Shown here piece by piece: positions 1 to 64,000 of a DNA stretch of 64,000 nucleotides. The DNA lies in contig JABMLP010000015.1 in assembly GCA_013176395.1 (NCBI GenBank), positions 62,001 to 126,000 on the forward strand, in the 5' to 3' direction. Position numbers and translations under genes: made by a program. The notes beneath the pieces are model-generated. The model was not told the DNA's origin and did no database searches. It saw only the letters and a list, made by a program, of their open reading frames with translations. Position 1 is the first letter of the stretch; the number at the start of each line of letters is the position of its first letter. Origin of the DNA: Venturia oleaginea (lineage: Eukaryota > Ascomycota > Dothideomycetes > Venturiales > Venturiaceae).

Positions 1-46
1 GTGCTGTAAATCTGCGCTTCTTCCCGATTGAGCCGCTGTACTGAGG

Positions 47-1228
47 TCATTGGATGCTTGTGGCGGGCATCCCAGTCATAATGCATTCGTGATAGAAACC
101 CATTTCCAGTTCTGCAGGCGCCAGTCCGGTGGAATCGTGAGGTACGGTGGCTGCTGCAAAGTCCATGGCGGGTAACAGTTCTGAACAATTCGTCTGATAA
201 TGATCCACGAAATGGCGGAGATTAGTCTGTAAAGCCTGATTAACAATCTCAGTCTGTCCATCCGTCTGCGCATGTTCCGCGGTGCTCAATTTCCAGTCGA
301 TGCCTAGGATGGCCGACAGTTCCTTGACGAAATCCGAGATGAATCGAGGGTCACGGTCCGAGACGATGGTGTCTGGCAAGCCGTAAATGCAGTAGATGTG
401 TGTGTAATACAACATCGCTGCGTCTCTTGCTTTCACCGTCTTGTGGCATGGCAATGAGAATGGTCTCTTTCCGAAACGGTCAACTACCACGAAGACGTTG
501 TCAAATCCGTGCTTGTCTTTGTTGAATGACATGAAATCCATCGAGATGTGTTGCCACGGCCTCTGGGCGATTGGCAGAGGTTTCAGCAATCCTGGAGTCT
601 TATCTCTCGGTTCTTTGCACGATGACATGACTGACATGCACTCACAAAGGTATCGATATCTCGGCCAATAGAACTGCCTGGCAACCATGATCCGAGTCTT
701 GTTTCGTCCTGGGTGTGCTGATGGCAATGAGCTATGGACTTCCTGGAGTGGCTGGGTTCGAAGGTGGCCATCTTCAGGAACGAAGAGACGCCCTTGGTCC
801 AGGAGTAGTCCGTTGTCCTCCGTCAAGTGCGGATGCTTCTCGTTACCAATAAGGTCTCGGAAGTCGTTGAGAGATACTGCAGTGCGGTTTGTCTCAAGTA
901 GCCGATCTATCAAGTGTACCTGTTTGCTGCTAAGAGAGATTGGTAATAGCTCAACATTACCTACCACTGAGTCTGGGATGAGCTGCATTGTTCGCCCTTG
1001 CTCGGCAATAGCCTTCTGAGTCTGAAGCTCCTCTGCTTTCCGTGATAGAGCGTCTGCAATGATGTTTTCTTTGCCGGGTCGATACACAATCTTGAAGTTG
1101 AAACCTGCAACAAAATCCGCCCATCTAGCCTGTCTTGGCCTCAGTAATCGCTTGGTGGTAAAGTACTCAAGCGCTCGGTGGTCAATAATGGCGGTGAAGG
1201 TATCCTTGAACACCTCGTAGTTCACCAC
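47..1228 (-). pseudogene. Pol fragment 3 of gypsy element 1: RNase H tail and integrase
   Basis: 393-aa frame. It begins with the end of RNase H (DHRALEYFTTKRLLRPRQAR, PGKENIIADALSR) and continues into a gypsy integrase with the core triad visible as D in SMDFM, D in SDRDPRF and E in QTEIVNQ. The zinc-binding HHCC segment is damaged: its Cys part (TFVSACQSCHRAK) is encoded only in a neighbouring frame over about 612-690, bracketed by two opposite shifts that restore the frame. The last residues are near the left edge of the window and may continue outside. Confidence 0.88.
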
Positions 1229-2252
1229 TGAACTCTTCCAGGCCTCGAATCAGGGCTAGCATTTCCTTGTCATGGATCTCGTAGTTCATCTCATGAACGT
1301 TCATAGTCTTGCTGAAGAATGCAACAGGGTGTAGCTCACCATCATCACCTCGCTGTGATAATTGGCCTGCAACAATGCCGTCGGATGCGTCGGTCTCCAT
1401 AACTGTTTCTCGGAACGGATCGTACAGTGCCAATACTGGTGCAGTGGTAAGGGCTTGTTTCAGTTTCTCAAAAGCATCAATGCAGTCTTCGTCAAAGTCG
1501 AAACTGGCTGACTTCCGGGTCAGGCGAATGAGAGGTCTGGCAATGCGGCCAAAGCCCTTGATGAACTTGCGATAGAAGTTACAGAAGCCAATGAAGCTTT
1601 GGGTCTGCTTGACCGACTTAGGCTGTTTCCAATACTTCACAACAGCTATCTTCTCAGGATCCACGCGAATTCCCTTGGTGCTAATGATGAATCCTAGATA
1701 TTTGGTCTCAGTTACATCGAACTCGCTTTTCTTGATATCGCATTGAAGTCCCGCCTCCCGAAGGCGTTGCAGCACCTTGTGTACATGCTCGGTGTGGGTC
1801 AAAGGGTCGTCTGAGTAGATGAGGATATCATCCAGGTATGCAGTGCAGAAGTCGTCGAGGTAATCCATGAGAACTGTGTTCATATACCGTTGCCAGGTGG
1901 CCGGTCCATTGGCCAGCCCTTCCATCATAACTTTGCATTTGAAGCTGCCATATCTGGTGCGGAATGTCGTCAGATCTTCAGAGTTGGTAGCCATGCGAAT
2001 GCGATGAAACGCCTGTCTGATATCCAATTTGGTAAACACCTTGGCCTTTGATAGGCGGTTCATGGTTTCTCCAATCAATGGGATAGGATACCTGTCCTTT
2101 TTTGACAGCGCATTGAGTTTGCGGTAATCAATGCAGAATCGGTATTTCTGCTTCTCCCCCGCAGGAGTCGGCTTCTTGACAATGAGAATTGGCGATGCAA
2201 AGGCGATGAACTTGTCTCGATGAAGCCTGACTCTAGATTTCGTAGGAGCCAT
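1182..2252 (-). pseudogene. Pol fragment 2 of gypsy element 1: reverse transcriptase and start of RNase H
   Basis: 356-aa frame with the RT palm motifs: FCIDYRKLNA, the KLDIRQAFHRIR motif, and the catalytic box YLDDILIYSDD. The thumb/connection follows, and then the first part of RNase H (ETDASDG, HPVAFFSKTMN, NYEIHDKEMLA). The frame breaks near 1215, where the continuation (DHRALEYF) switches to another frame. Both ends are frameshifts relative to an intact gypsy Pol, so this is a decayed copy. It has few stops, so decay looks recent rather than due to heavy repeat-induced point mutation. Confidence 0.88.
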
Positions 2253-3670
2253 TCTTTGACAAACAACAACTCATCAAGGGACATGTTGTAGAGAGGGCAA
2301 TACCCAGGCACGACATTCTTGTCTTCTAGCTCAATAACATGATCCACTCCTTTCTTGTGGTCTGCCAGACGATTGGAATCTGCTTCTGAGAAGACGTCCA
2401 CAAAGGGCTGGTGCTTCCCTGGCAATTTCTGTGCAATGAGTTCCTTCATTTCAATGGTTTCATCTTCAGGAAGCTTGCCTTCGATGGTAGCAAGAGCAAT
2501 CCTTAATCTGTCCTCATGCTGTGCTACAGAGTCATGCAGTGAGCTTTCGAAGTCAGCAGTCTTCTGACAGATCAACAGTTCCACCTCATGAAGAGATATT
2601 GCACCAGCGACTGCCTGTTCATCTTTGAGATTCAACCGAAATGCTGGAGCACTAATTAGGTTGAGGTCGATGTTCACAGAGTTCCTTGGAGGGAAATCTA
2701 GCTCTGCAATGAAAGTCTGATGTGCCTTTCTCTGTAGATCGTTGTCCATGGCCTTATACGCCTTGCTCCTGTCCCATTCAAATGATGTATTGTAAGTTAT
2801 AGGAAGGTCTTCGGTGCCGTCAGGCTCGTCTTCGAGGTCGGAGAGGTCAGAAAGGTCTGAGCAACCACTGTCGCTATCGCAGTAGTTATCGCTGGGATCG
2901 CCGTCATCCTCAGTGTCTTCTACTGATGGTGGTTGGTAGAGACGGTCCAGTTGGGGCGTGGTAGGCTCGCGGAAGGTTCGTGTCACTTTCGCGTCAGTTA
3001 GGTCCAAGAGCTCAGAATCACTGAGGAACGTTGATTGCCGCATAGTTTGCGATAAAACTTTGTCTGAATCTGGCCTAGCCTGCCTTCGAAGCATGCTCAT
3101 TCTGCCATTAGTGGACTGCTTATCCTGAGCATCCATTCCATTATGTCTCCGCAGGATGTCCTTTCTGATCGTGTGGGCTGAGACAGTTGCCGTCATACTG
3201 ACTGGGCTCAAGTCAATAACAACTCGTCGCTGGATGGGTTGCTCCTTAGGCCTCTCATCTCCCTTCCATATCAGTCGGTGCAATTCACAGTCTGGTAGGA
3301 CCCGATTGTGGGCCATCCAAGCCCTTCCCAAGATGATGTCGTGATGCCCAAGTGAAACCTCTAGGAATGGAATATTGTATTCCTGTCGTCCTTGCAGCTC
3401 CATGTGAAGTAGAGTTGCATATGTGATGTCTTCCTTTGCTCCATTCGCATATCCTGTCGCCACTGCAGACTGAGGCAATGGTTTACGCACAACCTTATGG
3501 AACAGTTGTCGCAATCGCTCTGCTCGTCGCCTATTCATAAATGCATATCCATTGGCGCCGGTATCAACCAATACCTTCAGTTTCACGGCCAGTCCGTTGA
3601 AATACACAATGCAGTCGAAAGCGAGAGGGGTTCCTCCAAAGACCTTTAAGAGGTCAAGTTCTTGCACCAT
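2075..3670 (-). pseudogene. Pol fragment 1 of gypsy element 1: aspartic protease and RT N-terminus
   Basis: Frame of 531 aa. The retropepsin active-site motif VDTGANGY lies near residue 35, followed by ILGRAWM, the conserved flap/ILG region. A long acidic linker leads to the RT N-terminal signature (PLYNMSLDELLFVKEWL, GFIETSSSP), where the frame is lost; the correct continuation (ASPILIVKK) is in the next frame, so a frameshift sits near 2200. The protease would cleave the Gag-Pol polyprotein. Read alone it is a truncated Pol product. Confidence 0.85.
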
Positions 3671-3717
3671 ATATCGAAATTCGAGATCGCGATTGAAAGG
3701 ACCTGGTTGGGTGACTT

Positions 3718-5292
3718 CTACCAGGCCTGCAAGTTTTTTGGCTGTTCCGAGATGATTAAGGCGCCGGTGTCCGCAGTCAGTTCATTCACCTGCTGTTGGT
3801 TGCATTCCCGAGCTAGGTGTCCTGCGTTTCCACATTTGAAGCAGCGTCCTTCTTTGGCGCGCTTTATGGCTTCATCTTTGTCGAGTCCGAAATTGCGATG
3901 GCTTCCATAATTCACAGCGGTCTGCGCATTGCGGATGGGGAATCCACCCCCAGATGAGCCAGGCCTTGAGCTATTCTGGCTGTTGTTGTTGTTGCCGTTG
4001 CCTTTATTACCTGATGTACCAAAGGCCTTCTTGTCGTCCTTCTTGTTGTCTGCAGTCTTCTGGATTTCTGATTGTCGCTTCTCATAAGCTGCCTTGTAGA
4101 TGCGAGAGATGCTGGCTGCAGTGCTGCAAAGCACAGTAAAGGTAACTTCTGGGTCATCAGCCTCTCGTGCCAATCCTTCCTGCAATCTGCTGTAGAACTT
4201 GTCAAAGAAGTCTTCCTTATAATTACTCTTGGGAACCTGTGCTTCCGTTGCTAGGGTAAGGAAGCTGTTCTTGAATTCATGGACGTCGCCGTATTGTAGC
4301 ATTGAGAGGTCCTTGTAGGCCTTCTTTGCATTGCGCAGTTCGAATGGGTCCTGGAATCGCTCACGCATGGCTTCAAACATGTGCTCAGCAGTCAGTTCAT
4401 CTAGTTCCATGCCCAGAGCATCATGCAGAACTATAAGGGCATCTTTGGCACCTCTCTTCACTCGGTTCAGGATATAGGCTTTGGCACCTGCATCATCGTA
4501 CTTCTCCTGACTGATCTTGTTGCGCATGTCCATATTCCAGTGCTTCCAGTCCTTTGCGGTGGACTTCTCTGACAGTTCATCTGGATTTGGGAGGCGGAGA
4601 CTACTCTTTGGGTCCGAGAAGGAATCGCTACGGCTGCCGCCACCTTCTCCATTCATCAATCGCTTGGTCAACTCTTGATTCTTGACCAAGGCCTCATGGT
4701 GCTTGTCGAACCATTCTGCCTTCAGCTTTTCTGCAGTAGCCAACTGTGTTTCCAGGTCTGTAACGCGGGACCTCAATTCCGCATTGCGATCCTCTGCTGT
4801 GGTGGTTTCTATCTGGCTGACTTCCAAGTCGTCTTTCATGTTGGTCACCTGGGTGTGTAGAGAATCCACATCGGTGTCGTACAGTTGCTTTGCTCGGTCG
4901 ACTACCTGCTCAATAATCTCTCGTAGGATCGGTATCTGTGCTGTCCAGGCTTGTTCTTTTCGGTTCCACTTGATAACTTGAGCTGCAAATGTATTGGGGT
5001 TGGCGAGCATTGCGGCCTTGATTTCGTCGGCCTGTATAGGTAGCTTGTCCTTTTGGAAGTCCACAGTTCTCGTAAGAGGCCTAGTTCCTGGCAACAACTT
5101 AAGGTGTTCATATCGCGTCTGAGAGTCATCATTGGAATCATCTTGTGTAGGAACTACATTGTCCAAGTCTTCCATTTCCACAATGTTGGCGATTCTGTCC
5201 CGTAGCAGGGTGAGGCGCGTATCGCCTTCGTATAGAGTAGTCATCGTGAGGTTCGTAAGGTTCGTCGGTCGGGAGTCTGCTGTCGCTAGCAA
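3718..5292 (-). CDS. Gag polyprotein of gypsy element 1
   Basis: Open frame of 524 aa. An acidic N-terminal part is followed by a coiled-coil-like stretch (about residues 130-205), then a retrotransposon-gag capsid region (about 240-400; LKHWN-like, FQDPFELRNAKKAYKDL), a low-complexity N/G/S linker and a CCHC zinc knuckle (CFKCGNAGHLAREC) near residue 495. Gag packages element RNA into cytoplasmic particles. It is followed after about 50 bases by the protease frame. No internal stop is present. The family assignment is firm; activity of the element is unlikely because pol is broken. Confidence 0.9.
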   Translation of the reverse strand: MLATADSRPTNLTNLTMTTLYEGDTRLTLLRDRIANIVEMEDLDNVVPTQDDSNDDSQTRYEHLKLLPGTRPLTRTVDFQKDKLPIQADEIKAAMLANPNTFAAQVIKWNRKEQAWTAQIPILREIIEQVVDRAKQLYDTDVDSLHTQVTNMKDDLEVSQIETTTAEDRNAELRSRVTDLETQLATAEKLKAEWFDKHHEALVKNQELTKRLMNGEGGGSRSDSFSDPKSSLRLPNPDELSEKSTAKDWKHWNMDMRNKISQEKYDDAGAKAYILNRVKRGAKDALIVLHDALGMELDELTAEHMFEAMRERFQDPFELRNAKKAYKDLSMLQYGDVHEFKNSFLTLATEAQVPKSNYKEDFFDKFYSRLQEGLAREADDPEVTFTVLCSTAASISRIYKAAYEKRQSEIQKTADNKKDDKKAFGTSGNKGNGNNNNSQNSSRPGSSGGGFPIRNAQTAVNYGSHRNFGLDKDEAIKRAKEGRCFKCGNAGHLARECNQQQVNELTADTGALIISEQPKNLQAW

Positions 5293-5555
5293 GTCGGGTT
5301 CTTTTTGAGCGCAATCTCTCGTGTTGAAAGCGTCAATGTTCTCTGTTCGTGAAGCTGTTCGTGGGGCTTCGGAGACTGTTCAAGAGTCTCAAGGTTCGTA
5401 GGCTTTTCGTAGGGCCTGAGGGTGCAGAGACTTTTCGTAGAGTCTCAAGGTTCGTGTTGACCTGCGCAGTTTTCGGTGTCTGCGTCAACAGTTGCGGATA
5501 ATACACGATACGTACGTGCAATGGCCTTCCCAGGCAAAAGAATGACCTAAGATAA

Positions 5556-5747
5556 TGTCACGGCGAGTAAAATAGGTCATAGACAGGTCTATTGTTCTAA
5601 GTACTAAGTGTGATAAGAGAATCTTAGGTAGAGAGGAATCTACTCCGGCGACTCGTAGAAGTCGCGCCTTAGCCACATGTGGCCGTGCGCGCCTCGCTAA
5701 GACCACAAAGTCACGTGATTGCAAGACAGCCATGCCATGCCGTCACA
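5556..5747 (-). repeat. 5' LTR of gypsy element 1
   Basis: A 192-bp block that, read on the minus strand, starts TGTGACGG and ends CCGTGACA, giving the short inverted TG..CA ends of an LTR. It lies 263 bp upstream of the gag start. The flanking five bases (GATAA and ATCTG) do not match, as expected for the 5' LTR of a longer element rather than a solo LTR. The second copy needed to prove it is outside the window, so the boundaries rest on the terminal motif alone. Confidence 0.6.
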
Positions 5748-5837
5748 ATCTGCATGCATATATATGCATGTCAATGCATTCCTTGGCATGTATCACGTGC
5801 ACTATACCTGAGGTATCAAGGACTGGCATGCCACTAT

Positions 5838-6503
5838 TCAACAAATACTGATTGCGTAGATTTGAGCATTGGGCTGCTTAGAATTCCATTGAAAAGCGTG
5901 AGAGTTGACAATCTTCCAATCGCGAGGGGAGTCCGGGGTTTCTTGAGGGGGTGCGCGGGCACCAAACGGGAGCGGGATATACTCAACAGAGCCCTTGTGG
6001 CCCTGAAGAAATTTCTTAGAACAGTGGGTACCGAAGTGAATACTACGATTCTCAAAATCGAGTTTCACACCGTGGAGGTTCATCCAGGGAGTGCCAAAGA
6101 TGACTGCTGCGGAGCCGAGACGGGTAACAAAGAATTTCGTGGTTTCGAGGTGGTGTTCTCCGGTTCTGACGGAGACGTGGATTTCGTGAGTAACGTAAGA
6201 GGGTGCAGAGGATGCCTGTTCGTCGTCAAAGGCTTTGAGGCGGCGGGGGTTTTCGAGGGGAATAAAGGGAAAGCCATGGGATTGCGCAAAATCGAGGTCT
6301 ATGAAACTTCCTGTGGCAAAGGAATCAGTAACGGCGAGGGTTTTGATCGATTCATTAAGTGTAATTGGGACTATGATTGGTCTAGAGTCTACTGGTCCAT
6401 CAATCTCTCCTGTTGATTTCTCTGAGTAACCTAGAACTGCCGAACTGATGTGAAGAACATGTCGTTTCGATTTGTTGTCGTGTCTCGATGAACGTCTTTT
6501 CAA
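5838..6503 (-). pseudogene. Truncated aspartic protease of retroelement 2
   Basis: 221-aa frame resembling the retropepsin-like region after fungal gag: a predicted beta strand, an active-site-like segment, VSVRTGEHHLETTKFFVT and the ILG-like VIFGTPWMNLHGVKLDF. The active-site loop reads TDSFATGSF where the family normally has D-S/T-G-A, so the key glycine is replaced by F and the enzyme is probably dead. The frame ends at 5838 without any RT, just before the LTR of element 1. Confidence 0.7.
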
Positions 6504-8074
6504 CGAGACTGTGAGTTTTCCGAACTCGGGGTGTATGGGGCTGATCCGAAGCCGTAGCTTGTGGTGCTAGAAGAGGCGGTAGAACCTGAGCGTTCTTCAG
6601 GGCCTTGAGTGATCCGGGGAGTCTGGACGTTCTGTGGATACGCTCCCGATGCTCCTGACATACTCATATTGCTAAAGCTCACAGGGGGAATGAAGTTTCG
6701 AGCTCCGGAGTTGCCAAACTGCATGGGGTCACTGGCGAACTGGTTGGGAGTAGTGAACTGATTGGAGGGACGTCCACGCTGGGCTTTCTTAGGGCATACG
6801 GCGGCGATGTGCTTCTGACCATTAGGCATAATTACTACGGGCTCTCCGCAGTATCCGCAACGGTTGTTGGTCTTTCGCCATTGGATATTGGCGGCTTTCT
6901 CTTCCAGGGTCCAGGATGCAATTGGTTTCATCTGGAGAGACGGGAGGCAGGTACCTATGTCGGCGCCGGCACTACCGTTGAGGTTCATAACTGAAATGTC
7001 CATGGCATCTCCGAAAGCGTGAGAAGTGGCGGGGGAGACTAGGAATGCGCGTTGGGATGCAGAGGGAGCGGTAGCTGATGTAGATGATCCTGAGAATACG
7101 GGAGCTTTTCGAGCTCGAGAGATTTTCTCGAATTGTTTCATGTTGGCTTCGCAGTTGTGGCACAGATCGATTAACTCCTCCAGTTTCTTTGTCGTAGGGA
7201 CGTGAATCATTGCTCCGCTGAGTTCTGCGCTCAGGCCGTTGCGAAAGTTGACAATCATAAGTTGTTCCAAGGGGTTTGCGGGTTCTGAGACGTGAGGGAG
7301 GGTGATTCCGGCTTCTTGGAGTAGGCGTCGGAAGTCTGCGGCGTAAGTAGCAAATGTTCGGTTTGCCATCTTGTGGTTCTGCAGCTTATTCATAGCATCT
7401 TGAGTATCGAAACGAGGAGCGTAGCTGTCGTTGAGTTTTGAGATAAATTCGTCGAGGGATTCAAAAGACCATGAATTCGTAGTTTCGTTGTAGTATGGGC
7501 GAATTGTGGATTTGCACTTGTCGTCAAGTCGATTGAAGGCGTAAGTAACTTGTGAGTTTACTGAAGGGAATGCTTTGGAGTCTGCGCTGAGTTTTATTCG
7601 GAGGTCTAGGAGCCAGCTCTTGTATTTGTTTTTATCTCCTTCAAAGATAGAGATGTCGCCTTGGGTTGGTCGAGGGGCGGAGATTTCGCGAGAAGTAACG
7701 CCCTGGAGTTCTGCTCGAAGGGCGCGAGCTTCGTTCTCAGAGGCTTCGAGCTTGAGTTCTTGAATTGAACGGGACATGGTATTCTGGTCTCGCTGGGCTG
7801 TGTTGAACATATGGGAGATGGTAGCTAAAAGCTGGAGGAGTGGGAGCGCCGAAGCGCGGTCGAGAGTAACGTGTGAGACTGGGACGTATTCATTTTCGTT
7901 GACTGAGGCTTCGTCCGCCGGGGTTGCAAAGGTAGCTTGGATCTTCTGAGTAAGGGTTGCTGCGAGTCTAGAGGTTATAGAGAAGTCGTAGAAGGCTAGG
8001 GAGTTTTCGAGAGTACTGTTTTCGAGGGTGGTAGTATCGTCCGCAAGGGAGGGAAGGTCGAGAATTCGGGGCAT
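6500..8074 (-). CDS. Gag-like protein of retroelement 2
   Basis: 524 aa, open throughout. It has a capsid-type retrotransposon gag region (about residues 135-330, including FEGDKNKYKSWLLDLRIKL and FATYAADFRRLLQEAG), then a Ser/Ala-rich linker and a C-terminal zinc-knuckle-like Cys/His group (CGYCGEPVVIMPNGQKH...VC) near residue 405, ending in a low-complexity S/G/Y tail. Its stop overlaps the start of the protease frame by four bases (ATGA-type overlap), typical of an element making Gag and Pol from adjacent frames. Confidence 0.82.
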   Translation of the reverse strand: MPRILDLPSLADDTTTLENSTLENSLAFYDFSITSRLAATLTQKIQATFATPADEASVNENEYVPVSHVTLDRASALPLLQLLATISHMFNTAQRDQNTMSRSIQELKLEASENEARALRAELQGVTSREISAPRPTQGDISIFEGDKNKYKSWLLDLRIKLSADSKAFPSVNSQVTYAFNRLDDKCKSTIRPYYNETTNSWSFESLDEFISKLNDSYAPRFDTQDAMNKLQNHKMANRTFATYAADFRRLLQEAGITLPHVSEPANPLEQLMIVNFRNGLSAELSGAMIHVPTTKKLEELIDLCHNCEANMKQFEKISRARKAPVFSGSSTSATAPSASQRAFLVSPATSHAFGDAMDISVMNLNGSAGADIGTCLPSLQMKPIASWTLEEKAANIQWRKTNNRCGYCGEPVVIMPNGQKHIAAVCPKKAQRGRPSNQFTTPNQFASDPMQFGNSGARNFIPPVSFSNMSMSGASGAYPQNVQTPRITQGPEERSGSTASSSTTSYGFGSAPYTPSSENSQSR

Positions 8075-8146
8075 AGTTGGTGGGGTTTGTCGGCTGCGTA
8101 GACAATAGCAGCCCGACTTTTATCGTGAAAAGGGATCCTTACAAAC

Positions 8147-8350
8147 TGTCACGTTTGACCTTGGACTTGACTTGGAAGCATGACTTGAATTCTATGGGAT
8201 GTGCGAAGTTGTAAGGATGAGGAGCTAACTAAGAGGTAGAGACGAGTCTAAGTACTTGCGACCAGTCTCGCGCTAGACCTGATCGAGCAGAACCACCACA
8301 TTTAACTACATTTAACTGCATTCGAATACCAACATAGTTCGATCATGACA
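8147..8350 (-). repeat. Probable 5' LTR of element 2
   Basis: A 204-bp segment between TGTCACG (8147) and CATGACA (8350), that is TG..CA ends in minus orientation, placed exactly between the gag leader and the point where homology to the other pogo copy (at 32 kb) starts. The boundary with pogo sequence at 8350/8351 supports its outer end. The partner LTR is not in the window, so length is inferred. Confidence 0.55.
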
Positions 8351-8662
8351 GGATATATCGGATAATCGTTTGCTCTTCTGTTGCAGCGAGCTGGTGGGAG
8401 TTTGGGCGAGTTTGAGATGGAGAGGTAATTCCGCAGAGCCGATCAGAGGGCCTTTGGTGTTTGATGTTGAAGGCTGCAGCAGCGCGCCGTAGGCTTTGAA
8501 ATTGGCCAGAGGTATAGGCCTGAAGAGCGAGATCAATTCTGCCTTCTTCTTGAACGGCTATCGCGTTGCGTTGTTGAGACATTGCGTGTTGAAGAGGATA
8601 AGGGCTGTGCCAAGGAAAAGTGGCCGGCTCGGTGGTGTGGCCGGCTCGGTGGTGGAATACGT
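8351..8662 (-). mobile_element. Fot1/pogo transposon end, copy 1 (N-terminal transposase fragment)
   Basis: On the minus strand the ATG at about 8583 starts MSQQRNAIAVQEEGRIDLAL, a Psq-type helix-turn-helix that opens Fot1/pogo (Tc1/mariner superfamily) transposases, continuing to EEQTIIRYIL before the sequence is cut by the LTR of element 2. Upstream the fragment keeps the transposon terminus, ending GGTGGAATACGT followed by TA. A second copy at 32041-32812 is about 90 percent identical by eye over the shared part. The remainder of the transposon would lie beyond element 2. Confidence 0.8.
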
Positions 8663-9352
8663 TAAATAGATTCTGTTTGAAACTAATTGATATATATTTC
8701 CTAATGGGGTACATCTCGTGATTTTCATGTGATTTCTAGCCTATTTACCTAAACCCGAATTTGCCAACAAGATTCAATCGTTCTAATCGTACCAGCTCTC
8801 ATCATCTCATTTCTCGCGTTACAAAAAATCTTATTACCACAACTGACTCTTCAAACTGGATAACGACACCCGAAATCTCCACCCCAAGATGCCCGTCCAC
8901 CACCAAACCCAACAACAATCAATCCCCATTACAATCTCATCGCTCACAGCATCGCCTATCACCTCTTTCAATTGGCCACCCGATGCCTAAACTCCGTCAG
9001 CAATGCTGCTTCCGCGTCGCGCATATGTCGGAAGCACAAATTAATTAACTGCGTCCGCGCAGATGAATCAAGCTTCTCGCTCCGCAGGGTCTACACGCGT
9101 CGTTAATAAATCTTCCATAGTACCTAGCTGGGTATAGAGAGGAGTATGACTCGCTTTCTCAAGAATGATGGTTTGGAGCTTGAGGACTTTTTGCTGTTGT
9201 TGATGAGTTTGGTGGCGTTTTTGGGTATGTTGTATTGTTTTTGTCGTTGTACGGGTCTCGTATTCCGTGCTTGGAGAATGAGGGCGTTCTTGTTCTGAGA
9301 GTCAAGAGCTTGGGAATGGACTTAGTTGCCCGGACTTGCGTTTTCGCTAACA
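8663..9352. other. Intergenic segment, possible 7TM gene remnant
   Basis: No complete gene is visible. From the ATG at 9146 (plus) a 50-codon frame with a hydrophobic helix (DFLLLLMSLVAFLGMLYCF) resembles the start of a Pth11/rhodopsin-like fungal membrane protein, but it stops near 9296 and the presumed continuation is in other frames. I treat it as a possible decayed fragment, not a gene. Confidence 0.3.
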
Positions 9353-11434
9353 ATGTATACAGCAGGCAGCTTTGTCCTACTCAAGATGTACACGACGCAT
9401 CTCTTGTACCTATCCTTCCTACCCAGTTGGACGAGGGCTGTAGTCGTGGGAGAGGATTTCCGAACCAAGTGCTTGAAGTTCGAACCTAGATTCGAAAATG
9501 CGAAGGTTGAGCTTATCGAACATTATATCAAGGGCTCGATGGTCGCGTTGCCGTATCGACATCCAACATGTGGTGGGCTTGGGAACTCGGCGATGCTCTC
9601 TCAGGATGTTTGCCGTGTAGCGCTGCGGGTTGATACTTCGGGGCGTTCTGGGATACATTTTGAGGCTTGGTTTCCTGCAACTTATAGCGGGAGAATTTTG
9701 GGTACGGGCAATGGAGGTTTGAATGGATGTAAGTTATCAGCTTCTCACAGCGGGTTCCTCGATTCATGCCCGCATTGTCTTTGGTAGCACTTTTGAGGAC
9801 ATATATTCATGCAACCTCATCGAACCAGAAACCGAGATTGCTAAACTGTTGGTAACGTGGAAGAACCATCCGGCCAGAAATCAAACGATATCGATCTGGG
9901 TTTGACAGAGTTGCATTGAAGTATGTCAATTCTAGGCGGACATGAGTTGATTGTCGGGCTGTAGAACCATCATCTTGCGATTTGCTGAAAGTAGCAGGCC
10001 TTGACTATACCGGCCTTGCATATGGCACTCAACAGCAATTCGCCACCTTTGCTGCCAACAACGGGCACAATGGCTCATCGGGAGTAGAGTTCTACCACAA
10101 TGCAGACGTACTTCACGATTATGCCGACCGATCCTTGCACGTCAGTGTGGTTGTCGGCAAGACATTGGCGCAACAGTTCTACGGGAGCGAACACAAGAAA
10201 TCATACTTCCTGGGCTGCTCTCAAGGAGGTCGCCAAGGCATTGCCAACGCAGAGAAATTCCCGGCTGACTTTGATGGTATAGTCGCAGGGGCACCGGCAT
10301 TGGATTTCAACAACATGGTCTCGTGGCGGGGCTCATTCTTCCCCATCACAGGTGCTACGACATCTCCTGACTTTATTGCACCTGGAACTTGGTCTGGTTT
10401 GATTCATGATGAGGTACTGAAGCAATGTGATGGACTCGATGGGGTGAAAGATGGAATCATCGAGTACCCTGATCTTTGCCAATTCCAAGCTGAGGCTCTA
10501 CTATGCTCGCCCAATAGAGTTACGAATTGCCTAACTTCCAAGCAAGTGGATATCGTCAAGCGCGTCTTCTCTCCCTTCAAACATGGAGATGGAACTCTGA
10601 TATTTCCTGGTCTCCAAGTCGGCAGCGAACAACGGGCCATCGATCAATTGCTAGCAGGGAAACCGTTCAGCGATTCTAAAGACTGGTTTCAGTACGTGGT
10701 TTACTCCAACACAGCGTGGGATCCCGCTACTCTTACAACCAAGGACGCTCGTCTGGCTCAGCAACTGAATCCGTTCAATATCCGTACTTGGCCATCGCCG
10801 CAGGATCTCTTAGAATTCACGAAGAGAGGGAGTAAGATTCTCACATACCACGGTATGCAAGATCAACAAATCACAAGCTACAATACTGCCAGATGGTACG
10901 AATATCTCAGATCAAAAAGCTCGGAAGAGGAGATCGGAAAGTGGCTCAGATACTTTCGTGTCTCAGGAATGTATCATTGCGGTGGTGGACCAGGGGCTTC
11001 AACGATCGGCCAAAGTGCCTCTAAACTTCCCTTCGAGTCGAAATCGAATGTTCTCGCTGCATTGGTCAGCTGGGTTGAAAATGGTGAAGCACTAGAAGAG
11101 CTAGAGGGAACGAAATTGAGTGATGGCGCTGATGCGAAAGTGCTATTTAAGAGGAGGCATTGCAGGTAAGTTTCCTCACTCTCTTGGCCCTCCAACAGCA
11201 AAGAGCGATCAGAAGTTTTAGAAAATCCTGGTTCGAGATCGATATTGTTCAATCTCTAGCAGTCCTCGGAAAATCTCGATTTCCTGATGAAGATGACATG
11301 TAAATATCCGTTATGGAGCTACAGACTAATTCAGTACCAGATATCCCAAACGCAACACATACCGCTCACCAGACGGCTCCAGAGGAAATAGTCTTCCTAA
11401 AGGCTCGATGGCAGACGAATGGAAATGTACTTGA
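9353..11434 (+). CDS. Tannase/feruloyl esterase family secreted esterase
   Basis: Three exons: 9353-9728, 9998-11165, 11341-11434; introns of 269 and 175 bp with GT-AG ends; 545 aa. Joining restores family continuity at both junctions (GGLNGC/LDYTGLAYG and RRHC/RYPKRN), and the protein ends W-K-C-T as many relatives do. The catalytic triad is visible: Ser in GCSQGGRQG, Asp in GMQDQQI, His in MYHCGGGPG; paired cysteines flank it as in the family. Such enzymes hydrolyse feruloyl or galloyl esters of plant material outside the cell. The start is uncertain: ATGs at 9353 and 9386 give a hydrophobic N-terminus that is not a textbook signal peptide, and sequence just upstream looks like a remnant of another membrane protein. 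Which ester it prefers cannot be told from sequence. Confidence 0.85.
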
Positions 11435-11457
11435 AACAATAATCACGATAACTATGG

Positions 11458-12220
11458 TCAGACTTTGCGAAGCAACTTCCCATATAGCTTAGATTTCTTC
11501 ACGCTTCCGATACCCGTGAGATGTAAGCTGAGATCTGACATGTCGGACCCCGCCTTCGGCTTCAATCGCCAAGCCGTATACCCAGAGGCGTCCTGTTGCT
11601 TTTTGTCGGTCGTTTTGCTCATAGAATGAAGTAAATGGCAGAAATCACCGACACACACCATATCTGCTCCTAGAGCCAAAACTTTTACCACATCAGTGCC
11701 ATTACGCACGCCGCTGTCGAATATGGTCACTGTCTTGTCACCTACCGTATATGCAATTTCTGACAGCATGTCTAGGGGTCCGTAACCTGCGTCCACTTGT
11801 CTGCCTGGAAATCATTATCGTGTACTCAAGTTTTTGGGAAGACCGCTCAAATTACCTCCATGGTCCGAGACATGAACCCCGACCATGTCAGCATCAACGC
11901 CGATTGGGCATCTTCTATAGACTGGATTCCTTTCACCACAATCGAAATCTTCCGTTAATATCTCCGAAGACTTAAATTTTCCCAAGTATGTGGCATACCT
12001 GGAATGAAATCTTGCCCAATTGGCCGCCGCTGTTCCGAAGTTTTCTTCAAATTCTTGCCCATATTTCTCTTCGGGCATTTTGTAATACAGCAGATCTTTC
12101 AAACCTAGCGCAACACCCACATTATCCTGTCTCAAGAAAGTAAAATACCCATCATCTTGATCGCCGGGACGCTAACCCCTGATGGTCTTGTATTGGTTGT
12201 GTTCGTTGTCAAGCCAGTAA
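11458..12220 (-). pseudogene. Decayed FMN-dependent 2-hydroxyacid dehydrogenase (lactate monooxygenase-like)
   Basis: Minus-strand pieces match the C-terminal two thirds of FMN alpha-hydroxyacid dehydrogenases: RPGDQDDGYFTFLRQDN, then FHSRYA, TWENLSL, ISIVVKGIQSIEDAQSAL, DADMVGVHVSDHGG, RQVDAGYGPLDMLSEI, FDSGVRNGTDVVKVLALGAD. An intact 51-bp intron (11805-11855) splits DHGG and RQVD, showing descent from a real gene. Damage: TAG at 12172-12174 where the family has Trp (G-W-R-P), TAA at 11955-11957, and at least two frameshifts (before TWEN and after QSAL). The N-terminal third is missing. The enzyme would have oxidised L-2-hydroxyacids using FMN. It converges on the tannase gene, 23 bp apart. 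Confidence 0.8.
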
Positions 12221-13017
12221 AGCTAAAACCACCGATGATCATCTCATTTGCACTGGCGACATCTTCAAGGCAGTACAGTCTTGCGGGCATTATGAAATGC
12301 CAGAAAATCGTTGATATCGGTCCTAGCTTAGAACGGATAATTTGAGTTCTACTATAGGAATGACTCTTTCATTAAAATATCACGGAAACTGGACTTTACT
12401 GACAAACACATTAGCATATGAGCGTTCCTACGTGACTTCATTTCCGAAGTCAGCCATTCGTGACGTCAAATCCTACATCAAGAGGCACAAATATAGACTC
12501 ATTCCTATCTTTTTCGCGAAGATAATTTGCCCGAACCCCTCTATCTACTTCTCGTGCGCGAATTTCTCACATGCCCGACATCTAAGGAAACAGATAAGTA
12601 AGTCAATCTCTTCGCCAGACTATCCACCAAAGCTGCCACGGAAGCGAGCCTGATGCAAGCGACAAAGTCAAGACGTTGCTTCAAACCCACAAACAGCATG
12701 ATTCCAGTGATTGTTACCGATCTAGGAGGCAATAGCTGCAGAAAAGCACCATAGCAGAAATTAACGCAATAGGAGAGTGCCGCTCACGTGGGCGAAAATG
12801 ATCTTTTACGATAAGTTTAAGAAGAGCTGCATGAATCGGAAAGCTGATTTGACGAGCGAAGCTGAGAGAGGAAACTCTCGCCTTTTGAGCAGGGTGTATG
12901 CTGTTTTGGTATTCTCCCTCCTTATACTCTGACGAGATAAAACTTCCTAAAGCCAAGCAGAGAGCGATGGATGATATAAACATAATCATTATTGATACAT
13001 CTCTCGACCAAAACCCC
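12221..13017. other. Intergenic, no supported gene
   Basis: Only short frames without family resemblance. The left part is AT-rich and may contain the eroded N-terminal part of the dehydrogenase pseudogene. The right part is the downstream region of the UstYa gene. Confidence 0.5.
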
Positions 13018-14103
13018 TCACGGAACTGGCGGCGTAATAATATTGCCCCCCAACGGATCCGCATCCTCCGTAACAATCAACTTCCCCTCCCCATCAACAG
13101 GAAACGAAGGTCCTACGCAAAATTAGCACCAAATCATCACCAAAAACGAAAACATGCAAACCAAACTCACCAAAAACCGGATGCACAACCGTAACATTAT
13201 CATAAAGATCAAAACTCCTCTCCGCAGCCCACCCATCAACAACATCCCAATCATAACAATCATGCTCAATCTCAAAATTAGCAAAAGGCCTCCGATTATT
13301 ATCAAGCCAATCATACGTCTGCAACGAAATATCGGCCTTACACATCACCGCCATCCTCAAATTATCGATGCAGTGGTCGAGGTGCTCGGACATGTGGCGC
13401 ATGGGGCGCTCGGTGTAGTAGGAGGGGTAGAAGGCTTGACGGATCATTTTTAGACAGTGCAGTTGGTGGTGGACGTTTAGTTCAGACATGTACATGCCGC
13501 TGTTATCGGAGAGGGGGATGGAGGTGCGGTTTATGGCGCGCAGGTCGGAGGCGGAAACGCGGATATTTGAGTTTTTGACGAGATTAGCCCAGACGGCGTC
13601 GAGGTCTGGACGGGGGGGGCCGCGGTAGGGGTTTAGGGTTGCAATGTCGTCTTTGAAGAGGATTTTTTGGGGGATGTGTGCTGAGCGTGCTGGGGCTGGT
13701 TTGTGATGTTAGTGTCATTGCTTAGAGGTATCAGAGCTGCGAATGTAAACCAGTCTGTCAATTAGTATCGATATCGATAAAAATTGCCAGAAATCTATCG
13801 ATATCGATGTAGACTTAGAAGTGATGAGTTGGTTTCAGCAGTATGTGGAGGGGGCAGAGGTGGAGAGAAAAAGAGCGGCGATGAGACGAGCTTACAATAG
13901 ATTTGGTCCTGATGTTCCGCAGGAGAGACATTGTTGACAAGGACTAAGTATACGAAAGTATAGGAGATAATGATGGTAAGATGGATGAAACTCCAAGGTA
14001 TAGCCATACGTCGTGTATGGGAAGTTTTGACGCCTCGTTCTGCTTGAACGCTCTCGATGTTAAAGTCCTCGTCGCTGAGACGATCGTATTTTGCATTGTC
14101 CAT
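13018..14103 (-). CDS. UstYa/DUF3328 family oxidase-like protein, candidate RiPP-modifying enzyme
   Basis: Three exons on the minus strand: 13896-14103, 13171-13695, 13018-13112; introns 200 and 58 bp with GT-AG ends; 275 aa. One N-terminal transmembrane helix (about residues 34-57) anchors a lumenal domain with the two family motifs HHQLHC (145-150) and EHLDHC (173-178), the HxxHC pairs thought to bind metal. The exon junctions give the usual Y-SPA start of the domain after the helix. Known members (UstYa/UstYb, AprY, PhomYa) carry out oxidative cyclisation of Tyr-containing core peptides in dikaritin RiPP pathways; others act in cyclochlorotine-type pathways. The repeat precursor 1.4 kb away, divergently transcribed, is its likely substrate (inference). 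The first intron carries a near-palindrome of ATCGATATCGAT repeats. Intact, no damage seen. Confidence 0.9.
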
Positions 14104-14596
14104 GGTGACCAGTCAGTGATGAAAGGTTTTTCTATCGTTTGAGACTCAGAAGGGTCTTCATGACGGACAAACGCAGTCTCATAGATGATTGCTAATCATG
14201 CTGATCATGACAATGACACTACGATCAGTGATGGAACATAAGGCTGACAGCCAACCATGGTTTATTCTCGAGGTGACTTCGGCCTTGCCGTTTGTTGTAC
14301 ACGCTCGTAAATCAATGCTACATTATGGCGTCAACAAGCGGAACCGGTACGTGCAACATGGTCGGGAGTTAATTCCGCGAATTTATGGAGGTTCTGAGGG
14401 GTGTACGACCTTTATAAGGACCAATGATGGCCGAGATACGTTACTGCGTGTAACCAAAACTTCAGCGATGGTCCCACAGAATATCACCCGCATAGGGATC
14501 TCACCGCAGGATTAATCAAGCTTTGGTTGATCTCACTGCAGGATTGGCCAAGCTTTAATCAAGCTTTCCACTAAAATCCGGGGCTCGGAGCTTGTG

Positions 14597-15345
14597 CAGG
14601 GCGGTCACGGGAAAATGGACCAGGGTTAGAGGGAAGAAGGGAAATATAGTAGCAAGTCAGCCCTGTAGTGCTTGTGGAGTAGCAACGGGCCGTATTAGGC
14701 TACGCGATGGCAAAAGAAGGCGTATGAATCTCTCCATGCAGCGTTCCAAAGTTCTGGCAATGTGCTCAAAGAATTGCAGGGGGGTCACAGGAAAATGGAC
14801 TATGGTTGAAGGGAAGACGGGTTGTATAGTAGTAAGTCAGCGTTGTATTGCTTGCGGAGAAGCAACAGGCTGTATCAGACTACGCGATGGCAAAGGAAAG
14901 CGCATGGATCTCTCCATGCGGTGTTCCAAAGTTCTGTCAATGTGCTCAAAGAATGCTTGCCAGCAGGCCCTTGTCAGCGAGAAAGTCAGTGGCGATCTCG
15001 GAGTGAGGTATTCGAAAACCGTGATTGGAAATCAATCGCAGAGAATGTGTCAGATCAGCGTCGCCTTCAGCATCAGCAAGGTCGATGGGAAGGAACACAA
15101 AGTATGCGTAGTTCGGCCACAGCTCTTTTGGTTGGCGAGAAAGTCAGTGGCGATCTCAGAATGAGATATTTGACGACCATGGATGGCAAGTAAAAGGGGA
15201 GACTGTGACAAGTCAGAGTCACATTGAGCATCAGAACCGTCTTGGGGAAAGGAAGACAAACCATCGGCAGCTCACAGGTCAGCGTCACATTGAGCATCAG
15301 AACCGTGTTGGGGGAAGAAAGACGAACCATTGGCAGCTCGGTGGA
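14597..15345 (+). repeat. Three sets of degenerate tandem repeats in the divergent promoter region
   Basis: Three successive repeat types fill the spacer between the UstYa gene and the precursor: two 180-bp units (14597-14776, 14777-14956), two copies of a segment starting GCGAGAAAGTCAGTGGCGAT about 158 bp apart (near 14979 and 15137), and two 66-bp units containing CACATTGAGCATCAGAACCG (near 15220 and 15286). The 180-bp units are about 85 percent alike by eye and keep an open frame (a 60-residue repeat ending MCSKN), but that frame has no family match and ends in unrelated sequence, so coding is doubtful. Confidence 0.8.
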
Positions 15346-15384
15346 GCTTTGGAGCCCCGATGTAAGGAAGTTGTTGGATCTGTG

Positions 15385-15390
15385 TATAAA
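15385..15390 (+). promoter_or_regulatory. TATA box of the repeat precursor gene
   Basis: TATAAA 96 bp upstream of the precursor ATG at 15481, directly downstream of the tandem-repeat block. Position suits a pol II core promoter in filamentous ascomycetes. Not experimentally supported. Confidence 0.5.
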
Positions 15391-15480
15391 GACACCAAAT
15401 TCCACAGCGAGAAAATTGACTCAACGCGAGCACTTCACATTCCCACATCTTCAATACCAAGTCCTTCTCTCCAAGTCATC

Positions 15481-16598
15481 ATGCAGTTCTCAGCTCAAAT
15501 CCTTTTGGCTCTTTTGCCTTTGCTCGCAAATGCGGTGCCAGTACCGTCGCAGCGTGAGTCTTTCGAAAACGCGGCCCAAATTTTCAACTCTTCCCCATCT
15601 TGGCCAATATACATCTCTGCAGAGAGTCTCACGGCCCTATATGAATGTCGTTGAACTTCAGGGAAATCTCCAGATTTGGATTCCCAGAAGTTTGACAATA
15701 TCTATCCTAGGTTGAAAGTGCTCGACTCTTTCAGGATATGCATTGGAGACTTATGACCGAGAACCATGCATATGAGACCCGAAAAAGATGCTAACAGTTC
15801 ACAGCAATCCAAGGCTCCGCCATTGCAGCCCGCTCTGAAGAAGCAGACGCTGGTATGAGCTATTACAAACGCGACACGGCCGACGCCGATGCTGGAATGA
15901 GCTACTACCGTCGTGACACGGTCGACGCCGACGCTGGCATGAGTTACTATAAGCGCAACGAGAACGACGCCGACGCTGGCATGAGTTACTATAAGCGTAA
16001 CGAGAACGACGCCGACGCTGGTATGAGTTACTACAAGCGCAACGAGAACGACGCCGACGCTGGCATGAGTTACTATAAGCGCAACGAGAACGACGCCGAC
16101 GCTGGCATGAGTTACTACAAGCGCGACGAGAACGACGCCGACGCTGGTATGAGTTACTACAAGCGCAACGAGAACGACGCCGACGCTGGTATGAGTTACT
16201 ACAAGCGCAACGAGAACGACGCCGACGCTGGTATGAGTTACTACAAGCGCAACGAGAACGACGCCGATGCTGGGATGAGCTACTACAAAGAGAAACGTGC
16301 TCCTGTCGAAGGATCTGTCGCAGAAGCTGATGCTGGTATGAGCTACTACAAGGAGAAGCGAGAGGCGGCTGAAGATTCTGTTGCTGATGCTGACGCTGGG
16401 ATGAGCTACTACAAGAGAGCTGAAGAGGCAGATGCTGGTATGAGCTACTACAAGAGAGCTGAAGAAGCAGATGCTGGAATGAGCTACTACCGACGAGACA
16501 CTGCTGATGCGGATGCCGGTATGAGTTATTACAAGGAGAAGCGAGAAGCTGCCGAAGAATCCATTGCAGAAGCTGATGCGGGTATGAGCTACTACTAG
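15481..16598 (+). CDS. Secreted Kex2-processed repeat precursor, dikaritin-type RiPP precursor candidate
   Basis: Two exons: 15481-15553 and 15805-16598, 251-bp GT-AG intron, 288 aa. Residues 1-18 form a clear signal peptide (MQFSAQILLALLPLLANA); a short leader follows. The rest is 17 copies of (A)DAGMSYY. Sixteen are followed by a dibasic site, KR (11), RR (2) or KEKR (3), and the last by the stop codon. Spacers are mostly NENDAD, DTADAD or EAxx types. Kex2 in the Golgi would cut after the dibasic pairs; the DA/EA dipeptides before the core suit dipeptidyl aminopeptidase trimming. The invariant Tyr-Tyr end offers phenols for oxidative cross-linking, as in ustiloxin and asperipin precursors. 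The adjacent UstYa gene strengthens this. Alternatives: an uncyclised repeat peptide or a pheromone precursor; the latter is less likely because the repeats lack Trp and Cys. Confidence 0.88.
15844..16598 (+). repeat. In-gene tandem repeat, 17 core units
   Basis: Unit length is 42 bp for the first ten copies (14 codons), then 63, 63, 39, 39, 42 and 63 bp. Copies 3-10 are almost identical at DNA level, with mainly silent C/T differences, whereas the later ones differ in spacer length. The core codons vary silently while the AGMSYY residues never change, a sign of selection on the peptide. Confidence 0.93.
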
Positions 16599-17199
16599 CG
16601 GCAAAAAGCAGAAGTAAACTAGGACTAGTGGAGGCTCGCGAGATGACATGGTGCTTGTGTTAGTGGTTAGTAAAGGGATTGTGCAGCGATTGATGGGATT
16701 GGACCACTCTTTGGCAGACTAGATATGAATGATGAAACTTGTCTCTCCTTAAAACACGAGATGTGTTTCGTATGTGATTTTAGTGATAAATCGAGAGCAG
16801 CTGGGACAAGCTGTAAGGGCCGCAGGTAAAGAAGGCAGTCCTCGAGATGAATTAGTGATCAGTCCCGTTTGTTGTCGGTATCCTCAATTCAAATCCGTAT
16901 CTCCAAGATTTCTGTTATATGAGTTCAGAGCCTCGCCAGAAAATCATCGATATTGATCTGGAATCGCGGCGTTTCTGGTCGGAAAGAAAAGTGCTGATGG
17001 TCGTCCTCGTTCGTGAGTCGTGGCAACATCTCAACGCCGGTGGATAGTTGCTCAGTAGTACAAGATGACATTGTTGCTATTACTTTGATGGTGGCGATGG
17101 CGTTTGTGCTGTTTGGTGAGTGCTGTTTGGTGTTGGAGAAAGGAGGAAGATGAGGAAGAGGTGGGAGAAGAGAGAAGAGAGCAATGCACGTGATGCGGA
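16599..17199. other. Intergenic, no supported gene
   Basis: Downstream region of the precursor gene. Only short unconvincing frames; near 17160-17210 the minus strand may still belong to the hypothetical gene to the right. Confidence 0.5.
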
Positions 17200-18189
17200 G
17201 AATTTATACATAGTTGAACGGCAGGCGTTGCACAGCTTCCCACATTCTTGGCCTTTGTTTGGGAAGTAGGACGGCCCGAAATTATTCAGAGTTCCATCGA
17301 AGGTCCCAGTTGCCCTTTTCACCCAGGGCCAATTCCAATTCTGCTTCGCAGCATGCCGTCTTTGCTCCTCCTCGCATACATCTAGTAAGACATTTCGAAG
17401 GTATTTCTCGAAGGATCTATCCTCTGAGCCAGGATCCGAAAGGCTAGGGCGTGGTGACGGTGGAGTAGCAGAGAGCCATGCTGGCCACCGCCTAGTATCT
17501 CGGAATGTCTTCAATGAGCAATCCAACAATCCTCAAATGACGTCTGCTCGTAGTTCTAAGGGTAAAGATACCGACACAGCTTGAACGCAGAACTGTTCTC
17601 TTCACAGCCGCGTACAAAGTACCCATCCTCCGACGGAAACTCTCGTATTCACCAGCTTGTACATAAATGCGCCGTAAAATCCTTGTCATACGGCGCTTCT
17701 CGTTCCTCAACTCGGTGGTCGTCCGCTTCCCTGTTGGCTCGTCCGGCGGGGATGAGGATGGGGATGGGGGCATTCAGAGAAGCTGCCCTTTCATCGGCTG
17801 TGAGCAAGTCACAGCCACAAGACCTATCGATAGCGGGTTCGCTGAAACAATCTTGGGTGTGTAGTCACACAGCAAGTGCTTTCTTCGAGAAGTACTGGTC
17901 TGCTGTCGTCGTGCTCCTGGTTCGAGTGCTCAAACGAAATCGGTATGCAGGCGGGGTGTCGTTGATTAGGGGAAAGTCGAAGGGCATAGCGTGTGGTCTT
18001 GAGGCTCGAGATGGCGGAGGATGTGAGAATAATCGAGTGCTTGCTGGGAGGCAGATTATAGGAGGTTCTTTCGGTGTGCGGGAAGTCTGCCTGGTTGAGA
18101 ACCATGGTACGATATTGAAGGTATTGAATTCTATTTGTGCCGGCCCGCCTGAGCGACATCATTAATGTGGTATGTCCTAATCTGTACAT
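17200..18189 (-). CDS. Unresolved hypothetical gene, several short exons
   Basis: Not recognised. Several exon-like minus-strand frames follow each other: one from 18159 or 18189 (MSLRRAGTNRIQYLQ, basic like a mitochondrial presequence), one near 17640-17840 (PIPILIPAGRA...EADDHRVEEREAPYDKDFTAHLC) or its overlapping frame from 17773, and one from about 17510 (TFRDTRRWPAWLSATPP...NWNWPWVK...CGKLCNAC). Plausible splices exist, for example from SSC into TFRD with AG at 17509/17510, but I could not build a single convincing model. It lies tail-on to SPC25. The limits given are those of the frames, not of a transcript. Confidence 0.35.
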
Positions 18190-18537
18190 CTGGTCTAAGC
18201 CGCATTGTTACTGCGAGGCAATCGATCTGAAGTGTCGTGGTGGGTTATGTTCGAGTCGAGCACGAGCACTAAATTTGAAAGTTGGAAGTTGAAAGTCAGG
18301 AGGAGCAGAAAGACAATTCGAAGAGATTCGTTAGGTATCATTATCGCTAGCAGACTATCCAGGAATCATACGCCAATCATGTTGCCAACGATGAGCAACG
18401 ACAAAACTACCATACGTATGAGTGTCAACGAAGAGATCTCCCAATGTTTGACTCCAGGAGCAGCCAATACGCTCCAACAACAACCATTCCCGAGGTATCA
18501 TCATCTAATCATCCAAACGCCGCCCATATTCAAAGCC

Positions 18538-19397
18538 CTACTTCATACTCTTGACAAACAGCATGCGCATCCCCTTGAAAAACGGTCCCAGCTCACGACT
18601 CTCGTTCAACTTCACCACCTCAGCCTCGACCTCTGAATTTTCTAGCTTGGGATTCGTCTTCAAAACCCTGTATTCCCTCGAACTGGTATCCAGTTCAAAC
18701 CACGCCTCCCTCTCCCAATCCCTCTCACAAACATGCGTGAAGTTGAACTTTAACCGGTCTTCCTGTCCACATCCCGAGATGCCCATACAGAGGTGATCTT
18801 CCCAGAACTGCAGTTCGGGCACATTATGTCTGCTTTGTCCCTGTAGGTATTTTGCATGTTGCGATTGCTGCGATTTGCGCGCTTGCAGTGTTTGTTGGAG
18901 TTGGGCTAGCTCGCTTGTGAGGGTTGAGCGGGAGGAGAGGAGGTTATCGCGATGAGTCTGGAGGTGGGCGATTTGGCTTTGCATTTCTGATTTTTCGGCC
19001 GTTTCTTTCTGGAGAGTGGCAGTGTGAGATTGGGCTTTGAGGGTTTCGATTTCGATTGCGCGGGAGGCTTGTTTTTGGTCCTCTGTTCGCAAGATTAGCC
19101 AAAGCTCATGGTGATTTGGATGCGCTGATGAATGCGCTAGAGTTCTGGTCGTCGGCGCATACCTTGCAGTTCGGTCACATTCATCCTGAACTGATTCCTT
19201 TCCTCCAAAACCCTCTTCCGTCCCTTCTCGATGAATTCATCGAAGCGCGATGTGAAGCGGTTCATGTGCTCGCGCAAATGGTCAAAGTTGAAGTTGACGC
19301 TAGGGAGCTGGTCGGCCATGCTGGGGCCATCTTGGTTGAGGTGGGTGCGCGACATGGATGCGCTGAGAACGGGTTCGTAGGACATTGTGGAGGTCAT
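18538..19397 (-). CDS. SPC25: Kinetochore protein Spc25
   Basis: Two exons: 19163-19397 and 18538-19082, 80-bp intron; 259 aa, normal for fungal Spc25. The N-terminal two thirds is coiled coil (about residues 45-165, heptads through ETLKAQSHTATLQKE and LTSELAQLQQTLQ), ending in the globular C-terminal domain (FNFTHVCERDWEREAWFELDT, VVKLNESRELGPFFKGM). Spc25 pairs with Spc24 in the Ndc80 complex and holds it to the inner kinetochore, linking chromosomes to spindle microtubules. Start taken at the ATG giving MTSTMSYEP; an in-frame ATG further upstream (19502) gives an Asn-rich extension and seems less likely. It is head-to-head with RRN6, the starts 312 bp apart. Confidence 0.9.
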
Positions 19398-19709
19398 TTT
19401 GCTATTATTTCTGTGTGAGACTTGTATTTGTATGGTGTTGGTGATGCGCAGCAGTTTGTTGTTGTTGCTGTTGTTGTTGTTGTTCATGCGAGATGTAAAC
19501 AAACGGGAGCGGGAGCGCTAACACTAATCGAGCCAGATTGTGGGGACTCCTCCCGAGGCGCGAAGATTTTGGCAGGAGCAACCGATCGACCCAAGTTCTT
19601 TCCTCGCGTCAAACCTCGAAAGCAGAAAGCGCACTCGATAATATCCCACCCTTCTTAGCCATCGCCATGATAAGAACCTGCGACCAGTATCAGACTCGAC
19701 CTATCAAGA

Positions 19710-22700
19710 ATGGTTGATTCTACCCTCCAGGACCACAGCTACGGTCATTTTGGGACTCCAGTATACGATGTACAGAATAAAAGGTGGGTTTTCGGAAGAA
19801 GTGGTATAAATTCCTGGCATTATCGACCTTTGGGAGACATCAAACGAACAGTTGCCGGGACAAAGGATGTTGGAAGAGAAGGCAGAAAAGAGGCCGAGGG
19901 ACTGGATCAGGTGTCTGGTAGAGCTTTGGCGAAAGAGATTCTACGGGCTGTGCAAGGCAATCCAGAGCTCCAGGCCGCTGAGCACATTTTAAACCCTATA
20001 ATACGCGCATCGGAGGCTGTGGTCGCCGCCGTAGCAAAGTACGATCCTGCGGTTGGAGATATACTCGCGTTTGGTACTGCTGCCGTCAGTGATGGCCAGA
20101 ACCGACACCACAAGATAAGACTGTTGGCTTTGCCGGGCGGAGAATGTGGAGAGATGCTGAGATTGGTTCAATCGGAGACTAAGACATACGGTTGCACTGA
20201 ACAGGCGGTCCATTTCGTGTTGCCCGTACCATCTGATGAGATTGGCTGGTGGTTAGGCAAAGGTGCACCAATACAACAGATCTGCACACCAGAAAACTTG
20301 TCGCAAGAAGATGCAGGCAGCTTCTTGGCTGTTCGCTTACCAGGCACTACTCTGGTTCTTCGTCCTCGATATCGTGCGACGCCTGTTCCTCCTGCGGGTA
20401 TCTACTCAGGCTGTACGATACCCCCTTCTCGTGTTGACGCGAATCTGCTACTTGAAATCTACCCGAGAGACTGTAACTGTCAACAGCACGCTGATGTCAC
20501 ATTCGATCCATGGAATCAACATCGGTTGGCCATTGCGGACTATGCTGGGAATTGGGGTACCTTCAAGCTGCAGCCGCTGCACAGAGGCAGCCAGTTGTAC
20601 AAGTGGGATTTGGGCCAGCGCGGTTCTCTGGAGGGCATTTTCCAGGCATCGAGCCCAAGACAGGACGTATCTGCTGCACAACAGGACGGCTGGGCCAGGA
20701 TACTCTGGATCGCGGACAAAAACACCCTCCTTGTCTGCACTCGACGTCAATTTCAGCTCTTTTCTCTCTCTGCTGAGACTACACTGCCTTTTCTCTCGTT
20801 TCTTTCAAAGGACACATGGATTCTCGACGTCAGACGGTGTCCTACTGTTCCTACTTGGGTTTTCGTCCTGACCTCCACGCAAGTTCTCTGGCTAGAGATA
20901 CTGCCCGAGATCGACCGCGGTACCGATATCACAGCCACGGCGGGCAAGATCCTACTGTCAGCGCATCATTTTCGGGATCCGAGCGACATCAGCTTGCAGA
21001 TGAGTATTGAAAATGATTTGGATGGTACGTAAATTCCTTGAAACTGAACTTGACAATGCTAATTCTCTAACAGCAATCTCAATTTTGCTATGGTCTCGGA
21101 ATAGTCCACTGGTTACGTGTCTACGATTTGATCGCCAGGAATCAATCACTGGTCTGCCGTCCATGATAGGATCGCCCACTGAATTGCTGCTCCCTATGCC
21201 TGGGAATGGTAACATGTTGCCTACAGTAGCAATCTCAGTACGTCCTGTGGAATATACGGCCGAGAATGAAGAAGACCCACGTCTGGATTTGTATTCCCTC
21301 CAGCTACTTACTGATGATCTTGCCCTCCATCAAGCATTTATGAGCTCTTCAAACAGTACAATGCCTACAGATGCACCCCGCCAAATCACTAGTACTCGAA
21401 TCAATGTCAAAAGTGCGCCTATTGTAAACGATGACGATGACGACTTCATTGTACCAGATGAGCTGTCCCAAAAAAAGCCACGTTCTCGACCGAAAACAGC
21501 AGCCAAATCGCATAAAGTCAGTTACAGCAACGAAAAGGCCGGGAAAAACAAGCATACTGAAACGAGTTCAACGGTCGATAATCGAGTCATCACTTCAAAA
21601 GTTTCTGGAATCTCGACACAAAAAGATCGCCAGAAAATTATCGATATCGCAAACGGTTTGCAAGATCTCATTCTCAACGAAGATGTTCTGGGCCTCGGAG
21701 AACCGACTAAGACCCTGCTTGAACAGTCTCTCAACCCTGTTCCCGAAGTTGGTGAGCTATCTGAAACCTCTCAAGTTCTTTCAGAACTCTTGTCTCTTTC
21801 AAGACCTGGTCCGGTCCCTGACGAGCCTGGTGTGATGGTCAAGAGACTCCAGATACCTGCCTGGGCTTCTCCAATGGGTGTTTCATCTGATAATCTTGAG
21901 TTTGGTGGCCTGTATAACCACATTGTCGAGCATCAATTGACGTCTCTGGCTGATGAGATTCCGTCCCGTTTCCGACTGGTACGGGAGAAGCTCGCCCGCC
22001 AGATAGCCGCAGAAGTCATCTTGTCAAGCTCACGCGTTGAAGTCGTGAATCCACCAGAAGACTCGCAAGAACAGGAAGAAACGCAACAGTCTTTCTCATT
22101 CCATAGCAAGGGAAAAGACAAGCTTACAGATTCATTCCCTGTATCCTCCCAGCTTTCCGAGTACATGTTCTCTCAAGCACTCCCAACACCCTCCACGTCC
22201 GCCTCACGCGCAGCCTCAACAATAATGTCAGAAACAACAATCTCCCTCCCCTCAGCCGCATCTCAAAGCATCATTTCCAGCCTATCTCGTCACGTTTCCT
22301 TCAAACCGCCATCTACATGGGATAGAAGACCAATGGCCCTGCTAGCCCATTGGAACATAGGCGCCGATCCTAATACTTACAGCTATTCTCAGAAGCTGAG
22401 AGAACTGGAGGAACAGAAACAGGAGGAGAGTATGACAGATAAGCAACGGCTCAAGGCAAGGGAAAAGGCTGAACGGCGGCTTAAGAGACAGAGAAGGGAG
22501 GCGGAGAAGGCGAGAGGAGCGCTGATGAGTAGTCAGCCGATGGTTATGTCTAGTCAGGTGCACAGAGGTGGAAGTCAATTTGGTGGTGGGAGCCAGTACG
22601 GTGGAGGGAGTCAATATGGTGCAGGCAGTCAACTTGGTGGCAGTCAACATGGCCGTTCTAGCCCTCCTCTGCCATCTAGCCCTCCGCCTGTAGTGGATAG

Positions 22701-22830
22701 AGAAAGGGACAGAGCCTTCGCGATGAGTAGTCAACTCGTTGCACCACCAATGGTAGGTAGTTCCCAGGCGCCCACAAGAAGAGGTGATGGGCCCCCGAAG
22801 AAAAAGAAGAGAAAACGGGAGGGCTTTTAA
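19710..22830 (+). CDS. RRN6: RNA polymerase I-specific initiation factor Rrn6-like
   Basis: Two exons: 19710-21024 and 21074-22830, 49-bp GT-AG intron; 1023 aa. The N-terminus (YGHFGTPVYD...W.F) and following beta-propeller-like region, including PWNQHRLAIADYAGNWGTF, match the fungal Rrn6 family, as does a C-terminal helical part and a low-complexity tail ending in a basic cluster (PPKKKKRKREGF) that should act as a nuclear signal. Near 22560-22660 the tail has a GGGSQ-type repeat (SQFGGGSQYGGGSQ). With Rrn7 and Rrn11, Rrn6 forms core factor, which recruits Pol I to the rDNA promoter. Length and architecture are normal; no damage seen. Confidence 0.85.
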
Positions 22831-24183
22831 ATTACTTAAAATGTGTAGATCGAGATCGAGATCGATAATTTTCTGGCGATGTTCTGCCATCGCGTTGCTG
22901 GAAATCGCGTCGCCCCTCCATCTCAATAACGCCATCTTAATTATTTTCGTGTTTTATTTCGTTTCTCTCCCGCTGATGTTTTTGGTAGGGATTAGTACCA
23001 GAGTCATTGGGTAGAGCTGTATGCTGCATTAATAGTATGTCAGGGGTGAGTGAATTCTCGTAGAAGCGGTGTCTGACTCTACCTTATCATCCTCGGGATA
23101 CTCTCAACTCTTCACAAAACATTTTCTTCGAGCTATAGTTACTTATCACTCATCTTATACCAGCCCTTTGTTCCAAAATTCCTTGATCTTACCTTTCTTC
23201 TCTCCTTTCACCACGATTAGCTCTTCACCATGCAGGCAACGAGGATAAAAGAGAGCCTACCATCATCATCGATCCTTATCCAGTTTCCAGCAAGTCGAGA
23301 ATTCGAAAAGTGGACCAGAATGAATGGCACAGACGTGGTTTTGGCGCGCTGGCGCTGGCTAACATGCAGGGCGTTGAAATGTCCTCAAAATTCATGGACT
23401 GGATGAGGGAAACGAGGGACAAAACACGAAATTCCCGCCCCCACGAAGGAGACAGCGAATTTTTCAAGGCCAAGAATTAGGATGGGAGGGATTCCACTTC
23501 GAGGACGTGTGCGATCGTATTTGAGGAAAGTGGAGGTGGAGAGGTTGGGGATCTGGAAGGTATCTGAGTTTACTATATTTAGTATTTTTTAGTCTATTTT
23601 TTGATACTTTGTAGGATCCTTGAGCTTATTCATCTGATCGCCCCCTCAGCTGGATTCAGGCCCTGCATTCATCCCACTTAATCCATCCAAATTTTAATAA
23701 TGGACGAGATTCTCGTGGATGATAACAAAGAAATCCGGGATGGCTAGGGTACTGCGCCACAGCATTATCCGCATCTTCGATAGCGGATAAGGTTCGATGA
23801 GGAAGAGAAGAATATTCATCGGATGGATAATTGGGCAATCATCTATTCATCTTAAGGTCAATCATCGGATGAACAATTGAATGCAGGGCCTAGCTGGATC
23901 CACAAAAATCGTCCTTATTGTGGTTTGGGTATTAATGTGCCGAAGAAGGGGATTTTTTGACTGACCGACTAACTGACTGAGAGAGTAATGCTCGCAATTC
24001 TGATCTATGACAAGGTGATGCAATAACGGCCAAGGACTCGGAGAGGACCGCTCCAGAGTCTTTTGAGATATACCAAGTCTTTTTGAAGAAGTTCTTAATT
24101 ACTCACTTAGTCACTCAAAAAAAACCACTCCTCTGCATGCTGATGCACAAACCACAGTAATCCTGCGGGCCGATGACCGGGTC
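22831..24183. other. Gene-poor intergenic region
   Basis: Contains the MITE at 23656-23891 and an AT-rich block near 23560-23605 (GTTTACTATATTTAGTAT) with a related block near 25565-25610, so part of this spacer is duplicated further right. A frame at 23230-23408 starts with ATG but has no family resemblance. I see no supported gene. Confidence 0.6.
23656..23891. mobile_element. 236-bp MITE with 8-bp target duplication
   Basis: The ends AGGCCCTGCATTCA (from 23658) and TGAATGCAGGGCCT (to 23891) are perfect 14-bp inverted repeats. The octamer AGCTGGAT lies directly outside on both sides (23648-23655 and 23892-23899), a perfect 8-bp target-site duplication as made by hAT-type transposases; two extra bases (TC) sit inside the left copy. 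The interior is non-coding and has smaller inverted repeats (TTCATCGGATG forms). Confidence 0.8.
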
Positions 24184-24210
24184 GGAGCTGCTCGACATTT
24201 AAATCCTTAG
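24184..24210 (+). promoter_or_regulatory. Shared promoter block, copy 1
   Basis: GGAGCTGCTCGACATTTAAA followed by TCCTTAG, about 145-170 bp upstream of the first small secreted protein gene. A nearly identical block precedes the paralogous gene at 25887. It includes a TTTAAA core that could serve as TATA element and a GAGCTGCTC palindrome-like part. Confidence 0.6.
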
Positions 24211-24352
24211 CACAAAGCCGAAAGAAGTCCTTTTGTTTTTCATCTTCAAACATTCCCAAAGGAAAAGACTCAAGACTTCCTCGCAATCAATCAATTACCT
24301 CACTTTACCACCTCACCTTGCCTCACCTCACCTCCTTTACAAAAACTCGAAT

Positions 24353-24682
24353 ATGCAACTTCCCATCCCTATCCTCGTTACGATAATGAGCTTGGTTATA
24401 GGTACTAGCGGTTTCCAATTCTGCACAGACGCCCCAGCAGACTGTACCTATGGTATCCCCAATTCAAAATGGAGAAGGGTAAGTAGCATGTTTTTCCTTA
24501 TATATATATATATATAGAAGGTATATACCATAGTACTAACAAGTCTACAGTGTACGGCCAATCTCTGTACCTCACCTACAAGTGGGTGTCTTAGTGTCAA
24601 CAAGCGGACACCCCAATGCTGCTTTCGCGAAAGTCGTCCAGGGGGTTGGGACTTTGTCGATACTTATTGTAGATATCCATGA
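24353..24682 (+). CDS. Small secreted eight-cysteine protein A
   Basis: Two exons: 24353-24478 and 24551-24682; 72-bp intron containing a (TA)n run; 85 aa. Signal peptide about residues 1-20 (MQLPIPILVTIMSLVIGTSG), then a mature chain with eight cysteines in the order C-C-C-C-C-CC-C, ending FVDTYCRYP. Unspliced the frame would stop early, and the paralogue at 26210 has the intron at the same place between the second and third Cys, which supports the model. No known domain recognised. Size, signal peptide and paired cysteines are those of fungal effector-like or antimicrobial secreted proteins, but the function is unknown. Confidence 0.75.
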
Positions 24683-25886
24683 GTAGGAGGAGGATGGTTG
24701 TGTGTGTGTGTGTGTGTGTGTGTGCTTGAAGGGGTTGTGTAATTAGTATTGTGGCTCTTAGGTTAACGAGGTTATTTTGAACATGCGATGGAGTGGTTTC
24801 CCAAGAGCTAAGACAGCGACAGCTGAGCATAAAGATTATGTCGATTAAACACGTCGTGTAACATTGTTTTGTCGATCATTACGCCCCATACACTTCCTGG
24901 TCTGTGATATGAAAGCCTCGAGATTTAATTAAAATCCCTTGAAGATCAAATGTAAATCTTATGGGTCTTGATCTGCTGCTAATCTGGCTCTCGGAAAGCT
25001 ACTCGACTTTTCCTTTCACAAATGTCCTCGTTCACTTGAGAACCACAAGATATGAGGGCAACGGTGTCAGCGAAGCGGGTGACATGGATAGTGGAGAAGG
25101 AGGATGAGGGTACTATAACATTACGGGTTGCACTCTCAGTCAGTCAGTCAGTCAGTCAGTCAGTCAGTCAGTCAGTCAGTCAGTCAGTCAGCCAATCTAA
25201 AGAATAGCCACGTTGATGCACAACCGACAATAATTCGTGATTGAAATGTCGGTAAAATCCATACGACCGAAGATGCCGATAAGATTTCGGACCCAAATAC
25301 GAAGTACTGGGGCGGAAGTGATATTATATTGGTCTGTGAGCTGGCGATGCAACTGATTTCGGCGTTCCTTACCAAAATCAAGTGCATTGAGCGCATTCTA
25401 AAAGAAATCGACCTCGCACGTATTGTAGTTGACAAGGGCTACCGCGTACTCGCCAAAACTGGATTTTCCAAACAGATTCTTTGTTAAGATGCCTTGAAAA
25501 CATTGAGTCCTCGTTCACGAACACAGCCTTAAGAGGCCTACGATCTACTAGGGTAAGATATCTCTGGGCTTACTATACTTAGTATCTTTCTATATATTTT
25601 AGGGCTACTACATAGTACCGTTACCGTATCTTCAGGCCAGTGTCGTACAGTGTGCCCTATCCCTGTGATAGTCCCTGCAGAGCTGCATCGCTCGAAGTAG
25701 TGGTAGCTAGACTTTGTATAGTTTAGTAGTTACTTCGTTAAACGATTCAAGGACTATTATAAGGATAGGGTATCATACGACTTTGGTAGGCTTATAGTCA
25801 ATATACGGTACGTTTAATCCTCTGATAGCCCTCGTGACTAGATTCTACAAGAAATGTCCCCAATCAACCGGGCCTACACTTGGGTT
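24683..25886. other. Intergenic with simple repeats
   Basis: Holds a (TG)n run at about 24696-24724, the (CAGT)n tract at 25137-25191, and an AT-rich block near 25565-25610 resembling one near 23565. No gene supported. Confidence 0.6.
25137..25191 (+). repeat. (CAGT)n microsatellite
   Basis: Thirteen to fourteen uninterrupted tetranucleotide units. Likely hypervariable between isolates. Confidence 0.97.
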
Positions 25887-25913
25887 GGAGCTGCTCGATA
25901 TTTAAATCCCTTA
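25887..25913 (+). promoter_or_regulatory. Shared promoter block, copy 2
   Basis: GGAGCTGCTCGATATTTAAA followed by TCCCTTA, about 300 bp upstream of the second small secreted protein. It differs from copy 1 by one base within the first 20. Conservation in otherwise diverged flanks suggests a common regulator or a recent duplication. Confidence 0.55.
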
Positions 25914-26209
25914 CAGCCTTCTGTTGGGAAGCTACAAACGCACGAACTACGCGAATACGAGCTTCAAAAAATATTGAATTGCATGACTTCAAAAGCTAGG
26001 AATCTACAGCATATTTAAGTCATTTGAGTACCCTCAATTCATGCATTGATGCATGAACTTTGATGCATCAAGTACACATCAGAAACGGGGTCTTAAAACG
26101 AGCCTGAAACCCAACACCTTCTCCATCTTTTGTGCCCGGTAGCCTCAGCGTTAAGAACTCACTTTTCAGCCTTCTCGCAATCATCTACCTAACCCTACCA
26201 TCCGTCAAG

Positions 26210-26535
26210 ATGCAACCTACCATCCCCATCCTCCTTACAATAACCAGCTTACTCGTGACGGGTACCGTTGGAGGATCTTCGCAGATTTACTGCAAAGATC
26301 CTCCATCAAACTGCACACCCAGAACGGTAAGTAGCACGCCTTTCCTTATTTAGTAGTCATACACTACCAACAATCCTATCTACAGTGCCCTACTGTTGAA
26401 TGCGATCCACACCCCAAAGGTAATGGCTTGGTTAGGTGTCCCAACACCGGGAGGACGAAGGATACATGCTGCCTCGCCGGATCTATACCTGGCGCCGGAG
26501 AATTCACCGATACTTATTGTGTATTCCCTAAGTAG
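26210..26535 (+). CDS. Small secreted eight-cysteine protein B
   Basis: Two exons: 26210-26326 and 26386-26535; 59-bp intron; 88 aa. Signal peptide about residues 1-21 (MQPTIPILLTITSLLVTGTVG), then eight cysteines in the same order as protein A and the same ending, FTDTYCVFPK. Only the signal region, cysteine frame and C-terminal TDTYC are alike between the two, so the mature chains have diverged strongly, as expected for secreted proteins under diversifying pressure. Function unknown; candidate effector. Confidence 0.75.
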
Positions 26536-27131
26536 GAGGGGGAGGACGGTCGTCTTGGTGTGCATGTGCTCAAAGAGGATCTATGGATTGGTATGAGGTG
26601 GTACACTATGGATATACATGGCGATTTATAACCCCAGATAAAACAAATTGCAGAGAATACTTGTTACGACCTCTAAGTGAAACCTCGGCGAAAGCGATGA
26701 GTGCGATTACTTGAAACCTACTTTTCTGTCATCTTCTGTACCGTATGCTCGACTCATAATTCTCTCTTTCCTTGAGGGCAGCGGCTTGCCCCCCTTCTCT
26801 CTCTTAATCCTTGTGAAGTTCTTCTCTGTTAGACTCCTCGCAAGACTCCCTCTTATGACTCTCTTGTAAGAACTTCTTCCTCGTAAGACTCACCCGTAAG
26901 AATTCAAACGACTACAAGCCACCGGCAACATTTGTGAAGAAAAGACCCAAGTTGCGCTTCGAGATGCTATTGACAAACAATAGACCGCCGACCCATAACC
27001 TCTCCCATCTCCTTACCTTCCATGTCTTCCCTCTCATCCCCTTCCTCACACATCTCCCCACATTTTCTTTCCATCCTCCACGCTACCATCAATTGAGCAT
27101 CCCAAACGACTCTAACACAATAACTCCCCAC
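26536..27131. other. Intergenic, no supported gene
   Basis: Downstream region of secreted protein B. Pyrimidine-rich on the plus strand toward 27100; no coding evidence. Confidence 0.5.
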
Positions 27132-28110
27132 TCAACCTCGCCCCTTCACCGAACAATCCCTCCAATGACCTACCCAACTATTCTCCCTTCCAAACACACT
27201 CTCACATCCCTCATTCGGACACTCTAACCTCCTAACCCCATGCGCATGCATAATATGTCGAGATAAATACTCCAACCGCCTAAAAGCAGAGGAACGGAAT
27301 TCAACAGGACACGCACACAAAGCATCCGCCTCAAAACCCTCATACTCATAGCAGACATCAAGAGAATCTCATACCGATCTCGCCAGACCTTCGAACTCAT
27401 AACGAGTTTCCAGTCGCTATCGGGGAGCGTTCGTACCGTGGAAGAGATGGAAACAGTCGGTGGTATAATCGTCAAGTGCATTTGGAGATGCGTCCAAAAG
27501 CCTTCATTTTCTCCACTACTACTATTGCTAGAAGACATTTCGCTGAAACTTTTCTGCAGAGGTACGGGTGGGAAAAACGCGAGGCAGTTTTGAATGGGAC
27601 ACGTACAGAGACTGTCACGAGTAGGAAGGACTTTCTCGCACAAGAAATCTTGGAGGAATATACGTGACTTCTAAACTCTTCTTCGTCGCATAGGTTCGTC
27701 TATGAACAGTTCAATGCCGGACATGTGTAAGTTTTTCGGAGGAGACATTCTTGTTCCACGGCCTATAGTTTCCCAATCTCGGTTGAGTTTTGGTACCTCA
27801 GGTGGTTTTCACAAGCGATTGGGAGTTGCGCTACCCAACGGGCTTTTTCTTCGGCTATACCCGTTGCTTCGAGCCGTTTGATGTAGCCCTCGTGATGATC
27901 CTTGCATTCTTTTTGTTGGCGTTGCCATTCTTCTTCGGTGGTCTCGGTGGAGGCGGGCGTGTAGTTGTTATCCGCCCTGGCTCTGGAGAGAAGGCGGTTC
28001 GGTTTTTGAGGGAGAGGTTTCTCGAAAAACTAGGTGGAAACCTTGGGAGAGAGTATAGGAAATTTAAGTGGGAGGGAAGGTTTCGAAATATTTTGATAAA
28101 AGGTGAGGTT
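27132..28110 (-). CDS. Probable C2H2 zinc-finger protein, structure unresolved or broken
   Basis: Minus-strand pieces in different frames look like one fungal zinc-finger protein: a charged helical part (EEEWQRQQKECKDHHEGYIKRL, near 27780-27930), then finger-like Cys/His groups YTCPALNC (near 27740), CTCPIQNCLAFF...WTHLQMHL (27640-27460) and CACPVEF...YLSRHIMHAHG...LECPNEGC (27320-27190). Between the last two the reading frame shifts near 27350-27385, where only about 30 bp could be removed, too short for a normal intron; a TAG follows the first finger. Either the model has several tiny exons or the gene is decayed. Ends are approximate. Confidence 0.4.
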
Positions 28111-28632
28111 TTCTTTAAAGAGTCATCCCTTGCTTGATGCTTGATACAGGTCTTTTTATTAGCGACCAACGATGATCAAAGGCCTGCTACTGCTGCCTGC
28201 GAAAGAGAAATGAGCGGGGCCGTACACGCCAGCACAAAATCGCAGATCTGAAAATTGAATGGGTTGCAGTTCGAAGGCTTTTGCTGGAAAGATATGTGCG
28301 AGAATCATTCCCAATCTACAGTGTATGATCAAACAATCAGAAGAAGAAACTTTCGAATCCAGCTTGATACTAACTTCCTCCAATAATCAAGTCCTCATTC
28401 CTTGGTTCAGTCCTTTTGAGCGCGATCAATGGTGGTGATTCTCTAGCGCTCCCTTTATCGAACTGTTGCTACGGAGGCAGCAAATTAAAAACATCAACCC
28501 ACGTCTGACAGCACTCTCGTCGAGATAATCTTGTCCAATCATACAAGCAACATCCTAGCATTGTCGTACAGTCTAAAAAAAACGCTCAACTCTATCCTAC
28601 TCGTACAGAAAGCAATCCAATGAAACTGCGAT
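28111..28632. other. Intergenic, no supported gene
   Basis: Short frames only; includes the presumed 3' flank of the BCS1-like gene. Confidence 0.5.
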
Positions 28633-30525
28633 CTACTCTTCTACCGCCTCTTCATCCGGTTCATCGACTCTCCTAGGCATCAAGGCGACGATATGTGCAG
28701 GCATCGCTGCAATCATATCCTGTACCTGAGGATCATCATAGGAAAATTTCGGCGAATTGTAACCAAGCGGACCCGAGTCCATCATATCGAATGACTCTTC
28801 TTCAGAAGACGCAGCGCCCGGAGCAACAGCTCTGAAATGATCAAGCACAGCTGTTCCCTTCTCCTTAGCCTCAATCATCACTTTCACCCACGCGTCCGTT
28901 TTGGCAATGGCGTCTTGAGGCGAAGAACGGTAATCAAGAAGGAACCCTTGCACTTCGGCTGGTGTTAGCTTATCGCTTGGGATTTTAGCGGCGAAGGTGT
29001 TGGCCATCGAGGCGATAGTTGCGGTGTCTATGTCTTCAATCACGATCTTCTCCTCATTTTCAGTAGCTGCGTCTTCGGAGATGTCGCCTTCGTCCTTCGT
29101 GAACATGCGGACGAAGAGACGGGCGGCCATGGCTGACGACGAAGCTGGGAAGCAAAGTTGTTTGTCGATACGGCCCGGGCGGAGTAATGCGTCATCGAGC
29201 TGCTCTGGAGAGTTGCTGGTCATGATGAGGACGCGGCCTTCTTGAGATGCGGAACCATCAATTGCATTGAGGAGACCACTCAAAGTGACCGGACCATTCT
29301 TGCGACTGCGTTTCATTTTTGCTTGCTCGTCTTCCCCATCGGTCTGCTTACTTCCTCGCTCGATGCGGGCGGAGTCGATGTCTTCCATTAGCACTATACA
29401 TTGTGGAGGGAGCATGCCGAACATTGTGTCCAACATCCCGTCGTCCATTTTGGGACTTGCGAGACTCATGATGTACAGATTGAGCTTGAAATGCCCAGCC
29501 AACGCAAACGATAGCGAAGTTTTGCCGGTTCCAGGTGCGCCGTAGAACAAATATCCACGGCGGTAGGGAATACCTCTGTTGGAGTAAAACTTGCGTGTTG
29601 ACGGATCGAGATAGCGTTCAATATCTTTGATGAGTGAGTCTTTCATGGTTTCGTCCATGTCCACGGTCTTGAGAGGACGAGTAGGGCGAGTGATCATTCG
29701 GCCCCATCGGTTTGGCGATCGTTCATCTGCAGTACAGACAACAGTCATGGCATCGCGAGCATCCCTACCGAACTCTTTGCAAGCCGAAAGGAATCGCTTG
29801 AGTGGCTCTGGGTTGCGGCCAAGACAGCGAAGAATGATTGGGCTTTGACCGGTCTCTCCCTCGAAGTGGTTATTTTTTGTTTCGCTGGCGAGTTCAAAGA
29901 TGAATGGTCGGCCTTGGAATAGGAAGTAGTGCATTCCTACGGCTGGGTAGAAGCGGACCGAGCTAGACCGGCTTGCTTGAGCAGTTGGCATACCGGTCAT
30001 TGGATACCTGGGACTTTGGAAGGGGTCAATGATGGCATCATCGCCGGTTCGAACCGTTTGGGCAGAGAGGTGTCGAGAACCTCGCTTCACGACGACGTGT
30101 GTTGACATCCATGATAAGACCTCCTTGTTCAGGACATCGTGTGCTGGGATGGTGATGGCAGACGTGGCGTATTCGATGAGAAATTCGTACATTTTGTTCC
30201 AGATGAACTGCAATCAGAGTTAGCTCAGATATCGCTTTGATTGAATTTTTGAGGATTTGCAAAGGTTGTATAGGCATGGTAGATTTGTCAAAGAACTTAC
30301 CTTTGAAAGCGTGTAGACGCCCAGCACGATGGCACATCTTGCAACGATGAAGGTAATGTCGATGCCAGTTCGGTCCAGTATTAAGCCATGGATTGCGCCA
30401 AAACCAGGAATATATCTGTCGAGCAGAATATGAGGAGCATTTCCAGCCGAGCTCCCAGCCGAGCCACCACCTGCGAAGGCCGAGGCGAGCTGTAGGCCCA
30501 ACAAGCCCGATACTTGTTCAAGCAT
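28633..30525 (-). CDS. BCS1-like AAA ATPase
   Basis: Two exons: 30301-30525 and 28633-30207; 93-bp intron; 599 aa. An N-terminal membrane helix (about residues 55-72) is followed by the BCS1 N-terminal domain (FIWNKMYEFL...HVVVKRGSRHLS) and a full AAA module: Walker A GAPGTGKTS, Walker B CIVLMEDID, sensor region TSNSPEQLDDALLRPGRID. The second-domain tail is rich in Glu. Bcs1 itself is a mitochondrial inner-membrane translocase that inserts the Rieske protein into complex III; filamentous fungi carry many diverged BCS1-like paralogues of unknown role. The long acidic tail and an insert after Walker B (RIERGSKQTDGEDEQ) point to a paralogue rather than the housekeeping gene. Confidence 0.88.
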
Positions 30526-30702
30526 GTTCGATGATGATTGTATCGATGTAAGTGTCCAGGGCGAGACTTGGCGCGGATGGAAGTTTTGTAGCCCGAGGGA
30601 GACATGTATGAGAGCACGTGACGGTTCTTGGTTCTCTCCTGTTAAGGGATGGAATCCTTCTCTCTAGCTTATCCATGACTGGATTTCCAATTGTTCTCTT
30701 GT

Positions 30703-30765
30703 TATTCTGCAAGCTGTCATGTTCTATTTTGCAAGCTGTCATGTTCTATTTTGCAAGCTGTCACG
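30703..30765 (+). repeat. Triple 22-bp direct repeat upstream of the BCS1-like gene
   Basis: TGCAAGCTGTCATGTTCTAT-type unit occurs three times in a row, the last copy ending CACG instead of CATG. It lies about 180 bp upstream of the BCS1-like start codon. Could be a regulatory array or a replication slippage product. Confidence 0.85.
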
Positions 30766-31256
30766 TTTCCATTTAAAGATACTTTCTAGAAGGATCTATT
30801 GTAAGAGGAGGATTATATATACGAGCTATCCTTCCTGTACTTACACTTTCTTCTCTGTACTTAGATACTTGAAATATAAGCTGTCTTCCCTCACTTGCGA
30901 AACACCTTTGAGGGTTGAACTCTTACATCTCCTCCACAACCGTATATTGTGCTGCCGATAAAGACTAGCCGGGCCACACGGTAGAACCTAGCCCCGCTGG
31001 GCTCGAGCGTCCAATTTACTGCTGCAGTAGCTGCAGAAATTGGACGCTCGCGCTTAGCGAGGCTAGACACCTTAATGTAAAGGGTCGGCTCAATAAAAGT
31101 TGAGGCTGTAGATATCTATTATTATAGCGATATCACCACCTTAACTTGGTATTAAGTTCTTAGTAGGTCGTGTATTAGAATACAACAATAAATCCTGATT
31201 ATTATTATTAGAATTTATAGCTTCTACTATATATTTAAGTTTATTATCTTTCTTTA

Positions 31257-31718
31257 TGTCACGGAGCGGGCTCGGGTATCAGGAGGATGTGACGGCTTGC
31301 TAGGCTACTGGAACAACCACAGTGTCCAAGCACCTAACAAGGCGCCACAGTACACGGGCCACAGCAAGACCTATAAGTAGGTCTTGCCCCCAGCCCCCAT
31401 TTACATAGCTACCTGTAGTTCACTATCACATTTAGTCCATACCTGATTGCTGCTCACGCCTTTTCATTAGTTACTACTAGCCGTGACAGAGGAAAGAGCA
31501 GCAGCAGGAACAGGTATCATTCAACAGGCTATATACGAACTGGCAGGCAAACCAACAGGCAGGTTTAACGACAGGACGTAGCTCAAAGAGCTACGGATTG
31601 GTTGAAGCCACGCAGGCTTTTAAAACCTTTCCTCGGCAGAACTACGGTTCTGCCTTGATCACGTACCGTAGGGCCACCCCAACGGCGGGAGAGACTTGTC
31701 CGCGGTCGTACCGTGACA
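31257..31718 (-). repeat. Solo LTR A (interrupted) with CTTTA target duplication
   Basis: Begins TGTCACGG at 31257 and ends CCGTGACA at 31718; flanked by perfect 5-bp duplications CTTTA (31252-31256 and 31719-31723). Removing the nested LTR and one copy of its duplication leaves 256 bp, exactly the length of LTR B (31785-32040), of which it is a near-identical inverted copy. A solo LTR results from recombination between the two LTRs of a former full-length element. Confidence 0.85.
31288..31488 (+). repeat. Nested solo LTR inside LTR A with GAGGA target duplication
   Basis: 201 bp starting TGTGACGG and ending CCGTGACA, flanked by GAGGA on both sides (31283-31287 and 31489-31493). It interrupts LTR A about 31 bp from its left end. 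The sequence differs from LTR A/B, so it comes from a different LTR family; direction cannot be told from the ends. Confidence 0.85.
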
Positions 31719-31784
31719 CTTTACGAGTACTTTCTACTCCTATTTAAGTCTTCTCTATATCTTATTTTAGCTATAGCTATAGCC

Positions 31785-32040
31785 TGTCACGGTACGACAG
31801 CGGGCAAGTCTTTCCCGCCGTTGGGGTGGCCCCACGGTACGTGATCAAGGCAGAACCGTAGTTCTGCCGAGGAAAGGTTTTAAAAGCCTGCGTGGCTTCA
31901 ACCAATCCGTAGCTCTTTGAGCTACGTCCTGTCGTTAAACCTGCCTGTTGGTTTGCCTGCCAGTTCGTATATAGCCTGTTGAATGATACCTGTTCCTGCT
32001 GCTTCTCCTTCCTCCTAATACCCGAACCAGCCCCGTGACA
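31785..32040 (+). repeat. LTR B, interrupting the pogo transposase
   Basis: 256 bp starting TGTCACGG and ending CCGTGACA, an inverted near-copy of LTR A 66 bp away. Its right edge cuts the pogo transposase frame within the DDE domain (after IIYKGRV). Flanking pentamers (TAGCC and GAACG) differ, so unlike LTR A it is not a simple solo insertion; recombination or deletion removed the other half of the pogo element. Confidence 0.8.
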
Positions 32041-32812
32041 GAACGCGTCCTTTATAGATAATAAATGGCGGGGTCGCATACCCAGCTCCGCAGATGCTTT
32101 GAATAACCGTAACCCATTCGCGATCGCCCGGCTGGATGAGTTCAGGCCTTGTACGTCTTTCAGAGGCTGTAACGATCTTCATTGACCCAATAATGCCCAT
32201 CTAGAAGCCAATCTTGTCAAGGTTGTGTGTATCCTCGTCGTGGACGCCGTACTTGGCTTTAGTATCTGCAACTAGCTTGAACCACGCGCCAATTACTTCT
32301 GGGTCCTCCTGTAGTATCCTCTGCCTATCCTTTGCTCGATTGAAGGCTACCTTGAGCTCATCTGAGCGCGTTACGAATCTCTCAGCCCAGTTTTTGCCTA
32401 CTGGCTCTCCACCGCGTATACCCAGTAGTTTATCCGCCATATCTGCCACCTCACACAGCCGGGGTGCTAATCCTCGCGAATCGAGATCGAGGATATATCG
32501 AATAATCGTTTGCTCTTCTATCGCAGTGAGCTTATGAGAGTTTGGGCGAGTTTGGGCGAGTTTGAGATGGAGAGGTGATTCTGCGGAGCCGATCAGAGAG
32601 CCTTTGGTGTTTAACGTTAAAGGCTGTAGCAGCGCGCCGTAGGCTTTGAAATTGGCCAGAGGTATAGACCTGAAGAGCGAGATCAATTCTACCTTCTTCT
32701 TGAACGGCTATCGCGTTGCGTTGTTGAGACATTACGTGTTAAAGAGGATAAGGGCTGTGCCAAGGAGAAGTGGCCGGCTCGGTGGTTTGGCCGGCTCGGT
32801 GGTGGAATACGT
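32041..32812 (-). mobile_element. Fot1/pogo transposon end, copy 2, with decayed transposase
   Basis: Minus strand: terminus TGGAATACGT/TA at 32812, then the Psq helix-turn-helix (MSQQRNAIAVQEEGR), a CENP-B-type DNA-binding domain (GEPVGKNWAERFVTRSDELK), and the start of the DDE domain (HNLDKIGF, GDREWVTVIQ, FIIYKG) before LTR B cuts it. Damage: an 11-bp tandem duplication (near 32540-32560) shifts the frame compared with copy 1, and a TAG replaces the Gln expected after GF (32201). The catalytic region is incomplete, so it is dead. Confidence 0.85.
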
Positions 32813-32917
32813 TACTAGATCTAATGATATAGAGGTTTCTCTTAAAAAAAACGTCTCAAACCCCGTTTCCCCCCGCCCCGTTTACTAAGCGGTGCCCCCT
32901 AGTCTTGGCGGGTCGGG

Positions 32918-32945
32918 TCGGGTCGGGTCGGGTCGGGTCGGAGTC
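32918..32945 (+). repeat. (GGGTC)n run
   Basis: About six consecutive GGGTC units in a GC-rich patch next to the pogo end. Not the fungal telomere repeat TTAGGG. Confidence 0.9.
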
Positions 32946-33854
32946 TAAGAATCTAAACCCACCCCGAATAACCCGTCCCGCTGTTACGGGGAACTCGTTT
33001 CTCAACACAGTTGATTATATCAAGACCTTCTTGACATCTGTGACCTCTTATTCTGGTCCGCGGTTTTAGGGTAAGGGCAATATCAGTCTGGAAGTACTTA
33101 CCTTAAGTACCTTCCCTTGCTCCGGTTCTTTGGAGGCTCACTAGATCCTAGCCGTCCGATGTATCTCCCAATTCCAATTGTCGTCTAACCGATTTGATCC
33201 TCAGATCAATCCTGAACGCTTGTCGGTCAGTATGAAGGTTGGGGGTGGGCTTGCTTCGTATGCATATGAGTCGTGCTTGATTGTATCTAAGTAAAAGGTC
33301 GTTACTGTAGTAAGTTGAAGAAGCTCCTATGTGAGAAACATAACATGAGATAACCACGAAGAGAGAAAGGAGAGTCCGTGCAACGTCCTCCCTATATACC
33401 CTTCTGGTTCTGGGTGCCAAGGTGTATTCCCATACCTCTTGGCCTTTTCCCACACTTCTCACACTTGTCAGATCTGTGGGCAGCTGCCAAGACCTGTGGG
33501 AACTGTGGGGGTATCACGTGACTTCTTCACGTATTATTCTAGGACTGACCCCGTCGCACCAGTCTCATCCTGTGTGCTCGAAGGATTCCCCTCTATTATC
33601 AGTCCTAGCAATAACTTCTTGTTATCCAGCCAAGTCCTGCCTTCCTGCTCTTCAGCCTTGAGGTGATCTGTAACAGTGTTGTAATTAATTATTAAAGTTG
33701 AATTATCTGAAATATTTGCATTGACCCGACCCTTTGCATTAAGGTGTCCGACCCTGCCTGTCGCGCACGGAGGCCACATCTTTCGCTAAGAAAAGATGTG
33801 GCCTCCGTGCGCGACGGGCAGGGTCAGGTTCTACCGTGTGACCCGGCTACACAC

Positions 33855-35371
33855 TTAGCAGTTGTCTCCCTCATTCGTAAATTTGATCCATGCAGGGGCG
33901 ATTTCAGGAACGGTTGTGCCTAGGGCTGTGCGAGGAAGGAACATCAAAATCTTTGAGACAACAACAACAACCTCCTTCACCTCAAACTCACTATCACTCG
34001 TCCGCAAATACCGGCTCATCATTCCATGTCCCCACATACTTCTCGAAGGCGTCAATCTGTTGCTGGTCACTTCCATTCTCATGCCTGAGGCGAAACCTTT
34101 GTTGTGAATTCTCGATCTCTATAGGGACGGCATCGGTTCCACTGTACCCTGTGCGATTGACGTGGAACGAGAAGTCAAACTTCTGTAAGGCGCACCGATC
34201 GCGCAGATATCTGAAGAATTTTCCACACAGAAGTTCTGCCGGCCTGTGTATCAGTCGATGCATAAAGTCATGACGGCTGATGGGATAATATTGGCTCCAC
34301 ACCAGGCTGTCGATGTCTCTAGAGACTTCGTCTCGGATTTGAGATGCTAACCGCCATTCTTAATAGCGTCTTGAGTTCTATCTCATCATTTGCAGCCCGA
34401 TATGACGCGTACGTTGCGCCCTCCTGCAGCTTGATCTCTAGTTTTTGACCGGTTTTGATCACTTTACCACCGGGAGGTACCCGTATGGAATCATATGCTA
34501 ATTTCTCTGCAGCCTCCTGGATTGCCGCGACTGCCGCTTTCCGAATCTCGAAAATCTTCGCCTGAAACTCAAGCAGCGGAGCTGAATTTGATTGGAACGT
34601 ATCGTCACGAAGGTAAGTCCAGAATTCCGGCGCAAACCTTTCATTACTTGCCGATGGAGGAATATGGTAGCAGCTGCCTTTTCGTAGCCACGGTTTATCC
34701 TCAAAGCGTCTGGTAATCGAGGGCAAGAAAAAACTCCACCGCTGTCTCCCATGTGCAACAGAGACGGATTTGAGAGAGCCGCTATGTCGTTCGAGAAACC
34801 CCAACAAGTTGTCGAGACGGACTGATGAATATTTATAATCCGGATTCATTCCAAAACCAGCTGCGATCTCCGAGGTTTCAAGGGCGGGAAACTTGATCTG
34901 CTGGAATTCGCCGATATATAATAAGTCCGCATTATCGGTGCTCAAGAGTAAATGTTTTAAAGATTTTAGATATCCAAAAAGGGTTAGAATATCAGTTCGT
35001 GGACTCTGATCTTGAAGAGCATGTACATGGAGGCCTTTCAGCGCTCTCATTGTCGCTGGAAACTTGGCGAGATCACCAATCCGAATACCGTTATGTGGTC
35101 TTGCCCAGCGGATATGAGGCATTTGACAGCAAATTTTCAGCAGAAGTAGCGGCCATTTTTTGCACTCGAAATATCCCAAAACGTTCTCCATGACCATCAT
35201 TACTGTATGTTGAGAAGTCGGAAGGTCGTCGTATCGAACAAACTCGGGCCGTCCTCTAAGGTCCAGGTCGACCATGATCTCCACATGGTCGACGTTTGTC
35301 AGCCATTCCAATGCGCTAACGTAGTCTCTATCTCCATCTCGCCACGCCTTCGGATCACGGTCATCTGGCAC
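33855..35371 (-). pseudogene. 3' part of an F-box-like host gene, frameshifted
   Basis: A 350-aa frame (35371-34319) without ATG at its left boundary: the first codon is GTG preceded by a stop, so the 5' part is missing. It resembles the C-terminal leucine-rich halves of fungal F-box proteins (YVSALEWLTNVDHVEI, ALKGLHVHAL, YLKSLKHLLLSTDNADLL). It is shifted by one base near 34340 into a frame continuing IRDEVSRDIDSLVWSQYYPISRHDF and again near 34000 (VFADE to SEFEVKEVVV), ending TNEGDNC at 33855, six bases from the TIR element. The probable 5' part lies at 42852-43264. Confidence 0.6.
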
Positions 35372-35719
35372 GTTTTATCTGTTGATTGGCCGGACGCAGG
35401 CCAGGGCACGTGAATTTTCATTGTGAGCGAGCAAGCCATTGAGCCCTGAGCCATACAGGCTTCCTCAGCCACACGGGGCTTCAGCCACGGGGTAGGTCTC
35501 AGGATGGCATGCCCACGGCTCAATTGCTTCTCGATTGAAGGCAAATGAGGTGCCCTACTGCCCAGAAGCGAAGCGCCTGCGGCCCAGACAAACAAGAAGG
35601 AAACGAGGTGGGATAGGAGGCGAGTCTGTACGACATACTCGGTCCAGGGTAGAGGCGAGAAACACAGCGGTGTAGCGAAGCAGAGTATAGCTTTTGGCGA
35701 TCGGGTGAACACAACGGTG

Positions 35720-36808
35720 TTACATCAGGAACAGGCGACTGATTGCAAGCTGCTGTTCGAACGAATGGGATATGTAACGGAGGAAAGCTTCGGAGGACCA
35801 TCGACCCGCTGCCTTAAGCTCGAGCTCAGGCACTCCCTTCGCAGCTGCGTCCGTAGCAGCACCCCTGCGGAAGGAATGGCCTGTGTAGGACTTGTCGTCC
35901 AGCGAGGAGATAATACCAGTAGCGAGGAGGCGTCGGCGTAGTTGCATGTGTACAGCAGCGGCCGAACAATGCCCTTTGCCGATGTCGAAGAGAGGCGCCG
36001 AAAGCGGCTTCGGATCGTGCCTGAAAAGTCTTACCAGGGCGGCTACTGCACAGGTAGGTTTTCCCGTTGCGGCGATGGAGATGGGAACGCCCTGATTAGC
36101 GTAATCGGTCTTGCTACGCTTCAGGAAAATAGAGACCCCGTAAGGCTGATGGCTAGGCGTATGACGATGGAAGGCGATATCGCTCCGTAAGACGTGAGTA
36201 TAGGAGAACAGCGGGTGCTCCCTATCTCTTCTAGTGTAAGCCAGCTCGCCAAGGCGGAAGAAACCAGCATAGGCCACCTTGAAGAGAGTGTCGAGATTGA
36301 GGTCGGCTCCGGTGGTCGGTTCCACAGCCGTCAGTCCCTCAAGGATGCGTACAGTAATAGGGAGCCTATTCTTGCGCTTCGGAGGCCTGAGGTTGAGAGC
36401 CCCCTGTCTTGCGCGTAGGAGCATCGGATCAGCGAACGCGCTGATAGGGTATCCCAGGTCGATATGCTTTGAACGTACTGCGGAGAGGTAGCTGGCCGCT
36501 GTAGCGCCGGAAATGATGCCTTCCGCTCCTCCAGTAATGACACGCCTTGCCATCCATTCGCCGAGATTGAGGGGTTCTGCGGGATAGTCTACACAGCCCT
36601 CCAGCGTACAGAACCTCTCCCAGCTCTTGATACCCGCGCCGTACGTGTTGCGCGTGTTCTGGGCCAAGCCGTACCATAAGAGGGTAATATACTCATCAGA
36701 GAGGCCAAGGTTTCGCTCGCGAAGGGTACGGAGGAAGGACCTATGAACTGTAGGGAGGAGCTCGCTATCGTAGGAAGTATACTCGAGGCTAGGTGCTGGA
36801 CGAAGCAC
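35720..36808 (-). CDS. Tyrosine recombinase of the YR retrotransposon
   Basis: 362 aa. A SAM-like N-terminal DNA-binding part (NTYGAGIKSWERFC) is followed by the catalytic domain: Arg in GFFRLGELAY, Lys in KRSKTDYA, the H-x-x-R box in GHSFRRGAATDAA, and the nucleophile Tyr in GRWSSEAFLRYI. The set of catalytic residues is complete. It would integrate the circular cDNA by site-specific-type strand exchange. Sequence 36809-36963 upstream has further recombinase-like frames, so the original N-terminus may have been longer. Confidence 0.88.
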   Translation of the reverse strand: MLRPAPSLEYTSYDSELLPTVHRSFLRTLRERNLGLSDEYITLLWYGLAQNTRNTYGAGIKSWERFCTLEGCVDYPAEPLNLGEWMARRVITGGAEGIISGATAASYLSAVRSKHIDLGYPISAFADPMLLRARQGALNLRPPKRKNRLPITVRILEGLTAVEPTTGADLNLDTLFKVAYAGFFRLGELAYTRRDREHPLFSYTHVLRSDIAFHRHTPSHQPYGVSIFLKRSKTDYANQGVPISIAATGKPTCAVAALVRLFRHDPKPLSAPLFDIGKGHCSAAAVHMQLRRRLLATGIISSLDDKSYTGHSFRRGAATDAAAKGVPELELKAAGRWSSEAFLRYISHSFEQQLAISRLFLM

Positions 36809-36966
36809 GTTAGCAAGCTTTGTACGAGTACCGGAGTCCGACCAGGGTATCTGCCGAACGTCGGCGATAGCAGAGTAGCATGGCGCTTAAGCCGATGAGC
36901 CTGCAAAGAACGGCTGCCACGAACAGCGCGCCAAGCCCAAAGTTGCAATCCCCGGGATAGCAAGAA

Positions 36967-38470
36967 TTCAACGGAACTGTAAGGACGATAGCGGAGAGCC
37001 CCATCGGAGGCAGAGCCAGACGATACGATCGAAACTAGACTCGCGAGGGCGTCGGCCAGATGTACCTATAGAGATGGTCCCCAACGGAGGAATGCAACGG
37101 CAACGGCAACGGCCTCCATCTCTTAGGGTTGATAAACGCCGAACGATCGGACGGCTCAACAATAGTTCAACGGAACTGTAAGATCGAAAGCGGTGAGCCC
37201 CATCGGAGGCAGAGCCAGACGATACGATCGAAACTAGACTCGCGAGAGCGTCGGCCAGATGTACCTATAGAGATGGTCCCCAACGGAGGAATGCAACGGC
37301 AACGGCAACGGCCTCCATCTCTTTAGGGTTGATAAACGCCGAACGATCGGACGGTTCACCAATAGTTCAACGGAACTATAAGATCGAAAGCGGTGAGCCC
37401 CATCGGAGGCAGAGCTAGACGATACGATCGAAACTAAACTCGCGAGGGCGTCGGCCAGATGTACCTATAGAGATGGTTCCCAACGGAGGAATGCAACGGC
37501 AACGGCAACGGCCTCCATCTCTTTAGGGTTGATAAACGCCGAACGATCGGACGGTTCACCAATAGTTCAGCGGAACTGTGAGATCGAAAACGGTGAGCCC
37601 CATCGGAGGCAGAGCTAGACGATACGATCGAAAACTAGACTCGAGAGAGGGCGTCGGCCGGATGTACCTATAGAGATGGTCCCCAACGGAGGAATGCAAC
37701 GGCAACGGCAACGGCCTCCATCTCTTTAGGGTTGATAAACGCCGAACGATCGGACGGTTCACCAATAGTTCAACGGAACTATAAGATCGAAAGCGGTGAG
37801 CCCCATCGGAGGCAGAGCTAGACGATACGATCGAAACTAAACTCGCGAGGGCGTCGGCCAGATGTACCTATAGAGATGGTCCCCAACGGAGGAATGCAAC
37901 GGCAACGGCAACGGCCTCCATCTCTTTAGGGTTGATAAACGCCGAACGATCGGACAATTCACCAATAGTTCAACGGAACTGTAAGATCGAAAGCGGTGAG
38001 CCTCATCGGAGACAGAGCCAGACGATACGATCGAAACTAGACTCGAGAGAGGGCGTCGGCCGGATGTACCTATAGAGATGGTCCCCAACGGAGGAATGCA
38101 ACGGCAACGGCAACGGCCTCCATCTCTTTAGGGTTGATAAACGCCGAACGATCGGACGGTTCACCAATAGTTCAGCGGAACTGAGATCGAAAAAGGTGAG
38201 CCCCATCGGAGGCAGCTAGACGATACGATCGAAAACTAGACTCGAGAGAGGGCATCGGCCGGATATGCCTATAGAGATGGTCCCCAACGGAGGAATGCAA
38301 CGGCAACGGCAACGGCCTCCATCTCTTTAGGGTTAATAAAGGCCGAACGATCGGACGGTTCAACAATAGTTCAGCGGAACTGTGAGATCGAAAGCGGTGA
38401 GCCCCATTGGGGGCAGAGCCAGGCGATACGATCAAACTGGACTCGAGAGAGGGCATCGGCCAGGCCGTTA
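36967..38470 (-). repeat. 200-bp minisatellite made from RNase H coding sequence
   Basis: Seven tandem units begin with TTCA(A/G)CGGAACT at about 36967, 37165, 37365, 37564, 37767, 37967 and 38168, and a partial eighth at 38368, spacing 198-203 bp. Each unit fuses two separate pieces of the upstream RT-RNase H gene: a copy of the segment encoding SAFINPKEMEAVAVAF..GPSL and a copy of its last part encoding ADALSR..FDRI.WLC..WGSPLS..QFR. The roughly 170 bp between them in the parent gene (about 38470-38640) are absent. In the units the parental VAVA run is expanded by one GTTGCC. Confidence 0.9.
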
Positions 38471-40020
38471 GCCGTAGATGGAAGCCAGCGGGCTTCGATA
38501 ACAATATCGCAGGCAGCGGCCTGAGTAACAATAGTGCGGAGATGGGTGTTGCTCTCACCACGAACAGCCTCCTTCGTCAACCCGGCCACGGCCGTAGAGT
38601 TGTCACAGTGGATAACGACCCGATTATGTGCCCAGAGAGACGGTCCCCAACGGAGGAATGCGACGGCAACAGCCTCCATCTCCTTAGGGTTGATAAACGC
38701 CGAACGATTGGACGGTTCAGCAATAAAAGCATGCTCGATTGCGATACTATTGGTGTAATCCCCCCAAGAGACATCGGTCTCAGAGGACTCGAAAAAGAAG
38801 CCGCCGAGGCTTTGTTGTCCGGAGGCATCAGTGAAAAGGTGGAAACAACGGCGCTTTCGATAATCGAAGAAGTAGACCCCGTTGGTTAGCTCGAGCGCAC
38901 GGAGCCACCAGAGAAGGTCGTCTCGTACACCGCTAGTCAGGGCTCGGCGAAAGTGCCGATTGACTTCTCCGTATGCTCCGCTCAGGTAGTCCCAGATCGA
39001 TCGAGTGTAAACCCGGCCAAGGCGGATGACGGCACTGGCCCAACTGAGCCGCCCGGCGAGGGACTTCGTATCCCGGAGCCGCGGCCTTGTCTCGGAGAGG
39101 TGATCACGGATAGCCTGGATCAAAGAATCTCTCTTCTCGTCGGAGAGACGCAGTTCCAAGCGTACCGTATCAACCAGAAGACCTAATATCTCGACGGCCG
39201 TGCCGACCACGTCTTTGGCATCCTTGCGAGGAATCCCAAGTCGATCGGTGGTCTTGATCCAGAGTTCCGAAACGCGGTCCGAAATTTCTTGAGACGTACA
39301 CACAAACATAAAATCATCAAGGTAGTGCTCGATCGCGGTAGGGATACTGCGCGTGCCGGCCTGCTCGTCGAGAGCCCAATGGAGACCTTCCGCAAAGAGA
39401 TTGAAGATAAATGGCGCAGTCCTGAGACCGAAAGGGAGGCAGAGTTCTTGATAATTGACGCCGTTGAGGCAAAACCCAAGATACCGGGACGAAATGAGAT
39501 CCACAGGGATGTTGCGAAAAGCGTGCGCAATGTCGCGTTTCATTAGAAGACAGCCCCGGCCTGTACGAAGGACGTGCTGAACAATTCTGTCGACTCTGGT
39601 GTACTGTAGCTTGCCAAACACGCGTGGAATGGCGTCGTTGACTGAAGTTTGGGGCGGCCAAGAGAGGTCGTGGATCCGGCGTAAGGTTCCGTCTTGTTTT
39701 GGGACCATCCCAAGAGGAGCGATAAACAGGCCCGGGTCTGTAGAGATAGCCAATCGGCCGGCGGCCAGCTCCTTCGCAACGTAGCCCGTAGCTTCGGCTA
39801 CGGTCGCCTCGTCGGAGAAGTAGTTGTTCGAAACGCCGCGTACGCGAATCGTATGAGGCTCGCAGATACCGATGGAGGCGCCGTACGTGAGAATACCAAT
39901 TAGGTTAGTCACCAGTGTGCGCTCTGGATATCCTGAGAGGAGGCTTATCCAGCCAAGAGGCTTGAAAGGCGACCTATTCTCAGGCAGCGGCGGGCCATCG
40001 GGTTGGAATACAGCAAACAA
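38371..40020 (-). CDS. Reverse transcriptase-RNase H of the YR retrotransposon
   Basis: 549 aa. RT motifs typical of DIRS/Ngaro: VPKQDGTLRRIHDLSWPP, MKRDIAHAFRNIPV, LCLPFGLRTAPFIFN and the catalytic YLDDFMF, then thumb (LGIPRKDAK, GLLVDT) and an RNase H domain with its acidic residues in FTDASGQQSLGG, PKEMEAVAVA, HCDNSTAV and ADALSR. It copies element RNA into cDNA. The gene is open to the end, but its last 30 codons are the first copy of the minisatellite segment, so the native C-terminus may have been altered. Confidence 0.9.
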   Translation of the reverse strand: MFAVFQPDGPPLPENRSPFKPLGWISLLSGYPERTLVTNLIGILTYGASIGICEPHTIRVRGVSNNYFSDEATVAEATGYVAKELAAGRLAISTDPGLFIAPLGMVPKQDGTLRRIHDLSWPPQTSVNDAIPRVFGKLQYTRVDRIVQHVLRTGRGCLLMKRDIAHAFRNIPVDLISSRYLGFCLNGVNYQELCLPFGLRTAPFIFNLFAEGLHWALDEQAGTRSIPTAIEHYLDDFMFVCTSQEISDRVSELWIKTTDRLGIPRKDAKDVVGTAVEILGLLVDTVRLELRLSDEKRDSLIQAIRDHLSETRPRLRDTKSLAGRLSWASAVIRLGRVYTRSIWDYLSGAYGEVNRHFRRALTSGVRDDLLWWLRALELTNGVYFFDYRKRRCFHLFTDASGQQSLGGFFFESSETDVSWGDYTNSIAIEHAFIAEPSNRSAFINPKEMEAVAVAFLRWGPSLWAHNRVVIHCDNSTAVAGLTKEAVRGESNTHLRTIVTQAAACDIVIEARWLPSTANGLADALSRVQFDRIAWLCPQWGSPLSISQFR

Positions 40021-40056
40021 GGGCTCCGTATTCGACCGGAACTCGTCCTTTGGCTG

Positions 40057-41268
40057 CTATTTGGCGACCTTGAGAGGGTCGGTCTCCGCCTTAGGCCTTG
40101 AAGCCTTCTTCGGACAAGCGGTGGCGGGGTGGTTTTGCTTGCAAGTGGTACAGACATGGGAGCGCTTGCACGACTCACCCCATGTACATGCTCCTCTGTT
40201 ATAGCTAAGGCAGGTCTCGTTTTTGAGGGACGAGTCGCTGCGCTTTCGCTTCTCAGAGCTCTTCGAAGCTGTACGAGCAGCTGCCGACTGAAGCTTTGCC
40301 ATTAATTGTTGAGCCTCGAGATGAGCCTTCGACGTAAGTGGATTGCAGAAGCGATCCTGAAAGGCATAGCTGAGGTTCCAGTGGCTCGCCGTCGTAATAC
40401 CGCGCTGGATTACTTCGGCGTGGAATGTGAAGACCAAGAGGCGCACGGAGGCCCAGTCGTAGTGTAGGCACAAAGCCTCGACCTTGGCGCGAAAGGTATT
40501 GATGGCTTCGTACGTTGCAGCGCTCAAAGTAGGGAAGAGAATATAGAGGAGGCTAACGTAGTAGGTGAATGCCTCGAGCCAGAAGCGTGGTGCTGGATAG
40601 TCCTCGTACGATGCTGTTGCTTTGATTTTGACGAGATTCGCCGTGCCAGTAGAGACGTCGAACCGGAAACGATCTTCTCCCGGAGATACAGATGGTACCG
40701 GGTCCGTCAAGCGTAAACGTACGAGGTTTATTGGCTCAAAAGTGCCATTCTTGACGCTCTCCGCAAGGTGAATGGGTAGGGCAGGGAAACGCATACGAAG
40801 TGTCGAAACCAGCTGGTTATCGAGGGACTTACCCGTACTGTTATCCGGCTCAGTCGCCCCCGGACGACTGGTGCCATGCGGTAGTTCGAGTAAAGAGCCC
40901 TCCCTAATTTTCGCAAGGCGCGCCGCCGCTTCTTCGCGTTTGACCTGCATCTGGAGGTCGTGCTCCTCCTTTTCGCGGTCCATCCTTAGCCTGTGAGCCT
41001 CTACGGCGCGAGCCTCAGCGGCCTGGGCATTGTTGATCGCGACCTGTTCGAGGGTCAGAGCTAGAGGCGGTGCCCGTGGCGGGGCTAACGTGGGCTGAGG
41101 TTGAGTAGGTGTCATCCCGCCGCCAATGGGTGTAAGAGACCGTGAAGATGACCTCTGGGTCTCGAAGACAATAGAGGGGGATCGGGTACGAGAGGAGCGA
41201 GTAGAGTGAGCCGGTGGTAGGGATAAGTTGATAGGAACCGACGCGGTGATATCCTTCTTCGGAGGCAT
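40057..41268 (-). CDS. Gag-like protein of the YR retrotransposon
   Basis: 403 aa, starting MPPKKDITASVPINLS. A Ser/Pro-rich N-terminus, a charged coiled coil (about residues 70-125), a globular middle (about 190-330) and a C-terminal Cys/His group (CLSYNRGACTWGESCKRSH, CTTCKQNHPATAC) likely to bind nucleic acid. It lies 36 bp before the RT start. No close resemblance to the two gypsy Gags at the left of the window. Confidence 0.8.
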   Translation of the reverse strand: MPPKKDITASVPINLSLPPAHSTRSSRTRSPSIVFETQRSSSRSLTPIGGGMTPTQPQPTLAPPRAPPLALTLEQVAINNAQAAEARAVEAHRLRMDREKEEHDLQMQVKREEAAARLAKIREGSLLELPHGTSRPGATEPDNSTGKSLDNQLVSTLRMRFPALPIHLAESVKNGTFEPINLVRLRLTDPVPSVSPGEDRFRFDVSTGTANLVKIKATASYEDYPAPRFWLEAFTYYVSLLYILFPTLSAATYEAINTFRAKVEALCLHYDWASVRLLVFTFHAEVIQRGITTASHWNLSYAFQDRFCNPLTSKAHLEAQQLMAKLQSAAARTASKSSEKRKRSDSSLKNETCLSYNRGACTWGESCKRSHVCTTCKQNHPATACPKKASRPKAETDPLKVAK

Positions 41269-41652
41269 AAAGAAAGCGGTATAACTATTTAAAATCGTTA
41301 GCAGGTCAGCTCTGTTAATAAGTACAGAGCCCTAGAGATGCCAAGGAGCTCTTTGGAAGGGATTTCTGATGCTGGTGCAATATAACGATGCCCAAGACGT
41401 CGTCGAGGCCAGCGGTGTACTTGAAAAGTCTGTCGAGAAGCGGTGAACGGCTAAGCGCGGCGCGCGCAGCGGCGGGAAAGACTCGTAGGACGATAAGGAG
41501 AATATCGGGATGAAGGACGAGTCCTACAACAACAATCTAGATACAAGACGAGCCTCAGAGGGCTCAGAAGTCGTGCGATATGCGAGATCGCCATGTTGTT
41601 GTTGTCGCTTGGTCGGACGAGGCCCTTGTTCCACCAGATAGACACTAGCATA

Positions 41653-42747
41653 TAGGCCTATGCGCCATATATGCCTGTGCGCCAACCCCACCGAGTATTC
41701 TTACAAAAAACCTATATATTTCAACAACACCGCCATCTATAACAGTAATATACATTTTAATTGGTTCTTTGACGCTCTGGGCAGGTCCTAGCATTATGCT
41801 CAAGCGACTGGCATACGCTGCACTTTGGTGGTGCTCGTTGCCGTACCTGAGCAGGTACATTTTCAACCCCCTCAGTAGGCGTATTCTGCTAGCCACCAGA
41901 GACCTATCTCGTTGGTTGTCCAGCCGTTCTCGCTCACGCCAATTGCCCAATCTGGTGGTAGGATCCCGTCTGAATACCAGGCTGCCTGGTGCATTACTGC
42001 CTCGAAGATAACGAGCGGAGGGATTGGAAACCCTTTCGCACAAATAGCCTCAATAACCGTAACCCACTCACGGTTGCCTGGCTGCGTTGTCCTCGGTCTC
42101 CCAGCCTTATCTGCTCCTGTAACAACCTTTGCAGTTGAAATTACCCCCATCTGAAAACCAGTCTCGTCAAAATTGTAGATATCGTCATCGAGGATGCCAT
42201 GCTCAGCTTGTGTACGTCGTACGCGTTCAAACCAGGCTCGAATTAGGTCTAGGTCTTCGCATTTTGCTCGCTGGTAGTCGTACTTGCGGTTGTACTTCGA
42301 TTTTAGTACGTCGTGGCGGTTAATAAAGTTGCGTACCCAGCATTGGCCTGCAGAGACGAGTTGGCCATGTTGACTGGCTAAAAGGCTTGCCATAGTCCGT
42401 ACGGCGGCAACAGCAGGTGGAATACCGCGTTAATCCATTGAAAGTATAGGCTGTACAAGGTACTCTTCTTCGGTGGGTGTAAGGAGGCGGTTTTTCGCGG
42501 TAGAACCAAGTCGTGGTTGAGTACCAGCAATACGGCGTTGCAGGGTATCTCGTGGGACGTCATAGACTTGCGCGGTAGCTCTATAGCTTTGAAAACCGCC
42601 GTTTTTATAGGCTTGAACAGCTAGTTCAAGCCTACCTTCTCGGTGTAAGGCCTCTTGTCGTTGTGGCGGTACCATCTCGTGTGGTAATAGAGGAACGCGT
42701 CGCGTTTGGTAGGGTTGGCGCACAGGCATATATGGCGCATAGGCCTA
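41653..42747 (-). mobile_element. Internally deleted Fot1-like element with perfect long TIRs
   Basis: TIRs of at least 34 bp (starting TAGGCCTATGCGCCATATAT) are identical at both ends and flanked by TA (41651-41652, 42748-42749), the Tc1/mariner target duplication. The 1095-bp inside holds a broken Fot1/pogo transposase on the minus strand: Psq helix-turn-helix (HREGRLELAVQAYK), TAA at 42432-42434, CENP-B domain (SAGQCWVRNFINRHDVL), DDE start (YNFDETGFQMG, NREWVTVIEAI), then a deletion straight to the C-terminal zinc knuckle (CSVCQSLEHNARTC). Identical TIRs mean recent mobility, probably with help from a full-length relative elsewhere. Confidence 0.9.
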
Positions 42748-42851
42748 TAGACTACGTTAGTAAATTGCGCAGCTAGTACGCCCGCTGCGTCAAGTATATT
42801 TATATACGAATAGAAATCGGAAACCTTTAACGAGATTAAATGAGGAGATTT

Positions 42852-43264
42852 TCAAAGTCTAGAGACTGAGGCGATAGTGCTTAGGCGCGCGAGACCGTAG
42901 TAAGACCACTCCACATTGACCATGCGAAAAAGAGCTTTGAATTGGTCTTCGCAGTGGTCGAACAAATTTAGATTTGTGCGACGCAGCGCGAATAATTCCT
43001 GGTTTCCCATGTGCTTGATAACTACCAGGATGAACTCCGTGAGGAGCATTTGTATCGGAAATGTAGCACGATCTGACTGAGCTACATGGTGGGACTAGAA
43101 GATCCATCAGTCAAACGCACCGAGGGCGCCAATTAGTGAAACAAGAAAGCGGGACTTACGTTTGGCGGGGTTCTTTTTAAGCTGGCCCCGAGCTGGACAT
43201 CTTCAGCTGAAGACTCTCGGAATGCGCTTCCAAGGCCTGCCTCTAAGATGAGAGACGGAGGCAT
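42852..43264 (-). pseudogene. 5' part of an F-box-like host gene
   Basis: Two exons: 43160-43264 (35 codons from ATG) and 42852-43076, 83-bp intron. The second exon reads FPIQMLLTEFILVVIKHMGNQ then ELFALRRTNLNLFDHCEDQF and ALFRMVNVEWSYYGLARLSTIASVSRL, an F-box-like helix set, then stops at the border with mobile DNA. F-box proteins are substrate adaptors of SCF ubiquitin ligases. The C-terminal leucine-rich half expected next is found at 35371-33855 on the same strand, beyond 7.5 kb of transposons, so I infer one gene split by insertion. Confidence 0.6.
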
Positions 43265-43979
43265 AATTATGGGAAAGGGCACTTGATGGGTACTGATAGC
43301 AAGATCTTTAGAAAGTTTTCCAAAAGTCGAGATGGGATTATGAATGTGAGAAGAAAGGAAGAGGGCAGAACTCGTCTTTTGGATGTGGACTGACAAAGCG
43401 AGAAGGAAAACTCTGCACAAATACAAAGCGAGGTGTGGGATGAATTTGGAAGAAGCCCTTGCCAGTCACCAAGAAGGGTATCTTCTACCACGGTTCGTCC
43501 AGGCTAAAATACCGCACACAGACCGAAAAGCCTATTCACCTACAAACCGATACAGCATTTTATCAAAAAAATTCACTCTTACTCAACGCGAGCGCGGGAC
43601 GAGTGCAAACAAACTATACAGTTTTTCTAAACGGAATTGACTATCAACGCATCACAGCTAGGTGGCTCGACCTCAAAAACATAGCTAGCAATTCGACAGC
43701 CTTCCTCCCGTCCTAGCTCACCATACCACGTGATTACAGCCAAACTAGTGGTAACTGAACCGCAACGACTACGTCACCACACTGCAACTTCGAGATTCCA
43801 AAGTCTTCGTATCTTATATTCTACATTGTCTTTATGTACAGTCTATCCGTTATCCTACTCAACCCGTCAATCGCATCATCACCAGTATCCATCCCCGTCT
43901 AGCACCGATCCCATTGTAACAGTTTACCATTTCCAGACCTCAAACTTCGAACCTGGATCAGAAACCAATCATCCACGAA
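43265..43979. other. Divergent intergenic region
   Basis: Promoter region of the broken F-box gene on one side and of the 83-aa gene on the other. No further gene supported. Confidence 0.5.
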
Positions 43980-44297
43980 ATGAACGTCCTCACAAACCTC
44001 CTCAAACCAAAAACGAGCATCCCCCTCGCTACAAATCTCCTCTCCATCGGCGCAGCAACGTTATATCTACGGAGTCATCTTATATTTAACCACGAAGAAG
44101 CCGAAGCAAGAATGGATGAGATTGGTACGTTTGCTGAGGTTAGCTTCACAACAATCAATAAAGACACCCGAACGCTGACGACTTCTTCAGAAGGAACACT
44201 CAGAGGCCACATCGGGCTGATTGAGAATTCATTGGAGAGACTGGAGTTGGAGACGGGGAGTAAGAAACAAGATGCGAAGGGTGGGTTGAAAAGCTGA
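43980..44297 (+). CDS. Conserved-looking small protein, 83 aa, function unknown
   Basis: Two exons: 43980-44124 and 44191-44297; 66-bp GT-AG intron; splicing joins ARMDEI to EGTLRGHI in frame. One hydrophobic helix (about residues 14-30, PLATNLLSIGAATLYL) is followed by a short coiled coil (EEAEARMDEIEGTLRGHIGLIENSLERLE). Such a small protein with one membrane anchor and a helix could be mitochondrial, but I do not recognise the family. The splice-restored helix argues for a real gene. Confidence 0.6.
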   Translation: MNVLTNLLKPKTSIPLATNLLSIGAATLYLRSHLIFNHEEAEARMDEIGTFAEVSFTTINKDTRTLTTSSEGTLRGHIGLIENSLERLELETGSKKQDAKGGLKS

Positions 44298-44640
44298 GGC
44301 GGGGGAGGAAGGAAGCGCAAGACATGTTACGAATATTGATGAGAGTAATAGAGTAACTTGGAAACGAGAATGTTCTGTGCAAGCAAATGAATGGTAAACG
44401 ATGATCGTAGTCATTGTAGAGCAAATATGCTGGTATATGGGGCTCCGCTATGCTCGTGTACTAGTTGATTTTAGGAGTTGAAATAGAAGGAGTGTGACAA
44501 TAATACCGCAAACGACATAAACTTCATTTCTTCGTATCACATACATCACATTCTCTACCAATTTGGTATTCAAACAAAAAACAATAATGGCGATGGCTGC
44601 ATCGCCAAAGAATAAGCACTAAACACTAAATAGTATGCGC

Positions 44641-46334
44641 TCAAGCAAGAGCACCAAGCGGGTCCCAGACAGGAAGACTACACGACATATTAGCGACAAT
44701 CGGAGAAAAGGGGAGAAGGGGAGTAGAACTTACACCTTGGCTTTCTGCTTCAAGATATCATTAACCTGCTTGCTGACAAGACTAGGGTCAACAACAGCCT
44801 GGTAGCAAAACTCATCCATCCACTTATCACTCATGACAAAGTATCCGTCACTACCAGCAGTGCTCGACCACGAGTTCTCAACCCTCCACCTAACAGGCTT
44901 GCCACTCTCATCAACATGGACTGCTGTCAAAACCATAGCGTGCGTCATTGCGCTCTCGCCAGTGACAAGTCTTTGTGCCTTGCTCATGCCCAGAGTAACG
45001 TTGAAACCCAGTTCGTAGTCAACGAGATCAGTATCCATGATTCCCTTTTGCGAGTCTGAGTATTTCCCGACATCTGAACCGAAGAAGACTGGGAAGCCCT
45101 TCTTCAACATGGCGATGCAGGCATCCTTCATTGTGGTCATATCGACATTGACGTATGTGATTGGGCGACCACCCCAGACGTTGCCGAGGTGGTCAACTGT
45201 CAACAGACGGTTGAGCTCATTGCGAGGATCGTGAACGAGGGAGAAGAGGGCGGAGACGTCGGTTCCTCCGCAGGCGCGAATGGCTTGCGAGTCGCTGAGC
45301 GATGCGGCAAACTTGAGAGGTGAAATGGTAAGGCTCTTGAACTTGGAATCTTTGGTGTAGTATTCCCAGGTGAATTTGTCTGTTGCGGATGGAGGTGGAC
45401 CGAGTGTCAAGGTCAAGATACGGACAATCTCCTGCATCATCTTCTCTTTCTCACCAGCAATCGAGGACATTGCGCGGGCTGATCCAGATGTAGCAAGCTT
45501 TCGAAGCTTGAGACCGTCCTCTCGGAGCTTCGTAGTAAGCAGTCTATCCATGGTAGCCGAGTTCATCGCGTTCCAAGTATCAGGGTAAAGTGTCTGAGGG
45601 ACAAGTCCATATTTGGAGACCAAGTTGCTGACCATATCCCATTGTCCGCCATCGCCAACCGGACTGGCCATGATTGTGTTGACCAATCTTCCATCGACAG
45701 GCTCGTCCGTGGTCTCAATCACACTCTCCAAGAAGTAGTTTGCCTTCTCAACCTTGTCCCAGAAGAAGAGATAAGACTGGCTCAGTTCGAATTTGTCCAG
45801 GTTGTACTTCTTCGCAATGGCCACGCGAAAGACATTTGTGGATGCAAAGATCCAGCATCTTCCTGAGCTTCGCTGGTTTGTGACTGGAGAGCCCTCACAT
45901 GGGATCTTGATGTTGAAGGTTTGCGTGTCTTTGAGAATCGTGGAGGGCTTCTGGAGAATGGTAGCGGGGTTGTTGGTGGATAGAGCAGAGAAAGCGAGAC
46001 GGTTCTTTGGGTCTTGAAGAGTCGTGGAGATCCACGAGGTGGTCTTGGAGAGAGATACGGCAGTGGTGCGTTCTGAGGAGTGTTAGCAGGCTGGTATCTG
46101 AAGAGATGTGCTTATCTCCTCGAACAGCAGTGTAGTCCTCGGTATGTCCATATTGCATTCTCCTTCTGGGACCGACTGCCGCTGTAAGTGAAAGACATGA
46201 AACGGCTTACCATTATAGCTCTCTCCAGTCTTCTCGACCATAACGCTATCCTCCATGTTGTCATGGTTGGGGAACTTCTCAGAGAGAGGAGCGGCTACGA
46301 GTCGGACTTTTGGAGTGCTCTGTGCTTGTCCCAT
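44641..46334 (-). CDS. BLH1: Bleomycin hydrolase, C1B cysteine peptidase
   Basis: Three exons: 46211-46334, 44734-46072, 44641-44677; introns 138 and 56 bp; 499 aa. The triad is clear: Cys in SSGRCWIFA, His in MTHAMVLTAV, Asn in VENSWSS. The last exon supplies the family C-terminus (LPVWDPLGALA), which blocks the active-site cleft and gives aminopeptidase or carboxypeptidase activity. The N-terminus MGQAQSTPK may be myristoylated at Gly2 (inference). The enzyme is a cytosolic hexameric peptidase that removes homocysteine thiolactone and inactivates bleomycin. All joins keep the frame; no damage. Confidence 0.92.
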
Positions 46335-47407
46335 GTCGCAGGATCTGTTAGTAATGTCTCTCTGGTTTGTAGCACGAACTGGTCTATGAAGATGTGAGAT
46401 ATGCAGGCAAAGAAGGAAGATGAGATGGAAGATAGAGCGAGAGGCGCTCCTTTCTCTACCACGGTAGAGCTCCCACCTCCATCGCACTTGCTCCATCAGG
46501 GTTGTCGTTAGCGCCAGACCTTATCGCTATCCCTGTATCACGTGCTCTGCACGTGCCCATTCCCATGACTCTTCATGTTTCTTCCCCTGCTTTTCGCATC
46601 GCATCTCATTTCTTCCTCCACCCTCTTCTTTGAGGCTATGGCTTTGATGTGCTGCGGTACTCTCTATCGACAGGACGAAAAGGATCTCGGATACCCCTGT
46701 ATGTGATGTTTTCATGTAAACTTTCAACACGAAAAACACGAAAACATCACATGCATTGGTCTTCGAGATCCTTTTCGTTCTGTTCATAGCAGGCACCACA
46801 TCATCAACCAGTATACCATCTTCATCACCACCTTTGGCCGACCCTCCTTCCTTTTCCTCTTCTGTTGACATCTTGGTCTCGAGCATGACCTTCAAACGAA
46901 GAAGCGGATCATGGCCATTCTTTTATCACTGTTCTTGTTTGCTACAAATCATATCTTGGGGACACCATTCACGCATCTCAGATCTGTCCATCTGTCGATC
47001 CGTCCAAGGTAACCATATTGTATCAGCATTGAAAGTCTGGTTTTCCAATCTGAACGAACGACGAGAATGTCCATGCTATTAAAACGATTGGAAAATTACT
47101 AGCTCCAGCTTTGCTGAACAGTGTCTATGCGGAAGGAGTGTCATTCAATCCTCCATTCTTTTGAAACTTCTCTAGTTTCACTCCAACACCAGCATTTCGC
47201 TGGCAGGGACAAATGTGTCAGAATTTGGCCTCTTCGAATGTTGAGCATCACGTGTATACTGCCCCTCAGTCGCTTACTGATCCTGTAGGAGCATGAGGTC
47301 TTGCGTTTTCTCTCAACAATTTCCTGCGTCTTGGAAAATTAGATTCAAATCGATACATAGGATTTCCCTTCTCTTGAGGCGCTCTGGACCATCTCGTCCA
47401 TCAAAGT
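46335..47407. other. Divergent intergenic region between BLH1 and the HET gene
   Basis: Contains an imperfect inverted repeat at 46675-46792 and otherwise no supported gene. A 122-codon minus frame over 46527-46895 runs through the inverted repeat and has no family match. Confidence 0.5.
46675..46792. repeat. Imperfect inverted repeat, about 115 bp
   Basis: Arms ACGAAAAGGATCTCG ... TGTGATGTTTTC and GAAAACATCACA ... CGAGATCCTTTTCGT fold back on each other around a 20-30-bp centre, with a mismatched bubble in the middle of each arm. Size and structure fit a MITE or a fold-back; no target duplication found. Confidence 0.7.
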
Positions 47408-49701
47408 ATGAAGACAAAGGTCGAAGAAGATGACAATAATACAACTATTGGTAAAGAGTCCGCCCCAGTCTCTGGCGGCAAGGAAGGCAGCACAAAGGAC
47501 GAGGAGCTTACGACCCCAGGAGCTAAAGATGAGCTCTGCGAAACCTGCAACAATCTTGTAGGCATACACAGCCCTGAACTCCGCGTCTCCGCGTACGCAA
47601 AGACAGCCGACCTTGGCTGTAATTTCTGCTCGATTATCTATCAGGCAACTTTACATCTCAAAGATCGTTGGTATCAAGATGACCCCTACACTGTATGGAT
47701 GAATTGGACAGAGGACGCGAAAGTGACGCGTGCGCTGGGAATGACCATGATGCTCAAGCCTCCTCTTGATGGAGGACCTGATATTCATGGTGGGAAGATG
47801 AACAATATTGAGATCTTTATCGAACCTGGTGAGATCTGATTAGTGTCCCAATCTAGCACTACTTATCATGCATAGGCAAGGACTGTCCGCTCAACAGCAT
47901 TGGACCCGGTACAGTTGTTGCGAAGGATTTGCGATCGAGCATTGCCACAGCCAAGCAATGGCTTCAAACTTGCGAGACCAGCCATAAGCTGTGCAAACAG
48001 ACCAAAATTGCTCGACTCCCAACCAGAGTCCTCGATGTCGGCAAGGAAGAAAGGACCTTAATCTCCAGTCCAGTACTCTACGAAAGTCAGGGACAAGAAG
48101 CCCAATTCATCGCACTCAGTCATTGCTGGGGAAGAGAGCCCATTATCACCACGACGCTGGCCACGAAAAACGAGAGGATGAAGGGCATCGACTGGAATAC
48201 ACTTTCCCATACCTTCCAAGACGCAGTTATGATAACTCGAATGCTAGGTATACGCTACCTTTGGATTGACTCTCTTTGCATCGTCCAGGATGATCCTAAA
48301 GATTGGCGCAAAGAAGCTGCTAAGATGGCTTCAATTTATGGTGAAGCATATTTGACAATATCTGCCAGTAACTCGGTCGATGGTACGGGAGGTTGCTACT
48401 ACAGTCCTTATCCGACATATGAAGCTGGAGAAGCGACATCATTGGCGGACGGGTCGCCCTTCAAGATCTATGCTCGGGAGAAACCTGATCACAATCGATT
48501 CAGATATTGGGCTAAACCAGGAAATCCTGGAATGGAGCGGGACGCCTTCGATACCTACCCACTTCTGACACGTGCCTGGTGCTTTCAAGAACGGCTACTG
48601 CCTACTCGTATACTGCACTTCACATCCCAAGAGCTCTTTTTCGAATGCAAGACAGAAGACTGGTGCGAATGCATCAACTTCCAGCCACGGCCTTTTGCCG
48701 ACGTTCGAAAGCCACTCAAGCACGTCTTTTTTGAGATGCTCTCGCGTGGTGACGAAGTAGAACTACTGGAGCAATGGACAGACATTCTCGAATCCTACAC
48801 ACATATGGGCCGTACTCAGGATGGAGACATACTTGTTGCATTAGCTGGTGTCGCACGGGTCATGGGCGAAGCAGGTCTAGCGCAACGTGGAGATGTCAGC
48901 TTAGTGAGTAACCTGTTTTCGCCTGATCCTTGTTCTTAACCGAGCAGGCTGCATTTTGATTGAACAGAGATCGATACTGTAAAACCTCTGGCAATTTAGA
49001 ATGGAAAACCTCGCGACAAAACTGATGACATTCATCTAGAGTAGAAATTGTGAAGCCTTAAGGTAGGCATTAGATTAGCTAACGCCTTGTGACAGGGTTA
49101 TTGCGCAGGCATGTGGAAAGCAAACCTCCCCTATGCTTTGAATTGGAAGCCGAAGAGAAATGAAGGTTCTAGTCACCGACGTCCAACCAAATATACTGCC
49201 CCATCATGGTCCTGGGCTTCAATCATCGGCCCCATTGAATGGGATCACATGAACCTCTGGCACGTCAACACGGTCAAAAGATTCTGTCCCAAAATCTTCG
49301 AATTCCACGCCACACTCACTGGCGATGATCCTTTCGGTGGTCTTTCTACTACAAAATTGGCCGTGCGCGCACCTCTCGCTCATGCGATGATCTACTCCAA
49401 TAATGACGATGGGGTGAGTAACCCAAGATTCAAAATCCATAGTCTGCTCGGGTTCGACCACGATAATCTTCAATTCGATGTCTGGGAGTCATGCGCGGAT
49501 GCGATTGCGAATTCAAATATATTCCTTATGCAGACCGAGGCACTTCTCAATGAGGTTGATGACGAACAGAGTCAGACCAACACGATGATTCTCAAGCGAA
49601 GAGAGGATGGTACGTACGAGCGGATCGGGCTTGCGGAGAACCTTCAACTTGGAGTCTTCGAGGATAGTTATGGACCCTGGACGGAGATGACCCTGGTATA
49701 G
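47408..49701 (+). CDS. HET-domain protein (heterokaryon incompatibility family)
   Basis: Three exons: 47408-47828, 47876-48903, 49096-49701; introns 47 and 192 bp; 684 aa. HET motifs in order: FIALSHCWG, LGIRYLWIDSLCIVQDDPKDW...EAAKMASIYGEAYLTISAS and LLTRAWCFQERLLPTRILHF, then the usual C-terminal part (YCAGMWKANLPYALNW, YTAPSWSWASI). A Cys-rich N-terminus (CETCNNLVG, GCNFCSIIY) is common in this class. HET proteins trigger cell death after fusion of unlike hyphae; the HET domain is a distant TIR relative. Whether this one is polymorphic or takes part in self-recognition is unknown. The gene is intact. Confidence 0.9.
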
Positions 49702-50596
49702 CTTACGCTCTACATTTCAAAATAGCCGTAACTAGTAATAAATACTCCGCACCTCCAAAGTCAAAATTCCAGCCTCTACGTATAGTCTCCAAACCTTTTA
49801 ATTTCTACAAGAATAAAGAGAGCTCATAGAATTACTGAACCGCTCGCCTATAGTAAGTAGTGTACCTAGTAGTTTGCCCAGTAGAGGTCTACTAAGGGAT
49901 CTCTGATAAGTTAATACTACGGAGTAACACAATTTAAATATATTAGCCCAAGGACGATCTATAAACAAGATGTTCCAACAACCCTTCGAGGCTCGAGGCC
50001 TTCGCAATCTACAAGACGGGAAATCTATTTCTCAATAACGATGGCGGGGAGCCCTACCTTCCCTCTTTCCAATTCTTCCTCGGCGACGGCGAAGATAATA
50101 ATACATCTTGCCCTAGGTATTATTAACTGTTCGAAGCCTTTTAAGTATCCTGTTAACCTACTCATTAATATCTTCTCGGCTACCCTACGGTCCAAGGCCA
50201 AAGGTTGATCTCCCTACGTGGTCCCTCTTCAGAGAGATCGCGGAAAGGGGGTGTGCCAAATCCATGACATGCAGAGCAGGTGAGGGTCGGAAGGCAAGAT
50301 GATTTCTTCCAACAAAGTCAAATAACTACATCATCTTCAATTCCTATATAAGCACCCTCGCCATGGCGGGAACATCATTCTATCATCGCATTCGTCAATG
50401 TACACCAATTCATTCCAACCGCAGAACATCTTTTCCGTCCCTTCTTCGTGTCCTCGAGGCTTTCAGCACTCTCCATACTATGTCGTTCTCTAACTATGAT
50501 ACAGTGCGATAACTGATACCTAGACCCAGCCGGGCCTGTCAATGCACCTTCAATGCGCCGCTAAACAATGCAGAAATCCAAAATGCAGCACACCCT
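49702..50596. other. Intergenic, AT-rich with possible decayed repeat
   Basis: An AT-rich block (about 49735-50160) has inverted TACTCCG / CGGAGTA motifs and many stops, resembling a degraded transposable element, but I cannot define ends. No gene supported. Confidence 0.45.
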
Positions 50597-51840
50597 CTAT
50601 CGTCTTGAGCTTCTCCGCGTATACCGGTCGTCTGAACTGCCACCTGGAAGATATATTAGCGATAATCTGGTGAGTGGGGGTGCGATTGTGACTTACTGCT
50701 TGAATTCGAATCATAGTAGGAGCTGTCATAGTAACCGCTCGAAATATCACTTTTTTCTTCATGTTTCTTATCGTGTTTCCTCTTCAGACCCAACGCGACT
50801 GCCAATCCACCTAGTCCTAAGCCCATGGCGCCCAACCCACCGACTCCACTCTTCTTTGGTGGTGGAGGTCTAGCAGGTCTCGAGCCTGGTCTCGAACCAC
50901 CAGCACCGTACCATCTGCGTTCTGATCCGGCTCCGCTTCCGCGACGACGCGAAGACGAAATGTATTCTTCTTCGACAACGCGACGCGTCTTTTTCTTACC
51001 ACCGCCTAGGCCGAAGATACCGAGAATGCCTGCCGCAGCTTCTTTAAGACAGCAGCAGAAGCAGATGAGCGCGAGAAGGACGACTCCTGCAATGACACCA
51101 ATGACGATTCCAGCGATTGCGCCTGCGGAGAGTCCACCGCCGCTTGAGCTTGCGATGATTGTGCCGTTGCCTGTACTTGTGGCAGCGATGGGGGTCTGAA
51201 AGGGTACGGTAGTCGTCGGTGCGATCGTCTGCGTCGTGATCATTCCTGAGATGGTTGTTGGCCGAACTGGTGCGCCTGCTCCAACACCTGTTGTTGTGAA
51301 GCCTCCAGCGCCGGCAGGTTTGCAGACTCCTGAGCTAGGGTCATAGCAGTACTGGCCACTGGCGCAGCAGATTGGACCGCAGGGTGTTTCGTTGTTGGCA
51401 TAGTTGGGTGAACAGGCGCTGGACGATCCTGTTGCTGTCGCAGGAACCCACGAGCTGTAGACCGATGTCCTTGTAACGACGCCGACAGTCTCGACGTATG
51501 TTGATGTATAGTACTGCCAGGATCCAGCTCCGACGCCGACAGCGGTAGTGACTGGTCCTGCTCCTGCGACGCAGATTGCTTGGTTTGCAGCATTGGTCCC
51601 GCATGTGTTGCCAGCGTCACAGCAGAGTTGACCATAGAAACCACAGGTGATTTGTGACGAGCCGCATACCGTCCGGAGTTCGAGAGTGTGATTTTGAGGT
51701 ATTGAGGGTTCTGCAGTGTCCCGCAGTGATTGGTGCAGCAGGTCTGAGAATTTGGAAAATGGACCAGCAGCAACAGGCTGGGATGTGGAGAGGAGTGCGA
51801 TGAGGGAGAGGAAGGTCTCGGAAGCTTGGAGGAGCCTCAT
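50597..51840 (-). CDS. Single-pass membrane protein with cysteine-rich extracellular domain A
   Basis: Two exons: 50697-51840 and 50597-50643; 53-bp intron; 396 aa. A signal peptide (MRLLQASETFLSLIALLSTSQPVAA) is followed by two Cys-rich modules (CGSSQITCGFYGQLCCDAGNTC, CSPNYANNETPCGPICCASGQYC), a Ser/Thr/Gly linker, one membrane helix (AGAIAGIVIGVIAGVVLLALICFCCC) and a basic, Pro/Gly-rich cytosolic tail. The plan (secreted Cys module, S/T stalk, helix, tail) is that of fungal cell-wall sensors and related surface proteins, but there is no WSC domain I can identify. An ATG nine bases upstream (51849) is an alternative start. Compare the second such gene at 56950. Confidence 0.75.
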
Positions 51841-52585
51841 GGTGGGCAATTCCCTCTAGGTGTGAGGTTTGCTAGTGTCTTGACCAGGAACTGACGGGTC
51901 TCCCTTTTCTGTAAGCGGTTCGCTGGTTGTTGACGGTCGCTATCGAGCTGGTTGGCGGGGTAGCTGTTAGTGTTGACTGAGCGATGGAGCTCTGAAGAAT
52001 GCTGTATATGCAATTGAGCGATGACTACAACGAGTGTGAGGATCGCGAGTATGTGCAAGGCAGGAAAATGGAGGAAAGAGAGAATTGGGAGCTTCGAACG
52101 ACAGTGGTGGTGGCTAGTAAAGGTGTCGGTGTAATGCAATGGCTGGGAGGGGGCAGGAACCAACCTCCCATTCTTTCCATTCCTTTGTTAGTATCTAACG
52201 GCCGTGACGATTCCGCTAGAGGTTGCTTATAATTTATTCTACCCTGCTCATTTGTTTCTCTGTTCCTGCTTCCGCCCTGCACAAGCTGTATCTCGGACTA
52301 CGCATCTGTCGTGGTGGAGAGCATGGGTGCAGCCGCTGCCACAATTTAGTGGGTAACGCACCGACGTCTCGGGAATGTGGAGAAATTAAAAACACCAAGA
52401 ATCTTGCTATACAGATCACTCGTCGACTTCATCAACACCATCACTACCCTGCTTCCACTTCCTTCGTCTCTCATAGGCCTATTCTATTCAATGGCAACAC
52501 AGAGTGAGCCTCACCATCAGATTAGCCTGCCAAATCAACAACCCACGCCAACGCAAACAACTCCCCACGAAATTTCCCATCACCA
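51841..52585. other. Intergenic, no supported gene
   Basis: 5' flank of the membrane protein gene and 3' flank of the Arg/Glu-rich frame. Overlapping short frames on both strands, none convincing. Confidence 0.5.
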
Positions 52586-53194
52586 TCATCGACGACCCCT
52601 CCCAATAACAACCCTTGGCTCCACAAACCTCACATCCCTCCCCTTCGAAACCCTTATCATAACCCGACCACTCCCCTCACAAGAACGAATCCTCTCCCGT
52701 CTCCCCCTCCCATCATCCCCCCTTCCATCATCCCCCCTCCCATCATCCCCCCTCCGTCCCCTCTCCCTCTCCACCTTCCACCTCGCATTCTCCTTCCAAA
52801 GCTCATCAGCCTGTTCCTTGGCTCTCTCAAGTTCCTCCTCTTTTTTATCAAGCCACCTCTGATACCTTTCATGCACCCCATCCCTCTCTTCCTGCTCTCG
52901 GAATCTCTGGCGAGAGTGGGGGGTGCGGCGTTCCACGTTGTCCTCGAAGCGGGGCTGTCGGTTATCCCTACCTTTGAGATCTCCTTCCTCCCTCTGTCTC
53001 CTAGAAAAGGAAAAACGGCGTCCTCGTTCCCCCCTTTCCCTTTCCCTCTCCCTTTTCCCATCGGAACCAAAGCGATGGCGTCGTCCCTCCCTCTCCCGCT
53101 CCTCTTCAAATCGACCTCGTTTTTCCTTCCTTTTCTCCCACGCAACCTCGACAGCGAACCGTCCCGATCTCCTCGTAATCTCTTTATTCGGCAT
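52586..53194 (-). CDS. Arg/Glu-rich hypothetical protein
   Basis: 202-aa frame starting MPNKEITRRSGRFAVEVAWEKRKEKR. Extremely rich in Arg, Glu, Gly and Asp, with RERERERGERGRR and a triple DDGRG repeat (GC-rich minisatellite at about 52706-52756) and a helix (RYQRWLDKKEEELERAKEQADELWKEN) likely to form a coiled coil. The composition recalls nuclear RNA-binding or splicing-related low-complexity proteins. The opposite strand is also open, so coding is uncertain. No known domain. Confidence 0.4.
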   Translation of the reverse strand: MPNKEITRRSGRFAVEVAWEKRKEKRGRFEEEREREGRRHRFGSDGKRERERERGERGRRFSFSRRQREEGDLKGRDNRQPRFEDNVERRTPHSRQRFREQEERDGVHERYQRWLDKKEEELERAKEQADELWKENARWKVERERGRRGDDGRGDDGRGDDGRGRRERIRSCEGSGRVMIRVSKGRDVRFVEPRVVIGRGRR

Positions 53195-54787
53195 TTCTGT
53201 ATCTTTCTCAAATCTTTCTTTTTCACTCTCAAATCCCTCTTCTTGAATGAATGATTAAGAGATGATGAATAAATGATGAATACAATAAATCTTCCCCCTC
53301 CCTCTCTCCAATCCTTTTATATATCCCACTCTGCTCTAACATCTCATTTTCCAACCCTTGAATAACGGCACTGTTTTTTTTCTTCGCACATTCTTCGTGT
53401 CTTTAGCTCGTTTCTTTTTCTTTTTGAACAATGCCCATGTCGTGTTTTTCTTGCGTTTCTTTCCGCCCTCTTTTGCTTTGTTCTTGTTCCCGTTCCTAGT
53501 CTATTATTAGATTCGCTTCACTGCTGCTCCGTAAACGGGTCAGAGAGGGATCGACTCGGCGTAGATTGGCGGATAGAGCGTTTATACGCGCTGCATTCTT
53601 ACGGGCCCGGGATTGGTGATGTGGAGGTGCAGCGTGCAATTTCTGATGTGAGACTGAAGAGGTGCGAGGCGGGATTTGTTGGCGGTGATATGAGTATGAG
53701 TATGAGTATCCTTTTCCTTAAGTTCGCGTTGGTATCGAAGTTCACGGAGGTCCTGAGGTTGTTGGTTGGAAGAGATGCGATGAACGAGGGGTTGGGTGTG
53801 TACAAACTTAGCGTCAGAACTTTCCTGCAAGTTTTTAGCGTGACGAAAAGAACCATAATAAAATCCATCACTCCCCCATAACAAAAGCTCTCGTTCCAAC
53901 CAAAAGAGCATAAGCTCTACCGCGATAAGCCATCTCTCTCCACCTACCACACTGTCAAGAAAGAGTAATAGAAAAAGCCATAGTCAGATATGCAATGACA
54001 AAAACCAACGACAAGGCTTCACCCATCCATCTATCCGATCCCAACCACACCATAACGCCCATACTTATCCACCTCACGCCCTAATTTCCACTTGTAAAAC
54101 AAACACAATGAAAAGTCATTGCCGTTTGCCTGTCTCGGTTATACCGTATTATACATGGAGAAGTCTCCGCTATGAAAATCATGGACACTAGGCGTGAAAT
54201 TGAGCACCTTCGAATTTGTTAGGAGTACGTAGAACCTCATAAAATTCCTAGCACTTTTTTTGTTTTAAAACCTGTAGGGATGTTGGAAATATGATTTCCA
54301 TTTTTTAGATATCTCTGATAGCTGTAAGGAGGGGTTTGAGTCACACGCCGAGCCTTCGCAGGCTTGTTCGGTGCAGTCTTTTGCCCGATATCATCCAGGC
54401 TCTTACATCTCGTACAAAACGACAATTTTCTGGGCAGGGATATCCGCGATTAACTGACACAACATGGCATTCGTGGACAGTGTCCAAGTCGCAACTTTAC
54501 CCCGTCCATTCAATATATCTTCCCCTGAAGTATTCTTTCCCCTCTTTCAGCGCAAACCAAACTCCACGATATCTTCACCCCGTCCTCCAAGATATCAACC
54601 ACATCCCTTCCCCACCCTTCGCAATCCCTCCCCCTCCAAAGTACCACACCAGAACCAACCTTCCAAACAAAAAGAGACAACAAAAACACACCCAGAGAAA
54701 CCCCAACACCAGACCCCCCAGCAGCAGGTTCATACGCACTAACAACCCCAGCCATCAACAAAAACGCCACGGCAACAAAAAAATCAA
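53195..54787. other. Long intergenic region, no supported gene
   Basis: Pyrimidine-rich on the plus strand to about 53530; a few frames near 53580-53950 lack family resemblance or a splice-compatible partner. I see no RNA gene or mobile element. Confidence 0.5.
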
Positions 54788-55101
54788 GGATCCGATACAC
54801 CCATACAAAAAAAAAAACAGACGCACCGTGTGAGATCTCCGTTCCCTTGCGAGTGGAGAAGCAACGCAAAAAGCCGCAATACTCCCATACAACGGAGTGA
54901 CAAGAAAGCATAGTCCGCGAAGGAGGAAACGAGGACGGTGAAGGTGATGAAGGTGCCGAAGGTGGATATGGTGATGATAGTTCGGAGTTATTTTTCCCAC
55001 CACTTGAGGATTTGCTTTTCTGGGTCGCTGGTGTCTTTTGAATCATTTAGGAGGTGCTCGACTTGTCTTGCGAGATCTGTGTTGTTCGATTGCGCCTCCA
55101 T
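54788..55101 (-). pseudogene. Small membrane protein gene with in-frame stop
   Basis: From the ATG at 55101 (minus) the frame reads MEAQSNNTDLARQVEHLLND ... QILKWWEK, then TAA (54988-54990). The same frame continues without another stop through LRTIITISTFGTFITFTVLV, two hydrophobic helices and GDLTRCV to about 54788. Continuity on both sides of one stop suggests a gene broken by a single nonsense change, a sequencing error, or a missed intron. Family not recognised. Confidence 0.4.
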
Positions 55102-55512
55102 GATGAAGGTCCGTATATTCGAAAAAGACGTGTGACGGATTGAACGGGTAGTTTTGAAAAGTGAAGATGAAGGCGAGATGTTTGTTTGAGGTGAAAAGTT
55201 GTTGGATGGGAGTGATGCAGAAGGACGTTATCTGGCAATTGTTAGGCTGAAGAGAGCAAAACTTGCTTATTGCTGAGTTTCGATTGAACCGTGGTTCTTT
55301 CGAAAATCTCCACATTGCTTCCACACGATTGCTACCATGGAAAAAGTGACGTGATGGGCCTAGTATTGCAAAAACTCAATCTTAGAGGCAGGTTGGCAAG
55401 ATTCTGTTTAAGCAACCACAGTAAGGCTGCCTAATCTGTAACCTCTACGACATCCTATTGCTCGTCTAGTATGTCTGGTTTGCGACGCCGGCACCATCGA
55501 AGAAGTTCAAGC

Positions 55513-56296
55513 TCACGCAGTATTCACCAAAGCCAAACAGCTGAACCGCTGCTCACTCGCCTTCTCCCGATTGATAATCCTAAGCGGCCCCATCTGCATC
55601 GCCTTCTCACTCAACACATCCTCTCCCTCTTCCAAAAATCCCCGGTCAACAGGTCCTTTTCGATGTCCCTCCAACTCCCAAAGATGTCCATCCTTGCCCT
55701 TCACAAACGCTGTGAACCCATACAGGACCGGCTCATCGATAGTAGGAGCCCTCGAATCACCAGTCTGTGCAGCTTCCTTATGTGCCTTCTCCAAGATTTC
55801 AGAGTCGTAGAGGAGTTGTGCACGCTCCTTTGGCTTCAATGGTATAGCCTGCTCAACCAATTTCTCCAAATCGCTGCCTGGGAGGATGTGGTTCGCAGCC
55901 TCTCCGTTTGTCAGGCAATGTAGTAATCCGATGAGACCACACGCGTGCCCAATTGTCTGATGAAACCAGAGCACAGGCTCATCGAGACCGCAGGAATCGT
56001 ACTGTTCTTGGTCTTCCAGTTCCATGGCAAGGTCGCGTGCGGAGAGAACGGTGCCGGGGTAGAGGAAGAGGAGAGCGTGAACGGGGCGTGGGACCATGGC
56101 GAGGAGGGAAGGTTCGGTGAGGGAGTAAACATCTACGAAGGAGAGGGAGGGCTCGAGGCCTAGTTTGTGGCCGAGGCGGTTCATTACCTCTGGGTTGTTT
56201 TCTGGTGTTTGTCAGTATGGGAAGGTTGATGAAGAGGTGGATTTGAATACCCAGTGGAACCCAAATCTTCTTTGATTCGACAGCGTGAGGATCCAT
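55513..56296 (-). CDS. Ubiquitin C-terminal hydrolase, UCH family (C12)
   Basis: Two exons: 56251-56296 and 55513-56201; 49-bp intron; 244 aa, the usual length for UCH-L1/L3/Yuh1-type enzymes. The catalytic Cys is in QTIGHACGLIGLLH, the His and following Asp in GHLWELEGHRKGPVDRG, and the N-terminal E-x-N-P-E motif (LENNPEVMNRL) is formed exactly across the splice junction. The enzyme removes small adducts from the ubiquitin C-terminus and processes ubiquitin precursors in the cytosol. Intact; a normal housekeeping gene. Confidence 0.92.
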
Positions 56297-56949
56297 GGTG
56301 AATGCGTGGATTCGTTGAGTTGATTCAGGTTGTTGTTGAAGAAGGGCGTATCGGGGGCAGGAGGGTCGTCAGCCTGGCAGCCTTGGAGCCGCAATCGGGC
56401 GCTGAACGTGTTTTGACATGATAGCTAGCGGTTTCTCAATCGAGGACATGGGATCTTTAAGCATTCCACGCACGATAGAAAAAGTGATAGTAATTGAAGA
56501 CGGTGATTGAAGGGGGAAATTTCGCCGTCGAGACAGACTTGGAGATCCCACGCCAATTCAGGGTCCGCCCACTAAGTAGTGGAGATCGATCATCCACTTC
56601 AGCCTTGTTGGTCTTGCCGCGCCCTTGGTCTTTGAACATTACGATAATAGCTTCGTAGTGAATATCCTCTTACCAGTCCAAGTATTTTAAACTCCCCTAG
56701 GTTTTCGCGCTTTCCATCGTCAATTAACGTGTCAATTCGGACAACGAGAACATGATATGGACATGATGTGATTGCTATATATAAGTGGTTCCTGGCAGCC
56801 CTTACAAACCATCCCGACTCTCCGATATCCACAACTCCTGAAGAGCCGACCTCTACCTCCGTTATTAAGTATTAGAGTTAGAAGGTCTCCCAGTCCCAGC
56901 CTTCCACTGTATCATTGCCTCGCTTCATTCCGACTCGAATGCGGTCAAT

Positions 56950-57637
56950 TCACCTGGAAACCCCTGAAGTGATGGGTCGCGGTTTTGCTGTGCTCGATCG
57001 CTCCCTTAAGATGGCCGGCGCAGGCTTCTGAAGCGCCGAGTGGGAGCTGTTCGATCGTTCCCCCATTTCTTGTCTTGCTGATGCCCCTGTTGTTGGAGCG
57101 TCGTTTTTCCTTCGTCGTGCGAGTAGGAACAAGGTTACGATGATCGCCAGTAGGAGAATACCACCAATTACAGACCCGACGATGATTCCAGCCAAGGCAC
57201 CCTTAGACAAATTCGAGGACGTTGGAGAATTTTGTGTCGAGGCCTGAGAGTTGTCCGAGGAAGAAGAGCCGGTGTTGGCCGCGATGGGAGCGGAGCCAGT
57301 CGATGATTTCCCTTCCACAACATCGTAGCAGCCGGCGTTGAGGAGAACAGTATCATTGGTGGTACTTGCGGAGCTTGGAGGAAAAGTCAGCAGTGCTATA
57401 GTTCCTCGACAAGCTTTACACATACTCAATGCTTGCAAGTGGCATGCCACATCGAAACCCCGCAGTGTCATCCGGTACACACGTTGCACCTTGTTGACAG
57501 CACAATCCCGAACCACAATCGACTGGATTTGAACCGCAGATGGCGAATTTCCCAAGAACTTTTCCTGCGGTGCAATTTGCCTGGACAGTTGCTACCAATG
57601 TCGCTACCACAGCGAGAACGAACGTCTTGAAGAGCAT
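56950..57637 (-). CDS. Single-pass membrane protein with cysteine-rich extracellular domain B
   Basis: Two exons: 57420-57637 and 56950-57373; 46-bp intron; 213 aa. A signal peptide (MLFKTFVLAVVATLVATVQA), a Cys-rich module (CTAGKVLGKFAICGSNPVDCGSG then LCCQQGATCV), a Ser/Thr/Asn stalk, one membrane helix (LAGIIVGSVIGGILLLAIIVTLFLL), basic stop-transfer (ARRRK) and a short Ser-rich tail. Same plan as the gene at 50597, but sequence similarity is limited to C-G-S..C-CQ/D-G-T-C. Probably a cell-surface protein; partner unknown. Confidence 0.75.
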
Positions 57638-58802
57638 GTCGAAGAATATGGAGAAGCTAAACCGACAAGGCTACGAAAACGAGTGGAGGGGGGAGCGGAC
57701 GGCGATTAAGAGTGATGCAGAGACGACGCTGGATTTAGCTCATTGCTCCCGAGAGGAAAAAGACCTATGTGCTTAAGATAGCAAGTCGAGATATAAACGA
57801 GAAAAAACAAAATAAGGTCTTTTGAGCAGTGTAACTACTTTCGGTAACAAAGCTAGTCTGACCTGCTTAAGGCGTCGCGCACTGGCGCTACTTGCCGAGT
57901 CAAATTGACGAGCCCCAGTGATAGTTTGGAGATGGGGATCCGGTATGCGGAGGACACGTGAAGTGCATGATACCTTGCCTGTTGCATATTCGCGTTGCTT
58001 AGACGAATAATGGAAATGTCGACACCTGAATGTGGAAGTTCTACAAACAACTCTGTAAACAAACCTTTATTTCCGACATCCAGTCACGTCTTCCGAAATC
58101 CGCAAGACCCATGTTCCTGAAGCTTTCCAGAGTCAAGAGGTTTGGCAGCATGCTCGAGTGTTTGGTGGCGTCCAGTAATCTGTCAAGGTCAAACCTGTGA
58201 AACTTCCTCTTCGATTTCGATGGACTGAGACTCCGGGTTGTTGAGACAGCATATCTGCAGATGAAAAGACCACCGGCCAGGGAATATATTCGCGGAGCGG
58301 CCTCACATTTCAGACGCATGGTGTGATCTCAGCAACATATCCATTGCCGTCATCCGATACTATGCTCATGTCGGCCGATACTTGAGTGAGAGCAAATACA
58401 ATTGTCGCCATAGATGTAAGCACGTACACCGAGATTTGAGAATGATGATGGTGTTGTGTGGTTGATTTTGAAAGAAATTGTCACGATGAAGAGAAGGTTT
58501 GGTGCTGGTGCCGAATTGCCGCCCCAGACATGTTCTTGGTAAAGAGCATCCTCCTCCCTGTAGAGACCTCCCCGCTTCTATCCCCCACGTCTCCCTCTTC
58601 CCGTCTCTTCATCGTTCAAACCCTCCACCAATTTTCTCCATCTTCATCACAGCTGATTAGATTCTTTTCAACGTCCCGTGGATCTGGGAAGTACTCATAC
58701 TGGATACCAAGATTCTATCGCCATTGCTTTTGGCCCCACTGATACGTCGACGCACTTGATTCGTATGGCCGTACTGCACTCTCCTGGGCAGCCTCCAGGG
58801 GG
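57638..58802. other. Intergenic, no supported gene
   Basis: A 92-codon minus frame (58319-58041) and shorter frames have no recognised family. No mobile-element ends seen. Confidence 0.5.
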
Positions 58803-59419
58803 TCATGAAGACCCACGCGCATCTACGACCGTGTCAAATTTTGACCTGCCTCCACAGCGAGCAGAAATTTCAGAGGTGCGGTAGTCGATCAAGTCATCAC
58901 ATCCGACAGCTTTAGCAGTAGAAAAGTTGTCAGCGGAGCACATGCCAATAGTGTGGCCCGATTAGCCCAGAGTCTATCTTCTAACTGGCAGGCAAAGGAA
59001 CCTACGCTATCGGAAGGCGCATTGAACAAGATCTTCTCGTCAGCTTTAAGTTGGGCTGTCTCGACTAGAGTCAGAGCCATCGGCACGGACACGGCTAAGC
59101 ACGAGGCTTCATAGAAGGATATGTTGGACGGCTTGCGAGAGATAGCCTCGGTTCCGAGGACCACGTAGTCCGCGAGCGCTCCTATGCCCTGCTGTAGGTG
59201 AGAGCCGACAGGTATCGAGCCGAAGACATAATCTCAAATATAGAAGTGGCGCTTTGGGTCTACATTGTCTAAGACTTTACTACTAATTACCACAATTGTA
59301 ACAGAGAAGTTTGTCTCTGCCAATGCTGGAGATCTTCTGAACAGAAACGGGACGAGTTGCATCATGATGTTTGCTCCTGGATAAATTGATGCGCTACACA
59401 CTCTCTCGTATAAGGACAT
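58803..59419 (-). pseudogene. Decayed medium-chain dehydrogenase/quinone oxidoreductase-like gene
   Basis: Minus-strand pieces follow an MDR (zinc-type alcohol dehydrogenase-like) protein: PFLFRRSPALAETNFSVTIV, then VFGSIPVGSH, GALADYVVLGTEAISRKPSN, SVPMALTLVETAQLKADEKILFNA, SVGSFACQL, TIGMCSADNFSTAKAVGCDD, LIDYRTSE, FDTVVDARGS. A TGA interrupts the frame just before DYVFGS (near 59233) and a frameshift lies near 58950, after the nucleotide-binding loop. Substrate-side N-terminal residues and the C-terminal third are missing. The glycine-rich loop is also changed (SDSVGSFACQ for SGGVG-type). Not functional as it stands. Confidence 0.75.
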
Positions 59420-60192
59420 AATTTTCGGTGATCAGGGCCGGATCCGGGATTTTTAAGAGCTTCAGAACCTGCGATGACGTGTATCAAAGTGCAAGCTCGC
59501 AATAAAATCGGGAGTTGTACTCGCTCATTCTACTCATCGCTCGCGTCCGAAGCCATAGTTGACAGAAACGAATGCAGAGTGTCTGTTAGCGAAAAATGAG
59601 CTGGTAGAGCGATGCCAAAGCAATTGTTACTTAAAAAGAATTTGGGGATAGATATATATCTTCATGTTCGTGTATCGGTGTGGGCGATGTTGCGTTCTAG
59701 GCACTGGTTTTAATCGTATGATGGACGACATGCGACTCTTTCTGGTTTTCGATGACATTGTTGATGGTGAAGGTTGAGTCGATGGAATTTGAAGAGAGGT
59801 CCCACATATCACATGAATATAGCATTAGGTTTAAAGATATCTGTGATTCTCGTTGCGTTCTTCAAAGGCTGAGAATTGTCTGATTGTGTATGGAGTATCT
59901 GTCCAAGTCTCGATTTCCTATGCGACGGTCAGTAAAATATCACGTGCACGTCGTGGTTAGATGGTAAAGTCTTTTGGGGACAGGATTGGGGAATCTAACC
60001 TGATTCTTGGAAGCTCTTGAAAATCAAAAGGCTTTTCTTAGCCTTTTGTACTGTAATGAAATGAGGATGGAGAGCCTGCATGTTGATTTTAAGAATTGAG
60101 CCGAACTTGCATATAGTTGAAGATCCGAGGACCCAAACAATTTCCCTAAGAAAGACTGGAAAATCTATATGGCACGCAGTTTGACACCTTGC
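59420..60192. other. Intergenic, no supported gene
   Basis: Only short unconvincing frames; 3' flank of the alpha/beta hydrolase gene. Confidence 0.5.
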
Positions 60193-61005
60193 CTACTCCA
60201 TATACATCGTCACCGCTTGCGCAAAGTCATCTGCATCAGTGAGGTACCCCATATGCGCCCCAGGGAGCACAATCGCCTTCATCCCCAGCTTCTCCGCCAA
60301 AATCTGAGGCACCAAACCAGTCGGAAGATCACCAGCTTCAGCAGAAGTCGCAAGCAAAATTTTATCTTTCACTTCCTTCATTTCGTCCAACCGAAGATCC
60401 ACCATGGGATACACGAGTATCTCCCTTTCGAACCAATACAACTGGTTTCCAACAGCGAAAGGATCAACATGAGCCGCCGCCCCAAGCTTCATGAGTTGGG
60501 CCTCGTCCGGTATGAAATTGGGAGCTATGAATCCTTCCATGGCTACGATTGGACCTTTCTCGCGGTAGACTTGGTACGTATCTTTCGTGACCTGTGTGTA
60601 GGTTTCTCTCATCCCATCGGGAAGAGCCTGGCACAATGGTGGCTCGTGAAGGATGATTTTTGAGATGGCATCACGGTGGCGTAGTAAAAGTGTTCTACCG
60701 ACGACGGCACCAGAGCTAGTAGCAAAAACGAATGATGGTGCGCCTTTTGATAGATGCTTTAGGAGTGCTGCTGCGTCATCTGCGTCTTGGTCGAGTCTGT
60801 TTGCGTAATCTTGCTCGCCGGTGAGGTAGCTCTTTGAGTAGCCGCGTCTATCGTATGTGACTGTTGTGAAGTCTGAAGCAAGTTTGCTCGCGGTTCGCTT
60901 GAAGACGTTGCCTGTTCCGCTGGCTCCTGGGATTAGAAGTAAGACGGGACCAGTTCCGGATTTCTCGTAGAACAGCGTCGCGCCAGGGACTTTGAGGTTT
61001 GGCAT
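60193..61005 (-). CDS. Alpha/beta hydrolase fold protein
   Basis: Single exon, 270 aa. An alpha/beta hydrolase core: oxyanion-hole strand LLLIPGASGTGNVF, YDRRGYSKS, nucleophile in FATSSGAVVG (S-x-S-x-G elbow), and catalytic His in LPGAHMGYL near the C-terminus. The lid region is all helical (about residues 130-200). No signal peptide, so cytosolic. Substrate cannot be predicted; relatives are annotated as epoxide hydrolase-like or lactonase-like. The gene is intact and sits next to the MDR pseudogene. Confidence 0.88.
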   Translation of the reverse strand: MPNLKVPGATLFYEKSGTGPVLLLIPGASGTGNVFKRTASKLASDFTTVTYDRRGYSKSYLTGEQDYANRLDQDADDAAALLKHLSKGAPSFVFATSSGAVVGRTLLLRHRDAISKIILHEPPLCQALPDGMRETYTQVTKDTYQVYREKGPIVAMEGFIAPNFIPDEAQLMKLGAAAHVDPFAVGNQLYWFEREILVYPMVDLRLDEMKEVKDKILLATSAEAGDLPTGLVPQILAEKLGMKAIVLPGAHMGYLTDADDFAQAVTMYME

Positions 61006-62167
61006 TGGTGCTTATATTTTTCAGATTTCTGGACAATAGCTTACGGATCAGCCTTTGGTTGAATTTGGTTCGAAATTGCTGTGGCTTACAAAATCCAATT
61101 TTTGAGAAGCAATGTCAATAGTCTCTTTCCCTGTGAAGATATCTAGAAATTCAATAAAAGGAGCTGTGAGGTTGATGATAATTTGCTGTTCATTAGTAAG
61201 ATGGTAAAGATGGGGAGCCGGAGATTGGCTTGTCAGCAGCGGGGGATGAACATTGTATCACTCTGGTGATGGTTCATGCGTTGCCAACACCACAGTCGAG
61301 CAGTCATCGTAAATCGAAGGTGTGAACGTAAATCGATGGAGTGATCTCGAATCGAAGGAGTGATTTAAATCGAAGGAGTCGATGTGAATGGTACCAATCA
61401 ACCTCGTAAATAATTAATACTGTGATAGTAGTGGACTAAAGGAGCTAACTTTGAGGAGTTAGACTGCCCGCAAGAGCCTCCACGTCCCGCGACAACAGCA
61501 ACAGCTCACGTTCTGTACGGCCGTACTGCCTATTCTTACTCAACCCCCACAGAGCAGTCCCATCCTCATTCCTCGCTATGCTCGGCATTATGAGATGATA
61601 GAACTTCCGTACTCCACCGTCAGTTGATATTTGAAAGAAAACAGAGCACCATTCCGCCACAGACTTCCTTTCATAGGCACGGCGATGTGCAGCTCAGAAG
61701 CACGAAGCGTTAGATTAGATTCACATGCTGTTACAACGACACATGTAAAGGATAATCAACCTCCTCGTTGAAACCATCACGGGCATAGGAATACGGCGAG
61801 TTGTGTGCCCATCTCTTTACCGATTCCCTACGACTGCGCTGACAGTGCTTTTTCATCCTCGTGAAAAACCAGGTTGCGCTGAGTACGCTCACGAGCTGCC
61901 GAGACCTTTGCCATTGGTTGGAGACCGCCTCGCGAGCTCGGAACATGCGAGGAGCTTATAGTATGTTTTACGCGCCGCGTCAAGTAGATTACTGGTCACC
62001 GAAATGACCATCAAGACCACTAATCTATTAGGCAAGTCAGATTGTGAAGTACTACTTTTGTAATATCGATCCACTTCCATCCATTCATTCATTCGTTTGA
62101 CTTTGCATTCGTTTCCATTCGCCTATTTTTATCTCTCTTTTAGGTTCCTTTGTGCCAGGCCTGGGAC
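61006..62167. other. Intergenic, no supported gene
   Basis: Near 61310-61380 a motif AATCGAAGGAGTGAT-like is repeated three to four times (ATCGAAGG / ATCGATGGAG). Short frames at 61445-61946 have no family match. The right part is the cutinase-like promoter region. Confidence 0.5.
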
Positions 62168-63250
62168 ATGAAGATCAACGCCATCTGCGCTGGGGCATTC
62201 ATGGTCGAGCTGTGCTCCTCGACCCCTGTGGCGGCAGTCACAAATCAGGTTCAAAGAGCCCAAATAGCAACCACAGCACGAAATATCGACCTTGCCCTCA
62301 CAGCACTCATCGGACTCAACGAATGCAAGGCGCAGAGCTGCGCTTTGGCTGATGCTTCAGGCTCGAGCGGGAAAACACCGCAAGCACTACCAGAGGGCGG
62401 GAATGATGAGGACTACAAGTGCATTACCAAATACAATCCTGACGCCGAATCTTTGATCAAGAAAGCAAGGGCTGGAGAGCTTCCGAAAGTCCCCAAACAA
62501 GACACCGGGGCTAGCACCGAATTATTCAAGTACATCAACAGCTTACAGCGGCCGTCGGAGCGCAAGAATGGAGAGACCGACAAGGGATCTTTTACTGGCA
62601 AATGTGCCCCCAACATTTTGATCTTCAGCAAGGGAACTGGGGAGCCAACCCAGTACGTTTGCATGTTTCCTCTCAGAATTCTTGCTTCTCGCGATTGTAC
62701 CCATTGCACCCTTGAATTGCACAGCTAACCCCAATCTCTACAGGTATGGAATCTCAGTGGGCCCTTTACTAACTTCCGGCTGGGACGCCAGCTGGACAAC
62801 TTATCCCGTCGTATATCAACCAACAGTCTCCGGCGATTTCTGTCTCGGTCTCCCAGGAGGCATGGTCGCAAAAGATATCCTCAACGAAGCAACCGCCAAG
62901 TGTCCAACATCCAAGATCTTCATGTCCGGCTACTCCCAGGGCGCCATGGTTATCAGAAACGGTATTGCGTACGCCATAGATGCGGCGAAAGCCCGCGTCA
63001 AGGTAAATTGCAACCTTGAATAAATAGGTTTCTGGTATGCTGATGATATTTACAGGGCGTAATCGTTTTTGGAGATACATTCCAGGGCTCGCCGATAAAG
63101 GGATACAGCGGACCTTTTGAGACGTTCTGTAAGCCGGAGGATGGGGTCTGTGGCGGTAATTTTGAATTGTCGGGGGCTCATTTGTCTTACCCGCTCGACG
63201 ACAGTGTTGCTAAAGCAAAGGCGGTCCTGAAGAAGTGGGCGGCTGCTTAG
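62168..63250 (+). CDS. Cutinase-family secreted serine hydrolase with long N-terminal insert
   Basis: Three exons: 62168-62652, 62744-63002, 63056-63250; introns 91 and 53 bp; 312 aa. Signal peptide about residues 1-23 (MKINAICAGAFMVELCSSTP). Cutinase core: FSKGTGEP, the nucleophile elbow GYSQGA, Asp in CKPEDGVCGG between paired Cys, and His in SGAHLSY; the arrangement is complete. About 120 residues lie between the signal peptide and the core, longer than in classical cutinases of about 200-230 aa, so this is probably an acetylxylan-esterase-like or uncharacterised branch. It would hydrolyse ester bonds in plant polymers or lipids outside the cell. Confidence 0.88.
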
Positions 63251-63820
63251 CGCATATGTTTTTGCGTTGTGGCGACTCCATCCAGATATCATGATGTGGA
63301 CAAGCCTGAAGCTACGCGCCTCATCTGAGCTCAATCAAGCAGCACAACAGCCAATGTCGCGTTGGATGTGCATGCCATGGACCAAATTGCCCTCGTCCGG
63401 AGGTGAATCTGCAGGTGATCTCATCAAGCGTGACAGGAAGTACGCAGAAGGTGTAGAATTGATGGTGGATTTGAGAGTGTTGTACCAAACTAGGTTGTTT
63501 CAAAGCAACTGCAGTGAGGCTCTTGGAACGGTTTCGGGAAATTCCCATGCCGACTCAAGCTTTTTAGTCAATGCTTGAGTTGGGCGAAGACGTCGTCCGA
63601 ACCAATCGGACCGATATAATCCGAGCGCCTACTAAATATGGGAATCATTCGGCTCTAACCCAGCCGTGCCAGCCCAGCCACAAATTGTTGCGCATACCAA
63701 CTACGACCTTTGAGCACTCGACCCAAGACCATAGAGTTTGACTTTTTGCTTTGAACGACCTCCCCACGTCCTGAGGTGCTTTGTCGCATCGCATCGCTCT
63801 GCGCATACCCCACCCCCACC
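63251..63820. other. Intergenic, promoter of the right-edge gene
   Basis: No supported gene. Pyrimidine-rich from about 63760 up to the ATG at 63821 (CCCCACCCCCACC just before the start). Confidence 0.5.
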
Positions 63821-64000
63821 ATGGCCGAGAACAAGATCGCGCAGCAGCAGCTCAAGGGCGAGCCGGAGAACCAGGTCATCAGTGAGAAGCCTCAGACCAA
63901 TGGAGAGTCCAGTGGAGAGCCCAGTGGAGAGTCGCAACCACAGACGAATGGCACAAGTCATGACAAGTCAGAAAAGAGTGACGGCAGCTCGAAAGACGGG
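63821..64000 (+). CDS. Start of an unknown protein, cut by the window edge
   Basis: ATG at 63821 in a strong context (CACC before ATGG) opens 60 codons: MAENKIAQQQLKGEPENQVI then a hydrophilic stretch with repeated NGESSGEPSGES and K/S/D-rich sequence, likely disordered. No domain is visible yet; the gene continues beyond the window. Confidence 0.6.
   Translation, partial: MAENKIAQQQLKGEPENQVISEKPQTNGESSGEPSGESQPQTNGTSHDKSEKSDGSSKDG

Follow-up and report, generated by a model that had tools for sequence, protein, structure and literature searches.

Can a fungus make a crosslinked ribosomal peptide from a locus that holds one repeat precursor gene and one UstYa/DUF3328 gene? This question is raised by a gene pair of Venturia oleaginea, which we analyzed within a window of 64,000 nucleotides (contig C7, positions 62001-126000, of a 46-Mb, 61-contig genome). 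The original prediction, made from the DNA letters, read the pair as a minimal dikaritin-type RiPP locus. That reading is supported and fits all features that we tested, and we conclude that this is probably a two-gene locus of that type, with a layout nearest to that of asperipin-2a. The prediction had placed a UstYa gene divergent to the precursor gene, and its outer coordinates, 13018-16598, proved exact (Table 1).

Table 1. Features of the gene pair and its surroundings, in window positions
Feature	Position	Strand	Details
Kex2-repeat precursor gene	15481-16598	+	exons 15481-15553, 15805-16598; spliced translation, 288 aa
Precursor intron	15554-15804	+	251 nt, GT..AG
17-unit array	15843-16595	+	ADAGMSYY invariant, acidic spacers variable, KR/RR/KEKR boundaries
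UstYa/DUF3328 gene	13018-14103	-	exons 14103-13896, 13695-13171, 13112-13018; 275 aa; PF11807
Divergent intergenic region	14104-15480		1377 bp between start codons; possible shared promoter
TATA-like sites	15385; 14411	+; -	intergenic region
180-bp tandem duplication	14595-14954		intergenic region
66-bp tandem duplication	15208-15339		intergenic region
Integrase ORF	50-1249		left flank; Pfam; reverse transcriptase among other scanned ORFs
gag/Ty3 capsid ORF	6500-8074		left flank; Pfam
FMN_dh ORF, fragmentary	11461-11811		matches only profile positions 250-302 of 350
Spc25	18538-19092		right of the pair; Pfam
Rrn6	19710-22827		right of the pair; Pfam

The precursor, read from the ATG at 15481, has the three features of Kex2-processed repeat proteins (KEPs): a secretory N terminus (judged by hydropathy), near-identical repeats, and dibasic Kex2 sites. 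Its N terminus, MQFSAQILLALLPLLANA, is hydrophobic and signal-like. Seventeen exact ADAGMSYY units follow, in repeats that are mostly 14 aa long; the units are succeeded by KR (11 units), RR (two), KEKR (three), or the stop codon (one). The first unit comes after the leader; for the others, the distance from the Kex2 site to GMSYY is seven residues in 11 units, six in two, and 12 in three. The 17 invariant AGMSYY units bounded by KR, RR, or KEKR that had been described were thus borne out, with the invariant block extended to ADAGMSYY. In the DNA, the repeat appears as a tandem array at 15846-16288 (period 42, 10.5 copies, score 662). Two Pfam matches of the precursor, Zn_ribbon_PriA and FAD-depend_C, in which no single stretch passes alone, were judged to be repeat artefacts. 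An antisense ORF of 315 aa that overlaps the array (15702-16649) was rejected, as the codon changes fit the plus-strand frame.

All seven degenerate codons of the ADAGMSYY block differ among units (four codons are used for Gly, four for the first Ala, three for the second Ala, and two each for Asp, Ser, and both Tyr), while the 17 units contain no amino acid change. As uncorrected proportions over units that are related by duplication and hence not independent, pS was 0.72 and pN 0.00 for the block (17 units, all pairs), compared to pS 0.73 and pN 0.39 for the six codons 3′ of it (16 units, ungapped comparison). Since codons vary and amino acids do not, this is still the pattern that selection on the peptide product would be expected to give, unlike a young DNA repeat. 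As the ADA that precedes GMSYY is also invariant, the mature peptide may extend beyond GMSYY; alternatively, ADA may have a role in recognition or trimming.

The neighboring gene was predicted to encode a membrane protein with both HxxHC motifs of UstYa/DUF3328, and we confirmed this. The protein matches PF11807 with an E value of 4.9e-48 (164.3 bits; curated cut-off, 25), carries HQLHC at residue 146 and HLDHC at residue 174, and has one clearly hydrophobic stretch, at approximately residues 38-56, ahead of both motifs. Its gene contains introns of 200 and 58 nt. As unbroken alignments to homologous proteins cross both splice junctions (SPARSA and GPSFPVD), the three-exon gene model is supported. 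No solved structure matched the protein by sequence at E ≤ 1. An AlphaFold2 monomer of its ortholog P0001 (described below) is of moderate confidence (mean pLDDT 75.2, pTM 0.55). In this model, a long helix spans residues 35-62 and the HxxHC motifs lie on separate helices (146-160 and 170-190). Foldseek found 97 PDB matches for the model at E ≤ 10 and none at E ≤ 0.001, and thus added nothing on the fold. By the layout of motifs and helices, the model agrees with the arrangement described for CctR. According to a 2025 study, the DUF3328 protein CctR is a membrane-bound dimer that uses O2 and depends on copper, with two copper ions in each monomer, and its HxxHC motifs are needed (PMC12435403).

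To ask whether the pair occurs elsewhere, we searched approximately 5.8 billion proteins for homologs; for the precursor, the best 7995 candidates by shared words, within a length range, were scored. The only precursor relative among these was P0022 (BDZ45DRAFT_797397) of Acephala macrosclerotiorum (E 1.1e-20), which contains EDADAGMSFY five times; KEKR comes after the first four units, and KA after the fifth. The DADA context is as in the window precursor, whereas the number of units (five versus 17) and the first Tyr of the core, replaced by Phe, differ. A second search with a two-sequence profile yielded no further relative among the best 7993 candidates; its match P0023 (E 5.3) was rejected because it is 99 aa long and lacks repeats. 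Searched against the whole 46-Mb genome, P0022 matched the window locus in five overlapping matches (best E 2.4e-19), along with two others at E 0.0155.

For the UstYa protein, too, the top-ranking relative came from this species: P0001 (BDZ45DRAFT_737301) shares 62% identity over 87% (E 1.3e-95). Since P0001 matches the window gene with 288.9 bits (63%) and its next match in the host genome with only 61.5 bits (27%), the two are orthologs. P0001 and P0022, both annotated solely as hypothetical proteins, are each listed on a contig of 598262 bp; judged by this equal length, they very probably share one scaffold. The pairing of an orthologous UstYa protein with ADAGMS(Y/F)Y-type units has thus probably been kept between genera, with a core of GMS(Y/F)Y. 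Conserved linkage in relatives had been set beforehand as a test of the prediction, and the outcome that would have counted against it, no linkage, is not what the 598262-bp contig indicates. The 21 UstYa homologs also included proteins of Diaporthe eres, Colletotrichum falcatum, Phialocephala subalpina, and metagenomes. As we saw no GMSYY-type precursor for the Diaporthe, Colletotrichum, Phialocephala, or metagenome relatives among the best ~8000 candidates scored, this enzyme group is not tied to the GMSYY core, a point against our reading.

The pair sits between retrotransposons on the left and housekeeping genes on the right. The window has 140 ORFs of 100 aa or more; removing overlapped ones left 78, and we ran Pfam on 71 of these (the others start at 8740, 11625, 12717, 15705, 19140, 33344, and 35549). 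On the left flank, we scanned all 38 kept ORFs (≥90 aa) of C7:30001-60000, which contains Ty3- and Copia-type domains; C7:60001-62000 lay outside the scan. These 71 and 38 ORFs contained no domain of a P450, tyrosinase, methyltransferase, or transporter, though multi-exon genes with only short exons could escape such a scan. The view of a single UstYa gene with no such tailoring or transport genes nearby therefore holds for the ORFs scanned. A tannase-family gene, whose ORF also matches Peptidase_S9 (E 1.2e-6), lies between the left retrotransposons and the right-hand genes, and peptidase families C1 and C12 were found solely among ORFs at 37-64 kb of the window. The first 1.5 kb of C7 contains no telomere array. 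RIP indices were 0.62 and 1.31 for the left element, 0.62 and 1.32 for the tannase region, 0.65 and 1.21 for the UstYa gene, and 0.97 and 1.10 for the precursor, whose deviation is probably due to its repeat.

Across the genome, the UstYa profile gave 23 matches at about 17 places (grouped by eye). Thirteen of these places were searched for nearby repeat precursors (those on C4, C20, and C45 to 1.5 kb per side only; places on C34 and C5 and two on C2 were left out). Two further candidate pairs emerged: six units of YEDIIRDVSDRETGGV... near two UstYa genes (C9:679135-679674), and, by a looser rule only, AEAYQGFNN... / AEAYPIYNN... near one UstYa gene (C17:575153-575353). The window locus is thus not exceptional in kind within this genome.

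How the pair is classified depends on the definition used. A newer definition takes DUF3328 as the class-defining enzyme of dikaritins (PMC12048977), and the locus has the repeat precursor gene near a DUF3328 gene that this calls for. An older, five-gene definition asks for a tyrosinase, a methyltransferase, several DUF3328 proteins, and a transporter or peptidase in the cluster. The locus falls outside it, with one UstYa gene and none of the tyrosinase, methyltransferase, and transporter domains in the scanned ORFs; with its GMSYY core, it also lies outside the ustiloxin/phomopsin/POI2 subgroup, which has a YxIx core. Among known systems, the asperipin-2a cluster of Aspergillus flavus (aprA/aprY/aprT/aprR) is similar in having a repeat precursor and one DUF3328 gene, and its core, FYYTGY, is likewise short and Tyr-rich, with two adjacent Tyr; asperipin-2a contains Tyr ether rings (PMC6514808). 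Its sole DUF3328 protein, AprY, is described as essential and as the proposed maker of these rings, and the four genes given for the cluster include no tyrosinase (PMC6514808), as none was found near the window pair. However, the asperipin-2a cluster has a transporter gene and an isoflavone-reductase-like gene, neither of which was found here, and its repeats are typically 8 aa (PMC7329392) rather than mostly 14. The ustiloxin B and phomopsin pathways resemble the locus in their secretory repeat precursors, Kex2 sites, and UstYa-type proteins, but are reported to have two and five DUF3328 proteins, respectively, to need a tyrosinase, and to have YxIx cores (PMC7329392), compared to one UstYa protein and GMS(Y/F)Y here. 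The epichloecyclins of Epichloe (gigA) share the secretory repeat precursor and KR sites. Their ring uses a Tyr downstream of its partner residue, like the ring we propose below, but they differ in core sequence, in being nonapeptides, and in having Ile as the partner (PMC9233826), a residue absent from the core here.

In the mechanism we infer, which extends to the substrate relationship, the crosslink and its partner, the final peptide ends, and export, the precursor would enter the secretory pathway via its signal peptide. Kex2 would cut after KR or RR (and KEKR) to release up to 17 peptides ending in ADAGMSYY. A Kex1-type carboxypeptidase would trim the basic C-terminal residues. As KEKR follows the core in three of 17 units here and in four of five in Acephala, KE would stay on these cores unless trimmed further. 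The UstYa homolog, membrane-anchored, lumen-facing, and probably copper-binding, would oxidize each unit, and the core would be released by peptidases encoded elsewhere. The fourth residue of the core differs between the two genera (Tyr here, Phe in Acephala) while the fifth is a shared Tyr, so the predicted crosslink likely runs through this last Tyr. The ring would most likely join its phenol oxygen to a side-chain carbon; that this carbon belongs to Met or Ser is a guess. Known rings join Tyr and Ile in ustiloxin and phomopsin, and a C-terminal Phe and Leu in victorin (PMC9233826). That the GMSYY core lacks both Ile and Leu counts against the crosslink reading, and so does the Phe of victorin, which shows that known rings can use an aromatic other than Tyr.

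The absence of Ile and Leu also favors the view that the UstYa homolog modifies the peptide without cyclizing it, by hydroxylating or otherwise oxidizing Tyr or Met. CctR itself acts as a hydroxylase, and halogenation too has been linked to the family (PMC12435403); more broadly, DUF3328 proteins hydroxylate, chlorinate, and act outside RiPP pathways (PMC12435403, PMC12048977). We nevertheless consider this unlikely, as the system nearest in layout, asperipin-2a, with one DUF3328 gene and a Tyr-rich core, is a cyclization pathway (PMC6514808). This view overlaps with a dikaritin-type locus, and the likelihoods we assign hence do not add up to one. It is less likely still that the precursor is processed like yeast α-factor into linear, unmodified secreted peptides (signals, effectors, or pheromone-like) and that the UstYa gene is a chance neighbor with another substrate. 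In its favor, the (D/E)ADA endings of the spacers are similar to the dipeptidyl-aminopeptidase spacers of α-factor. Also, most Kex2-repeat proteins in a 2020 survey (6120 of 7878) have no DUF3328 gene nearby (PMC7329392). However, UstYa places number about 17 in the 46-Mb genome, which gives a rough estimate of 0.002 for such closeness by chance, and in the second genus the UstYa ortholog and the precursor relative are each on a contig of the same size. Every core contains Tyr, which the survey finds in 65.6% of repeats with DUF3328 nearby versus 38.2% of those without, and annotated mating factors and pheromones in it lack DUF3328 neighbors with three exceptions (PMC7329392). The precursor also did not match the mating-factor profile in the Pfam scan, and a DUF3328 gene adjoins it, unlike normal pheromone precursors.

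The left flank, rich in retrotransposons, and the fragmentary FMN_dh ORF would suit the remains of a larger cluster, now in decay, that was broken by these elements and whose product has been lost. We regard this as very improbable, as the two genes are intact and retain clean splice sites and conserved residues, and no amino acid has changed in 17 blocks. A dikaritin-type locus therefore remains our preferred reading. A bolder version of it, in which a single UstYa enzyme makes a new type of ring (C-terminal Tyr phenol to Met or Ser of GMS(Y/F)Y) in at least two genera, with trimming and export encoded elsewhere and a locus smaller than the four-gene asperipin-2a cluster, is tentative and on balance doubtful.

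The novelty claimed in the original prediction held in part. Within the open-licence PMC literature, no paper with a fungal title contained GMSYY or GMSFY; as the supplementary sequence tables of the KEP survey (PMC7329392), which includes Phialocephala among its genera, were outside this search, the core may already be listed there. The novelty of the locus type was somewhat overstated: in Ascomycota, repeat precursors are often found near DUF3328 genes (PMC7329392), and single-DUF3328 clusters, such as that of asperipin-2a, are known. The survey reports 7878 Kex2-repeat genes, 1758 of them with a DUF3328 gene within 15 genes and of very diverse types (PMC7329392), and nine such clusters are reported in a Venturia genome (PMC9632046). 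The pathway type is thus already known, and it is the peptide sequence that seems new.

The locus stands above average for its kind in three ways: relatives of both genes occur in a second genus, the Tyr/Phe change is informative, and the locus is small. With one precursor and one enzyme, it could show cleanly whether one DUF3328 protein suffices to crosslink a ribosomal peptide. GMSYY and GMSFY amount to a natural substitution experiment, in which Phe can take the place of the fourth-position Tyr and the Tyr at position 5 is kept. If the ring exists, it would, since the core lacks Ile and Leu, need chemistry unlike that of ustiloxin, phomopsin, and victorin.

To the left of the UstYa/precursor pair, the tannase/feruloyl esterase gene, for which an upstream exon is possible, is probably unrelated to the pair. 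The neighboring FMN-dependent dehydrogenase fragment looks decayed, or else represents a single exon.

Enzyme genes and repeats in the window, and repeat-containing loci elsewhere in the genome (C, contigs of the same genome; L, loci outside the window, numbered locally)
Feature	Position	Strand	Details
Tannase/feruloyl esterase gene	window 9326-11169		PF07519 on 9982-11169
FMN-dependent dehydrogenase fragment	window 11461-11811	-	profile positions 250-302 of 350 only
180-bp tandem duplication	window 14595-14954		two copies, within divergent region of the pair
66-bp tandem duplication	window 15208-15339		two copies, within divergent region of the pair
Tandem array, 200-bp unit	window 36967-38451		7.4 copies, 93% matches
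Candidate repeat precursor	C9:679135-679674 = L015:4135-4674	-	6 units KR-YEDIIRDVSDRETGGV(I/V)A(N/H)K
Short repeats with Tyr	C17:575153-575353 = L017:8153-8353	+	AEAYQGFNNKVSKGKR / AEAYPIYNNSVSKEKEKR
Two identical Kex2-repeat-like protein ORFs	L026 and L027:1474-1920; C45:1607263 and C60:49826	+	QEDLNSILDALNSNSPDDANAARSAINKR type

The Kex2-repeat-like ORFs on C45 and C60 have no UstYa neighbor within 80 kb among the genome's 23 profile matches. A UstYa gene (C17:573034-573826) is located ~1.3 kb from the Tyr-containing repeats on C17. Two more, at C9:681908 and 682855, lie 2.2 and 3.2 kb from the candidate precursor on C9, immediately upstream of which is a signal-like ORF start in a different frame.
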